A DNA stretch of 49,197 nucleotides from positions 1 through 49,197 of the forward strand of contig CALWXT010000006.1 of assembly GCA_944385575.1 (NCBI GenBank), read 5' to 3'. Each line of letters begins with the position of its first letter. The stretch's first letter is position 1. This DNA comes from an uncultured Flavonifractor sp. (lineage in GTDB: Bacteria > Bacillota > Clostridia > Oscillospirales > Oscillospiraceae). The notes below the pieces were generated by a model. The model had not been told where the DNA came from, searched no databases, and was given only the letters and a program-made list of their open reading frames with translations. The translations under genes and the position numbers were made by a program. Shown piece by piece: positions 1-49,197 of this stretch.

Positions 1-37
1 TATAATATCTTGGTGTTGACGCTATTTAACTAAATAT

Positions 38-113
38 GGGCCTATAGCTCAGCTGGGAGAGCGTACGGTTCGCATCCGTAAGGTCGTCGGTTCGATCCCG
101 ATTAGGTCCACCA
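38..113 (+). tRNA. tRNA-Ala (anticodon CGC)
   Basis: A 76-nt cloverleaf with an encoded CCA end. The acceptor arms GGGCCTA and TAGGTCC pair fully and include the G3-U70 wobble pair that is the identity element of alanine tRNAs. The anticodon stem TACGG/CCGTA encloses loop TTCGCAT, giving anticodon CGC for GCG codons. D arm GCTC/GAGC and T arm GTCGG/CCGAT with loop TTCGATC are intact. It is followed 8 nt later by a hairpin that should end the transcript. Confidence 0.95.
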
Positions 114-120
114 AAACTGG

Positions 121-157
121 AAATCGCCGCAGTTTTCACTGCGGCGATTTCTCATTT
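121..157 (+). terminator. terminator after tRNA-Ala
   Basis: A perfect 12-bp stem (AAATCGCCGCAG at 121-132, CTGCGGCGATTT at 139-150) with loop TTTTCA is followed by a weak T-rich stretch. It lies directly downstream of the tRNA. Confidence 0.7.
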
Positions 158-197
158 GACCACAGAAATACCACAGACGGATTTCTGTTTTGACCAC
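155..197. repeat. Short direct and inverted repeats next to tRNA-Ala
   Basis: TTTGACCAC occurs twice (155-163 and 189-197), CCACAGA occurs twice (161-167 and 172-178), and ACAGAAAT is mirrored by ATTTCTGT (164-171 and 181-188). Clusters like this next to a tRNA resemble the arm and core sites used by tyrosine integrases. No integrase gene is present, so this would be a remnant or an empty site. The role is inferred. Confidence 0.35.
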
Positions 198-201
198 TTG
201 G

Positions 202-235
202 CGGGCACCCCCTTTCGGGAGTGCCCGTCTTTTTT
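202..235 (+). terminator. orphan intrinsic terminator
   Basis: A GC-rich hairpin (CGGGCAC...GTGCCCG, 202-228) is followed by TCTTTTTT. No gene precedes it on the + strand after the tRNA terminator, so it may be left over from a lost gene. The bases from here to 323 hold nothing else I recognise. Confidence 0.65.
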
Positions 236-323
236 GTTTACAGCGCCCCAGATCCTGAGTCGCGCTTTAATCCAGAAACACCAAACTGGTCACCAGAATC
301 CCTTAGACAGGAAATTTATAGTT

Positions 324-941
324 TCATTCCTCCTCTCTCATCTGGCGGCAGACGCGCTCTGTCTCCTCCTCATCGAAGGAATACAGACCATCCACCTCCA
401 GCTCTTTGCTCAGTCCCCAGGCCAGTTTGAATCCGGCCATAAAGCTGGCCAAGGAAGTCTCCTCCCGCAGCAGATGCTTCAAAAGCCTAAAACCAGCGAA
501 AATAGATAATATAAGATATCCACACAACACAGCGAAGCACGGCAAGAACGACGACAAATCATCCGATGCCGCATAAACAGACGGTATATGGGTAGAAATT
601 TTGATAAAATCGAGGTCAACATGAATTCTCAAAAATCCCAAAACCGTTTCCAAAATTTTCGGGACATTTGGAATCGCAACGCCGAAAACAAGGCCTGTAC
701 CCAGCTTTTCCTCGCCATATCCGCAGACCTTCTCCAGATCAAAACCGTCAAAGGCCTGACGAAAAGCCTCTCGTTTATTCAGAATGCACTCCCAGGAGAG
801 CCCCGCCTGGAAGCTCTCCAGAATCAGCATTTCAAACAGCTTATGGTCATCATGGACCGGAATCCCCCACTCCTCGTCGTGGTACCGAATATAAAGTGGA
901 TTCTTTGGATTGGCCCAGCTGCATCGGCTCCATTCTTTCAT
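324..941 (-). pseudogene. tag: truncated/chimeric DNA-3-methyladenine glycosylase I
   Basis: Residues 1 to about 78 are clearly Tag. They contain the YHDEEWGIPVHDDHKLFEML block and QAGLSWECILNKREAFRQAF, including the catalytic-site Glu and the N-terminal zinc ligands (Cys7, His21). After EEKL the protein departs from the family: the NxRAFL segment, the KKRGFKFVG motif and the C-terminal His/Cys zinc ligands are all absent, and no alternative frame restores them. The last ~50 residues (SLASFMAGFKLAWGL...) look like the end of a small hypothetical protein common in Oscillospiraceae mobile elements; that link is from memory. The frame is open for 205 aa, near normal Tag length, but it is a fusion and probably inactive as a glycosylase. 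It starts at an ATG with AAAGGTG upstream, 9 nt after the HxlR gene, so the two form an operon. Confidence 0.75.
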
Positions 942-950
942 AAAACACCT

Positions 951-1301
951 TTATTCTATACACTGGGGATTGGTAAGCTCAAACCGCTCATCCATATTTT
1001 TTTCGCCCCATTCACACATCAACTCCAGAATCTGCTCCAAAGAGCGCCCCTTGGGAGTAATGGAATATTCCACCCGTGGGGGCACCTCGGCGTATACCGT
1101 ACGCACAATCAATCCGTCACTTTCTAGTTCCCGGAGCTGATTGGTCAGAGTTCGCTGAGAAACCTGGGTGATGGCCCGCATCAGTTCGCCAAAACGCTGT
1201 GTCCCCTTCTCGATCAGGCTTTCCAGAATCAGCGGCTTACACTTCCCTCCGATCATCTTTAAGGTAACTTCCATTTCACAGGTCACTTTTATCTTTTCCA
1301 T
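951..1301 (-). CDS. HxlR-family transcriptional regulator
   Basis: A 116-aa winged-helix regulator of the HxlR/YodB type, which bind DNA as dimers and often sense thiol or aldehyde stress through a conserved Cys. The diagnostic N-terminus is present ([20 protein letters not shown]), followed by [20 protein letters not shown] as recognition helix and wing and ending [10 protein letters not shown]. The ATG at 1301 is chosen over the GTG at 1331 because GGGAG lies 6 nt upstream and family members start here. It is divergent from the Fe-S aldo/keto reductase across about 140 bp, the usual layout for HxlR and its oxidoreductase target, so it probably controls that gene and the tag remnant behind it. 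Confidence 0.88.
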
Positions 1302-1353
1302 AAGGTTCTCCCATGGTGAAAATTTTTTCACCTTCTAAAAAAACTGTGCGTAC

Positions 1354-1382
1354 TTGTTCCGATAAATTGAAGCAGATATAAT
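1354..1382 (+). promoter_or_regulatory. SigA-type promoter of the aldo/keto reductase
   Basis: TTGTTC and TATAAT are separated by 17 bp, 58 bp before the reductase start. The -10 is a perfect consensus. It lies in the divergent gap shared with the HxlR gene. Confidence 0.7.
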
Positions 1383-1439
1383 GTAAGTATACCTAATTTT
1401 GATTGTTTTGCAAGATAACGCGCCTGACAGGAGGACAGC

Positions 1440-2594
1440 ATGGAATACAGGACATTGGGCCGCACCGGACTGAAAGTCAGCGAAATTGGCTTGGGCGGCG
1501 AGTGGTTTAACGGTTTGACCGCCCAGGAGAGTTCCGCTATCGTGGATGCAGCACAGGAAAAAGGCATCAACTATATTGATATTTTCATGCCTCAGGCCCC
1601 CACCCGCAGCAATCTGGGATTTGCTCTGGAGGGGCGACGGGAAAACTTCATCATTCAGGGACATCTGTGCACCGTATTTGAGGACGGACAATATACCCGC
1701 ACCCGGGATATCGAAAAAACCAAACGCTCTTTTGAAAATCTGCTGGAGCGTCTGCACACCGACTACATAGATGTAGGTATGATCCACTATGTGGACAGTG
1801 ATGAGGACTTCCGCACCGTCTTTGAAGGGCCTGTTCTGGCCTATGCAAAGGAACTGAAGGAAAAGGGCATAATCCGCCACATCGGGATGAGCTCTCACAA
1901 CCCGCATATTGCTCTGAAGGCCGTGGAGAGCGGAATCGTGGATGTGCTGATGTTCAGCATCAACCCCGCCTATGACATGGAAAACGCCGAAACGGACATC
2001 TATGACCTGATGGAGTTCAAGGGCATGGAGAAAAGCAGCCTGGTGGTAGATGAGGCGCGGCAAAAGCTGTACTCCGCCTGTGAGGCGGCAGGGGTGGCCA
2101 TCACCGTTATGAAGCCGCTGGGGGCAGGCACTCTGCTGAAGGCAGAGAGCTCCCCCTTTGGCGTAGCCATGACCGTCCCTCAGTGCATCCAATACTGCCT
2201 GGACCGCAACGGCGTCAAGGTAGTCATTGTAGGCTGCCATACGGTGGACGAGGTGTTGGAGGCAACTAAATATTATGACACTCCCATCCCGGAACGGAGC
2301 TACGCCCATATCTTCAGTTCGGGAAATTCTGTCCAAATGACCGGCCGGTGTATGTACTGCAACCACTGCCAGCCTTGCCCAGCCCACATCGATATTGCCG
2401 CCGTGACCAAGTTTCTGGATCTGGCTGCCCAGCAGGATTCTGTACCGGAAACTGTGGCACAGCACTATTGGTCCCTTTCCGCCACGGCAGACGATTGCCT
2501 GATGTGCGGCAAATGTGAGCCGAACTGCCCCTTTGGAGTAAAGGTCCGGGACAATATGGTGCGGGCCAGAGAAGTGTTTGCACATACTCGGTGA
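1440..2594 (+). CDS. Aldo/keto reductase with C-terminal ferredoxin domain
   Basis: A 384-aa protein in two parts. Residues ~1-285 form an NADPH-type aldo/keto reductase TIM barrel (RTLGRTGLKVSEIGLGGEW, active-site His in MIHYVD, GIIRHIGMSSHNP, VVIVGCHTVDEV). The C-terminal ~95 residues carry two [4Fe-4S] Cys clusters, CMYCNHCQPC and CLMCGKCEPNC. Such Fe-S aldo/keto reductases are common in anaerobes, but few have known substrates. The barrel position that normally carries the catalytic Tyr reads DIFMPQAPTRSN, with no Tyr, so classical carbonyl reduction is doubtful. ATG with AGGAGG upstream. The divergent HxlR gene is the likely regulator. Confidence 0.9.
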   Translation: MEYRTLGRTGLKVSEIGLGGEWFNGLTAQESSAIVDAAQEKGINYIDIFMPQAPTRSNLGFALEGRRENFIIQGHLCTVFEDGQYTRTRDIEKTKRSFENLLERLHTDYIDVGMIHYVDSDEDFRTVFEGPVLAYAKELKEKGIIRHIGMSSHNPHIALKAVESGIVDVLMFSINPAYDMENAETDIYDLMEFKGMEKSSLVVDEARQKLYSACEAAGVAITVMKPLGAGTLLKAESSPFGVAMTVPQCIQYCLDRNGVKVVIVGCHTVDEVLEATKYYDTPIPERSYAHIFSSGNSVQMTGRCMYCNHCQPCPAHIDIAAVTKFLDLAAQQDSVPETVAQHYWSLSATADDCLMCGKCEPNCPFGVKVRDNMVRAREVFAHTR

Positions 2595-2637
2595 AAGAAA
2601 CCTGGCCCATAAACATTTAACGAAGTTCTTATTTTCG

Positions 2638-2670
2638 GAAAGCCTTGCTGCAGCAAGGCTTTCTCTTTTT
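2638..2670 (+). terminator. intrinsic terminator
   Basis: A perfect 26-nt palindrome (GAAAGCCTTGCTG and its complement) is followed by TCTTTTT, just after the aldo/keto reductase. Confidence 0.85.
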
Positions 2671-2707
2671 ATATCTGCTCTTGCCATAAACATCGCCGCT
2701 TTTTTCC

Positions 2708-2756
2708 TTGACTTATCTTTTGAAATCCATATAATAATTTTAGAATCATTCTAAAA
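2708..2756 (+). promoter_or_regulatory. promoter with Per-box-like operator
   Basis: TTGACT (2708-2713) and TATAAT (2730-2735), spacer 16, form the promoter. Two bases after the -10 sits a perfect 19-bp palindrome, TTTTAGAATCATTCTAAAA (2738-2756). It fits the PerR-box pattern TTAnAATnATTnTAA and covers the expected transcription start, so bound regulator would block initiation. This suggests the following Fur-family gene represses itself and the hydrogenase fusion behind it. Confidence 0.8.
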
Positions 2757-2761
2757 ATGGT

Positions 2762-3148
2762 GTGAGTGCTGTGACAAAATACGCAAGAAAAATTCTGGAA
2801 ATTGTGGAGCTCTCCTATAGCCACATGACGGCAGAACAGATATTTGCGGCTTTGCGGCAAACCTACCCCAAGGTGGTACTGGCTACTGTGTACAATAACC
2901 TGAACCGCCTATGGGAGGAAGGCAGGGTCCGGAAAATATCTGTGGAGGGAATGCCGGACCGGTATGACCGGACCCAGCGGCACGATCACCTGGTCTGCAA
3001 AAAATGCGGCAGGCTTCTGGACGTGGATCTGGGAGACCTGACTGCACAGCTTGAAAAAAAGGCAGGAATCCCTATCCTGGCCTATGACCTCAAGCTGCTG
3101 TACCTGTGCGAGGATTGCAGAAACAAATCACAACAGAAAGGAATGTGA
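2762..3148 (+). CDS. Fur/PerR-family metalloregulator
   Basis: A 128-aa Fur-family protein. The N-terminal winged helix ([35 protein letters not shown]) is followed by a dimerisation and metal domain with [16 protein letters not shown] and YLCEDC, giving the two CxxC pairs of the structural zinc site. Peroxide sensing is inferred from the operator and from the downstream rubrerythrin fusion; Fe-, Zn- and peroxide-sensing members cannot be told apart by eye. The start is a GTG at 2762 or 2771, neither with a strong ribosome site. The stop overlaps the next start by 4 nt (GTGA), so the two genes are translationally coupled. Confidence 0.88.
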
Positions 3149-5205
3149 GGAATCTGAAGCATCTGCCATTGTCCGTTCGCGTCCCCATTGAGGAGGACAA
3201 CCCCAGCATTGTGCGTTGGGAAGAAAAGTGCATCCGCTGCGGCATGTGCAAAGAGGCCTGCACCCGGCTGATGGGTGTGCACGGCACCTATACCCTGGAG
3301 GACACCGGAGGGAAAGCCATCTGCATTTACTGCGGCCAGTGTGCCAACGTGTGTCCGGTAGACAGCATCACCGAGCGCGACGAGGTCCCCCAGGTCCGCC
3401 AGGCAGTATCTGACCCAGGAAAAGTGGTGGTCGTGAGCACCTCCCCTGCTGTCCGCGCGGCTCTGGGTGAGGAATTCGGCATGGACCCCGGCGCCTTTGT
3501 GGAGGGGAAAATGGTCGCGCTGCTCCGCGCTTTGGGCGCTGACTATGTACTGGACACCAACTTTGCCGCGGATCTCACCATTGTGGAGGAAGCCAGTGAA
3601 CTGGTCCGTCGGGTGACCCAGGGCGACCGCCCCCTCCCCCAGTTTACCAGCTGTTGCCCCGGCTGGGTGCACTTTGCCGAGCTGTATGAACCCGAGCTGC
3701 TCCCCCATCTCTCCACGGCGAAAAGCCCCATCGGGATGCAGGGTCCCACGGTCAAGACCTACTTTGCCAAGCAGATGGGACTGGACCCCAGGCAGATTGT
3801 CCATGTCGCCCTTACCCCCTGCACCGCCAAAAAATTCGAGATCCGGCGGGAGGAAATGCATGCTGCCGCCGACTACCTCGGCATAGAGGGAATGCGGGAC
3901 ACCGACCAGATCATCACCACCCGTGAGCTGGCCCGCTGGGCCAAAGCGGAAGGCATTGACTGGAACAGCCTGGAGGATTCCGCTTACGATTCCCTGATGG
4001 GCCGCTCCTCCGGCGCCGGCGTTATTTTTGGAAACACCGGTGGCGTGATGGAGGCCGCCCTCCGCACCGCCTATGAATACCTGACCGGCGAGAAGGCGCC
4101 CGACAGCTTGCTCCAGCTCAGTCCCGTCAGAGGGTATGAAGGCATACGGGCGGCTCAGGTACAGGTCGGTGAGCACACCCTGCGGGTGGCGGTGATCTAT
4201 GGCACAGCCAATGCCCGCACCTTCCTGAAGAATATGAAGGAGCATGGGGAGCAGTACCACTTTGTAGAGGTGATGGCCTGCCCCGGCGGCTGCATTGGCG
4301 GCGGCGGTCAGCCCAAAGACCTCATGCGCAACGCGGACGAGACCCGCAAAAGCCGAATCGCGGCCCTTTACCGCCGGGACGGCTCCATGGAACTGCGCAC
4401 CAGCCATGAGAATCCGCAGATCAAGGCGGTCTATGAAGCCTTCTATGGCCATCCGCTCAGCGAACTGGCGGAAAAAATGCTCCATACCAGCTACACCGAC
4501 CACAGCGACATGCTGCGGAGAAAGGACGAAAAATCCATGAGCAAGTGGAAATGCAAAATCTGCGGATACATTCACGAGGGAGACACTCTGCCGGAGGACT
4601 TCACCTGCCCCATCTGCAGGCAGCCTGCCTCCGCGTTTGAAAAGCTGGAGGAGGCACCCGCCGGAAACGGCAATAAATACGCCGGGACCCAGACGGAGAA
4701 GAACCTGCAGGCCGCGTTTGCAGGCGAATCCCAGGCCCGCAACAAGTATACCTACTTCTCCTCCGTGGCCCAAAGAGAGGGCTATGAACAGATCGCCGAC
4801 CTCTTTTTGAAGACCGCCGAAAATGAGAAGGCCCACGCCAGAATGTGGTTCGAGGAGCTCAACGGTCTGGGGAACACGGCCGAAAACCTGCTCCATGCGG
4901 CTGAGGGTGAAAACCACGAGTGGACGGACATGTATGAGGGCTTCGCCCAGACCGCGGAGGCTGAGGGCTTCCCCGAGCTGGCCGCCAAATTCCGCCTGGT
5001 AGCCGCCATTGAAAAGCGGCACGAGGAGCGTTACAGAGCCCTGCTGCACAACGTGGAGACAGCCCAGGTCTTTGAAAAGAGCGAGGTCAAGGTCTGGGAG
5101 TGCCGCAACTGCGGCCACATCGTGGTCGGCACTGCCGCCCCGGAGGTATGCCCCACCTGCCTGTACGCCAAAAGCTATTTTGAAATCAACTGCGAGAATT
5201 ACTGA
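3145..5205 (+). CDS. [FeFe] hydrogenase fused to rubredoxin-rubrerythrin-rubredoxin
   Basis: A 686-aa fusion read as one open frame. Residues ~25-75 hold two [4Fe-4S] motifs (C29-C39 and C60-C70). The H-cluster domain follows with all three signatures: FTSCCPGW (C170/C171), TPCTAKKFE (C226) and [11 protein letters not shown] (C379, C383). From ~466 a rubredoxin (WKCKICGY...CPIC) leads into a ferritin-like rubrerythrin with its ExxH diiron motifs (NEKAH, IEKRH), and a second rubredoxin ends the protein (WECRNCGH...CPTC). The H-cluster can take electrons from H2; rubrerythrin reduces peroxide through rubredoxin iron. The inferred job is H2-linked peroxide reduction, or guarding the hydrogenase from peroxide. 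GTG 3145 is chosen for its 4-nt overlap with the Fur-family gene and AAAGGA nearby. An ATG at residue 465 with its own ribosome site might also give the tail alone. Confidence 0.93.
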
Positions 5206-5215
5206 TACCGCTCCT

Positions 5216-5252
5216 GCGGCCGGGACAAATGCTGTCCCGGCCGCTTCCTTTT
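5216..5252 (+). terminator. intrinsic terminator
   Basis: A 12-bp GC-rich stem (GCGGCCGGGACA / TGTCCCGGCCGC) with a 5-nt loop is followed by TTCCTTTT, closing the PerR-hydrogenase unit. Confidence 0.85.
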
Positions 5253-5258
5253 GTACAT

Positions 5259-5287
5259 TTGACAAGCTGTATTCCTTCCGCTATAAT
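5259..5287 (+). promoter_or_regulatory. consensus SigA promoter of the tetR gene
   Basis: TTGACA and TATAAT are separated by exactly 17 bp, both perfect, 28 bp before the tetR start. Confidence 0.85.
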
Positions 5288-5314
5288 GAACAACGTTCAG
5301 ATTGGGGTGAGTAC

Positions 5315-5869
5315 GTGAATACCATTGTGACATCCAGAGATGACATCCTGCGGACCAGTCGGGAACTGCTCCATCAGCAGGGCTGGACGGCTCTGCATAT
5401 CCGGGACGTGGCAGCCGCCTGCGGCGTTTCGGTAGGCTCCATCTACAATTATTTCGGTTCCAAGGCGGAGCTGACTGGCGCGGTGGTGGAGAGCGTCTGG
5501 CGGGAGATCTTTTGCCCGGAGACTGACACCCCCTGCGGAGATATCCAGGCCTGCGTAGTCTGGCTTTACCAGCGCATGGAGTACGCGGCCACGGCATACC
5601 CCGGCTTTTTTGCCCTGCACTCCGTTGGCTTTCCTGCTGCGGAAAAAGCTGAGGGCACAAAGCTGATGCACCGTGCATGGCAGCACATCCTGGATCAACT
5701 GTGCGACGTACTGGAGCACGATCCGAAAATCCGCCCCGGCGCCTTTCAGGAGGGCTTTACCCCATCGGTTTTCGCCGACCTGCTCTTTTCCCTGCTGCTG
5801 TCGGCACTGTTTCGAAAGGACTATGACCCCAAGCCTGTTTTGGAGATCATACGCCGTTCCCTTTATTGA
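5315..5869 (+). CDS. TetR-family transcriptional regulator
   Basis: A 184-aa protein with a typical TetR N-terminal helix-turn-helix (SRDDILRTSRELLHQQGWTALHIRDVAAACGV, then SVGSIYNYFGSKAELT) and a divergent all-helical ligand domain, so the ligand cannot be read. The GTG at 5315 is chosen because GGGGTGAG lies 3 nt upstream and the perfect promoter ends 28 bp before it; the frame is open further upstream, but only over the hydrogenase gene and its terminator. It precedes two small membrane-protein genes, its likely targets. Confidence 0.9.
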   Translation: MNTIVTSRDDILRTSRELLHQQGWTALHIRDVAAACGVSVGSIYNYFGSKAELTGAVVESVWREIFCPETDTPCGDIQACVVWLYQRMEYAATAYPGFFALHSVGFPAAEKAEGTKLMHRAWQHILDQLCDVLEHDPKIRPGAFQEGFTPSVFADLLFSLLLSALFRKDYDPKPVLEIIRRSLY

Positions 5870-5875
5870 TAAACT

Positions 5876-5899
5876 CCCGCGCAGCCCGCGGGGGTTTTT
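5876..5899 (+). terminator. short hairpin with T run between tetR and membrane genes
   Basis: CCCGCG (5876-5881) pairs with CGCGGG (5887-5892), followed by GGTTTTT. The stem is short, so it may be a partial terminator that lowers expression of the next two genes relative to tetR. Confidence 0.55.
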
Positions 5900-5943
5900 C
5901 CCCGGTCAAATTGAACTTTGTTCACACTGAAAAGGAGAACCTG

Positions 5944-6378
5944 ATGAAAGTAAAAAAGAACACCTTGCTCCTCATCGCCTGCCTGGTGTGGGGTGCGGCC
6001 GGCTTCAACATCCTGCGCATCGGGCTGCTGGCATACCCGGCCTATCTCAGCGTGCTGAATCTGGCTCTGTCAGCTCTGGTTTTCGCCGTATTCCAGCGCT
6101 TTATTTTCGGCAGGCTGGTGAAAAAGCACACTGCCAGGATCTCAGCCTATCCGGATATCCCCCAGTTTTTTCTCCGTTTCTTCGACGGAAAATCTTTTGC
6201 CATCATGGCCTTTATGATGGCCGGCGGCATTGGACTGCGGGCATCCGGTGCGGCGCCGGAGGTCTTTATCGCAGTATTTTATTCCGGGCTGGGTGCTGCC
6301 CTTTTGCTGGCAGGGCTCTTGTTCGGACGCAACTACACGCAGGCTGTGCGCAGCAGCCTTTGTAAGGAGGATCTATGA
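5944..6378 (+). CDS. small integral membrane protein, unknown
   Basis: A 144-aa protein with about four hydrophobic helices (near residues 7-30, 37-57, 82-100 and 108-127) and basic residues after the first two. I recognise no family and no functional motif. The ATG at 5944 has AAGGAG 6 nt upstream. It overlaps the next membrane gene by 4 nt (ATGA) and follows the tetR gene, so the two membrane proteins are probably made together, perhaps as one complex, under TetR control. Confidence 0.8.
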   Translation: MKVKKNTLLLIACLVWGAAGFNILRIGLLAYPAYLSVLNLALSALVFAVFQRFIFGRLVKKHTARISAYPDIPQFFLRFFDGKSFAIMAFMMAGGIGLRASGAAPEVFIAVFYSGLGAALLLAGLLFGRNYTQAVRSSLCKEDL

Positions 6379-7094
6379 TGCAGGCAATTGCAGAAACTGT
6401 TTTTGACGCGGTGTATCTTGTCACCGTGCTCACGCTGGGTATTTCGATGCTCAGGAAACACAACGCCGAACGGCAGTACCGGCTGTTTGGACTGATGGCG
6501 GTGGTGCTGGGCGCAGGCGACGCATTCCACCTGGTCCCCCGTGCCTATGCCCTGTGCACCACTGGCCTGGAACAGCATGCGGCGGCTTTGGGTGTAGGCA
6601 AATGGATCACATCCATTACCATGACTGTTTTCTATGTGCTGCTCTACTATGTCTGGCGGGAACGCTACCATGTACGGGGCCGCAACGGCCTTACCGCCTC
6701 TGTCTTTGTGCTGGCCGGGCTGCGGGTCCTGCTGTGCATGATGCCGCAAAACGATTGGCTCAGCCCCACTGCCCCGCTGTCCTGGGGCATTCTCCGCAAT
6801 ATTCCCTTCGCCCTGCTGGGCCTGCTGGTCATCGTGCTGTTTTTCCAAAGCGCCAACCATGGCCAGGATCGAGCATTCCGCTGGATGTGGCTGACGATCG
6901 TGCTCAGCTTTGCCTTCTATATCCCTGTGGTGCTTTTCGCGGACAGCTTCCCCATGATCGGCATGCTGATGATTCCCAAGACCTGCGCCTATGTCTGGAC
7001 GGTGGTGATCGGCTACCGTATGCCGCGATCCTGGCCGGATCGGTCACATGTCCTACCACAGGTTCCATCCCAAGCTCCTCCAGAGCCGCCTTGA
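6375..7094 (+). CDS. integral membrane protein, unknown, 3' end altered
   Basis: A 239-aa protein with six or seven hydrophobic helices, ATG with AAGGAGG upstream. Function unknown. From about residue 214 (after VVIGYR) the sequence becomes hydrophilic and proline-rich and reads antisense through the opposing thioredoxin-like gene. The natural C-terminus was therefore probably replaced when DNA between the two genes was lost near 7010-7017. Most of the membrane domain is intact, so it may still work. Confidence 0.75.
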   Translation: MMQAIAETVFDAVYLVTVLTLGISMLRKHNAERQYRLFGLMAVVLGAGDAFHLVPRAYALCTTGLEQHAAALGVGKWITSITMTVFYVLLYYVWRERYHVRGRNGLTASVFVLAGLRVLLCMMPQNDWLSPTAPLSWGILRNIPFALLGLLVIVLFFQSANHGQDRAFRWMWLTIVLSFAFYIPVVLFADSFPMIGMLMIPKTCAYVWTVVIGYRMPRSWPDRSHVLPQVPSQAPPEPP

Positions 7095-7230
7095 CCTCGG
7101 CCTCCAGCTCATTGCACCTGGCGCAGCCGGAACCCAGGACCTTGATCCTGCGCGCCTCCTTTTCCTCCTCCGCACCGCCGCAGCCGCAGCAACAGGTCTT
7201 CTTTCTCTTGCCAAACAGCCCCATAATCAT
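6904..7230 (-). pseudogene. thioredoxin-like small protein, C-terminus lost
   Basis: The N-terminal part is the small thioredoxin-fold protein usually found with SO_0444/YraQ-type permeases. A CCCGCGG leader is followed by IKVLGSGCARCNELEAEV with a CxxC redox site and ELGMEPVVGHVTDPARIAAYG. Intact relatives then continue with a cis-Pro strand (like VMSTPALVIDG). Here, from about 7015 downward, the frame reads antisense through the neighbouring membrane gene and gives unrelated residues. The cis-Pro loop and last strand and helix are missing, so the fold is probably broken. ATG with AGGAG upstream, 14 nt behind the permease gene. Confidence 0.72.
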
Positions 7231-7244
7231 CAGCTCCTATTTCC

Positions 7245-8243
7245 TTATAAAAAATATGCCAACAGATTGAACAGATATCCCACCGCAATGATACCCAGCG
7301 TGCAAATGGAAATGAACAGCGCCAGCAGCTTAGGCTTGATGGCCCGCCGCAGCATAATGAGCGACGGGAGCGACAGCGTGGTGACCGCCATCATGAAGGC
7401 CAGCACGGTGCCCAGCTGAGCTCCCTTGGCCAGCAGCGCCTCCGCCACAGGGATCGTGCCGAAAATATCAGCGTACATGGGAATACCCACGGCCACCGCC
7501 AGCACCACTCCCAGCGGATTTCCGCCGCCCAGCAGCGTCTGAATCCACTGTTCCGGAATCCAGTTATGGATCACGGCGCCTACACCCACCCCCACCAGGA
7601 TATAGGGAAACACCTTTCGCAGGGTGGTCACCACCTGGTCACGGGCATAGGCGGCCCGGTCCCGGGGTGTCAGGGTAGCTGAGGCAGCCTCGATCTTCCC
7701 CGCGGAAAACACAAAGTCCTCCACCTGTCCCTCCATGTGCAGCCGCTGAATGATCACGCCCCCGGCCACTGCCACCACCAGTCCTACCACCACATAGAGC
7801 ACCGCCACCCTGGCACCGAACACGCTCATCAGCAGCACCAAACTGCCCAGATCCACCATGGGCGACGAGATCAGAAAGGAAAAGGTGACGCCCAGCGGGA
7901 GCCCCGCACTGCTGAATCCGATAAACAGCGGAATGGAGGAACAGGAGCAGAAGGGCGTTACCGTCCCCAGCAGCGCCGACATGACACTAGCCCAGATCCC
8001 CCGGAAGCGCCCTAGAATGCGCCGGCTCCGTTCCGGCGGAAAGTAGCTTTGCAGATAAGAAACCAGGAAAATCAGCACACACAGCAGAATGGTAATTTTG
8101 ATTACATCGTAGAGGAAGAAATGCAGGCTCCCCCCTGCCCTGCCATCGGGATCAATCCCCAGAGCGGCTAGGCCCCTGCCTATACCGTCGCTGAGCCACT
8201 TCATACCCAGGATCTGGGTCTGGATCACGTCCCACAGTCCCAT
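7245..8243 (-). CDS. SO_0444/YraQ-type permease (DUF318)
   Basis: A 332-aa polytopic membrane protein with about eight helices and the family hallmark TPFCSCSSIPLFIGF near residue 100. A second conserved block, GIPMYADIFGTIPVAEALL, lies in the C-terminal half. Members are proposed to export metal or metalloid ions, with Cys ligands in the first motif, and usually sit with ArsR regulators and small thioredoxins, as here; the substrate cannot be read. ATG with AGGTGA upstream. An ArsR-type palindrome lies 26 bp before its start, behind the arsR gene. Confidence 0.88.
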   Translation of the reverse strand: MGLWDVIQTQILGMKWLSDGIGRGLAALGIDPDGRAGGSLHFFLYDVIKITILLCVLIFLVSYLQSYFPPERSRRILGRFRGIWASVMSALLGTVTPFCSCSSIPLFIGFSSAGLPLGVTFSFLISSPMVDLGSLVLLMSVFGARVAVLYVVVGLVVAVAGGVIIQRLHMEGQVEDFVFSAGKIEAASATLTPRDRAAYARDQVVTTLRKVFPYILVGVGVGAVIHNWIPEQWIQTLLGGGNPLGVVLAVAVGIPMYADIFGTIPVAEALLAKGAQLGTVLAFMMAVTTLSLPSLIMLRRAIKPKLLALFISICTLGIIAVGYLFNLLAYFL

Positions 8244-8268
8244 ATGCCGTCACCTCGCAAATATTCAT

Positions 8269-8284
8269 ATCAAAATTTTTTGAT
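8269..8284 (-). promoter_or_regulatory. ArsR-type operator before the permease
   Basis: ATCAAAATTTTTTGAT is an almost perfect inverted repeat and closely resembles the site in the arsR promoter at 8618-8633. Its place between arsR and the permease suggests a second control point. Confidence 0.65.
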
Positions 8285-8310
8285 GTTTTCTCCAAGGCAA
8301 AGGCCGCCTG

Positions 8311-8604
8311 TCACAGCGGCCCCTCCGTATCAGGTGTGGTAAGCTCCAGTAGCAGTCTGGCCGCCCGCTCCCGCCCCGGAGCACTTAGGCGGTAATGGGT
8401 CCATTTGCCCTCCTGCCGGCTGTCCACCAGTCCGGAATCGCACAGCACCTTCATATGATAGGACAGTCCGGACTGGGTGAGATCCAACGGCTCCTGAAGC
8501 TTGCAGGCACATTTCTCTCCGGTGCGCAGCTGCTCCAGAATCGCCAGGCGCTTGGGATCGCACAGCGCTTTGAATACTTTCGCGTCCTCCTGGTGCTTTC
8601 CCAT
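8311..8604 (-). CDS. ArsR/SmtB-family metalloregulator
   Basis: A 97-aa winged-helix repressor: ALCDPKRLAILEQLRTGEKCACKL, then LTQSGLSYHMKVLCDSGLVDSRQEGKWTHYRL. The pair CAC in the helix before the recognition helix matches the alpha3 ELCVCDL-type thiolate site of arsenite/cadmium sensors, so metal or metalloid derepression is likely. ATG at 8604 with GAGGTGAGG upstream. It starts the arsR-permease-thioredoxin operon and probably represses it through the two palindromes. Confidence 0.9.
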   Translation of the reverse strand: MGKHQEDAKVFKALCDPKRLAILEQLRTGEKCACKLQEPLDLTQSGLSYHMKVLCDSGLVDSRQEGKWTHYRLSAPGRERAARLLLELTTPDTEGPL

Positions 8605-8617
8605 ACCCTCACCTCAA

Positions 8618-8669
8618 ATCAAATTATTTTGATGTATCAGAGTATAGGGCACCACTGGCCATTTGTCAA
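8618..8669 (-). promoter_or_regulatory. arsR promoter and operator
   Basis: On the minus strand TTGACA (8669-8664) and TATACT (8646-8641) are 17 bp apart. The inverted repeat ATCAAATTATTTTGAT at 8618-8633 lies just downstream over the transcription start region, a typical repressor position. Confidence 0.85.
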
Positions 8670-8680
8670 GGGGCTTTCTC

Positions 8681-8712
8681 AAAAAAGGACCGGCGGAATG
8701 CTCCGCCGGTCC
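8681..8712 (-). terminator. terminator of the sigma/anti-sigma/lipoprotein operon
   Basis: An 11-bp stem GGACCGGCGGA / TCCGCCGGTCC with a 4-nt loop is followed on the minus strand by TTTTTT. Confidence 0.88.
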
Positions 8713-8722
8713 CTTCTGCCTC

Positions 8723-9064
8723 TTAATCTGCTTTCACAATGGAGACAATAACAGGAGTGGAGCCCTCAACCCCCAGCTCCCCGGTGTAGGTCACATCCAC
8801 GCTGTCGCCTTCCATAAAGTCGTCCATCGTAACGCCCTCACCGTAATCCATGTTCTGGTATTCACCCTCGCCGGTCAGCAGCACCAGATAAGAGTCGATC
8901 TTATTGATGATGCCGTGCACGACTTTTGCTTCCGGGGTTTCCGTGCTGGCCACAGGGGAATCCTTGGGCTGCGGGCTCTGCTTGCCGCCACCCGTCACTC
9001 CGCATGCCGTCAGGGAAACGGCCATCAGAGCCAGCACCAACATCAAACAAATCTTGCGTTTCAT
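8723..9064 (-). CDS. small lipoprotein of the ECF sigma operon
   Basis: A 113-aa protein with a lipoprotein signal (MKRKICLMLVLALMAVSL, then TAC as lipobox), a Ser/Pro/Thr-rich linker and a compact domain. The domain (GIINKIDSYLVLLTGEGEY...) resembles the OB-fold, DUF3221-like proteins found in Gram-positive bacteria; that link is tentative. It lies 6 nt behind the anti-sigma gene and is the last gene of the operon, so it is probably part of the envelope response driven by the ECF sigma factor. Confidence 0.75.
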   Translation of the reverse strand: MKRKICLMLVLALMAVSLTACGVTGGGKQSPQPKDSPVASTETPEAKVVHGIINKIDSYLVLLTGEGEYQNMDYGEGVTMDDFMEGDSVDVTYTGELGVEGSTPVIVSIVKAD

Positions 9065-9070
9065 ATGTAT

Positions 9071-10192
9071 TTACCTCACATTCTGCTGCGCGAAATCCGG
9101 CAGCGGCTGTCCCGCGAGCCGGTAGAAGGACGCCACCTTCTCCCAGTCCACGGCTTCTGTCTCATCGTCTTCCTGATCCTGCAAAAAGCCGCTCAGGCCC
9201 CGCAGCATCTCATCCTGCTCCCGGCTGCTGGCCTGGGAGAAATGGTCCTCCATAAAGTCCAGCACCGTCTCCGCCCGGTCGGCGCGGAGCAGCAGCTCGT
9301 AGTACTCATTCAGGAACCGGCTGCTCTCATAGTCCTCCATGCTCCGGTAGGAGACCGGCACATTGTTCCCTGTGCGCTGCTCCACCAACAGACCGGCTTC
9401 CGCAGCCACACGCTCAGCCTCCGCCCGGTCGGCATACTGACCCAGCTCCAGGAAAAATGCTCCGTTATCATCCCGCAGGACCCGGAAGGATTGCCCGGCA
9501 TATGCCTGCACGGCCTCCGTCAGCCCCGTCTCGTCACAGGACAGCGTGCGCACGGAATAGACCGTGTCAAGCCGGATCTCCGCAGGCGTCAGCCGGATCA
9601 CCAGGCTGCCGGGGTCCCGGTATTCCTGGATCTGGACGTCGGCATCGCTCTCCAGCTCCAGCTGGATCACCGCGGCTTCTCCCTCCAGCGGCAGCCGGCA
9701 GACACCTTTGATGTACTGGCTGGTATCTTTCGCCCGGGAGATCTCCGACAGGATCTCCACGCCGCCGGTACCCGGGAGAGTAATGGTCACCGTTTTGGGA
9801 TAAGAGGCAAACTCCGCCTGATACAAAGAGGCGTCCGCCCCCGGAAATTCCAGGCGCATCTGCTCCGTGGTTCCCTTCCGCTCCATAGTCAGTACGGCGG
9901 TCCCTTCCCCCGCCTGGCTGCCGCCCTGGGCCAAGGGCTGATTCTTGCCAAAAACCCGTACCAGCTCCCCGATCACGGGAATGTCCTGCACGGCGGCGGC
10001 AAAGGCGGGCGAAATATTGATCCCACCTACAAAAAGCGCCGCCGCCAGCACGACAGAGCATGCACAGCGCCCAGCTGTACGCCTGGCCCGCTTCCGGCGT
10101 ATGACTGCCTGCTGGCCCGCGCTGAAGCCGCGCCGGATCACTTCATTTAAATCATCAGGAATGTCCACTTCCACATTCCAGTTATCCTCCAT
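9071..10192 (-). CDS. membrane-anchored anti-sigma factor
   Basis: A 373-aa protein with a short N-terminal cytoplasmic part of about 40 residues, rich in charges, then one membrane helix near residues 41-62 and a large extracytoplasmic region. The segment around residues 240-285 (QSFRVLRDDNGAFFLELGQY...AEAERVAAEAG) resembles a SPOR-like peptidoglycan-binding repeat. This is the layout of anti-sigma factors that hold an ECF sigma at the membrane. Its start overlaps the sigma gene by 11 nt, giving translational coupling. There is no zinc-finger HxxxCxxC motif, so it is not a classic ZAS-type anti-sigma. Confidence 0.8.
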   Translation of the reverse strand: MEDNWNVEVDIPDDLNEVIRRGFSAGQQAVIRRKRARRTAGRCACSVVLAAALFVGGINISPAFAAAVQDIPVIGELVRVFGKNQPLAQGGSQAGEGTAVLTMERKGTTEQMRLEFPGADASLYQAEFASYPKTVTITLPGTGGVEILSEISRAKDTSQYIKGVCRLPLEGEAAVIQLELESDADVQIQEYRDPGSLVIRLTPAEIRLDTVYSVRTLSCDETGLTEAVQAYAGQSFRVLRDDNGAFFLELGQYADRAEAERVAAEAGLLVEQRTGNNVPVSYRSMEDYESSRFLNEYYELLLRADRAETVLDFMEDHFSQASSREQDEMLRGLSGFLQDQEDDETEAVDWEKVASFYRLAGQPLPDFAQQNVR

Positions 10193-10691
10193 GGACCCGC
10201 ATCCTTTCCTTCAAAGATTTCAAACCACGGTAGTACAGGGATTTTACGCTATTCTCTGATTTTTTGAGGATCTGCGCTATTTCCGCGAACGTCATATTTT
10301 CGTAGACCTTCAGGACAATAACGGTGCGGCTCTTGGCCTCGAGCCGCGACAGGGAATCCTGGACCCATATGGTATCCCCCCACCGCTCCTCCTCCATGAC
10401 CGCAGCCTCCGGAAGGGTTTCCGCCCACACCACGGAAGGGGCATGCCGGCGCAGGAAGGTGGCGGCAGTATGGGTCAGAATCCGGTAAAACCAGGGGTAG
10501 AACTTCTCCCGATCCTTCAGCCGTGCCTTCCCCACATAGGCTTTGCACACGGCCTCCTGTACGATATCCTTGGCGTCCTCCGCATTGCGGACATACCCGT
10601 ACGCCACCCGGTAAAAGGAGTCGCCTTTTTCTTCGATCAGTCTCAGAAAATCCGCGTCCGATAGTGTTATGGCATCTTTTTGCAGCTGCAT
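10182..10691 (-). CDS. ECF-type RNA polymerase sigma factor
   Basis: A 169-aa sigma-70 family protein with region 2 (SFYRVAYGYVRNAEDAKDIVQEAVCKAY, then KFYPWFYRILTH) and region 4 (SRTVIVLKVYENMTFAEIAQILKKSENSVKSLYYRGLKSLK). ATG 10691 is preferred over the in-frame ATG at 10715 because AAGGAGG lies 9 nt before it. It heads an operon with the overlapping anti-sigma gene and a lipoprotein gene. TGCAAC-N16-GAGTCT upstream may be its own ECF-type promoter, so autoregulation is likely. Confidence 0.9.
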   Translation of the reverse strand: MQLQKDAITLSDADFLRLIEEKGDSFYRVAYGYVRNAEDAKDIVQEAVCKAYVGKARLKDREKFYPWFYRILTHTAATFLRRHAPSVVWAETLPEAAVMEEERWGDTIWVQDSLSRLEAKSRTVIVLKVYENMTFAEIAQILKKSENSVKSLYYRGLKSLKERMRVHGG

Positions 10692-10719
10692 GCGGCGAAT
10701 AACCTCCTTCCACATATTA

Positions 10720-10747
10720 AGACTCCGTTTTCATGAAGATAGTTGCA
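10720..10747 (-). promoter_or_regulatory. candidate ECF-type promoter (autoregulated)
   Basis: On the minus strand TGCAAC (10747-10742) and GAGTCT (10725-10720) are 16 bp apart, ~30 bp before the sigma factor start. The -35 motif resembles ECF -35 elements, which usually carry an AAC core. No SigA-type promoter is evident here. Confidence 0.4.
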
Positions 10748-10846
10748 GCTTTTTTCCCTGACGGAACATTTTCTTTTTTCCGTCTGCTTTCCCGGCGTCC
10801 CGCATAGACTAAAATGGATAGCCGCAGAACGCAGGAGGTGCTGACC

Positions 10847-11110
10847 ATGAGATGCCGGGTTTCGGAACTGCGCTACAAGGAGATCATCGACGTGGCTGAC
10901 GGCAGCCGGTACGGCTTCGTAGGCGATGTGGAAGTGGACCTGGAGACCGGGCAAATCACCCAGCTCATTGTGCCCGGCCGCCTGCGCCTGTTCGGGCTGC
11001 TTGGCCGGTGGGAGGACACCCTGTTCCCCTGGTCCTCCGTGCGCCGCTTCGGGGCGGATACCATCCTGGTGGAACGGGGCCTGCTCCGTCAGGAACGCCG
11101 CCGGGAATAG
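10847..11110 (+). CDS. YlmC/YmxH-family PRC-barrel protein
   Basis: An 87-aa protein covering the whole YlmC/YmxH family (MRCRVSELRYKEIIDVADGSRYGFVGDV, then LIVPGRLRLFGLLGR). These PRC-barrel proteins are conserved in spore formers and are annotated as sporulation proteins; the molecular role is not established. ATG 10847 has AGGAGG 8 nt upstream. Its presence supports a sporulating host. It is divergent from the ECF sigma operon. Confidence 0.88.
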   Translation: MRCRVSELRYKEIIDVADGSRYGFVGDVEVDLETGQITQLIVPGRLRLFGLLGRWEDTLFPWSSVRRFGADTILVERGLLRQERRRE

Positions 11111-11133
11111 GTAAGATTTCCCCCGTTCCTCCA

Positions 11134-11162
11134 TTGTGTAATCTCTAGTTTTGTGCTATACT
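11134..11162 (+). promoter_or_regulatory. SigA-type promoter of glmS
   Basis: TTGTGT and TATACT with a 17-bp spacer lie 40 bp before glmS. The untranslated leader is too short for a glmS ribozyme. Confidence 0.7.
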
Positions 11163-11201
11163 CAAATATTGTTTTAAGTCAAACTTCCGGGAGGAACGCA
11201 T

Positions 11202-13034
11202 ATGTGTGGTATCGTTGGATTCGTCGGTTCGGAAGAAGCCTCACCTATTTTGCTGGACGGACTGTCCCGTCTGGAATACCGCGGATATGACTCCGCGGGC
11301 ATCGCAGTATATGACCCGCAGCTGGGCCTTCAGGTTGAGAAAGCCAAGGGCCGGCTGCAAGTGCTCTGTGACCTGACCCAGGGCGGCAGCACCGTCCGCG
11401 GCACCCTGGGACTGGGCCATACCCGCTGGGCAACCCACGGGGAGCCCTCGGACATCAATTCCCATCCTCAGGTCAGTCAGGACGGCCGGTTTGCAGTGGT
11501 GCATAACGGCATTATCGAAAACTATGTGGCCCTGCGGGAATTTCTCCAGTCGGAGGGAGTCCACTTTGTGTCCCAGACCGACACGGAGGTGGTGGCTCAG
11601 CTGCTGGAATACTATTACGACGGCAATCTGCTGGACGCGGTGGTGAAGACCCTTGCCCGCATTCAGGGCGCCTACGCCCTGGGTATTCTGTGCGCCGACT
11701 GTCCCGATCGGCTCATCGCCGTGCGCAAGGACTCCCCTCTGATCCTGGGCTTCGGCCAGGGCGCCCATTATCTGGCCAGCGACGTCACCGCCCTCATCAA
11801 GTACACCCGGGAGGTGTGCTATCTGGACGACGGCGAGATCGCTGAGCTGACCGCCGACCATCTGTGGGTCTATGATGCCTACCTCCGTCCGGTGGAGAAG
11901 AAGCACCATCACGTGGACTGGGAGGTATCTGCCGCGGAAAAGGGCGGCTACGAGCACTTCATGATCAAGGAGATCATGGAGCAGCCCGAGGCCATCCGCA
12001 AGACCATCTCTCCCCGCATTCAGGACGGCAAGGTGGTGCTGGACGGGCTGGCCATCACCGCTCAGGATGTGGCGGAGATGGACAAGCTGTGCGTCATCGC
12101 CTGCGGCTCCTCCTACCATGTGGGCATGAATGCCAAGTATATTCTGGAAAAGCTGCTGCGCAAGCCGGTGGAAGTCACCCTGGCCTCTGAGTTCCGCTAC
12201 TGCGATCCCATCGTGTCCTCCAAGTCACTGGCCCTGGTGATCAGCCAGTCCGGCGAGACCATCGACACCCTGGCCGCCATGCGGGAGGCCAAACGGCTGG
12301 GCGCCAAGGTGCTCTCTATCGTCAATGTGGTGGGCTCCACCATCGCCCGTGAAAGCGACGGCGTGCTGTACACCTGGGCGGGCCCGGAGATCGCCGTGGC
12401 CACTACCAAGGCCTACTCCACTCAGCTGGCGGTGGTCTACCTCATCGGCCTGTACTGCGCCGACCTGCTGGGCTCCATTACCCGGGAGGAATACGACACG
12501 ATCCTGGCAGAACTCCAGCAGATCCCCGACAAGCTGGAGGAGATCCTGAAGAACCGGGAGGACATCCAGTATTTCGCCTCCATCTACTTCAACCACCCCT
12601 CCATGTTCTTCATCGGCCGCAACCTGGACTATACTGTGGGTCTGGAGGGCTCCCTCAAGCTGAAGGAGATCTCCTATATCCATTCCGAGGCCTACGCCGC
12701 CGGCGAGCTGAAGCACGGCACCATCTCCCTCATCGAGCCGGGTACCCTGGTGGTTGCTCTGGCCGGATTCAGCGCCCTGTTTGAGAAGACTATGAGCAAT
12801 GTGGTGGAGGTCAAGAGCCGTGGTGCCGACGTACTGGGCCTCACCACCCGCAGCCAGGCCGCCGAAATGGCCAAAACCGCCGACCACGTCATGACTGTTC
12901 CGGACACTCATCCCCTGCTCCTCCCCTCTCTGGAGGTAGTGCCCATGCAGCTTTTCGCCTACTATGTAGCCCTTCAGCGCGGCTGCGACATTGACAAGCC
13001 CCGGAACCTGGCCAAGTCCGTGACCGTAGAATAA
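11202..13034 (+). CDS. glmS: Glucosamine-6-phosphate synthase (isomerising)
   Basis: A 610-aa protein, the usual length. It makes glucosamine-6-phosphate from fructose-6-phosphate and glutamine, the first step to UDP-GlcNAc. The mature N-terminus MCGIVGFVG exposes the nucleophile Cys2 of the glutaminase domain, with HTRWATHG as the glutamine-binding loop. Two SIS sugar-isomerase domains follow (CGSSYHVG and SQSGETIDT; EGSLKLKEISYIHSEAY), ending in the conserved DKPRNLAKSVTVE. ATG with GGGAGG upstream. Only ~90 bp separate it from the previous gene, which leaves no room for the glmS ribozyme of other Firmicutes. The ABC-importer genes start 12 nt later and may be co-transcribed. Confidence 0.97.
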   Translation: MCGIVGFVGSEEASPILLDGLSRLEYRGYDSAGIAVYDPQLGLQVEKAKGRLQVLCDLTQGGSTVRGTLGLGHTRWATHGEPSDINSHPQVSQDGRFAVVHNGIIENYVALREFLQSEGVHFVSQTDTEVVAQLLEYYYDGNLLDAVVKTLARIQGAYALGILCADCPDRLIAVRKDSPLILGFGQGAHYLASDVTALIKYTREVCYLDDGEIAELTADHLWVYDAYLRPVEKKHHHVDWEVSAAEKGGYEHFMIKEIMEQPEAIRKTISPRIQDGKVVLDGLAITAQDVAEMDKLCVIACGSSYHVGMNAKYILEKLLRKPVEVTLASEFRYCDPIVSSKSLALVISQSGETIDTLAAMREAKRLGAKVLSIVNVVGSTIARESDGVLYTWAGPEIAVATTKAYSTQLAVVYLIGLYCADLLGSITREEYDTILAELQQIPDKLEEILKNREDIQYFASIYFNHPSMFFIGRNLDYTVGLEGSLKLKEISYIHSEAYAAGELKHGTISLIEPGTLVVALAGFSALFEKTMSNVVEVKSRGADVLGLTTRSQAAEMAKTADHVMTVPDTHPLLLPSLEVVPMQLFAYYVALQRGCDIDKPRNLAKSVTVE

Positions 13035-13045
13035 GGAGGGACACT

Positions 13046-14608
13046 TTGAAAAAACTGACTGCACTGTTTCTCTCCCTGGCTCTGCTGCTCACCCTGGCCG
13101 CCTGCGGCCCGGAGGGAAAGGCAGCCGACGTGGTACGCTACGGCATGTCCAACGCCTGGGACACTCTGATGCCGTACAACAGCCCGTCGGGCAGTAACTA
13201 TACCCGTATTGTGTGTGACAAAATCTACGACCGGCTGGCCTACGTCCACGCCGACGGCTCTCTGGACCCCCGGGGCGCCGCAAGCTGGGAGAGCGCCGAC
13301 GATGGCATGGCGGTGGTCTTCCATCTGGATGAAAAAGCCGCCTTCCATGACGGCACCGCCGTAACGGCAGAACATTGGGCAGACACCATCGCGCTGATGA
13401 CCAACCCCGACTGCCCTGCCCTGGGCCGCTCCGTATTCAACGTGCTGGCGGGTACTGACGACAATGGTGCCGCCATTCAGGGGGAAGCCCTGGGCGCCGA
13501 GGCAGTGGATGAATACACCCTGAAGCTTACCTTCAAGACCCCCACCACCCCGGAGGACTTCCTGCTGGACCGCAACCGGGAGTTTTATGTGCTGCCCACC
13601 CACCTGCTGGATGGAACAGCCCCGTCGGAGGTCATGGACCTGGAGCTGTGGGAGGCCCCCGTGGGCTCCGGCCCTCTCAAATTTGTAGAGGAGATCCCCG
13701 GCAGCCAGCTCACCCTCCAGGCCAACCCGGACTACCATCTGGGCCGTCCCGGCTTCGATACCCTGGTCATTACGGTAATGGACAAGTCCAATCTGCTCCC
13801 CTCGCTGATGGCGGGAGATCTGGACTACTATGCCTTCGGCGGCAATCTGTCGGTGGAATCCGCGGAAACTGCCCGGAAGGGCGGAATCGAAGTGCTGGAG
13901 GGCACCGTGCCCAACAGCTTCTATGAGCTGATGCTCAACAATCAGACCATTTCCAGCTCTGCTATCCGCCGGGCTATCGACCTGGCGCTGGACAAGGATG
14001 CTCTGTGCCTCCATACTGCCCAGGGGCTGGGCGAACCCACCGCCACCGACCTGACGCCGGGCACGGAGTACACCAGCTCCCTGACCTGGAACCGGGATGT
14101 GGAGGGTGCAAAGGCGCTGCTGGCGGAGGGCGGCTACGATGGCAGCACCTACACCCTGGCCTGTACCTCCAACCGCTCCGGTCTGGCAGCTCTGATGCAG
14201 CAGCAGCTGGCGGAAGCAGACATCACCGTGACCATTGAGACGGTGGACTCCGCCACTCTGTTCTCCGGCATGGCGGACGGCAAGTATGATATGGCCATCG
14301 CCAGCCATACCCCTGGCGCCCTCCCCCTCTGGTTCACTGAGAGCCGGTTCAGCGAGGGCAACAACATTTTCCATGTGTCTGACCTGTCCCCCTATACCGC
14401 CCTGATCGCCCAGATCAAGGCCACCTCCGGCGGAGCGGAGCGGCAGGCGCTGGTGGATCAGCTTCAGGAGCTGCTGGCACAGGAGCGGCCCTTTATCCCC
14501 CTGTGGTTCGGCCGTACTCTCCACGCCCAGTCCCCCACAGTAGACAACATCGACTACCCCTCTTCCAGCTTCTCCAACGAGAACGTGTGGGAGTGGACCT
14601 TAAAATAA
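13046..14608 (+). CDS. Peptide/nickel-type ABC transporter substrate-binding lipoprotein
   Basis: A 520-aa SBP_bac_5 family protein. A lipoprotein signal (MKKLTALFLSLALLLTLAAC) anchors it outside the membrane. The body has the family core (VVRYGMSNAWDTLMPYNSP; AVVFHLDEKAAFHDGTAVTA; GSGPLKFVEE; AIRRAIDLALDKDAL). These proteins bind oligopeptides, nickel complexes or glycosides; the ligand cannot be told here. Translation starts at a TTG behind AAGGAGGG, 12 nt after glmS. Two permease genes follow. Confidence 0.9.
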   Translation: MKKLTALFLSLALLLTLAACGPEGKAADVVRYGMSNAWDTLMPYNSPSGSNYTRIVCDKIYDRLAYVHADGSLDPRGAASWESADDGMAVVFHLDEKAAFHDGTAVTAEHWADTIALMTNPDCPALGRSVFNVLAGTDDNGAAIQGEALGAEAVDEYTLKLTFKTPTTPEDFLLDRNREFYVLPTHLLDGTAPSEVMDLELWEAPVGSGPLKFVEEIPGSQLTLQANPDYHLGRPGFDTLVITVMDKSNLLPSLMAGDLDYYAFGGNLSVESAETARKGGIEVLEGTVPNSFYELMLNNQTISSSAIRRAIDLALDKDALCLHTAQGLGEPTATDLTPGTEYTSSLTWNRDVEGAKALLAEGGYDGSTYTLACTSNRSGLAALMQQQLAEADITVTIETVDSATLFSGMADGKYDMAIASHTPGALPLWFTESRFSEGNNIFHVSDLSPYTALIAQIKATSGGAERQALVDQLQELLAQERPFIPLWFGRTLHAQSPTVDNIDYPSSSFSNENVWEWTLK

Positions 14609-14687
14609 GACAGAAATAACCTCCGTAGGGCCGCCGCCCATAGCGGCCCGTGCCGAAAGGCCGGAAGTGCAGGAGGAACCAACGCTT

Positions 14688-15644
14688 ATGGGTCGCTATA
14701 TCCGGCGCCGTCTTGTCACGGCAATCCCCGTCTTTTTCGGGATCACGTTACTTGTCTTTCTGATGGTCAATCTGGCCCCCGGCACCATCACCGACCTGAT
14801 GGGCGAGGGGGCCTCCTCTGAGGCCGACAGGGCCGCTTTGGAAGCCGCCCTGGGCCTTGACCAGCCGCTGCCCATCCGGTACGTCCAGTGGCTGGCGGGA
14901 TTGTTCCGAGGCCAGCTGGGGCAGTCCTTCTTCTATGACCGGCCCGTGAGCCGCCTGATCGCCCAGCGGGTGGGTCCCTCCCTGCTGCTTACCGGCAGCG
15001 GTGTGGTGCTGGCGGTGGCCATAGCCCTGCCTCTGGGCATCCTGGCCGCCTGGAAGCCCCGCTCCGTCTGGGACCGGCTGGCCTCTGTCCTCAGTCTGAT
15101 CAGCTACAGCGTGCCCGGCTTTTTCCTCTGCCTGGCCGGCATTGCCCTGTTTGCCGTCACGCTGGGCTGGCTGCCCGCCCGCGGCATGTACACAGCAGGC
15201 TCCTTCACCTCTCTGGCCGACCTGCTCCGCCACCTGATCCTCCCCGCCGGAGTGGTGTGCCTCAGCAGCTTGGGGGAGCTGGTCAAGCAGACCCGGGCCG
15301 CCTGTCTGGAAGCTCTGGGCCAGGACTACATCGTTACCGCCCGGGCCAAGGGTCTGACCGAAGGCGCAGTGATGGTACGCCATGCCTTCCGTGGTTCCCT
15401 GGTCCCGGTGCTCACCACTATCCTCAGCCACATCCCACATATCCTGGGCGGCTCGGTGGTGGTGGAACAGATCTTCGGCTGGCCCGGCATGGGCAGCCTG
15501 CTCTTTTCCGGCATCTCCCAGCGGGATTATCCGGTGGTGATGGGTGTTACGGTGGTCATCGCTCTGGCGGTGCTCCTGACCAATCTGCTGCTGGATCTGG
15601 TATACGGCCTGGCCGACCCCAGAGTGCGGTATGGAAAGGGGTAG
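14688..15644 (+). CDS. ABC transporter permease, DppB/OppB type
   Basis: A 318-aa protein with the start typical of DppB-like subunits (RYIRRRLVTAIPVFFGITLLVFL) and about six membrane helices. The EAA loop that contacts the ATPase is clear (VKQTRAACLEALGQDYIVTARAKGLTEG). It ends DLVYGLADPRVRYG as in the family. ATG 14688 is chosen over the in-frame GTG at 14667, which overlaps the AGGAGG site. The operon encodes no ATPase. Confidence 0.92.
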   Translation: MGRYIRRRLVTAIPVFFGITLLVFLMVNLAPGTITDLMGEGASSEADRAALEAALGLDQPLPIRYVQWLAGLFRGQLGQSFFYDRPVSRLIAQRVGPSLLLTGSGVVLAVAIALPLGILAAWKPRSVWDRLASVLSLISYSVPGFFLCLAGIALFAVTLGWLPARGMYTAGSFTSLADLLRHLILPAGVVCLSSLGELVKQTRAACLEALGQDYIVTARAKGLTEGAVMVRHAFRGSLVPVLTTILSHIPHILGGSVVVEQIFGWPGMGSLLFSGISQRDYPVVMGVTVVIALAVLLTNLLLDLVYGLADPRVRYGKG

Positions 15645-15648
15645 GGCC

Positions 15649-16521
15649 ATGGAATGTCACGCTTACCTGCCCCGCAGTCCCCGGGCCCGCTTCCGGCGGG
15701 ACCGGCGGGCTATGGCCTGTCTGATAATCTTAGTTCTGGAGCTTCTGCTGGTGTTTCTCCTCCCTCCCCTGCTGGGTCTGGAACCCAACATCAGTGACAT
15801 GGAGGCGGGCTTTTGGGCTTCACCCTCCCAGGAACACTGGCTGGGTACCGACGGCGAGGGCCGGGATCTGTTGGCCAGACTGCTGTGCGGCGGGCAGGTC
15901 TCCCTGCTCATCGGTCTCTCCGCCGCCGCCATCAGTGCCGCGCTGGGAGTCCCACTGGGCCTGCTGGCAGGCTACCGGCGGGGCGCCTGGGAATTCTGGA
16001 TCATGCGGCTGGCTGACATCGTCCAGTCCTTTCCCAGTATTGTGCTGGTGCTCTGCCTGGTGGCTCTGACCGGACCTTCCGCCCTGAATATCGTGCTGGT
16101 GCTGGGCCTGCTTGGCTGGACGGGCATCGCCCGGCTGGTCTACGGCAACACACTCACTGTGCGGGATCAGGAGTACATCGTGGCGGTACGCGCCCTGGGC
16201 GCCAGCCGTTCCCTCATTCTGCGGCGCAACGTGCTCCCCAATGTGATCTCTCCGGTGTGGTGCTCCATTCCCCTGCGGGCAGGCCGGGCTATTTTGTCTG
16301 AATCCAGCCTCAGCTTTCTGGGGGTAGGCATCCGCACCCCACAGGCCTCCTGGGGCAGCCTTATCAAGGCCGCCGCCGATCTGACCGTTCTTACCGGCCG
16401 TCCCTGGGCCTGGCTCCCTCCCGCCGCCTGCATTATTCTGACCGTTCTCTGCCTGGCCGGGATCGGCGATGGTCTCCGGGACGCGCTGGACACCCGCAAC
16501 CGGCGGATGCCGGATCGGTGA
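15649..16521 (+). CDS. ABC transporter permease, DppC/OppC type
   Basis: A 290-aa partner of the preceding permease with the DppC hallmarks: HWLGTDGEGRDLLARLLCGGQVSLLIG near the N-terminus, then an EAA loop (VRDQEYIVAVRALGASRSLILRRNVLPN) and ESSLSFLGVGIRTPQASWGSLI. About six helices. The ATG at 15649 lies 4 nt after the previous stop; an in-frame upstream ATG at 15631 is less likely. No dppD/dppF-like ATPase gene follows, so an ATPase made elsewhere must be shared. Confidence 0.92.
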   Translation: MECHAYLPRSPRARFRRDRRAMACLIILVLELLLVFLLPPLLGLEPNISDMEAGFWASPSQEHWLGTDGEGRDLLARLLCGGQVSLLIGLSAAAISAALGVPLGLLAGYRRGAWEFWIMRLADIVQSFPSIVLVLCLVALTGPSALNIVLVLGLLGWTGIARLVYGNTLTVRDQEYIVAVRALGASRSLILRRNVLPNVISPVWCSIPLRAGRAILSESSLSFLGVGIRTPQASWGSLIKAAADLTVLTGRPWAWLPPAACIILTVLCLAGIGDGLRDALDTRNRRMPDR

Positions 16522-16568
16522 TCTGCTCAAAAATATACATCAAAAGCAGAAAAAGTGCGCATTTTCTC

Positions 16569-16609
16569 TTGTCATGAATAAACATTCAGTGTTATCATAA
16601 ATATGACAA
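16569..16609 (+). promoter_or_regulatory. candidate operator of the HTH regulator
   Basis: TTGTCAT (16569-16575) and ATGACAA (16603-16609) form a 7-bp inverted repeat 27 bp apart in an AT-rich stretch just before the regulator gene. An autoregulatory operator is inferred. Confidence 0.4.
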
Positions 16610-16628
16610 AAAGAAAGGGGCGCCGAGC

Positions 16629-17189
16629 ATGTCCAGAATCATTGACTTGGATCAGAGATGCCAATTCCGCATCCTGCTGCATCCTGTGCGGCAGGAAATC
16701 GTACATCTGCTGCGCCTGTCGGACCGCCCCCTGTCCGCCAACGCAGTCGCCAGACGCATGAATCTCTCTCCCATCGCAACCCAGGGCCATCTAAAGAAGC
16801 TGGTAGATCTGGGTGTGGTGCTTATGGAGGAGCAGCACGACCAGCAGGGCGGCAGAACCGTGCTCTATTCCCTGGACGACGTGGATATCCGCCTGCACCT
16901 GGGCAAGAAGGATGTCTTTCAGGGAGAGCGGGAGGCCATGGCTGCCAATGTGGTAGACGGCGTTTTCCGCGGCTTGGTCAATACGACCCATCTGCACCCG
17001 GAGGAAAACCTGGATCAGCACTGTCTGCTCCGGTTCGGTGCACTCCACCTCTCCACCCAGGAGCGCAATGAGTTAAGTGCGCTAGTTGCCGATTATCTAA
17101 CAAGCCACGGTGTACATACGCCGGATAATGCCGAGCATTGGGAATACGTAATCATGGCATATCGGGCACAGGATGATACAGAAAAATAA
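16629..17189 (+). CDS. ArsR-like winged-helix regulator with unknown C-terminal domain
   Basis: A 186-aa protein with an N-terminal winged helix-turn-helix (HPVRQEIVHLLRLSDRPLSANAVARRMNLSPIATQGHLKKLVDLGVV), a DNA-binding domain of the ArsR superfamily. The C-terminal half has no domain I can name; it resembles effector-binding parts of multi-domain ArsR relatives. ATG behind AAAGGGG, with an inverted repeat upstream. It follows the ABC-importer genes by 107 bp with no terminator seen between, so it may control them. Confidence 0.8.
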   Translation: MSRIIDLDQRCQFRILLHPVRQEIVHLLRLSDRPLSANAVARRMNLSPIATQGHLKKLVDLGVVLMEEQHDQQGGRTVLYSLDDVDIRLHLGKKDVFQGEREAMAANVVDGVFRGLVNTTHLHPEENLDQHCLLRFGALHLSTQERNELSALVADYLTSHGVHTPDNAEHWEYVIMAYRAQDDTEK

Positions 17190-17227
17190 AAAGAAAAGAC
17201 TGTCGTAAGCGACAGCCTTTTCTTTTT
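17188..17227. terminator. bidirectional terminator
   Basis: AAAAAGAAAAG and a CTGTCG/CGACAG stem are mirrored by CTTTTCTTTTT, so it has a T run on either strand. It separates the convergent regulator and ppk genes. Confidence 0.88.
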
Positions 17228-19367
17228 ACTTTTTACCGCGTCCAAAAAGCCTCGCCAGCAGACCGGGTTTCCGCTCCTGCACCGGCGGGGCCTGGACGGC
17301 GGCCAGCGCCTCCCGTTCCGCCTCGTCCATCAGGACGGCCTGGGCGTCCACGCCCGGCGTCCCCTCCGGACGCTCCACCCGTGTATAGGAGCCGTCCGGC
17401 TGGAGCACCCGGGCCTTCACATTGTCCGAGCAGTAGAGCTCCACATAGTGGCGGATCTGACGGCGGACCGCAGGGTCCAGCACCGGGCAGGCAATCTCTA
17501 CCCGCCGTTCGGTATTGCGGGTCATCAGGTCTGCCGAGCCGATATAAATTTTCGTCTCCTCCCCCACGCCGAAGGCGTAGATCCGGGGATGTTCCAGAAA
17601 CCGGCCTACAATGGAAAACACCTTGATGTGGTCGGTCAGGCCCGGCACGCCGGGCCGCAGGCAGCATATGCCCCGGACATTCATGGTTACCGGCACGCCC
17701 GCCTGGCTGGCCTCTGCCAGCTTGTCAATGAGATTCCGGTCGGTCACCGAATTCACCTTGACGAAAATCCGGGCGGGCTTGCCCCGGCGGGCCTTCTCAA
17801 TCTCTCCGTCCATCAGCTCCAGCAGCCGGTTCTTCAGGCTGTTGGGAGCGACCAGCAGCTGGTGATACTCACCGTTCAGATTGGAGGTGGACATGTTCTG
17901 GAAAAAGGCCGCTCCGTCAGCGCCAATGGCGGGACTGGCGGTCATCAGGCAGAAGTCGGTGTACAGCTTGGCGGTCTTTTCATTGTAGTTTCCGGTGCCG
18001 ATCTGGGTAATGTACTGGATATGTCCCCTCTCCCGCCGGGTGATCAGGCAGATCTTGGAGTGCACCTTATATTGCTCAAAGCCGTAGAGGATGGTGCAGC
18101 CCGCTTCCTCCAGCCGCTGGGCCCAGGCAATGTTGTTCTGCTCGTCAAACCGGGCCCGCAGTTCCATGAGTACCGTCACGTCCTTGCCGTTCTCCGCAGC
18201 GGCAGCCAGATACTCCACCAGCTTGGCGGTGGAGGCCAGACGGTAGATGGTGATCTTGATGGAGAGCACCGCCGGATCGTTGGCGGCCTCCCGCACCAGC
18301 TGAAGGAACGGCTCCATGCTCTGGTAGGGATAGAACATCAGGGCATCCCGCCGCAGGATCTGGGGAATCAGCTTCTCCCCCTTTACCAGCCCGGCAGGCC
18401 ACTGAGGCGTGTGGGGCGGATAGCACAGGGCGGCGGCGCTCTCCTGGGGCAGTTTCCCCTCCAGGGAGTATACATAGTTCATCATCAGCGGGCTTTTGGA
18501 GCGGAATACCTGTTCCGGCGTAAGTGCCAGACGCTGGCACAGGTACTGCTGCAGCTCGGCGGAGGCCTCACCCTGGATCTCCAGCCGTACGGGAGCCAGA
18601 CGGGCCCGCTTCTTCAAAATCTTCTGCATATGGGCCCGGAAATCCTCGCCCACATCATAGTCCTCGTCCTCAGGGCTGATATCGGCGTTGCGGGTCACGG
18701 AAATGACGCACTTCTCCTCCACCTGGCAGTTTTCAAAGAGGCTGTCGGCATAGGCCAGTACCACCTGCTCGGTGAGCAGGTACCGCAGGCCCCGCTCCTC
18801 CAGCCGCAGATAGGGCGGCAGGTTTTTGGGGATGGGCACCAGGCCGAAGCACCGCTTTCCCTCCATTTGCAGGGTGAGCGCAATGGTCAGGCTGTTGGAA
18901 GGCAGGTGGGGGAACGGATGGTGGCTGTCCACCACCATGGGCGAAAGCACCGGCTGCACATAGTCCCGGAACCAGCGCTCCACCTGCTTGCGCTCCTTGC
19001 CATCCAGCTCGCCGGGAGACAGATTGCAGATGTTGCAGGTACGCAGCCGCTTTTCCAGCTGGGAGATGATCTTGTCCCGCTGCTTGTACAGGCCCGGCAC
19101 CGTCTTGAAAATGGCCTGAAGCTGCTCAGTGGGTGTCAAGCCGCTCTTGCTGTCCACGTGGGTCTGCTTGGACAGGGTCATGTCGCTGATAGAGCCCACC
19201 CGGATCATAAAGAACTCATCCAGATTGCTGGTAAAGATGGCGGCAAATTTCAGCCGTTCAAACAGAGGCACGCTTTCATCCTTGGCCTCCTCCAGCACCC
19301 GCTCATTGAACCTCAGCCAGGACAGCTCCCGTTCCTGGGTATAGCGGGTATCAATTTCCTTTGTCAT
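17226..19367 (-). CDS. ppk1: Polyphosphate kinase 1
   Basis: A 713-aa membrane-associated kinase that makes polyphosphate from ATP. The N-terminal domain reads TQERELSWLRFNERVLEEA and IFTSNLDEFFMIRV. The two phospholipase-D-like catalytic domains follow. The autophosphorylated His is His436 in QYKVHSKICLITRR, with ELRARFDEQNNI before it and the second catalytic His in FLEHPRIYAFG. Length and motifs match the family. It overlaps ppx by 17 nt, so synthesis and breakdown of polyphosphate are expressed together. The last ~40 residues are a variable tail. Confidence 0.97.
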   Translation of the reverse strand: MTKEIDTRYTQERELSWLRFNERVLEEAKDESVPLFERLKFAAIFTSNLDEFFMIRVGSISDMTLSKQTHVDSKSGLTPTEQLQAIFKTVPGLYKQRDKIISQLEKRLRTCNICNLSPGELDGKERKQVERWFRDYVQPVLSPMVVDSHHPFPHLPSNSLTIALTLQMEGKRCFGLVPIPKNLPPYLRLEERGLRYLLTEQVVLAYADSLFENCQVEEKCVISVTRNADISPEDEDYDVGEDFRAHMQKILKKRARLAPVRLEIQGEASAELQQYLCQRLALTPEQVFRSKSPLMMNYVYSLEGKLPQESAAALCYPPHTPQWPAGLVKGEKLIPQILRRDALMFYPYQSMEPFLQLVREAANDPAVLSIKITIYRLASTAKLVEYLAAAAENGKDVTVLMELRARFDEQNNIAWAQRLEEAGCTILYGFEQYKVHSKICLITRRERGHIQYITQIGTGNYNEKTAKLYTDFCLMTASPAIGADGAAFFQNMSTSNLNGEYHQLLVAPNSLKNRLLELMDGEIEKARRGKPARIFVKVNSVTDRNLIDKLAEASQAGVPVTMNVRGICCLRPGVPGLTDHIKVFSIVGRFLEHPRIYAFGVGEETKIYIGSADLMTRNTERRVEIACPVLDPAVRRQIRHYVELYCSDNVKARVLQPDGSYTRVERPEGTPGVDAQAVLMDEAEREALAAVQAPPVQERKPGLLARLFGRGKK

Positions 19368-20274
19368 GCTCGTTGCTCACTCCCATTACGCGGTTAAGCA
19401 GATAGCCCTCCCGCACGCCGCAGGTGCTCACCGATATGGTCTCCACCTGGTAGGCACTTAAAACAGATGTTAAAATCGCCAGCCCCGGCAGGATGGTGTG
19501 GACCCGATCGGGCACAGATCGCAGGATCTGCCGCAGCGTATCCTGATCTCCCTTTTTCAGGTCCTTGTAGAGGGACTTGATCTCTCCCACCGGGATGATG
19601 CGGTTATCCGGGTCCGCCCCCGCCAGATCGTTGCACAGCTTGGCCGTCGCCCGGATGGTGCCGCCCACACCGGTGAGGTGGCTGCACCGCAGGCCGGCTG
19701 TCCTGGCCTTCTCCAGTTCCTCCTCCACATGTCTGCGGATGGCTTTCCGCTCCTCCTTGGTGGGGAACAGTCCGGAGACATGCCTGGTAAACAGGGACAG
19801 GGACCCCATGGGCAGAGAACAGCCGGAAGTGATGGCGTTGTCCCGGTAGGCCACAAGCTCCGTGGAACCGCCTCCGATATCCGCCAGCAGACCGCAGCCG
19901 GGGGCGCCGCCGCCTACAGTAGCACCCTGGAAGGAGAAGGCCGCCTCCTCCGCGCCGGTAAGCACCTCCACCTGGAGATCTGTCACCGCCTGGATGGTCT
20001 CCAAAGCCTCCTCCGTATTGACAATGTTCCGCAGAGACGCGGTGCCGAATACATAGATCTGATCGATATCAAAATTCCGCAGCAGAGCCTTGAAGCCCGC
20101 CAGCACCCGGCAGGCCACCAGAATCCCGCTGTCGGAGAGCACTCCATTTTTAATATAGCCTGCCAGCCCCGCCATTTCCTTCTTATTCATCAGGAGCTTG
20201 AATGTCTGACCCTCCCAGTGGTAAATGGACAGACGGATGGTGTTGGAGCCTACATCCACGATCCCGCACTTCAT
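19351..20274 (-). CDS. ppx: Exopolyphosphatase / Ppx-GppA phosphatase
   Basis: A 307-aa Ppx/GppA protein of the short, two-domain type that hydrolyses polyphosphate ends or pppGpp. The actin-like ATPase fold motifs are present: GIVDVGSNTIRLSIYHW at the N-terminus, YVFGTASLRNIVNTEEALE, and LLADIGGGSTELVAY. ATG 20274 is chosen because AGGGGG lies 8 nt upstream, rather than the in-frame ATG at 20295. It precedes and overlaps ppk1. Confidence 0.93.
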   Translation of the reverse strand: MKCGIVDVGSNTIRLSIYHWEGQTFKLLMNKKEMAGLAGYIKNGVLSDSGILVACRVLAGFKALLRNFDIDQIYVFGTASLRNIVNTEEALETIQAVTDLQVEVLTGAEEAAFSFQGATVGGGAPGCGLLADIGGGSTELVAYRDNAITSGCSLPMGSLSLFTRHVSGLFPTKEERKAIRRHVEEELEKARTAGLRCSHLTGVGGTIRATAKLCNDLAGADPDNRIIPVGEIKSLYKDLKKGDQDTLRQILRSVPDRVHTILPGLAILTSVLSAYQVETISVSTCGVREGYLLNRVMGVSNEHDKGN

Positions 20275-20304
20275 GGCTCCGTCCCCCTTTCTCATACGTG
20301 GCTT

Positions 20305-20333
20305 AGTTTAGGTGATTTCTGTCGTAATGGCAA
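20305..20333 (-). promoter_or_regulatory. promoter of ppx-ppk1
   Basis: On the minus strand TTGCCA (20333-20328) and TAAACT (20310-20305) are 17 bp apart, upstream of ppx. No Pho-box-like repeat is evident. Confidence 0.6.
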
Positions 20334-20352
20334 TAGACTTTACAGAAGTTTT

Positions 20353-20382
20353 ACAGGGCCGCGCCAAACGGCGCGGCCCTGT
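20353..20382 (-). terminator. hairpin after the LOR/SDH-domain gene
   Basis: A perfect 13-bp GC-rich stem ACAGGGCCGCGCC / GGCGCGGCCCTGT with a 4-nt loop. It lacks a good T run on the minus strand and has CGTTTT on the plus strand, but its place after the gene at 20402 fits a terminator. Confidence 0.65.
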
Positions 20383-20401
20383 CGTTTTCTCTCTCTGCTG
20401 T

Positions 20402-21484
20402 TTACATGACGCCCTTACGGACATTGACCACAAAGTCCTGTACGTTGGTAACGATGGTGCGCACCGACAGGCTGCCCCGGTCCCGCAGCTTGTTCACGGC
20501 GAACTCGGACACGTCCACCGAGTAGAAATACACCGGACGCACCACGCCGTCCACCACCCGGTAGGAGGGCGTCATGTTGCCGGTAGCCACCGTATGGAGG
20601 GTGGAGGCCATGCAGATCACAGTGGTGGCCTCCTTCACCAGGTTGCGCATGGCATCCTGGCCTTCATACACGTTTCCGTATACCTCGGGCAGGGGGCCGT
20701 CGTCCCGCACCGAGCCTACCAGCACAAAGGGCACGTCGTGCTTCACACATTCATAGATGATGCCGTCCTTCACCTTGCCGGAATCGACGAAGGCGGCGGT
20801 GGAGCCGCACATCCGGACGGCGTTGATGGTGTCGATATGGTTATAATGGCCGTTGGGCATGCTGCGCTGGGTATAGATATCCTGACCCAGAGCGGTACGG
20901 AGATAGCCCGCCTCCAGATCGTGGGTGGCCAGAGCGTTGCCCGCCAGCAGGCCGTGGACATAGCCGCCCCGCACCAGGGCGGCAAAAGCGTCCCGGGCGT
21001 CATGGTCGAAGGCACAGGCAGGGCCCATCACCCACAGGATGCGGCCGTGGTCCTTCTCATGGCGCAGCAGCTCATAAATGGAGTCGTAATCCATGGAATA
21101 GGCCGTCTCCCGGGAGCGGCCCTGCCGGAAGGAAAAGGTCTCCTGCTCCCCCTTCTCCTCCTCAAAACCGGTAGCATGGACATAGATGCCCTGAGAACCA
21201 TCCTCGGTACGGCCCACCGCAACCGGCTCCCCCGCCTTCAGATTGCGGAACTCCACCGCTGCGATCTTACCGTTGCGCAGAGCGGCCACGCAGTCCATCC
21301 GGCTCTCCTCCGCCAGCAGCCAGGTCCCGTTGACCTTGAAATACTCCGGAAAAATGCTGGTGGCATGGTAGCCCTCCGGCGCCACACCGTCCATGGGAGC
21401 GGGCTGGAACACCACGTCAGGCGCATTTTTCAGCTGCGCCTGCTCAAAGTCAGGATCGTGATACTGAGGGAGAGTAAAGCTCAT
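20402..21484 (-). CDS. LOR/SDH-domain (TIGR00300-type) protein
   Basis: A 360-aa protein that I match to the TIGR00300 group, related to the C-terminal half of cyanobacterial AgrE/ArgZ and to archaeal ornithine cyclodeaminase. Recognisable segments are GAP-free stretches GRILWVMGPACAFDHDARDA, GGYVHGLLAGNALATHDLEA, IDTINAVRMCGSTAAFVDSG and ICMASTLHTVATGNM. In the archaeal enzyme this fold converts ornithine to proline with NAD; the activity here is an inference. It stands alone with its own promoter and terminator. No arginine or proline gene is nearby. Confidence 0.75.
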   Translation of the reverse strand: MSFTLPQYHDPDFEQAQLKNAPDVVFQPAPMDGVAPEGYHATSIFPEYFKVNGTWLLAEESRMDCVAALRNGKIAAVEFRNLKAGEPVAVGRTEDGSQGIYVHATGFEEEKGEQETFSFRQGRSRETAYSMDYDSIYELLRHEKDHGRILWVMGPACAFDHDARDAFAALVRGGYVHGLLAGNALATHDLEAGYLRTALGQDIYTQRSMPNGHYNHIDTINAVRMCGSTAAFVDSGKVKDGIIYECVKHDVPFVLVGSVRDDGPLPEVYGNVYEGQDAMRNLVKEATTVICMASTLHTVATGNMTPSYRVVDGVVRPVYFYSVDVSEFAVNKLRDRGSLSVRTIVTNVQDFVVNVRKGVM

Positions 21485-21522
21485 GGTAAACAGGACCCCT
21501 TTCTATTTCTGTTATCCTGTTT

Positions 21523-21552
21523 ATTGTATCACGGCGGCCTGTACCATGGCAA
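21523..21552 (-). promoter_or_regulatory. promoter of the LOR/SDH-domain gene
   Basis: On the minus strand TTGCCA (21552-21547) and TACAAT (21528-21523) are 18 bp apart, upstream of the gene at 21484. Confidence 0.6.
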
Positions 21553-21566
21553 TCGCTTTCCCGATG

Positions 21567-22337
21567 TTAAATATTCTTTTTGATCTGGTTAATGGCGTTC
21601 TTTTCCAGTCTGGAAACCTGTGCCTGGGAGATGCCTACCTCAGCGGACACCTCCATCTGGGTCTTGCCCTGGAAAAACCGCAGGGCAAGGATATGCCGCT
21701 CCCGGTCGGTGAGCCGGGCCATGGCCTCCTTCAGGGCGATATGCTCCAACCAGCTCTCGTCAGTGTTCTTGGAATCCCGTACCTGATCCATGACGCAGAT
21801 GGTGTCTCCGCCGTGATCGTACACCGGCTCGTAAAGAGACACCGGGTCCAGCACCGCGTCCAGAGCAAACACCACGTCTTCCCGTTTCAGCTCCAGCATT
21901 TTAGCGATCTCATCTATGCTGGGTTCCCGCTGGTGCTCGGCCATAAACTTTTCCTTGGCCTGGAGCACCCGGTAGGCCGTGTCCCGCATGGACCGGGACA
22001 CCCGCATGGTGGAATTGTCCCGGAGATACCGTCGGATCTCCCCCACGATCATAGGCACACCGTAGGTGGAAAAGCGCACGTCCATGTCGATGTTGAAGTT
22101 GTCGATGGCTTTGATGAGCCCGATGCACCCCACCTGGAACAGATCATCCACGTTCTCGCCCCGGTTGGAAAACTTCTGGATCACGGAGAGCACCAGACGC
22201 AGGTTGCCGGCAATGAGCTGTTCCCTGGCCTCCATGTCTCCCTGCTTGGTGCGGCGGAGCAGTTCCATAGTCTCCTCGTTTTTCAGCACCTTCAGTTTTG
22301 ACGTATTGACGCCGCAGATCTCTACCTTTCCCTGCAC
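21567..22337 (-). CDS. sigG: Sporulation sigma factor SigG
   Basis: A 256-aa sigma-70 family factor for late forespore transcription. The SigG-type start MQGKVEICGVNTSKLKVL is followed by NLRLVLSVIQKFSNRGENVDDLFQVGCIGLIKAIDNF (region 2), a region 3 with SIDEIAKMLELKREDVVFALDA, and region 4 (LTDRERHILALRFFQGKTQMEVSAEVGISQAQVSRLEKNAINQIKK). The start codon is GTG with AAGGGGG 8 nt upstream. A SigF-like promoter precedes it, as expected for sigG. In many Bacilli it follows sigE; here it stands alone. Confidence 0.95.
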   Translation of the reverse strand: MQGKVEICGVNTSKLKVLKNEETMELLRRTKQGDMEAREQLIAGNLRLVLSVIQKFSNRGENVDDLFQVGCIGLIKAIDNFNIDMDVRFSTYGVPMIVGEIRRYLRDNSTMRVSRSMRDTAYRVLQAKEKFMAEHQREPSIDEIAKMLELKREDVVFALDAVLDPVSLYEPVYDHGGDTICVMDQVRDSKNTDESWLEHIALKEAMARLTDRERHILALRFFQGKTQMEVSAEVGISQAQVSRLEKNAINQIKKNI

Positions 22338-22369
22338 GGCTCTGCCCCCTTGCCTCGGAATCTGTGTTC

Positions 22370-22397
22370 AGTATTTCCGCGCAAAACCCTTTCATAC
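22370..22397 (-). promoter_or_regulatory. SigF/SigG-type promoter of sigG
   Basis: On the minus strand GTATG (22397-22393) and GGAAATACT (22378-22370) are 14 bp apart. They fit the forespore pattern GywTA and GGnnAnAnT. The position, ~35 bp before sigG, fits SigF activation followed by self-activation. Confidence 0.7.
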
Positions 22398-22460
22398 AGC
22401 AGGGCCGGGGGCTATATTTTTTATCGTCAGACCGCTTTCGATGGACTTCGTCGGTTCCGG

Positions 22461-22513
22461 TTGCTATTTGGCCTGACCTTGTTTATACTAAATGCAGAAT
22501 TTAACCAGGTCAG
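22461..22513 (+). promoter_or_regulatory. promoter and inverted repeat of the mocR gene
   Basis: TTGCTA (22461-22466) and TATACT (22484-22489), spacer 17, are flanked by the inverted repeat CTGACCT (22473-22479) and AGGTCAG (22507-22513). The repeat brackets the -10, so it may be the binding site through which the MocR protein controls itself. Confidence 0.55.
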
Positions 22514-22528
22514 TTGGGAGGATCGTCT

Positions 22529-23926
22529 ATGCTTACGCCCATTCTGGACGCCGGGGACCGCCGGCCGCTGTATGAACAGCTCTACCGCCACATCCGGGGT
22601 GAAATCGAGGCCGGCCGGCTGAAGGCCGGGACCCGGCTGCCCTCCAAGCGCGCCCTGGCCACCCATTTGAAGGTGAGCGTGGTGACGGTAGAGGGGGCCT
22701 ACGACCAGCTTTTGGCGGAGGGCTATCTCCGTTCCGAGGCCCGACGGGGCTTTTTCGTCCAGGCCGGGGCCCAGGAGCCGCAGCCCGAACGAGGCCCTGC
22801 TCCTAACCTTCATGAACCTATCCGGCCATCCTACCGCTGGGACTTCTCCACCGGCGGCGTAGACACCGCCCTATTTCCTTTCTCCACCTGGGCTAAGCTC
22901 ATGCGGGAGGTGCTGTCTGGGCAGGAGGACCGGCTGCTGTCCACCCCCCACCCTCAGGGTGTACCTCAGCTGCGGCAGGCCATCGCGGCACACCTTTACC
23001 GCTTCCGGGGCATCCGGGCACACCCGGACCAGATCGTGGTGGGCGCCGGATCGGAGACCCTTATCAGCCTGCTGGTGCAGCTGCTGGGCCGCCAGGGCGC
23101 TTACGGTGTGGAGGACCCGGGCTACGGCAAGACCCACCGCATCCTCACCAGCTGCGGCGCCCGGGTAGAGCCCATCCCGCTGGACCGGCAGGGCCTGCAG
23201 GTGAATCAGCTGGACGCCCATCAGGTGCGGGTGGTTCACGTCACTCCCTCCCATCACTTCCCACTGGGCATCATCATGCCGGTTCCCCGGCGGCAGGCCC
23301 TGCTGCGGTGGGCCGGGGAGGCACCGGGACGGTATATCATCGAGGACGACTACGACAGCGAGTTCCGCTTTTCCGGCAAACCCATTCCCGCCCTGCAAAG
23401 CCTGGACGGCGGCGGGCGGGTGATCTACCTGAACACCTTTGCCAAGACCCTGGCCCCCTCCCTGCGCATCAGCTATATGGTGCTACCGCCGGAGCTGCTG
23501 GAACGTTGGCGGCGTGAATTCTGGTTCTACTCCTCCACCGTCCCCTCTTTTGAGCAGTACGCTCTGGCCCGTTTCATGGAGGGCGGACATTTTGAGCGGC
23601 ATCTCAACCGCACCCGTACCCGATACAGGGCCCGGCGGGAGGCCCTGCTGGCCGCAGCCCGCAGCTCCGGGCTGCTGGAAACCGCCTCCTTCTCCGGCGG
23701 CGACGCGGGACTGCATCTGCTGCTGTGGATGGACAAGCGGTGGAATGAGACAGAGCTGGTGGAGCGGGCCGCCCAGGCTGGGGTTGGCCTCTCTCCTTTG
23801 TCGGCCTACGACTTGTCCCCCGCACCGGCAGATCGGCCGCCAGCCCTTATCCTGGGCTATACCCGCATCGCGGCGGAAGAAATGGCACCTGCTCTGGTGC
23901 AGCTCAAACGGGCCTGGGGCTTCTGA
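22529..23926 (+). CDS. MocR/PdxR-type regulator (GntR HTH + aminotransferase domain)
   Basis: A 465-aa protein with an N-terminal GntR winged helix (RPLYEQLYRHIRGEIEAGRLKAGTRLPSKRALATHLKVSVVTVEGAY) joined to a class I aminotransferase-like domain that binds pyridoxal phosphate. The Schiff-base Lys is Lys306 in YLNTFAKTLAPSLRISYM; EDDYDSEFRF is the conserved Asp-Tyr site. MocR proteins sense PLP or amino-acid adducts; many act on pdxST or amino-acid genes. No such target is adjacent, so its regulon is unknown. ATG 22529 has GGGAGG upstream. An inverted repeat around its promoter suggests autoregulation. Confidence 0.92.
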   Translation: MLTPILDAGDRRPLYEQLYRHIRGEIEAGRLKAGTRLPSKRALATHLKVSVVTVEGAYDQLLAEGYLRSEARRGFFVQAGAQEPQPERGPAPNLHEPIRPSYRWDFSTGGVDTALFPFSTWAKLMREVLSGQEDRLLSTPHPQGVPQLRQAIAAHLYRFRGIRAHPDQIVVGAGSETLISLLVQLLGRQGAYGVEDPGYGKTHRILTSCGARVEPIPLDRQGLQVNQLDAHQVRVVHVTPSHHFPLGIIMPVPRRQALLRWAGEAPGRYIIEDDYDSEFRFSGKPIPALQSLDGGGRVIYLNTFAKTLAPSLRISYMVLPPELLERWRREFWFYSSTVPSFEQYALARFMEGGHFERHLNRTRTRYRARREALLAAARSSGLLETASFSGGDAGLHLLLWMDKRWNETELVERAAQAGVGLSPLSAYDLSPAPADRPPALILGYTRIAAEEMAPALVQLKRAWGF

Positions 23927-23937
23927 ATCTGAACAGC

Positions 23938-23979
23938 AAAAAGCCGCCGCTGACGCGATCACGTCAGCGGCGGCTTTTT
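23938..23979. terminator. bidirectional terminator
   Basis: A perfect 13-bp stem GCCGCCGCTGACG / CGTCAGCGGCGGC is bounded by AAAAA and TTTTT, so it works for mocR on the plus strand and the small Cys-rich gene on the minus strand. Confidence 0.92.
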
Positions 23980-23986
23980 CCTGCAT

Positions 23987-24181
23987 TCAGCGGGCCGCGC
24001 AATAGGCCCCGATGGCCCGGAACTGGCGGGTCACCGCCCCACACAGCTCATTGTAGTATTTCAAATAATCCTTTTTGGCCTGGCGTTCCTCCTGCAGCCG
24101 CGTCTGAAACGTCCTCCACTGGGCACAGTTCTTATGGCAGCCCTCACAGTAGGCTGAACAGCTCTTTTGACAAGGAATCAC
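23987..24181 (-). CDS. small Cys-rich protein, unknown
   Basis: A 64-aa protein, ATG behind AAAGGGG (11 nt spacing). The N-terminus packs five Cys into 16 residues (CQKSCSAYCEGCHKNC), which could bind a metal or Fe-S cluster, followed by a charged helix (QTRLQEERQAKKDYLKYYNEL) that could form a coiled coil. Two more Cys lie near the end. No family recognised. It has its own shared terminator at the 3' end and is convergent to mocR, which supports a real gene. Confidence 0.65.
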   Translation of the reverse strand: MIPCQKSCSAYCEGCHKNCAQWRTFQTRLQEERQAKKDYLKYYNELCGAVTRQFRAIGAYCAAR

Positions 24182-24372
24182 AGAAAAAACCCCTTTCCGT
24201 TCAAACTGTTTTCAGAAACACGGCTGGTCTCTTGATTCACAGCATACCAGCTTTCCGGCGCGCTTTCCATCAAGATATGGTAAAGGACTGCTAAAATCTT
24301 GCACGTCCTTTTTCCTCTTTTCGTCCTGTTTCGACATAGCGTCCCCTTTATACTGGCATGGGAGGGGATGAA

Positions 24373-24513
24373 ATGAGGGGCATTTTTCGGCGGATCACCG
24401 TATGTATTACCCTGTTCTGCGCCAATCCCAGGGCATTTCTGTGGGCGCTGGCCCACCCGGACAGTCCTCAGGGCCGGGAACTGCGCCGCCTGCTCCGTGG
24501 AACCTCCAAATAA
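24373..24513 (+). CDS. short ORF upstream of pyrG, 46 aa
   Basis: ATG behind GGAGGGG with good spacing opens a 46-aa frame (MRGIFRRITVCITLF... ending RRLLRGTSK) that stops 27 nt before the pyrG -35 element. It is basic with one short hydrophobic stretch. A TATACT box lies just upstream. No family recognised. Evidence is the ribosome site only. Confidence 0.4.
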   Translation: MRGIFRRITVCITLFCANPRAFLWALAHPDSPQGRELRRLLRGTSK

Positions 24514-24539
24514 AGGAAGTTATTTTTGCAACTTTTCTC

Positions 24540-26250
<1,711 letters not shown>

Positions 26251-26275
26251 TGGTTCGGAACCGGTTGGAAATACA

Positions 26276-26305
26276 GCAGCCTGCCCGAAAAGGCAGGCTG
26301 CTTTT
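26276..26305 (+). terminator. intrinsic terminator of pyrG
   Basis: A 10-bp stem GCAGCCTGCC / GGCAGGCTGC with loop CGAAAA is followed by TTTT. Confidence 0.87.
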
Positions 26306-26320
26306 CTATGCCCGTCCGCC

Positions 26321-26350
26321 TTGACGCAGGAAAGCGCAAAACGCTATAAT
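26321..26350 (+). promoter_or_regulatory. promoter of the left-hand ABC export operon
   Basis: TTGACG and a perfect TATAAT are 18 bp apart, 45 bp before the ATPase gene. It does not carry the TTTCAG repeat seen at the other export operon. Confidence 0.7.
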
Positions 26351-26395
26351 ATACAAAATAGCAGAAGTTCCAACTGTCGGAAGGAGGAGTGGCCG

Positions 26396-27097
26396 ATGGC
26401 GGGCGTACGGCTGGAGCACGTGGTGCGGGAATACGTGATGGGTAAGACCACTATCCGGGCGGTGGATGACGTGAGCTTCGACATACCGGAGGGTAAATAC
26501 ACCATCATCCTAGGTGCCAGCGGCGCCGGCAAATCCACGGTACTCAACATCCTGGGCGGCATGGACTCCCCCACCGGCGGCAAGGTCTTTGTCAACGACA
26601 AGGAGATCTCCAGCTTCAATAAGAAGCAGCTCACCCAGTACCGGCGGGAGAGCATCGGCTTTGTGTTCCAGTTCTATAACCTGATGCCCAGTCTGACGGT
26701 GCTGGAAAACGTGGAGCTGGCCAGCCAGATCTGCAAAAATCCCCTGGACGCCAGAGAAGTGCTGGATATGGTAGGGTTAGGTGACCGGGCGGGCAACTTC
26801 CCTGCCCAGTGCTCCGGCGGAGAACAGCAGCGGGGGGCCATTGCCCGGGCTTTGGCCAAAAACCCCGACGTACTGCTGTGCGACGAGCCCACCGGCGCTC
26901 TGGATTACGTCACCGGCAAGTCTATTCTGGCCCTGCTGTACGACCTGTGCAGGAAAAGCAAAAAGACGGTGGTGGTGGTCACCCACAATGGCGCCCTGGC
27001 CCCTACCGCCGATATTGTCATCCGCATGAAAAGCGGAAAAATAGAGTCCTTTACGGAAAACCCCAACCCGGTACCGGTACAGGAGTTGGAGTGGTAG
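26396..27097 (+). CDS. ABC transporter ATP-binding protein (MacB/LolD type)
   Basis: A 233-aa ATPase with Walker [10 protein letters not shown], signature [15 protein letters not shown], Walker [13 protein letters not shown] and switch His in [13 protein letters not shown] 26396 is chosen for AAGGAGGAG upstream. It starts an operon with an FtsX-type permease (1 nt downstream of its stop) and a HlyD-type lipoprotein, as in MacAB-like exporters or lipoprotein-handling systems. The substrate is unknown. Confidence 0.93.
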
Positions 27098-27098
27098 C

Positions 27099-29411
27099 AT
27101 GATCTGGAGGAATTTTTTCCGGGATCTGCGGCGCACCGCTTCCCGGCTCATTTCAGTCAGCATCATCACCATGATCGCCGTGGTGGTGTATACCGGCCTC
27201 AGCGGCATCATTTATAACGTGGACCGCATCATGGACGCCTACTATGGCACCCAGAATGTGGCCGACTACTGGATCACCGGCGTGGGACTTGATATGGCGG
27301 ACTGCCGGGCACTGGAAGGACTGGACGGGGTCACCGGGGTACAGCCCCGGGTGGTGCTGGACGCGGAGGAGCGGCATGACAGCGATATCACTCTGTCGCT
27401 CTACGGCGTGCCGGAAGACCAGTCCATCAACACCTCCTATGTGACCGGGGGCCGCCTGCCCGAAAGCAACCAGGAGATCTTCCTCAGCGATCAGTTCGCC
27501 GAGGCAAGAGGACTTGCAGTGGGAGACTGGTATAAGATCACCCTTACCGGTCTGGGCATCCATCTGCGGCTACAAGTGTGCGGCGTGGGCAAAAACCCGG
27601 AGTGCCTCTACCCTATCAACGCCACCACCCCCTCCCCCGACCTGTCCCGCTACGGCTTTGCCTATGTGAAGGAGGAAGTCCTCAGCGGCGTGATGGGCTC
27701 CCATATCTACAACCAGATCTGCATTACCACCGCCGACGGCGTTTCCGCCGCCCAGATCCGGGCCGAAGTGGACGATGTGCTGGGCAGCAAGGTGGTCAAC
27801 GTCCTTGCCCTGGAGGACAACCAGCAGGCCTACTCCCTGATGGAGACTAAAAACAATCTGGTGCCCATCCTCACCTTCTTCCCCACCCTGTTCTTCCTGT
27901 GCGCGGTGCTGATGATGGTGAGTACCATGAACCGGCTCATTGAAAGCGCCCGGTCGGACATCGGCACCTTCAAGGCCTTAGGCTACTCCGACCGGACCAT
28001 CCTGTTCTACTATCTGCTCCACGCCCTGCTGGTGGTCATCGTGGGCTTCCCGCCGGGGGCACTGCTAAGCAAGTATATCTCCGCCCTCATTGTCTGGACC
28101 ATCGCCACCGGATGCGACCTGCCTCCCACCACGATCGTTCACGACTTTGACGCCTGGGGACAAGCCCTGGGGCTCACCGCACTGTGCTGCATCGGCAGCG
28201 CCTGGCTGGTGGCCCGCTCCCTGCTGAAGGAGTCCCCCGCTCAGTGTATGCGACCCAAGGCCCCCAAGAGCGGCGGCTCCCTTATGCTGGAGCACATCCG
28301 CCCCCTGTGGCGGCGGCTGGGCTTCAATCAGAAATATATCCTGCGCAATACCTTCCGCAACAAGGTGCGCATGCTCACCTGCGTGGTGGGCATCGCCTTC
28401 TGCATGGCTCTGGTGTTCATGGCCTTTGCCATCAAGGACTCCATGGACACATACTCCGACGCTCTGTCCCAAAACCAGAACAGCTATGATGTGATGGCCG
28501 ATCTGAACACCTCAGTGACAGAAAGCCAGTACAGCCGCCTGATTTCCTCCCCCGGCGTCACCGGCGCGGAGCTGGAGATGACCACCACCTGCTGGCTGTA
28601 CAGCGAGGATCAGCGGGCCACCACGACGCTGACGGTCTCGGAAGACGTGGTCTCCCTTCACCTGTATGATCCTTACGCCGAAGCGCCTCTGGCCCTGCCG
28701 GAGGACGGGCTGGTGCTGGAAAAGCAGCTGGCCGATGACCTGGGTTTGGAGGAGGGCGATACCGTCACCCTGCGCTTTACCGGAGAGAGCGGCTATGTCA
28801 CCCTGAGGGTAGCGGAGGTCAACCGCTGTGTCAGCGGCGCCTATGTCAGCCGCAGCATCTGGCGGAGCCTGGGCCGGGCCTACACCCCCACCGCCGCCTA
28901 CCTGACCGCCGGCGACCCGCTCATGCTGGAAAACCAGCTGGACAGCTATGACTTCGTAGACGGCTGGCAGAGCCGGGAGACCGTTACCGCCGCGGTGGTG
29001 GAAAAGATGGAGAACACCTCCATGGTGGTGTACATCCTTATCGTCTTCGGCGGCGGGCTGGCCTGCATCGTCATTTATAATTTGGGCATCATGAGCTTCT
29101 TTGAACAGATCCGCAGCCTGGCCACCCTGATGGTACTGGGATTCTACGAGGGAGAGATCAAATACCTCCAGCTCAGCGAGAATCTGATCTTTGCCGCCGT
29201 GGGCATCCTGCTGGGCATCCCGCTGGGGATCGGGCTGGATCGCTTCCTGATCCTCTCCATTACCGCCATGCCTCTGGAAGTGGTCATCACTGCCAGGGCC
29301 ATCGCCCTGTCCTGCGGCGTGACCATGCTGTTTGCCCTGGCGGTCAATGTGGTCATCGGGCGGAAAATGCGTGAAATTGATATGCTTGGCGCGCTGAAAA
29401 GCGTGGAATGA
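27099..29411 (+). CDS. FtsX-type ABC permease, double length
   Basis: A 770-aa membrane protein with two FtsX repeats. An N-terminal helix (SRLISVSIITMIAVVVYTGL) is followed by a large extracytoplasmic domain and a three-helix block (residues ~265-380). A middle helix (RMLTCVVGIAFCMALVFMAF) leads to a second extracytoplasmic domain and a final three-helix block from ~645. Such two-repeat permeases work with a LolD/MacB-like ATPase, usually to move lipids, peptides or drugs at the outer face. ATG directly follows the ATPase stop. Confidence 0.92.
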   Translation: MIWRNFFRDLRRTASRLISVSIITMIAVVVYTGLSGIIYNVDRIMDAYYGTQNVADYWITGVGLDMADCRALEGLDGVTGVQPRVVLDAEERHDSDITLSLYGVPEDQSINTSYVTGGRLPESNQEIFLSDQFAEARGLAVGDWYKITLTGLGIHLRLQVCGVGKNPECLYPINATTPSPDLSRYGFAYVKEEVLSGVMGSHIYNQICITTADGVSAAQIRAEVDDVLGSKVVNVLALEDNQQAYSLMETKNNLVPILTFFPTLFFLCAVLMMVSTMNRLIESARSDIGTFKALGYSDRTILFYYLLHALLVVIVGFPPGALLSKYISALIVWTIATGCDLPPTTIVHDFDAWGQALGLTALCCIGSAWLVARSLLKESPAQCMRPKAPKSGGSLMLEHIRPLWRRLGFNQKYILRNTFRNKVRMLTCVVGIAFCMALVFMAFAIKDSMDTYSDALSQNQNSYDVMADLNTSVTESQYSRLISSPGVTGAELEMTTTCWLYSEDQRATTTLTVSEDVVSLHLYDPYAEAPLALPEDGLVLEKQLADDLGLEEGDTVTLRFTGESGYVTLRVAEVNRCVSGAYVSRSIWRSLGRAYTPTAAYLTAGDPLMLENQLDSYDFVDGWQSRETVTAAVVEKMENTSMVVYILIVFGGGLACIVIYNLGIMSFFEQIRSLATLMVLGFYEGEIKYLQLSENLIFAAVGILLGIPLGIGLDRFLILSITAMPLEVVITARAIALSCGVTMLFALAVNVVIGRKMREIDMLGALKSVE

Positions 29412-29421
29412 GGTGGTTCTG

Positions 29422-30870
29422 ATGAGCATTGTGAAAAACTGCGGCAGCACGGCCCTGGCCTGTCTGCTGAGCGCGGCCCTGCTGGCCGGCTGCTCCGGCC
29501 AGGACAAGCAGGAGCAGAATACCGTTTTCCCGGACGTGGGTCCGGTAGAAAACACGGTGGAGGACACCGGCACCGTCACCTACCGGGACAATTACAGCAT
29601 TGTCCCCCAGGTCAGCGGCACGGTGGTGTCCTGCTCCATCAAGGAGGGCGACGCCGTCACCGCCGGGCAGGAACTGTATGTGATCGACACCGGCGACCTG
29701 GAAGACCAAATTGAGCAGGCTCGGCTCTCCCTGGACAGCGCCCGGGCCTCCCTGAGCCAGGCCCAGGCCGCCTGTGACGACCTCACCGTCACCACCTACG
29801 CCTCGGGTACCATTACCTCTGTCAGCGTCCACGTGGGGGACTTCGTCTCCTCCGGCACGCCCATCGCCCAGGTGGTGGACAGCCAGAATCTGAAGCTCAC
29901 CGTCCCCTTCTTCACCGAGGATGCCGCCGGCTTCTCCGTGGGAGCCGCCGCGACCATCTCCTTCCCCAGCCGGGCGGAAACAGTGACCGGCACGGTGGAG
30001 CGGATCTATGATACCCCCAGCGCCCTTCCCGGGGGCAGAACGGGTGTGTATGTGGAACTCTCCTTCCGCAACCCCGGCACCGTGCTCAGCGGGGACACCG
30101 CTTCCGCCAGCGTGGGCGGCGTGGCCTGCATGGACACGGGCACGGTGTCCTACGCCACCGAGCAGTCCATCTGTGCCACCCAGTCCGGGCAGGTAATCTC
30201 TCTCCCCATCCAGGAGGGTACCGCCGTCACCGCCGGTCAGACGGTCATGACCATTAAAAACGACAGCCTCACCAACGCGGTGACCAACGCCTCCCTGTCG
30301 GTGGAATCGGCCCGCACCTCCCTCTCCCAGCTGGAAGACAAGCGGAGTGACTACACCATCCTGGCCCCAGCGGACGGCATCATCCTCACCCGGTCGGTCA
30401 AGACCGGCGATATGGCAGCGGCAGGCTCCCCCATGGCGGTGCTGGCCCAGCCAGATGAGCTGTGCGTACACGCTGAGATCAATGAGCAGTACATCGAGCG
30501 GGTCTGGCCCGGCCAGCAGGTCCAGATCTCCTTCACCGACGACAGCGGCCAGCCCAGAAGTTACACCGGCACGGTGGAGCGCATTGACGACACCGGTATC
30601 ACCTCCGGCGGCGTCACCGACTACACCGTGGAGATCTCCCTGGACGACACCACCGGTCTGCGGGACGGCATGAACGTGAACGTGGCCATCATCACCGAGC
30701 AGAAGGAGGACTGCCTCCGGGTGCCCTCTCGGGCGGTGAGCGGCAACACGGTGCAGGTTCTGCGGGACGGCAAGACCGTGGAGGTGGAAGTGGAGACCGG
30801 CATCTCCGGCGGCGGATATACTGAGATCCTCCAGGGCCTGACCCAGGAGGACGAGGTCATTCTCCCCTGA
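29422..30870 (+). CDS. HlyD/RND-type adaptor lipoprotein
   Basis: A 482-aa protein with a lipoprotein signal (LACLLSAALLAGC), so it is anchored outside the cell membrane. It has two biotinyl-lipoyl-like halves (VPQVSGTVVSCSIKEGDAVTAGQELYVID and ATQSGQVISLPIQEGTAVTAGQTVMTI), each with a short helical hairpin (SLDSARASLSQAQ; SVESARTSLSQLEDKR), then beta-barrel segments and a C-terminal KTVEVEVETGISGGGYTEILQGL. ATG 29422 has GAGGTGG upstream. It is the adaptor of the preceding ABC exporter. In a cell without outer membrane it may reach into the wall. Confidence 0.9.
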   Translation: MSIVKNCGSTALACLLSAALLAGCSGQDKQEQNTVFPDVGPVENTVEDTGTVTYRDNYSIVPQVSGTVVSCSIKEGDAVTAGQELYVIDTGDLEDQIEQARLSLDSARASLSQAQAACDDLTVTTYASGTITSVSVHVGDFVSSGTPIAQVVDSQNLKLTVPFFTEDAAGFSVGAAATISFPSRAETVTGTVERIYDTPSALPGGRTGVYVELSFRNPGTVLSGDTASASVGGVACMDTGTVSYATEQSICATQSGQVISLPIQEGTAVTAGQTVMTIKNDSLTNAVTNASLSVESARTSLSQLEDKRSDYTILAPADGIILTRSVKTGDMAAAGSPMAVLAQPDELCVHAEINEQYIERVWPGQQVQISFTDDSGQPRSYTGTVERIDDTGITSGGVTDYTVEISLDDTTGLRDGMNVNVAIITEQKEDCLRVPSRAVSGNTVQVLRDGKTVEVEVETGISGGGYTEILQGLTQEDEVILP

Positions 30871-30876
30871 CAAGAT

Positions 30877-30919
30877 AAAAACATCGGGACACTGGAAAAC
30901 CAGTGTCCCGATGTTTTTT
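30877..30919. terminator. bidirectional terminator between the two export operons
   Basis: A 15-bp stem ACATCGGGACACTGG / CCAGTGTCCCGATGT with loop AAAA is bounded by an A run and a T run. It ends both convergent operons. Confidence 0.92.
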
Positions 30920-32954
30920 ACTGGGTGGCGATGACCCGCACCACGGCGTCGGTACCCAGGGTACCGCTGTAATAGATCGTAAAGGTGTCGGTATAGGCCT
31001 TGGCCTGGGAGAGGGTGATCCAGGTGCCGTTATCGGCGTTGTAGACCTGCACTTCATCGCTGATGGGAACACGGACCCCGTTCAGTACCACTGCGTCCTC
31101 CCCGTCAAAGGAGGAACGGGCCACGCTGTTGGACTGGGACAGGGTAACCACCGCCACCGCCTTTCCATCGCCGTCAACGGCAATACCGCCCATGGCGCCG
31201 TCCCGGACAGTCTGGCCGGTCAGATAGCTCTGGCTGGTTCCGGCGCTGTTCTCCACCGACACGGTGGCATTGACATAGCTCATACTGCCGCTGCCGCCGC
31301 TCTGTTCCCCGGACTCCAGAATGCCGTAGGTGTAGGCGCTGCCGGTCACATCATCCAGCAGCAGCACGCTCACCTCACCGTCGGTATTGGTGGCATAGAA
31401 GTCGATTTTGGACGACGAAACGGTGCTTACCAGGATCTCATCCAGGTCGATCTCCACTACCGCACTCTCCTTCACCCGCTCGTAGACCACCACATTGTCC
31501 GCCAGCGGGATGCTGCCCAGGGTGTTTTTGGTCAGATCCAGCGCAAGGGAAACGCTGCTCTCTGCGGGGGTAACCGACAGCTTGCCTACGCCGGTGGAAG
31601 TGACCTTTACCAGCTCACCTGTCTGGGCAGAGCTGTTGTTGGTAAGGGTGCCTTTCGCCGTCAGGCCACAGGAAAGGACTACTTCCCCATTGCCCAGCAC
31701 GCCGTACTGGCTGACCTGCTGCTGGCTGGAGGAAGCGGCGGAGATCACCTCTCCGGCACCGTCCAGGGTCACCGTGATCCGGTCACCAACGCTGAACTGG
31801 CTCAGGCTGCTCCGGCCGCTGTCCGCCACCGGCAGCTCGATCCCCAGCAGGGTAATGGTATCGGGAGCGGCTGTGTTGGGGCTGGCCCCTTCGTAATAGC
31901 CGCTGAGGCTCACCCCTTCATAGGCCACCGCCTGAGAGGCGGTCACCAGGTCCACGGTCCCCTTTTTGTTGTAGTAGAGGGTCACCGTGTTTCGGCCCTC
32001 CAGGTCATACCAGCTGGACCCGTAAGTGGTGAGGGTGTCATCCAGCAGAACGTTCACCGAGTTGGAAATACTGTGGAAGCTGCCGGAAGTATCAGTAATG
32101 CCGGTGGCCGACACGTCAGAGATGGTCACGGTACGGCTCACGGTATCATCGGGCAGGAAGCCGCATGCGGCTCCGGATTTGTCTAGCAGCAGAGTGCCCC
32201 GGCTCCCCGCCAGGGCGGAGGCCAGCTCCTCCGCCGGCTCATAATAACTCAAGCCCTGGCTGGTACAGATCTGCACCAGGCCGTCCGTGCCGTCGTCCGC
32301 CTCGGCATCCACATCCAGCAGTACCGCGTCGGTTACTCTGGAAGCGCACAGCTTGTCGATGTAGTCGCCCCCCTCCTTGTCGGTCTGGGACAGCAGGCCA
32401 TAGAGCAGCAGAGCGGCTTCTCCCCGGGTCAGAGCGTGGTTGGGATCGCTGGAGATCCCGTCCAGCAGACCCAGCTTCTCGCCCATGCTCATATAGTCCT
32501 CCGGCCAGAAGGGGCCAACATCCTCGGTGGTGTAGCCCAGCAGATGGAGGGCTACCGTCACCGCCTGGCCCACCGTCACGGCATCGTCGGGACCAAACGT
32601 ACCGTCCCCGTAGCCGGAGACCAGGCCCTCCTCATAGGCCAGATTGATATAGGGGGCCGCCCAGTGACTGCCGGTCACGTCGGAAAAGAGGGTGCGGTAG
32701 GCGCTCCCCGTCACCTGGTCTCCGTGGCCCTCCGCCAGCACCGCCAGCTTGCAGAACTGGGCACGGGTCAGGCCGTCGGAGGGGTGATAGGCCCCGTCGG
32801 AATAGCCGGAGACAATACCCAGGCTGTACAGCACCTCCACCGCTTCGGCGGTGTCTCCGCTGACGTCGGTAAAGGCAGAGGCCGGGGCGGGCAAAACCGC
32901 CAGTGTCAGGCACAGCCCTGCCGCCGTCAGCAGGGCGCAGAATGTTCGTTTCAA
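30918..32954 (-). CDS. SLH-domain surface protein
   Basis: A 678-aa secreted protein: Sec signal ([27 protein letters not shown]), then three S-layer-homology repeats. SLH1 begins [27 protein letters not shown]2 [27 protein letters not shown], and the shorter SLH3 [22 protein letters not shown] trimers bind pyruvylated wall polysaccharide. The rest (~residues 190-678) is Ser/Thr/Val-rich beta structure with no domain I can name. It is the last gene of an HlyD-ATPase-MacB-type operon, 18 bp after the permease, which suggests it is a wall-anchored partner or cargo of that exporter. Confidence 0.87.
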
Positions 32955-32972
32955 TGGAATCTCCTCCTTCTG

Positions 32973-34154
32973 TCAATCCGCCCGCAGGGCGTCCACCGGC
33001 TGGAGGTTGGAGGCCTTCACCGCCGGATAAATGCCGAAGATGATGCCGATGATCACCGAGAACCCGAAGGCGCCCGCCGTCACCAGCGCGCCCGGCAGCA
33101 GAATCAGGTCGTACATGGCCTTGCCCAGCACCAGGCTCAGGCCGAAGCCCAGCAGAATGCCAATAATGCCGCCCATACCGCTGAGGATGGCGGCTTCCAC
33201 CAGGAACTGACCCACGATCTCACCCCGGGGCGCGCCGATAGACTTTTTAATGCCGATCTCCCGTGTGCGCTCGGTAACCGTCACCAGCATGATATTCATA
33301 ATGCCGATGCCGCCCACCAGCAAAGCGATGCCGGCAATGCCGCCCAGTACCACGCTCATGGAGGTCATCTCCTCCGTAGATTCCGTCATGGCGGAGTTGC
33401 CGTTCTCCAGCTCATACTCCCCCACAGTGGAGGAGATCGTATCAGCCAGGAAAAGCTCCAGGCTGGCCATAACGCTGTCCATGTGGTCGGAGGTGTCCAC
33501 CTTCACTGTAAAGGAGGTCAGGTAGTCGGTCTCCAGAATGGCCCGATCCAGCGAGTAAGGGATCACCGCCATATCGTCCATGGAGCTCTCCGTTCCCCCG
33601 TCCTTCTGGTAGTAGACGCCCACCACAGTGAAGGGATTTCCGCCGATGTAGACCGTCTCCCCGATGGGGTCGGCGTACTGGAACAGGCTGTCCGCCACGT
33701 AGGAGCCCAGCACGCATACCATGTTGCGCTGCTCGATGTCAAAGGCGTTGATATCCCGGCCGTCCTCCAATGTGTAGTTATTGCAGGCGGCGTACTGGTC
33801 GCTGCCGAAATACACCGTGGAACTGTCCAGGGTGGTGGTGCGGTATTTCAGGGGCAGAGAGATAGATACGTCGGGGCTGACCCCCTCCACCATATCACCC
33901 AATTCCCCATTGCCGTAGTCGTACAGGGCACTCATCACATCCACCGCGCGGCTGGTATCGTACCAGCTGACGCTCACATTGACCTTGTTGACACCCAGCT
34001 TTTCGTAATAAGCGGTAATGTCGGCGTTGTAGCCGGACACCAGGGCCACCAGCACCAGCACCGCCGTCACGCCGATGATGATACCCAGCATGGTGAGAAA
34101 AGAGCGTCCCTTTTTCTCCCGGATGGAGTCCAGGGCCATCAGAAGTGCGTTCAC
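32973..34154 (-). CDS. MacB-type ABC permease
   Basis: A 393-aa four-helix permease of the MacB/FtsX type. It begins [35 protein letters not shown], then has a large extracytoplasmic MacB_PCD domain ([11 protein letters not shown]...[15 protein letters not shown]...[12 protein letters not shown]). The C-terminal helices contain [43 protein letters not shown] and [12 protein letters not shown]. The start is GTG 34154, overlapping the ATPase stop by 4 nt (GTGA). Partner of the ATPase and HlyD-type protein next door. Confidence 0.93.
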
Positions 34155-34879
34155 GGCGCCACCGCCCGGGCCACGGGCAGATCCACCAGCACGCCGTCCC
34201 ATAGGCTGTCGTGGACGATCTTTCCATCCATGACCCGCACGGTGCGGTGGGCCTGGGCGGCAATACCGTTATCATGGGTGATGAGGATGATGGTGGTGCC
34301 GTCCTGGTTCATCTGCTTCATCAGCTGCAGCACCTGGGCGCCGGTCTTGGAGTCCAGGGCACCGGTGGGCTCGTCGGCCATCAGGACGGGAGAGCGGGCA
34401 GCGATGGCACGGGCGATGGCCACCCGCTGCTGCTGGCCGCCGGAGAGCTGGCCAGGACGGCAGTCCGCCTTGGCGGTGATCTCCACTCGCTCCAATGCCT
34501 CCATGGCCCGCTCCCGCCGCTGAGCCAGGGGCACCTTTTGGTACAGCATGGGTAGGGCCACATTCTGCCACACACTGAGGGATGGGATTAAGTTATAGCC
34601 CTGAAAGATAAATGCGATCTTCCGGGAGCGGATGAGCTCCAGCTCCCGGCGGCTGCGGCCGCTGATGGGGGTGCCGTCCAGGTAATACTCCCCGGAGGTG
34701 GGCACATCCAGGCAGCCCAGAATATTCATCATGGTGGACTTGCCGGAGCCGGAGGTGCCGATGATGGCTACGAACTCCCCCTGCTCAATTTCCAGCGTCA
34801 CTCCGTCCAGGGCATTGACCTGGTTTTCCTGACCTTCGCCGTAGATTTTATAGACATTGTCCAGTCGGATCAAGCTCAT
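34151..34879 (-). CDS. ABC transporter ATP-binding protein (MacB/LolD type)
   Basis: A 242-aa ATPase with Walker [10 protein letters not shown], signature [15 protein letters not shown], Walker [13 protein letters not shown] and switch His in [11 protein letters not shown]. The extra stretch after the D-loop is typical of the LolD/MacB group. ATG with AAGGAGG upstream. It lies 11 nt behind the HlyD-type gene and overlaps the permease start by 4 nt. Confidence 0.95.
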
Positions 34880-34890
34880 ATGCTACCTCC

Positions 34891-36708
34891 TTAACCCATG
34901 GGGCCGCCGCCCATGCCACCGGGCATACCGCCGCCCATGCCGCCCATATTTCCGCCGGGCATGCCGCCGCCCTGGGAGAAGTCGGGCATACCTTCAAACT
35001 CCTGGCTGTTCTCCCCCTGGCTAGTGGTATCGCCGCCGGAGGGCGCGGCCTGCTGATACCGGGTAAAGACCTCCACGTCCTCCTCTACGCCGGAGAGGAT
35101 GCGGACATACCGGCTGTTGGACACGCCGGTCTCCACCGGCACGGCGTAGAAGCCCTCGGGCACCACGCCGTCTTCCAGATCCACCGCGTTTTCCGGGCGG
35201 TTGTCCGCCTTCACAAAGAGGCAGGTGCCCTCACTGGTGCTCTGAAGGGCGGCGATAGGGGCCAGGACCCCTTCCGACTCGTCGCCTACGGTAATGGTGT
35301 AGGACACGTTGACCCCGGCGGAGAGGGCCCCCTCACTGGGGATGGTGATGGTGATGGGGAAATAGGCCACGCCGTTGGTGTTGGTGGCCTCATAGCTGAT
35401 CTCTGTCACCGTTCCGGTATAATGGGTGTCGGATTCCGCCCCCGACTGGGTGATGTCCACCTCCATCCCCATCTGGATGCTGTCGATGTCCAGCTCGTCA
35501 ATGTTGGCGGTGATGGTCATGGAATCCATGTTGTACAGGGTCACCGCCGTCTGGCCGGCCTGCCGGGGGCTCTCCCCTTCCTGCACGCCCACCATGATGA
35601 CCTTGCCGGAGATCTCAGCCGTTACATTGTAGTCCGACCGCTTTTCCTCCGCCTGGGTGATCTTTTCCTCCGTCTGGGTGATTTTCTCCTGGGTCTGGGT
35701 GATGCTCCGGTTTACCGATTCCATCTGCTTCTCCAGGTCGGAGCCGTCAATGGAGAAAAGCACCTTGCCCCTGGACACCGATTCATAGTCGGAGACGTTG
35801 ACGGCAGTCAGCTCCCCGCCGGTCTCTGCCACAAGATCCTTACTGGCGTAATACTCCAGAGTGCCCTCTACCGCGGGATAGAGCTTTTCCCCGCTGTCAG
35901 CGGCCAGGTAGCCGGCGCCGCTCATGCCCTCTGTAAGCGCCCCCGGATTGTCCACCGTCACGGTCACGGCGAAGCACCGGGTGCCTTCGGGCGTCACTCG
36001 GTCCACCTTTTTGATTTCAGTGACGGTGCCTTCAAAGGTATTCATCAGGCTGGCCACCGAAATGCCTGCCTTCATACCCACGTAGATCTGATCCTCATAG
36101 GCATAGCTGAAATACTGGGTGAGGGTCATTTTGCTGTCGTCCACCAGAGTGGCCAGCTTGGTACCGGCGTTGACGCTGTCCCCCACATCTGCCGCCACGT
36201 CTGTCACCCGCCCGGCAAAGGGCGCGGTCACCGACAGGGCCGCCATGCTCTCCTGCAGGTCGGCCAGCTGGTCCTGGGCGTCGGACAGGGTGTTTTCCAG
36301 TTCGGTGATCTCGTCCTGATAGCCTTCGATCTCCTCATCCAGTTCACTGGAATCCTGGGTGTAGAGCAGGTCACCCGCCTCCACGGTGTCTCCGGCGGAG
36401 ACGTAGACGGCGGTGATCTCACTGTCGGAGGCCGTGGTATAGGCCACGCTGTCCGCCGGCAGCGTGGTGCCGGTACCCTCGATGGTGGTGGACAGGCTGC
36501 CGTAAGTGGTGCGCTCCGTCAGGGCCGTCAGTCCCTCGTCAGAAAAAAACAGCACCTTGATTCCCACCCCGGCCGCTGCTGCCACGATCACCGCCGCAGC
36601 CAGAAGAATCACCTTTTTCCGGGTCACCCTCCGGCGGGGCCGTGAAGAAACTGGCGGGGTACTTTCTTCCATACCCGTCTTTCCCTTTTTGATTGCTAAG
36701 AGCTGCAT
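34891..36708 (-). CDS. HlyD/MacA-type adaptor with Gly/Met-rich tail
   Basis: A 605-aa adaptor. A cytoplasmic Arg/Lys stretch and one membrane helix (VILLAAAVIVAAAAGVGIKVL) precede a biotinyl-lipoyl half (YVSAGDTVEAGDLLYTQD), coiled-coil hairpins (EEIEGYQDEITELENTLSDAQDQLADLQ; EKITQTEEKITQAEEK) and beta-barrel segments. It ends in ~35 residues made almost only of Gly, Met and Pro (GGGMPGGNMGGMGGGMPGG), which are disordered and unusual. ATG 36708 has GGGAGG 8 nt upstream; an in-frame ATG at 36672 is a weaker alternative. First gene of the operon whose promoter carries the TTTCAG direct repeat. Confidence 0.92.
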   Translation of the reverse strand: MQLLAIKKGKTGMEESTPPVSSRPRRRVTRKKVILLAAAVIVAAAAGVGIKVLFFSDEGLTALTERTTYGSLSTTIEGTGTTLPADSVAYTTASDSEITAVYVSAGDTVEAGDLLYTQDSSELDEEIEGYQDEITELENTLSDAQDQLADLQESMAALSVTAPFAGRVTDVAADVGDSVNAGTKLATLVDDSKMTLTQYFSYAYEDQIYVGMKAGISVASLMNTFEGTVTEIKKVDRVTPEGTRCFAVTVTVDNPGALTEGMSGAGYLAADSGEKLYPAVEGTLEYYASKDLVAETGGELTAVNVSDYESVSRGKVLFSIDGSDLEKQMESVNRSITQTQEKITQTEEKITQAEEKRSDYNVTAEISGKVIMVGVQEGESPRQAGQTAVTLYNMDSMTITANIDELDIDSIQMGMEVDITQSGAESDTHYTGTVTEISYEATNTNGVAYFPITITIPSEGALSAGVNVSYTITVGDESEGVLAPIAALQSTSEGTCLFVKADNRPENAVDLEDGVVPEGFYAVPVETGVSNSRYVRILSGVEEDVEVFTRYQQAAPSGGDTTSQGENSQEFEGMPDFSQGGGMPGGNMGGMGGGMPGGMGGGPMG

Positions 36709-36744
36709 GCATGCATCCTCCCGTTCTATTCCGGTTTCCGGGAC

Positions 36745-36777
36745 AGTATAGTTCCGTAAGCTGAAATTACCCTGAAA
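36745..36777 (-). promoter_or_regulatory. promoter of the right-hand export operon with response-regulator box
   Basis: On the minus strand TTTCAG-N5-TTTCAG (36777-36761) is followed by 10 bp and TATACT (36750-36745). The two half-sites repeat every 11 bp, the spacing used by OmpR/PhoB-family regulators, and the box takes the place of the -35 element. The same architecture occurs at 36841-36873 on the other strand. Confidence 0.75.
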
Positions 36778-36840
36778 AAGCAGCTATGGAAATTGTTAAC
36801 ACTCTGTAAAACCTTTTTTCCCAAAAGTCTGCTATCCTTT

Positions 36841-36873
36841 TTTCAGACAAATTTCAGGATGGCGGAATATGAT
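36841..36873 (+). promoter_or_regulatory. promoter of the two-component operon with response-regulator box
   Basis: TTTCAG-N5-TTTCAG (36841-36857), 10 bp, then TATGAT (36868-36873), about 34 bp before the response regulator start. It is the mirror of the box in front of the divergent export operon, so autoregulation is likely. Confidence 0.75.
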
Positions 36874-36906
36874 GAGAAAAACCGTACGGAAAGGAACGTT
36901 ACAACT

Positions 36907-37584
36907 ATGCGGATCTTGATCGTGGAAGACGAGCGGCGGCTGGCGGAGGCACTGGGCCAGATCATGGAGGAACAGCGCTATCAGGCAGATCTGGTCTATG
37001 ATGGGGCCGACGGGGTGGATTACGCACTCACCGGCCAGTATGACGCCATTATCCTGGATGTGATGCTGCCCAAAGTGGATGGATTTGAGGTAGCCCGCCG
37101 GCTGCGTGCCGCCCATGTGTCCACCCCCATCCTGATGCTGACCGCCCGGGATGAGGTGCCCGACAAGATCGCCGGACTGGATCACGGCGCGGACGACTAT
37201 ATGACAAAGCCCTTTGATATCGGAGAGCTGCTGGCCAGGGTGCGGGCCCTCACCCGGCGGCAGGGCGAAGTGGTGGGTGAACAGCTTGTGGCCGGAGACT
37301 TGACCCTGGATCTGTCTTCCCGCTGCCTGCGGCGGGGGGAAAAGTCCGTGCGCCTGGGCTTCAAGGAGTTCGACGTGCTCCGGCTGCTGATGATCCACCC
37401 CCGTTCCGTGGTGCCCAAGGAGGACATTATTTCCCGGGTATGGGGCCTGGAATCCGACGCGGAGGACAATAATGTAGAGGTCTACATCTCCTTCCTGCGG
37501 AAAAAGCTGCTCTACCTCTCCTCCGCCGTCACCATTGGAACCGTCCGGAAAGTTGGATATTACCTGGAGGCACCGGCGGAATGA
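36907..37584 (+). CDS. OmpR-family response regulator
   Basis: A 225-aa regulator. The receiver domain (MRILIVEDERRLAEALG) has the phospho-acceptor Asp51 in IILDVMLPKVDGF, the switch Thr in MLTAR and the Lys in YMTKPFDIGELLARV. The C-terminal winged helix reads LGFKEFDVLRLLMIHPRSVVPKEDIISRVWG and NNVEVYISFLRKKL. ATG 36907 has AAAGGA upstream, and the conserved start matches. The histidine kinase gene overlaps its stop by 4 nt (ATGA). The TTTCAG boxes fit its binding mode. Confidence 0.95.
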   Translation: MRILIVEDERRLAEALGQIMEEQRYQADLVYDGADGVDYALTGQYDAIILDVMLPKVDGFEVARRLRAAHVSTPILMLTARDEVPDKIAGLDHGADDYMTKPFDIGELLARVRALTRRQGEVVGEQLVAGDLTLDLSSRCLRRGEKSVRLGFKEFDVLRLLMIHPRSVVPKEDIISRVWGLESDAEDNNVEVYISFLRKKLLYLSSAVTIGTVRKVGYYLEAPAE

Positions 37585-38837
37585 TTCGGAAACTGCGGCG
37601 GAAATTCATTCTCATCAATCTGTTGCTGGTAGGGATCGTACTGACGGTAGTTTTCGCTCTGCTGGTGGCCTCCAATGCCCGGCGGCTCAGCGATCAGAGC
37701 GAGACGGCCATGCGCATGGCCCTCAACTGGCGGGACGGGGAAAATCCGCGCTTTGAGATCGGCGGCCCGCCGCCGGACCATACCATGTCCGAGGATGGAA
37801 AGCGATTTTCCATGGTGCCCGTCTTTGTGGTGACCGTGGAAGACGGCGCCGTTACTGACGTTAACGACGGCGGTCAGGTGGAGGTATCGGAGGAGACGGC
37901 GGAGCAGGCGGCCGAACAGGCCCTTGCGGCAGGTACGGATCGCGGCGTGCTCCCCTCCCTCCGCCTGCGGTTTCTGGCCGAGCAGAGGCCAGACGGCACA
38001 GTCCAGATCGCCTTTGCCGACCAGAGCTGGGAGAGCTGCTCTCTGCGTACCCTGGTGCTGAGCTGTCTGCTGATCTGGTGCCTGGCTATGGCCGCTTTCT
38101 TTTTCGTGGGGCTGTTCCTCTCCTCCCTGGCCCTCCGCCCGGCGGAAAAGGCCTGGAAGCAGCAGCGGCAGTTTGTGGCCGATGCCTCCCATGAGCTGAA
38201 GACCCCGCTCACCGTGATTTTGGCCAACACCGGCATTGTGCTGGCCCACCAGGAGGACAAGGTATCGACCCAGGCCAAGTGGCTGGAATACACCCAGGAG
38301 GAGGCCCGACAGATGAAGGGCCTGGTGGAAGACCTGCTTTTCCTGGCCAAATCCGATGCGGCCAGGCAGGAGGTCCGCACTGCTGAGGTGGATTTGAGCG
38401 AGTTGATTCAGGGTTGTCTGCTGCCCTTTGAGCCGGTGGCCTTCGAGGCCGGCGTTCAGCTGGACGCCAGGATAGATCCGGGCCTGACCCTCACCGGGGA
38501 CGAGGGGCAGCTGAGGCGTCTGGTACGCATTCTGCTGGACAACGCGGTCAAATATGCCGGTGAGGGCGGTTCGGTGGAATTGACCCTGACAAAGCAGCAG
38601 GAGAAGCTGCGGCTCACCGTCTGCAATACCGGCGATCCTATCCCGGCGGAGCACCTGCCCCACCTGTTTGAGCGCTTCTATCGGGCGGACGCCGCCCGGG
38701 ACAGGGCGCAGGGCGGCTACGGACTGGGGCTGGCCATCGCAAAGGCCATCACGGAACATCATCGGGGTAAGATCTCGGTAAGCAGTTCTTTGGAGACCGG
38801 AACTGTATTCACCGTACTCCTGCCACGGAGCGCATAA
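37581..38837 (+). CDS. Sensor histidine kinase
   Basis: A 418-aa membrane kinase. One N-terminal helix (FILINLLLVGIVLTVVFALLVA), a ~130-residue extracytoplasmic sensor region and a second helix (LVLSCLLIWCLAMAAFFFVGLFL) precede the dimerisation domain with phospho-accepting His204 in FVADASHELKTPLTVILANTG. The catalytic domain follows: N box RRLVRILLDNAVKYAGEGG, then PHLFERFYRADAARDRAQGGYGLGLAIAK. The sensor part matches no named domain; the signal is probably envelope stress or an exported compound, by context. Confidence 0.94.
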   Translation: MIRKLRRKFILINLLLVGIVLTVVFALLVASNARRLSDQSETAMRMALNWRDGENPRFEIGGPPPDHTMSEDGKRFSMVPVFVVTVEDGAVTDVNDGGQVEVSEETAEQAAEQALAAGTDRGVLPSLRLRFLAEQRPDGTVQIAFADQSWESCSLRTLVLSCLLIWCLAMAAFFFVGLFLSSLALRPAEKAWKQQRQFVADASHELKTPLTVILANTGIVLAHQEDKVSTQAKWLEYTQEEARQMKGLVEDLLFLAKSDAARQEVRTAEVDLSELIQGCLLPFEPVAFEAGVQLDARIDPGLTLTGDEGQLRRLVRILLDNAVKYAGEGGSVELTLTKQQEKLRLTVCNTGDPIPAEHLPHLFERFYRADAARDRAQGGYGLGLAIAKAITEHHRGKISVSSSLETGTVFTVLLPRSA

Positions 38838-38839
38838 AA

Positions 38840-38878
38840 AAAGGCGTCTGCCTGTCGTTCAGACAGGCAGACGCCTTT
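38840..38878. terminator. bidirectional terminator
   Basis: A 17-bp perfect stem AAAGGCGTCTGCCTGTC / GACAGGCAGACGCCTTT with a 5-nt loop is bounded by A runs and T-rich ends, and serves the kinase gene and the convergent rubrerythrin operon. Confidence 0.92.
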
Positions 38879-38889
38879 CATTTTGTTTC

Positions 38890-39423
38890 TTAGTAGTTGA
38901 CGGCCCGCAGCTCGAAGTAAGCCTGGGGATGGGCGCACACAGGGCACACCTGAGGCGCCTCTTTGCCGAAGTGGATGTGGCCGCAGTTACGGCACTTCCA
39001 CATATACTCGTCGCCGCGCTTGAAGACCATGCCCTCGTCCAGGTTCTTCAGCAGGGTCAGATAGCGCTCCTCGTGCTCCTTCTCGATCTTCAGCACGCCC
39101 TCAAACAGGAAGGCCAGCTTCTCAAAGCCCTCCTCGCGGGCAGTGTCGGCCATCTCACGGTACATCTGGGTCCATTCCTCGTTCTCGCCGGCGGCGGCGG
39201 ACTTCAGATTGGCCGCAGTGTCACCGATGCCGCCCAGCTCCTTGAACCACAGCTTGGCATGCTCCTTCTCGTTGCCGGCGGTCTCCTCAAAGATGGCCGC
39301 GATCTGCTCATAGCCTTCCTTCTTGGCCTTGCTGGCAAAGTAAGTGTACTTATTGCGGGCCATGCTCTCCCCCGCAAACGCCTTCCACAGATTAGCTTCA
39401 GTCTTGCTGCCCTTGAGTTCCAT
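38890..39423 (-). CDS. rbr: Rubrerythrin
   Basis: A 177-aa cytoplasmic peroxidase of anaerobes that reduces H2O2 to water. The ferritin-like diiron domain has [33 protein letters not shown] and [12 protein letters not shown] with the ExxH ligands. The C-terminal rubredoxin has [13 protein letters not shown] and CPVCAHP, the four Cys of the FeS4 centre. ATG 39423 has GAAAGGAAGG upstream. Last gene of the Fur-desulfoferrodoxin-rubrerythrin operon. Confidence 0.96.
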
Positions 39424-39455
39424 ATAAAACGCCTTCCTTTCTATTTTTATTTGAA

Positions 39456-39845
39456 TTAGCCTTCGCCCTTCCAGAAGCCGTGAAGATTGCACAGCTCATA
39501 GGCCGTAACCTTCTCGTCGCCATAGACAAAGGTCTTCAGCTCCGGCTTGTCACCGGGCTTGGGGAACTTCAGAACCACGGTATCCTCGGTCACAGCGGCG
39601 ATCAGAGGAATGTAGTGCTCAGGAAGCATGGGATGCTCCACGCTGCCTACCTTCACGGTGACGGAATTGCCGCTGCCATGGGCGCTCTTCTCCACCACAG
39701 GCACGTGCTTCTCCAGAGCACCGTCCGTGGTGTTGGGCACCAGCTCCTCCATCTTCTGGCCGCAGCAGAACAGGGGCACGCCCTTGTCCACCGCCTTGAA
39801 TGCAATGTTACCACAGTGGGCGCAGCGATACAACTTAAATTCCAT
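39456..39845 (-). CDS. dfx: Desulfoferrodoxin (superoxide reductase)
   Basis: A 129-aa two-iron superoxide reductase. The N-terminal desulforedoxin domain has CAHCGN and LFCCGQ. The catalytic domain has the Fe(His)4Cys ligands and Lys of the active site: [17 protein letters not shown] and ELCNLHGFW. It converts superoxide to peroxide, which the downstream rubrerythrin removes. ATG 39845 has GAAAGG upstream. Confidence 0.96.
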
Positions 39846-39910
39846 AAAGATTACCAACCTTTCTTTTTCGTTTTTATCTTTTTCCCGTTCCCGGGTATTT
39901 ATACCAATAT

Positions 39911-40294
39911 TCACTGGAGGTTCTTGCATTTGACGCATGTGCCCCGGAACAAAACCTCATGCCCGGTCACATCATGTCCACTGGCCAGCAGAGCCTTTTC
40001 ATCCAAACTTGTGTCATAGGGCAGGTCCAGATCATAGACCGCTCCACAGACCTCGCAGCAGAAATGGGGGTGGGCAGCGGTGTTATAGTCATACCGCTCC
40101 ACCGGAAAGGCCATCCGGGTGATCGTCCCCTCGTCAGCCAACAGATTCAGATTGCGGTATACTGTCCCCAGGCTCAGATTGGGGTTCTCCGGCTTGAGCC
40201 ATTGATACACCATCTCTGCCGTGGGATGCTCCTTGGTGTGCTTCAGAGCTTCAAAAATCAGTTCTCGCTGTCTGGAGTAGCGCTTTCCGTTCAT
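39911..40294 (-). CDS. Fur/PerR-family regulator of the oxidative-stress operon
   Basis: A 127-aa regulator: SRQRELIFEALKHTKEHPTAEMVYQWL, then LGTVYRNLNLLADEG as recognition helix, AHPHFCCEVCGAVYDLD and GTCVKCKN as the CxxC pairs for structural zinc. The gene order with desulfoferrodoxin and rubrerythrin points to peroxide sensing (PerR). ATG 40294 has GAGAGGTGG upstream. A perfect palindrome lies in its promoter, so it probably represses itself and the operon. It is distinct from the other Fur-family protein at 2762. Confidence 0.92.
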   Translation of the reverse strand: MNGKRYSRQRELIFEALKHTKEHPTAEMVYQWLKPENPNLSLGTVYRNLNLLADEGTITRMAFPVERYDYNTAAHPHFCCEVCGAVYDLDLPYDTSLDEKALLASGHDVTGHEVLFRGTCVKCKNLQ

Positions 40295-40321
40295 GTTCCA
40301 CCTCTCTTTCAGCCGTTGATA

Positions 40322-40375
40322 AACAGTAATCATTACTGTTATTGATATAATAGCAGATATTTCTTCCCGACGCAA
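40322..40375 (-). promoter_or_regulatory. promoter with Fur/PerR-type palindrome
   Basis: On the minus strand TTGCGT (40375-40370) and TATTAT (40352-40347) are 17 bp apart. The perfect 19-bp palindrome AACAGTAATCATTACTGTT (40322-40340) lies just downstream over the start site. Its core TAATCATTA is a Per/Fur-box core. Confidence 0.82.
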
Positions 40376-40471
40376 GTGTTTTTTTCAAAATGGGCAAAAA
40401 TTTTTTGCATAGTTTTCTTCTGTCCGCCCACACTAACTTTTGCAGCCCATTGAAACAACAGGAGGACAGAA

Positions 40472-40717
40472 ATGAAACGGAATTTGACTTTTCTTGTGCT
40501 GGCCTTTGCCCTGATGCTTCCGCTGGCGGCCTGTAAGCCCAATGTGCCTGAGACAGTCAGCCCCACTCCCATGATTTCCTCCAGCCCCACGCCGGAGGTT
40601 ACCTCCACGCCGGAGGGCATCATGGATGATATCGGCGAAGCCGGAAAGGACATCGCGGACGGGATCGGCGATGCGGCCAAAGACGTAACGGACGGCGTTA
40701 AAAACGCAGTGCGGTAA
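40472..40717 (+). CDS. small lipoprotein, unknown
   Basis: An 81-aa protein with a lipoprotein signal (LVLAFALMLPLAAC) followed by a Ser/Thr/Pro-rich linker and an amphipathic tail (DDIGEAGKDIADGIGDAAKDVTDGVKNAV) built from 4-7 residue repeats, which could form a helix lying on a membrane. ATG with AGGAGG upstream. No family recognised. It lies between the Fur operon and the riboflavin leader, with no clear link to either. Confidence 0.7.
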   Translation: MKRNLTFLVLAFALMLPLAACKPNVPETVSPTPMISSSPTPEVTSTPEGIMDDIGEAGKDIADGIGDAAKDVTDGVKNAVR

Positions 40718-40733
40718 GTGCAAACTCTATTTT

Positions 40734-40777
40734 GCCGCCAGTACGCTCTTGACAACGGCGTACTGGCGGCGTATACT
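40734..40777 (+). promoter_or_regulatory. riboflavin operon promoter inside an inverted repeat
   Basis: TTGACA (40749-40754) and TATACT (40772-40777), spacer 17, are the promoter. A perfect 13-bp inverted repeat, GCCGCCAGTACGC (40734-40746) and GCGTACTGGCGGC (40758-40770), brackets the -35. It may terminate the upstream lipoprotein gene or act as an operator; no T run follows it on the plus strand. Confidence 0.7.
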
Positions 40778-40797
40778 TACTCCCGTAAATTGAATGA

Positions 40798-40906
40798 GAT
40801 CTTCAGGGCAGGGTGAAAGTCCCTACCGGTGGTATAGCCCACGAGCCGTAAGGCATGATTCGGTGTGATTCCGAAGCCGACAGTATAGTCTGGATGAAAG
40901 AAGATC
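40798..40906 (+). ncRNA. FMN riboswitch (RFN element)
   Basis: The leader contains the conserved blocks CTTCAGGGCAGGGTGAAA, TCCCTACCGGTGGTATAGCC, GATTCCGAAGCCGACAG and GTCTGGATGAAAGAAG of the RFN aptamer, closed by GATCTTC/GAAGATC. When FMN binds, downstream transcription should stop at one of the two terminators before ribD. Confidence 0.96.
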
Positions 40907-40946
40907 GTTGCCGCGCAGAATATGGATTCTGCGGACTTTGCGATTG

Positions 40947-40980
40947 CTCTGGTATGTGTTGACATTCCAGAGTTTTTTCT
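40947..40980 (+). terminator. first terminator of the riboflavin leader
   Basis: CTCTGG-T-ATGT pairs with ACAT-T-CCAGAG around loop GTTG, followed by TTTTTT. It lies 41 nt behind the FMN aptamer. Confidence 0.75.
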
Positions 40981-41010
40981 TTGCTTGGATGGCATTTCGC
41001 CTGCTTTGCA

Positions 41011-41050
41011 ATTGCCCTGAACGATCTCGTTCAGGGCAATTTTTGTTTTT
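41011..41050 (+). terminator. second terminator of the riboflavin leader
   Basis: A 13-bp stem ATTGCCCTGAACG / CGTTCAGGGCAAT is followed by TTTTGTTTTT, 14 nt before the ribD start. Confidence 0.87.
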
Positions 41051-41063
41051 CGGAGATGATGAT

Positions 41064-42170
41064 ATGGAGGATCGGGACTACATGGCCCTTGCTCTGTCCC
41101 TGGCGGAGCGGGGCGTGGGCTGGGCCTCCCCCAACCCCATGGTCGGGGCGGTGATCGTAAAAGACGGCCGGATCATCGGACAGGGCTGGCACGAAAGATG
41201 CGGTCAGCCCCATGCAGAGCGCAATGCCCTGGCCGCCTGCACCGAATCACCCCAGGGGGCCACAATGTACGTCACCCTGGAGCCCTGCTGCCATTACGGC
41301 AGGCAGCCTCCCTGCACCCAGGCAATTCTGGACGCAGGCATCCGCCGGGTGGTGGTAGGGTCGGGTGACCCCAACCCCCTGGTGGCGGGCAAGGGGCTTG
41401 CCCTGCTGCGGGAGGCCGGCGTGGAAGTGGCGGAGCACGTGCTGGAAGAGGAATGTGTGAAGCTGAATGAGGTGTTCTTCCACTATATCCGTACCAAGCG
41501 GCCCTATGTGGTAATGAAGTATGCCATGACCCTGGACGGCAAGATCGCCGCCCATACCGGAGACTCCAAATGGATCACCGGCGAGGAGGCCCGGGCCCAT
41601 GTCCAGCAGCTGCGCCACCGCTATACCGGTATCATGGTGGGGGTAGGCACCGTGCTGGCCGACGACCCTCTCCTCACCTGCCGCATCCCCGGTGGGCGGA
41701 GCCCGGCGCGCATCATCTGCGACACCCAGCTCCGTACTCCCCTTACCGCCCAAGTGGTGGTCACCGCCAGGGAAACCCCCACCCTGCTGGCCACCTGCTG
41801 CGCAGACCCGAAGAAGCGGGAGGCCTACGAGGCGGCGGGATGCCAGGTATTGATTGGGCCGGAGCAATACGGCCATGTGGACCTGAACTGGCTGATGGAG
41901 GAGCTGGGTCGGCGGGAGATCGACAGCATCCTGCTGGAGGGAGGCGGCACCCTGAACTGGGCGGCTCTGGAGCAGGGTATCGTACAGAAAGTGCTGGCCT
42001 ATATCGCCCCCAAGCTGGCAGGCGGCCGGGACGCCAAGACCCCGGTGGAGGGTGCCGGTATTGACCGGATGGCCCAAGCTGTCCGGCTGGAACACAGCAT
42101 AGTCACGCAAATCGGAGCGGATTTTCTCATAGAAAGTGAGGTGCTTCCGGATGTTCACAGGGATCGTTGA
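41064..42170 (+). CDS. ribD: Bifunctional riboflavin deaminase/reductase
   Basis: A 368-aa protein. The N-terminal deaminase has the zinc site HAERNAL plus LEPCCHYGRQPPC and removes the pyrimidine amino group. The C-terminal NADPH reductase (YVVMKYAMTLDGKIAAHTGDSKWITG; ILLEGGGTLNWAAL) reduces the ribosyl side chain. ATG 41064 has GGAGATG upstream; it lies just behind the second leader terminator. First gene of the riboflavin operon; overlaps ribE by 20 nt. Confidence 0.96.
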   Translation: MEDRDYMALALSLAERGVGWASPNPMVGAVIVKDGRIIGQGWHERCGQPHAERNALAACTESPQGATMYVTLEPCCHYGRQPPCTQAILDAGIRRVVVGSGDPNPLVAGKGLALLREAGVEVAEHVLEEECVKLNEVFFHYIRTKRPYVVMKYAMTLDGKIAAHTGDSKWITGEEARAHVQQLRHRYTGIMVGVGTVLADDPLLTCRIPGGRSPARIICDTQLRTPLTAQVVVTARETPTLLATCCADPKKREAYEAAGCQVLIGPEQYGHVDLNWLMEELGRREIDSILLEGGGTLNWAALEQGIVQKVLAYIAPKLAGGRDAKTPVEGAGIDRMAQAVRLEHSIVTQIGADFLIESEVLPDVHRDR

Positions 42171-42798
42171 GGAAATGGGCCAGGTAGAGAGCGTCCAGCG
42201 AGGCCGGCAGTCAGCCATACTTACCATCCGGGCCAAAACGGTGCTGGATGGCACCAAAATCGGAGACAGCATCGCGGTGAACGGGGTGTGTCTGACGGTC
42301 ACTTCCCTCTCCCCCGACCGGTTCACCGCCGACGTGATGCACGAGACTTTGGATCGCTCTTCCCTGGCGCAGCTAAAGCGCGGGGGCGCCGTCAATCTGG
42401 AGCGGGCCATGGCCGCTGACGGCCGGTTTGGCGGACACATCGTGGCCGGGCACATTGACGGTACCGGACGGGTCGTGGAGGTCCGAAAGGACGACAACGC
42501 CATCTGGTACACCATCCAGGCCGCACCCCAGGTGCTGCGGTACATCGTGGAAAAGGGCTCCATCGCCGTGGACGGCATCAGCCTGACGGTGGCTCGTGTA
42601 GAGGATGACCGGTTTGCCATTTCCGCCATTCCCCACACGGTGGCCCAAACCGTGCTGCGGGACCGGAAGGAAGGGGATCTGGTCAATCTGGAGACCGATA
42701 TCATCGGAAAATACGTGGAAAAACTGCTCAAGCCCGCCCCGGAATCTCAGGCGTCCGGTGGGATCACCCTGGATTTCCTGGCGCGGCACGGATTTTAA
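42151..42798 (+). CDS. ribE: Riboflavin synthase alpha chain
   Basis: A 215-aa enzyme that joins two lumazine molecules into riboflavin. The two lumazine-binding repeats are visible: [15 protein letters not shown] with [16 protein letters not shown] and [17 protein letters not shown] with [15 protein letters not shown]. Ends in a short variable tail. ATG 42151 has GAGGTG upstream. Confidence 0.96.
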
Positions 42799-42815
42799 GC
42801 GAGGAGGAACGAACT

Positions 42816-44018
42816 ATGGATGAACTGTTCTGTACGGTAGAGGAAGCACTTGAGGAGCTGCGGGCGGGCCGCATCATCATCTCCATCGACGACCCGGACC
42901 GGGAAAACGAGGGTGACATGATCTGCGCCGCCCAGTTCGCCACCACGGAGAACGTCAACTTTATGGCCATGCATGCCAAGGGCCTCATCTGCACCCCCAT
43001 GAGCCAGGAGCTGGCCGACCGGCTCCATCTGGAGCAGATGGTGAAGGTCAACACGGACAACCATCAGACCGCCTTCACCATCTCCATCGACCACGTCAAA
43101 ACCACCACCGGCATCTCTGCCGAGGAGCGGGGCTATACCTGCCGGATGTGCGTGGACCCGTCCACCCGTCCGGAGGATCTGCGCCGTCCGGGCCATGTAT
43201 TCCCGCTGGTAGCCCGCCGGGGCGGCGTGCTTACCCGCAACGGCCACACTGAGGCCACGGTGGACCTGTGCCGGCTGGCCGGGCTGGCCCAGTGCGGCCT
43301 GTGCTGTGAGATCATGCGGGATGACGGCACCATGATGCGCACCTCCGAGCTGCTGGAAAAGGCCAGAGAGTGGGGTCTGAAGATCATCACCATCAAGGCT
43401 CTGCAGGACTACTGCCGCCTCCACGACAAGCACGTGGTGCGGGAGGCAGCGGCCGAAATGCCCACCCGCTACGGTCAGTTCCGGATTTATGGTTATACCA
43501 ACGACCTGACCGGCGAGCACCATGTAGCCCTGGTGAAGGGCGACATTGGAGACGGCCAGGACGTACTCTGCCGGGTCCACTCCGAGTGCCTCACCGGTGA
43601 CGTGTTCGGCTCCTGCCGGTGCGACTGCGGCCAGCAGCTGGCCGCCGCCATGATGCAGATTGAAAAAGAGGGCCGGGGCGTGGTCCTCTACATGCGGCAG
43701 GAGGGCCGTGGTATCGGCCTCATCAACAAGCTGAAGGCCTATGCTCTTCAGGAAAAGGGCTTTGACACTGTGGACGCCAATGTGGAGCTGGGCTTTGCCC
43801 CTGACCTGCGGGAGTACTGGACCGGAGCGCAGATCCTGCGGGATCTGGGTGTGCGCACCATGCGGCTGCTCACCAACAACCCGGACAAGGTATATCAGCT
43901 CTCCGAGTTTGGCTTAGAGATCACCCAGCGGGTCCCCATTCAGATGGACGCCAACGACTACGACCTGTTCTACTTAAAGACCAAGCAGGAACGGATGGGA
44001 CACATCCTTACTTATTAA
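42816..44018 (+). CDS. ribBA: DHBP synthase / GTP cyclohydrolase II
   Basis: A 400-aa bifunctional enzyme that supplies both riboflavin precursors. Residues 1-~205 are 3,4-dihydroxy-2-butanone-4-phosphate synthase ([29 protein letters not shown]). Residues ~206-400 are GTP cyclohydrolase II with the zinc Cys motif [20 protein letters not shown], then [11 protein letters not shown] and [20 protein letters not shown] with GAGGAGG upstream. Confidence 0.97.
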
Positions 44019-44040
44019 ATAAATGAGAGGAGATCTTATT

Positions 44041-44508
44041 ATGAAGACATTTGAGGGAAAACTGGTATCCAGCAACATCAAGGTGGGCATCGTGGTGGCC
44101 CGGTTCAACGAGTTCATTACCTCCAAGCTGCTCAGCGGCGCCATGGACGGGCTGCTGCGCCACAATGTAAAGGAAGAAGATATCCAGGTGGCCTGGGTAC
44201 CCGGCGCCTTTGAGATCCCCCTGATCGCCTCCAAAATGGCCAAGAGCGGCAAGTACGACGCGGTGATCTGCCTGGGCGCCGTCATCCGCGGCTCTACCAG
44301 CCACTATGACTATGTGTGCAACGAGGTGTCCAAGGGCATTGCCGCCGTCTCCTTGGAGACCGGCATCCCGGTGATGTTCGGTGTCCTCACCACCGAGAAC
44401 ATCGAACAGGCCATTGAGCGCGCCGGCTCCAAGGCGGGCAACAAGGGCTCCGAGTGTGCCGAGGGCGCCATTGAGATGGTCAACCTGATCCGGGAAATGG
44501 GCTGCTGA
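44041..44508 (+). CDS. ribH: Lumazine synthase
   Basis: A 155-aa enzyme that forms 6,7-dimethyl-8-ribityllumazine. Motifs are [54 protein letters not shown] and [22 protein letters not shown] 44041 has GAGAGGAG upstream. Last gene of the riboflavin operon. Confidence 0.97.
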
Positions 44509-44523
44509 GCCTCCTTACTAATA

Positions 44524-44553
44524 AAAAATGGCCGCCAGTTGGCGGCCATTTTT
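44524..44553. terminator. bidirectional terminator
   Basis: A perfect 13-bp stem AAAAATGGCCGCC / GGCGGCCATTTTT with loop AGTT closes the riboflavin operon and the convergent amidohydrolase gene. Confidence 0.92.
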
Positions 44554-44554
44554 C

Positions 44555-46180
44555 TTATTCCTTGACTTGGTAGACGCAGCGTCCGCCCGCATAGGTGGCG
44601 AGGACGGGAATGTCTCCGATGGCATAGGGATCAGCCTCAAAGGGATTGTCCCCCAGCACCACGAAGTCGGCCAGATAGCCCGGCGCGATGCGGCCCTTGC
44701 TGTCCTCCTCAAAGGTAGCATGGGCGCTGTGGATGGTATAGCTGTCGATGGCCTGCTGCACCGTCAGGGCCTCCTCCGGCAGGTAGGGTCCCACCCGGTC
44801 CTTCAGGGTGCGGCGGGTGACGGCACACTGGATGCAGGCCAGGGCACGGGGCAGCTCCACCGGGCAGTCTGTACCCGAGGAAGTCCACACGCCGGAATCC
44901 ATCAGCGTGCGGAAGGCATAGCTGGTAGCGGCCAGCTCCGGCCCCACCCGCTGCTCCACCATGTGGATGTCATAGTCCAGGAAAATGGGCTGGACATAGG
45001 CGTGCAGGTGGAGGGCGGCAAAGTCTTCCAGCTGGTCGGGGCGGGTGATCTGGCAGTGGACCACACCGTGGCGGTGGTCGTCCCGGGGATGCTCCGCCAG
45101 AGCCTTCTTGTAGGCGCTGAGGACCCGGTCCAGAATCCCGTCGCCGATGGCGTGGACCGCCACCTGCATGCCGTGGCGGTTGGCACAACCGATGAGATCA
45201 TCGAACTGCTGCTGGGTATAGATGGGGATGCCCCGATAGCCGGGCTTGTCGGCGTAATCCCGGCTGAGGTAGGCGCTGCGGGCGCCCAGGGAACCGTCGC
45301 CCAGGATCTTCAGCGGGCCCACCTTCACCCACTCGTCGCCCCAGCCGGTGTTGTACCCCTCGGCCAGAAAGCCCTCCAGATCCTCCACCGTGGTGAGCTG
45401 GGCCTGCTGGGCCATGCGCACGGTCATTCTGCCCTCCGCCTCCAGCTGGCGGTAGGCCTCCATGATGTCATGCCAGTCCACGTTGGCAAAGGCGGTGAAA
45501 TCGTCCGTCTGGCAGGAGGTGACCCCGTAGGAATTGAGATGGGCCTGAGCGTCCAGCAGCATGGCCTTCAGCTCCTCCACCCCCGGCTGGGGCAGCTTGC
45601 TATATACCAGGTCCATGCCATTCTCCCGGAACACGCCGTTGGGCTGTCCGTCCTCCCCCAGTTCAAAGCAGCCGCCCTCCGGCTGGGGGGTGTCCGCCGT
45701 AACACCGATGAGCTCCAGCGCCTTGGTGTTTACCACGCAGGTATGGCCACAGGTGCGCACGATGCATACGGGGTGCTCGGTACTCACCTTGTCCAGGTCA
45801 TGCCGGTTGGGGAACCGGGACTCGTCGGTGAAATAGTCGTGGTTCCAGCCTCTGCCCCGCACCCACTGGCCGGGAGCAAAGCCCTTCTCTTTCAGAAGGG
45901 CCCGCATGGTGTCCAGCACCTGGGCCAGGGAACCGGTATTGGAGGACAGGTCGGCCACCTGCAGGGCATAGCCGTAGTTAAGCAGGTGCATGTGGGAATC
46001 GTTGAAGCCGGCGCAGACGAACCGCCCCTTCAGATCCACCGTCTCTCCGCCCGCTTCCGCCAGGGCCAGGGCCTCCTGATTGGTACCGGCAAAGACAAAG
46101 CGGCCGTCCTCCACAGCAAAGGCCTCCGCCAGAGGCAGGCTGCCAGTGTACACCTGCCCGCCGTAGTAAATGGTTCGCAT
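44555..46180 (-). CDS. Amidohydrolase-family protein (YtcJ/NfdA type)
   Basis: A 541-aa metal-dependent hydrolase of the YtcJ type. Metal ligands are in GFNDSHMHLLNYGYAL (HxH), with further catalytic His in AVHAIGDG and an Asp in SGTDCPVE. Members hydrolyse N-substituted formamides, but most have unknown substrates. Its length is normal for the group. ATG 46180 has AGGAAGGGAG upstream. It lies 76 bp behind the AGCS symporter on the same strand, so the two may be co-transcribed from the riboswitch-controlled promoter. Confidence 0.9.
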   Translation of the reverse strand: MRTIYYGGQVYTGSLPLAEAFAVEDGRFVFAGTNQEALALAEAGGETVDLKGRFVCAGFNDSHMHLLNYGYALQVADLSSNTGSLAQVLDTMRALLKEKGFAPGQWVRGRGWNHDYFTDESRFPNRHDLDKVSTEHPVCIVRTCGHTCVVNTKALELIGVTADTPQPEGGCFELGEDGQPNGVFRENGMDLVYSKLPQPGVEELKAMLLDAQAHLNSYGVTSCQTDDFTAFANVDWHDIMEAYRQLEAEGRMTVRMAQQAQLTTVEDLEGFLAEGYNTGWGDEWVKVGPLKILGDGSLGARSAYLSRDYADKPGYRGIPIYTQQQFDDLIGCANRHGMQVAVHAIGDGILDRVLSAYKKALAEHPRDDHRHGVVHCQITRPDQLEDFAALHLHAYVQPIFLDYDIHMVEQRVGPELAATSYAFRTLMDSGVWTSSGTDCPVELPRALACIQCAVTRRTLKDRVGPYLPEEALTVQQAIDSYTIHSAHATFEEDSKGRIAPGYLADFVVLGDNPFEADPYAIGDIPVLATYAGGRCVYQVKE

Positions 46181-46256
46181 GATGATACTCCCTTCCTGCA
46201 CGGACGGCGGCCGGAGCGAAACTGCCCCGGCCGAACTGTCCTGTATATTACTGCTT

Positions 46257-47729
46257 CTACGCCTTTTCCGCTGCCAGCGCAGCCTTCACCTCAGGCTTGT
46301 CCTCGTAGAAGATGACCGCATCGGGAAGCACCTCGCCGATATGCATGTACCGGGCCTTGTAGTCCTTGAGCAGCTTGAAATACTGGCCGGACAGGATCAG
46401 GATGACCGCCACATTGATAAAGGTGGGGATGCCGCTGGTGATATCCACCAGGGTCCAGATGCTCAGATCACCCACATAGATGAGGTACAGGGTGAGCACA
46501 AAGGGCGGTACGGCGTAAAAGTACTTGAACACGATGAGCAGATACTTCTTCACGTTGGGATGGTTCTTGGCCAGGTGGCGCAGCACCGCCTCGTAGTAGG
46601 CGTACCAGCCGCCGGAGGTGGTGACGGAAAAGACGATCATGATGAGGGTCAGCACCACGGTGCCGAAGGCGCCGAAGTTGTTGGTAAAGACGTTAAGGGC
46701 CAGAGTGGCGTTGGTGGCGCCGCTGGTCCACTCGCCGGACACCAGAACCGTCAGCGCGGTGATGGTGCACACGATGAAGGTGTCCACAAACACCTCGAAG
46801 GAGCCCCACAGGCCCTGCTCAATGGGGTGGCGGGTCTTGCTGGAGGCGTGCACCATGGGGCTGGAGCCCCAGCCGGCCTCGTTGGAGTAGACACTGCGGG
46901 CCATGCCGGTGGAGATGACCTGGGCTACCGTGGCGCCCGCGAAGCCGCCCACAGCGGCGCTGCCGGTGAACGCCTGGCTGAAAATTGCCCCCAGAGTGGG
47001 CAGGATGTTCTCATAGTGCATCACGATGATGACCAGGCCCAGGATCAGATAGGACAGGCTCATGACCGGCACCAGCTTGGTGAGGATCTGGCCCAGCTTC
47101 TTCACGCCGCCCCAGATCATCACGTAGAGGATGCACACGATGATGAGGGCCGCAATGGCCTGGGGGATGCCCAGGGACTGGGCTACCACCTCGGAGGTGG
47201 TGTAAGTAGAGGCGCTGATGAAGAAGGTGGAGAAGATGCCGATGCCGAAGATAAAGGCCAGCGGCATCCACAGCTTGCCCCAGTGGCGCTCCTCTCCCAG
47301 GCCCCGCTCCATGTAGTAGGTGGGGCCGCCGTAGGGCACGCCGTTTTCATCGGTGCGGCGGTAGTACACCGCCAGGGACACCTCCACCTGCTTGATGAGC
47401 ATGCCCAGGAAGGCGGTCAGCCACATCCAGAACACCGCGCCGGGGCCGCCGGTGGTAACAGCGGTGGCCACGCCGGCGATGTTGCCGAAGCCCACCGAGC
47501 CACCCACGGCGGTGGCAATGGCCTCATAGGGCGTCAGCAGACCCTTCTCGTCTCCGGGCTCGTCATCATGGTGAAAGAGCCGGCCGAGGGTGCGGTGGAA
47601 GATGTAACCCAGGTGGCGTACCTGGAAAAACCCGGAGCGCACAGTGAAATATGCGCCTGTGACGATCATCAGGATGATGAGGGGCGGGCCCCAGATAAAA
47701 TTGTTCAGTGCGTTCAGAAATTGGCTCAT
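46257..47729 (-). CDS. AGCS-family sodium:amino acid symporter
   Basis: A 490-aa transporter with ~11 helices. Family signatures are VGFGNIAGVATAVTTGGPG followed by AVFWMWLTAFLGMLIKQVEV, and the conserved AWGS-like block NEAGWGSSPMVHA. AGCS carriers usually take up alanine or glycine with Na+ or H+. Here the leader matches a lysine riboswitch, not a glycine riboswitch, so the substrate may be lysine or a relative; this is inferred. ATG 47729 has GGAGG upstream. Confidence 0.95.
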   Translation of the reverse strand: MSQFLNALNNFIWGPPLIILMIVTGAYFTVRSGFFQVRHLGYIFHRTLGRLFHHDDEPGDEKGLLTPYEAIATAVGGSVGFGNIAGVATAVTTGGPGAVFWMWLTAFLGMLIKQVEVSLAVYYRRTDENGVPYGGPTYYMERGLGEERHWGKLWMPLAFIFGIGIFSTFFISASTYTTSEVVAQSLGIPQAIAALIIVCILYVMIWGGVKKLGQILTKLVPVMSLSYLILGLVIIVMHYENILPTLGAIFSQAFTGSAAVGGFAGATVAQVISTGMARSVYSNEAGWGSSPMVHASSKTRHPIEQGLWGSFEVFVDTFIVCTITALTVLVSGEWTSGATNATLALNVFTNNFGAFGTVVLTLIMIVFSVTTSGGWYAYYEAVLRHLAKNHPNVKKYLLIVFKYFYAVPPFVLTLYLIYVGDLSIWTLVDITSGIPTFINVAVILILSGQYFKLLKDYKARYMHIGEVLPDAVIFYEDKPEVKAALAAEKA

Positions 47730-47784
47730 GTTGAAAACGACCTCCTACTTTGTTTTCAATACCGGCACAATCCCTTGGAACGCG

Positions 47785-47825
47785 AAAAAAAGAGACCGCA
47801 ACGCTGGAATTTGCATTACGGTCCC
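47785..47825 (-). terminator. terminator of the riboswitch leader
   Basis: On the minus strand GGGACCGTAATGC pairs over 13 positions with GCGTTGCGGTCTC, followed by seven T. It lies between the lysine aptamer and the symporter gene and should stop transcription when ligand is bound. Confidence 0.85.
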
Positions 47826-47844
47826 TTGGCCTATACTCGCAAAC

Positions 47845-48018
47845 ACCAATAGCGCCATCACTTAAAACAAGTGAGAGTGTGCAGTCTGTTAGGCTGCACC
47901 CCAACAACGCCTTCGCTGCCGCATCAGGCGAAATTTCGGCGGAATACCCTTTCCCGACGGGGTCCTGGGCCGGCAGGCCTCACCCGGCGGTACTCTTGCA
48001 GTCCGCGCCTCTATTGTG
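47845..48018 (-). ncRNA. Lysine riboswitch (L box)
   Basis: The minus-strand leader has the L-box blocks in order: AGAGGCGC, AAGAGTA, GGGAAAGG, CCGCCGAAA, TTGGGG, a GTGCAG/CTGCAC hairpin, ACTCTCA, a CACTT/AAGTG hairpin and ATGGCGCTATT (compare UGGAGCGCUAUC). The closing stem CAATAG (48016-48011) pairs with CTATTG (47852-47847). It lacks the glycine-riboswitch cores. One conserved position differs (ACTCTCA for ACUGUCA). A search with the lysine-riboswitch model would settle it. Confidence 0.82.
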
Positions 48019-48037
48019 CGGTATTCGATTGCCCCTT

Positions 48038-48066
48038 ATCATAGTCTCAGAGCCTGCCACTGTCAA
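48038..48066 (-). promoter_or_regulatory. promoter of the symporter leader
   Basis: On the minus strand TTGACA (48066-48061) and TATGAT (48043-48038) are 17 bp apart, just before the lysine-type aptamer. Confidence 0.85.
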
Positions 48067-48087
48067 CAGGTTTTGAGGGAATATACT

Positions 48088-48113
48088 AATTTTTGTATTT
48101 TTATACAAAAATT
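48088..48113. repeat. perfect AT-rich hairpin
   Basis: AATTTTTGTAT (48088-48098) and ATACAAAAATT (48103-48113) pair fully around TTTT. It lies between the ygiQ-type gene and the symporter promoter. It has no T run after it on the minus strand, so its role as a terminator is uncertain. Confidence 0.5.
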
Positions 48114-48144
48114 CATTCTCGCAGTCGGGCTTTCCTGCTGCGAT

Positions 48145-49197
48145 TCACCCTCGCTTTTTCTTGGGGCGGGCGTTCTTTTTGGGCTTGGCAGCCGCCCAGC
48201 CCGCTTTCTTTACCGGGCGGGCTTTCTTCTCCGGACGGCTGGGCCGCTCCGGCTCCTTCCCTTTCCGGCGGGGCTCTCCCTCTGGCTTCCGGCTGGCAGG
48301 ACGCAGGAGGCATTCCTTGCCGTAGCCAATCAGATCCTCACGGTGGGCCACATGGAGGGCCTCCCGTACCAGAGCGCGCTTTTCAGGCCGCTTCCACTGC
48401 ATCAGCGCCCGCTGCATGGACTTCTCATGGGGGTCCTTGGGCACATACACCGGCTGCATGGTCCGGGGGTCGATGCCGGTATAGTACATGCAGGTGGACA
48501 GGGTTCCCGGGGTGGGATAGAAGTCCTGGACCTGCTCCGGCTGGCGGCCCGACTTGTTCAGCCACTCCGCCAGGCGCACCGCATCGGCCATGGTACAGCC
48601 GGGGTGAGAGGACATGAGATAGGGCACCAAATACTGCTCCTTGCCGTACTTCTGGTTGAGCCGCTCATACTTCTGCCGGAACTTCTCATACACCGCGATG
48701 TGGGGCTTGCCCATGTAATCCAGCACGCCGTCCACGCAGTGTTCCGGAGCCACCTTCAGCTGGCCGGAGACGTGATGCTTCACCAGCTCGGCAAAAAACT
48801 CGCCGCTCTTGTCCTTCATCATATAGTCGAACCGGATGCCGGAGCGGATGAACACCTTCTTCACACCCGGCACCGCCCGGATCTTCCGCAGCAGCATCAG
48901 GTAGTCGGTGTGGTCGGCGTCCAGATTGGGGCAGGGCTCGGGAGCCAGACAGGCCTTCCCCCGGCACAGACCCGCCTTCATCTGCTTTTTGCAAGCCGGG
49001 CGGCGGAAGTTGGCGGTGGGGCCGCCCACGTCGTGGATATAGCCCTTGAAGCCAGGGTGATGGGTCAGGGCCTCCACCTCACGGAGCACACTCTCATGGC
49101 TGCGGGAGGTGATGATCCGCCCCTGATGGAACGCCAGGGAGCAGAAATTGCTGGCGCTGTTGCAGACTGGTTCGGCGGCCACCGAGAAGCGTACCTC
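48145..49197 (-). CDS. ygiQ: YgiQ-family radical SAM protein (5' end beyond window)
   Basis: 350 codons of the C-terminal part are present; the gene continues past the right edge. The family core is clear: FCSLAFHQGRIITSRSHESV, GFKGYIHDVGGPTANFRRPAC, CLAPEPCPNLDADHTDYL, IRSGIRFDYMMKD and VAPEHCVDGVLDYMGKP. It ends in a Lys/Arg/Pro-rich tail (KKARPVKKAGWAAAKPKKN...) that may bind RNA or DNA. The radical SAM triad should read CxxxCxxC; here it is C12-NSA-S16-NF-C19, so the middle Cys is Ser, and several neighbouring residues also differ from the family. This lies in the last ~50 bases of the window. The function of YgiQ proteins is not established. Confidence 0.88.
   Translation of the reverse strand, partial: EVRFSVAAEPVCNSASNFCSLAFHQGRIITSRSHESVLREVEALTHHPGFKGYIHDVGGPTANFRRPACKKQMKAGLCRGKACLAPEPCPNLDADHTDYLMLLRKIRAVPGVKKVFIRSGIRFDYMMKDKSGEFFAELVKHHVSGQLKVAPEHCVDGVLDYMGKPHIAVYEKFRQKYERLNQKYGKEQYLVPYLMSSHPGCTMADAVRLAEWLNKSGRQPEQVQDFYPTPGTLSTCMYYTGIDPRTMQPVYVPKDPHEKSMQRALMQWKRPEKRALVREALHVAHREDLIGYGKECLLRPASRKPEGEPRRKGKEPERPSRPEKKARPVKKAGWAAAKPKKNARPKKKRG

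Follow-up and report, generated by a model that had tools for sequence, protein, structure and literature searches.

The gap between a two-component operon and a divergently transcribed exporter operon is very probably a divergent double promoter under the control of a CiaR-like response regulator, which would activate both its own operon and the exporter operon. This reading has its direct basis in the sequence and spacing of two mirrored boxes, in their conservation, in the co-movement of box and exporter, and in the resemblance of the regulator's recognition helix to that of CiaR. The features on which the argument draws are given below by their positions in the window, i.e. the whole stretch of 49,197 nucleotides that was analysed.

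30918 to 32954, minus strand: SLH-domain protein, the final gene of the exporter cluster (ORF and Pfam)
32973 to 34202, minus strand: MacB_PCD/FtsX permease, start codon uncertain (ORF and Pfam)
34151 to 34879, minus strand: ABC transporter ATPase (ORF and domain profiles)
34891 to 36708, minus strand: HlyD/RND_mfp-type membrane fusion protein (MFP) of the exporter (ORF and domain profiles)
36745 to 36750, minus strand: predicted -10 element TATACT for the exporter operon, with 10 bp between it and the exporter-side box
36761 to 36777, minus strand: exporter-side CiaR-like box TTTCAG-GGTAA-TTTCAG (pattern scan; conserved 5' of the MFP gene)
36794 to 36810, plus strand: third repeat of 11-bp period, TGTTAACACTCTGTAAA, fitting the WalR consensus TGTWAH-N5-TGTWAH, unchanged in the window and L003-L008
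36833 to 36838, plus strand: predicted -10 element TATCCT of P2, a putative second promoter for the regulator; 22 bp separate it from the third repeat and 2 bp from the CiaR-like box that follows
36841 to 36857, plus strand: regulator-side CiaR-like box TTTCAG-ACAAA-TTTCAG (pattern scan; conserved in relatives)
36868 to 36873, plus strand: predicted -10 element TATGAT for the regulator operon (promoter P1), with 10 bp between it and the regulator-side box
36907 to 37584, plus strand: OmpR-family response regulator of 225 aa, with the helix NVEVYISFLRKKL at residues 189-201 (ORF and Pfam)
37581 to 38837, plus strand: sensor histidine kinase, HisKA and HATPase_c (ORF and Pfam)

The minus strand reads, from 36777 to 36745, TTTCAG GGTAA TTTCAG, CTTACGGAAC and TATACT, and the plus strand, from 36841 to 36873, TTTCAG ACAAA TTTCAG, GATGGCGGAA and TATGAT. 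A preliminary description of this DNA had placed two TTTCAG-N5-TTTCAG repeats here, one on each strand and each 10 bp before a TAnnnT hexamer, which is right to the base; it had also called them identical, which holds for the half-sites and for both spacings (5 and 10) but not for the letters within the spacers, and it had missed the third repeat of 11-bp period between them as well as the CiaR type of the box. The arrangement corresponds to the layout of promoters activated by the OmpR/PhoB class, in which a direct repeat of 11-bp period would replace the -35 element about 10 bp before the -10 element. Dinucleotide shuffles of the window gave a mean of 0.13 matches at up to one mismatch, and at least two matches in 1 of 100 shuffles; the window holds two, both exact. 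The exact repeat occurs nowhere else in the own assembly (2,652,902 bases, 81.89% complete; reversed control, 0). That the own genome holds a larger regulon was considered and rejected: the form TTTMAG with up to one mismatch has 32 sites there against 26 for the reversed control, which is no clear excess beyond the two exact sites, and the 1-mismatch sites lack the 10-bp spacing to a -10 element. Among the 30 of these 32 sites that were given a locus, TAnnnT stands at exactly 10 bp in only the two sites of the gap, and at 9 or 11 bp in three others.

Close relatives of the operon do not lack the repeats, a lack that the preliminary description had named as speaking against its reading. In a scan of the 150 bp ahead of the regulator start in the best 80 loci out of 487 confirmed relatives, TTTMAG-N5-TTTMAG with up to one mismatch was found in 64 of the 80 loci (36 without mismatch, 20 with TTTCAG twice), as compared with 0-8 loci for each of the spacers 0-4 and 6-12 and with a mean of 0.38 loci and a maximum of 2 in shuffled upstream sequence, the shuffles for this and for the MFP-side counts keeping base composition and not dinucleotides; these counts are not independent, because these are related loci, some of them almost the same, a relatedness that the spacer controls share. 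TAnnnT follows the box at exactly 10 bp in 58 of these best 80 of 487, and at any other distance from 5 to 15 in 0-10; in 6 further loci the box is present and TAnnnT at 10 bp is absent. No box was found within 150 bp at up to one mismatch in 16 of the best 80 of 487, namely L015, L023, L028 and L032 among the nearer relatives and twelve from L038 on. That the repeats are chance occurrences, or relics without function, might be argued from half-sites just 6 bp long, but the controls on spacer, -10 distance and genome all speak against it, and it is extremely improbable.

The mirrored box follows the exporter. By tblastn, the exporter MFP lies beside the regulator in 6 of the best 80 of 487 loci (L003, L005, L007, L008, L010 and L036, the exporter of L008 being cut off by the contig end), and the order MFP-ABC-permease-SLH recurs in L003, L005, L007, L010 and L036. 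All six exporter-bearing loci among these best 80 of 487 have the mirrored box at up to one mismatch together with TATACT at 10 bp. In the near relatives L004, L006 and L009, the available stretch contains neither the exporter nor the mirrored box, and the regulator box is present. In L010, a DUF5131 gene separates the two boxes by about 0.8 kb, and each box still adjoins its own operon. In the genome G078, about 303 kb separate the exporter box, at 1739199, from the regulator, at 1435752-1436423; both operons have an exact box, and a transposase-domain gene lies upstream of the exporter box. The earlier interpretation that the regulator governs both its own operon and that of the exporter gains support from this conservation and from the movement of box and operon together, as far as sequence can tell. 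A survey centred on the MFP comprised 30 loci, one of which was left out with too little upstream DNA. Among the remaining 29, the full upstream score of 15/15 was reached by the window's own gene and by two homologues at 80% and 71% identity; of six homologues at 43-52% identity, L114-L117 score 12-13, with partial boxes in varying places, and L118 and L135 have a box score at chance level. Among the remaining twenty MFP loci, L128 and L132 lie above most shuffles and the others are without clear signal.

The exporter is one of several divergent partners. A minus-strand box with spacer 5 and distance 10, within 1300 bp upstream, was found in 18 of 81 loci (the window and the best 80 of 487), and the other minus-strand geometries tried occur in 0-1 of the 81, save for 6 at spacer 5 and distance 12; in the window, the latter geometry arises from TATACTGT once more, read with a shift of 2 bases. 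The partners of the 18 boxes are the exporter in 7, a VTC-domain protein (Pfam) in 8, an acyltransferase in 1 (L064), a gene without Pfam match in 1 (L063) and a gene that is unread at the contig end in 1 (L011). Across lineages the box is retained beside differing divergent partners, so that the gap would be a fixed switch with exchangeable cargo.

Sites of this kind also occur beyond these loci. The full pattern TTTCAG-N5-TTTCAG-N10-TAnnnT has 51 sites in 29 of 120 family genomes, as compared with 1 for the reversed control, and a regulator homologue at E ≤ 1e-60 is present in 24 of the 29 genomes with a full site versus 22 of the 91 without. In G029 and G031 (loci L206 and L207), a regulator homologue and a VTC-domain gene have mirrored TTTCAG boxes between them, the upstream sequence of trypsin/PDZ (HtrA-like) genes in two family genomes (L209, 3950; L211, 8541) contains a TTTCAG box, N10 and a -10 element, and in several genomes ABC ATPase genes are preceded by boxes (by eye). 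The genome sets overlap: G022, G019, G045 and G116 resemble L005, L008, L011 and L009 by their box sequences and, because these look alike, are not independent of them. The choice of the ORF after each box was crude, giving a short wrong frame in L007, where the exporter rests on tblastn, and no frame or an unlikely one in several loci. The form TTTMAG with TATAMT has sites in 21 of 196 class genomes, and the strict form TTTAAG with TATAAT in 3 of 398 phylum genomes; no recognisable CiaR was reached through either set as searched by box form. Among the targets predicted in relatives are the exporter, ABC transporters, HtrA-like proteases and VTC-domain proteins, most of them with envelope functions.

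As for the genes on both sides, the regulator matches PF00072 (Response_reg) and PF00486 (Trans_reg_C) above the cut-offs, which bears out its earlier assignment to the OmpR class, and its best named matches are from Flavonifractor. In the kinase, Pfam finds HisKA and HATPase domains only. The exporter resembles MacAB-type exporters in that MFP, ATPase and MacB_PCD/FtsX permease genes stand in a row, and differs from them in that ATPase and permease are on separate genes and an SLH-domain gene belongs to the cluster; its proteins score below the NCBIfam cut-offs for MacA and MacB. Nearby, at 27099-30870, a MacB/FtsX-type permease gene and an HlyD-type gene form another such pair. No TTTCAG box was found at this pair by the window scan, which returned just the two gap sites, whether exact or at one mismatch. 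The window also contains an FMN riboswitch at 40795-40909 (plus strand) and a lysine riboswitch at 47842-48021 (minus strand), both from Rfam.

Proximity does not by itself show which regulator binds the boxes, because near-full-length matches to the YycF model number about 15 in the own genome, counting that of the window. Another OmpR-type regulator could thus read them, the adjacent pair being one target of several, and a candidate exists in a paralogue of 50% identity: at L203 (G000:C29), 3664-3680 on the plus strand, a TTTAAG-N5-TTTAAG box with TATAAT at 9 bp precedes an ABC ATPase gene and lies near this paralogous regulator and a kinase-like ORF. The helix region of the paralogue, however, reads VVWAYISYLRRKL, whereas the box accompanies the gene of the window's regulator in the 64 of the best 80 of 487 loci and the helix is nearly constant there, N-V-E-[VA]-Y-[IV]-S-F-[LIV]-R-K-K-[LFIM] being present in the 80 readable of 81 regulators (window and best 80 of 487); such a foreign reader is accordingly quite improbable.

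With the adjacent regulator as the reader of both boxes, we infer binding, dependence on phosphorylation, activation over repression and an inducing signal, in the following order of events. The kinase would phosphorylate the regulator, which would then bind TTTCAG-N5-TTTCAG as a head-to-tail dimer, occupy the -35 position 10 bp before each -10 element and recruit RNA polymerase. The targets would be the regulator-kinase operon and, on the other strand, the MFP-ABC-MacB/FtsX-SLH exporter operon, and positive autoregulation combined with induction of the exporter would amount to an envelope-stress response.

The third repeat adds a further layer. It is unchanged in the window and in the six nearest loci, L003-L008, including the exporter-less L004 and L006; a relaxed scan across the 81 loci recovered it in the same 7 and gave two more matches placed elsewhere (L023, L054), and in L010 a variant differing by one letter lies on the exporter's side of the inserted gene (by eye). 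A TAnnnT hexamer stands 21-22 bp past the repeat and ends 2-3 bp before the regulator box in 7 of 7 (window and L003-L008), so that the start site of the putative P2 would fall inside that box. This suggests that the regulator operon has two promoters, P1 and P2. The repeat is an exact match to the consensus TGTWAH-N5-TGTWAH described for WalR (YycF; PMC9210968), which has 11 exact copies in the assembly versus 2 for the reversed control. One of these, with 22 bp to TATAAT, precedes a VanW-domain gene (C24), which suits the WalR reading. The third repeat differs from a plain WalR box in that its opposite strand would also fit a TTWACA repeat of PhoP type (Pho-type). The Pho reading is suited by an exact copy at 20339-20355 on the minus strand of the window, before a Ppx/GppA gene that is followed by a polyphosphate kinase gene (17226-20295), and by a copy before a phosphate-binding-like protein (C75). 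A polyphosphate link is also seen in relatives, where VTC-domain proteins are frequent as divergent partners of the regulator. No regulator of the assembly, which is about 82% complete, passes the YycF cut-off of NF040534 (best 304 bits versus 340). It is conceivable, if rather doubtful, that the three boxes form a relay, in which a WalR- or Pho-type regulator, acting at the third repeat, gives basal expression of the CiaR-like pair from P2, and the CiaR-like regulator, by binding over the P2 start, shuts P2, runs P1 and opens the exporter. If true, two sensing systems would hand off from one promoter to the other, an arrangement that the window and the six nearest loci preserve even where the exporter is missing.

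The position of P2 bears on whether the adjacent regulator activates at all, as it might instead repress or exert mixed control, e.g. with the exporter repressed and its own operon activated. The regulator-side box directly follows the predicted -10 element of P2, so that a regulator bound there would shut off this promoter, and a precedent is found in S. suis, in which CiaR is described as repressing the satAB pump (PMC9241815). The 10 bp from box to -10 element is, however, the position of an activator, kept in the 58 of the best 80 of 487 loci, and the gap sequence has by eye no TTGACA-like -35 element at the usual distance, which makes repression or mixed control unlikely and favours activation of both operons.

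The regulator of the window is named CiaR-like because its box, spacing and recognition helix resemble those of streptococcal CiaR as published, for which the site TTTAAG-N5-TTTAAG, 10 bp to the -10 element and a helix VVEVYVSKVRKKL at residues 189-201 are described (PMC3091779). The N5 repeat, the 10 bp and the place of the helix are common to both systems, and NVEVYISFLRKKL and VVEVYVSKVRKKL share 9 of 13 positions and differ in 4. A further likeness is the HtrA-like gene behind a TTTCAG box in two family genomes, htrA being among the reported targets of CiaR, which also feeds back on its own genes (PMC8317062). Unlike in CiaR, position 4 of the half-site is C in the window instead of A; relatives are mixed, and those with the same helix have CC, CA, AA and AC forms. 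The published consensus, NTTAAG-N5-TTTAAG, keeps its first T loosely and its final G invariantly (PMC3091779). That the helix sets the base at position 4 was considered and rejected: NVEVYISFLRKKL occurs with CC in 25 loci, CA in 8, AA in 6, AC in 2, TA in 1 and no box in 9, the window being included and a box being taken as at least 10 of 12 letters within 200 bp, the -10 element not required. Owing to this difference, and since the likeness rests on box and helix and not on a whole-protein alignment or the sensor region of the kinase, the regulator is not filed as CiaR itself. Also unlike CiaR, for which 15 promoters are described in S. pneumoniae (PMC3091779), it has two exact sites in this assembly.

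CiaH homologues are described in the same source as reported from streptococci only (PMC3091779). A search of 198 genomes from the order to which a Granulicatella relative belongs gave 6 matches at E ≤ 1e-60, none with a perfect TTTMAG box (within 220 bp) or the CiaR helix. The open-licence literature yielded no paper on TTTCAGNNNNNTTTCAG, on TTTCAG-N5-TTTCAG or on TTTAAG-N5-TTTAAG in Clostridi, and none on the subject of TTTCAG as a response-regulator direct repeat. The present reading would extend CiaR-type control from streptococci and Bacillus to gut Oscillospiraceae, where the box may be used for target prediction. The wiring proposed here is close to that of BAS0540-BAS0541, as compared by description: in its species, BAS0540 is given as the homologue closest to CiaRH, and TTTAAG-N5-TTTAAG precedes both the BAS0540 gene itself and a gene for an RND-type MFP, with binding to the two upstream regions reported from gel shifts (PMC4938410). 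That system differs in its mixed targets, which include cell division and a stress protein.
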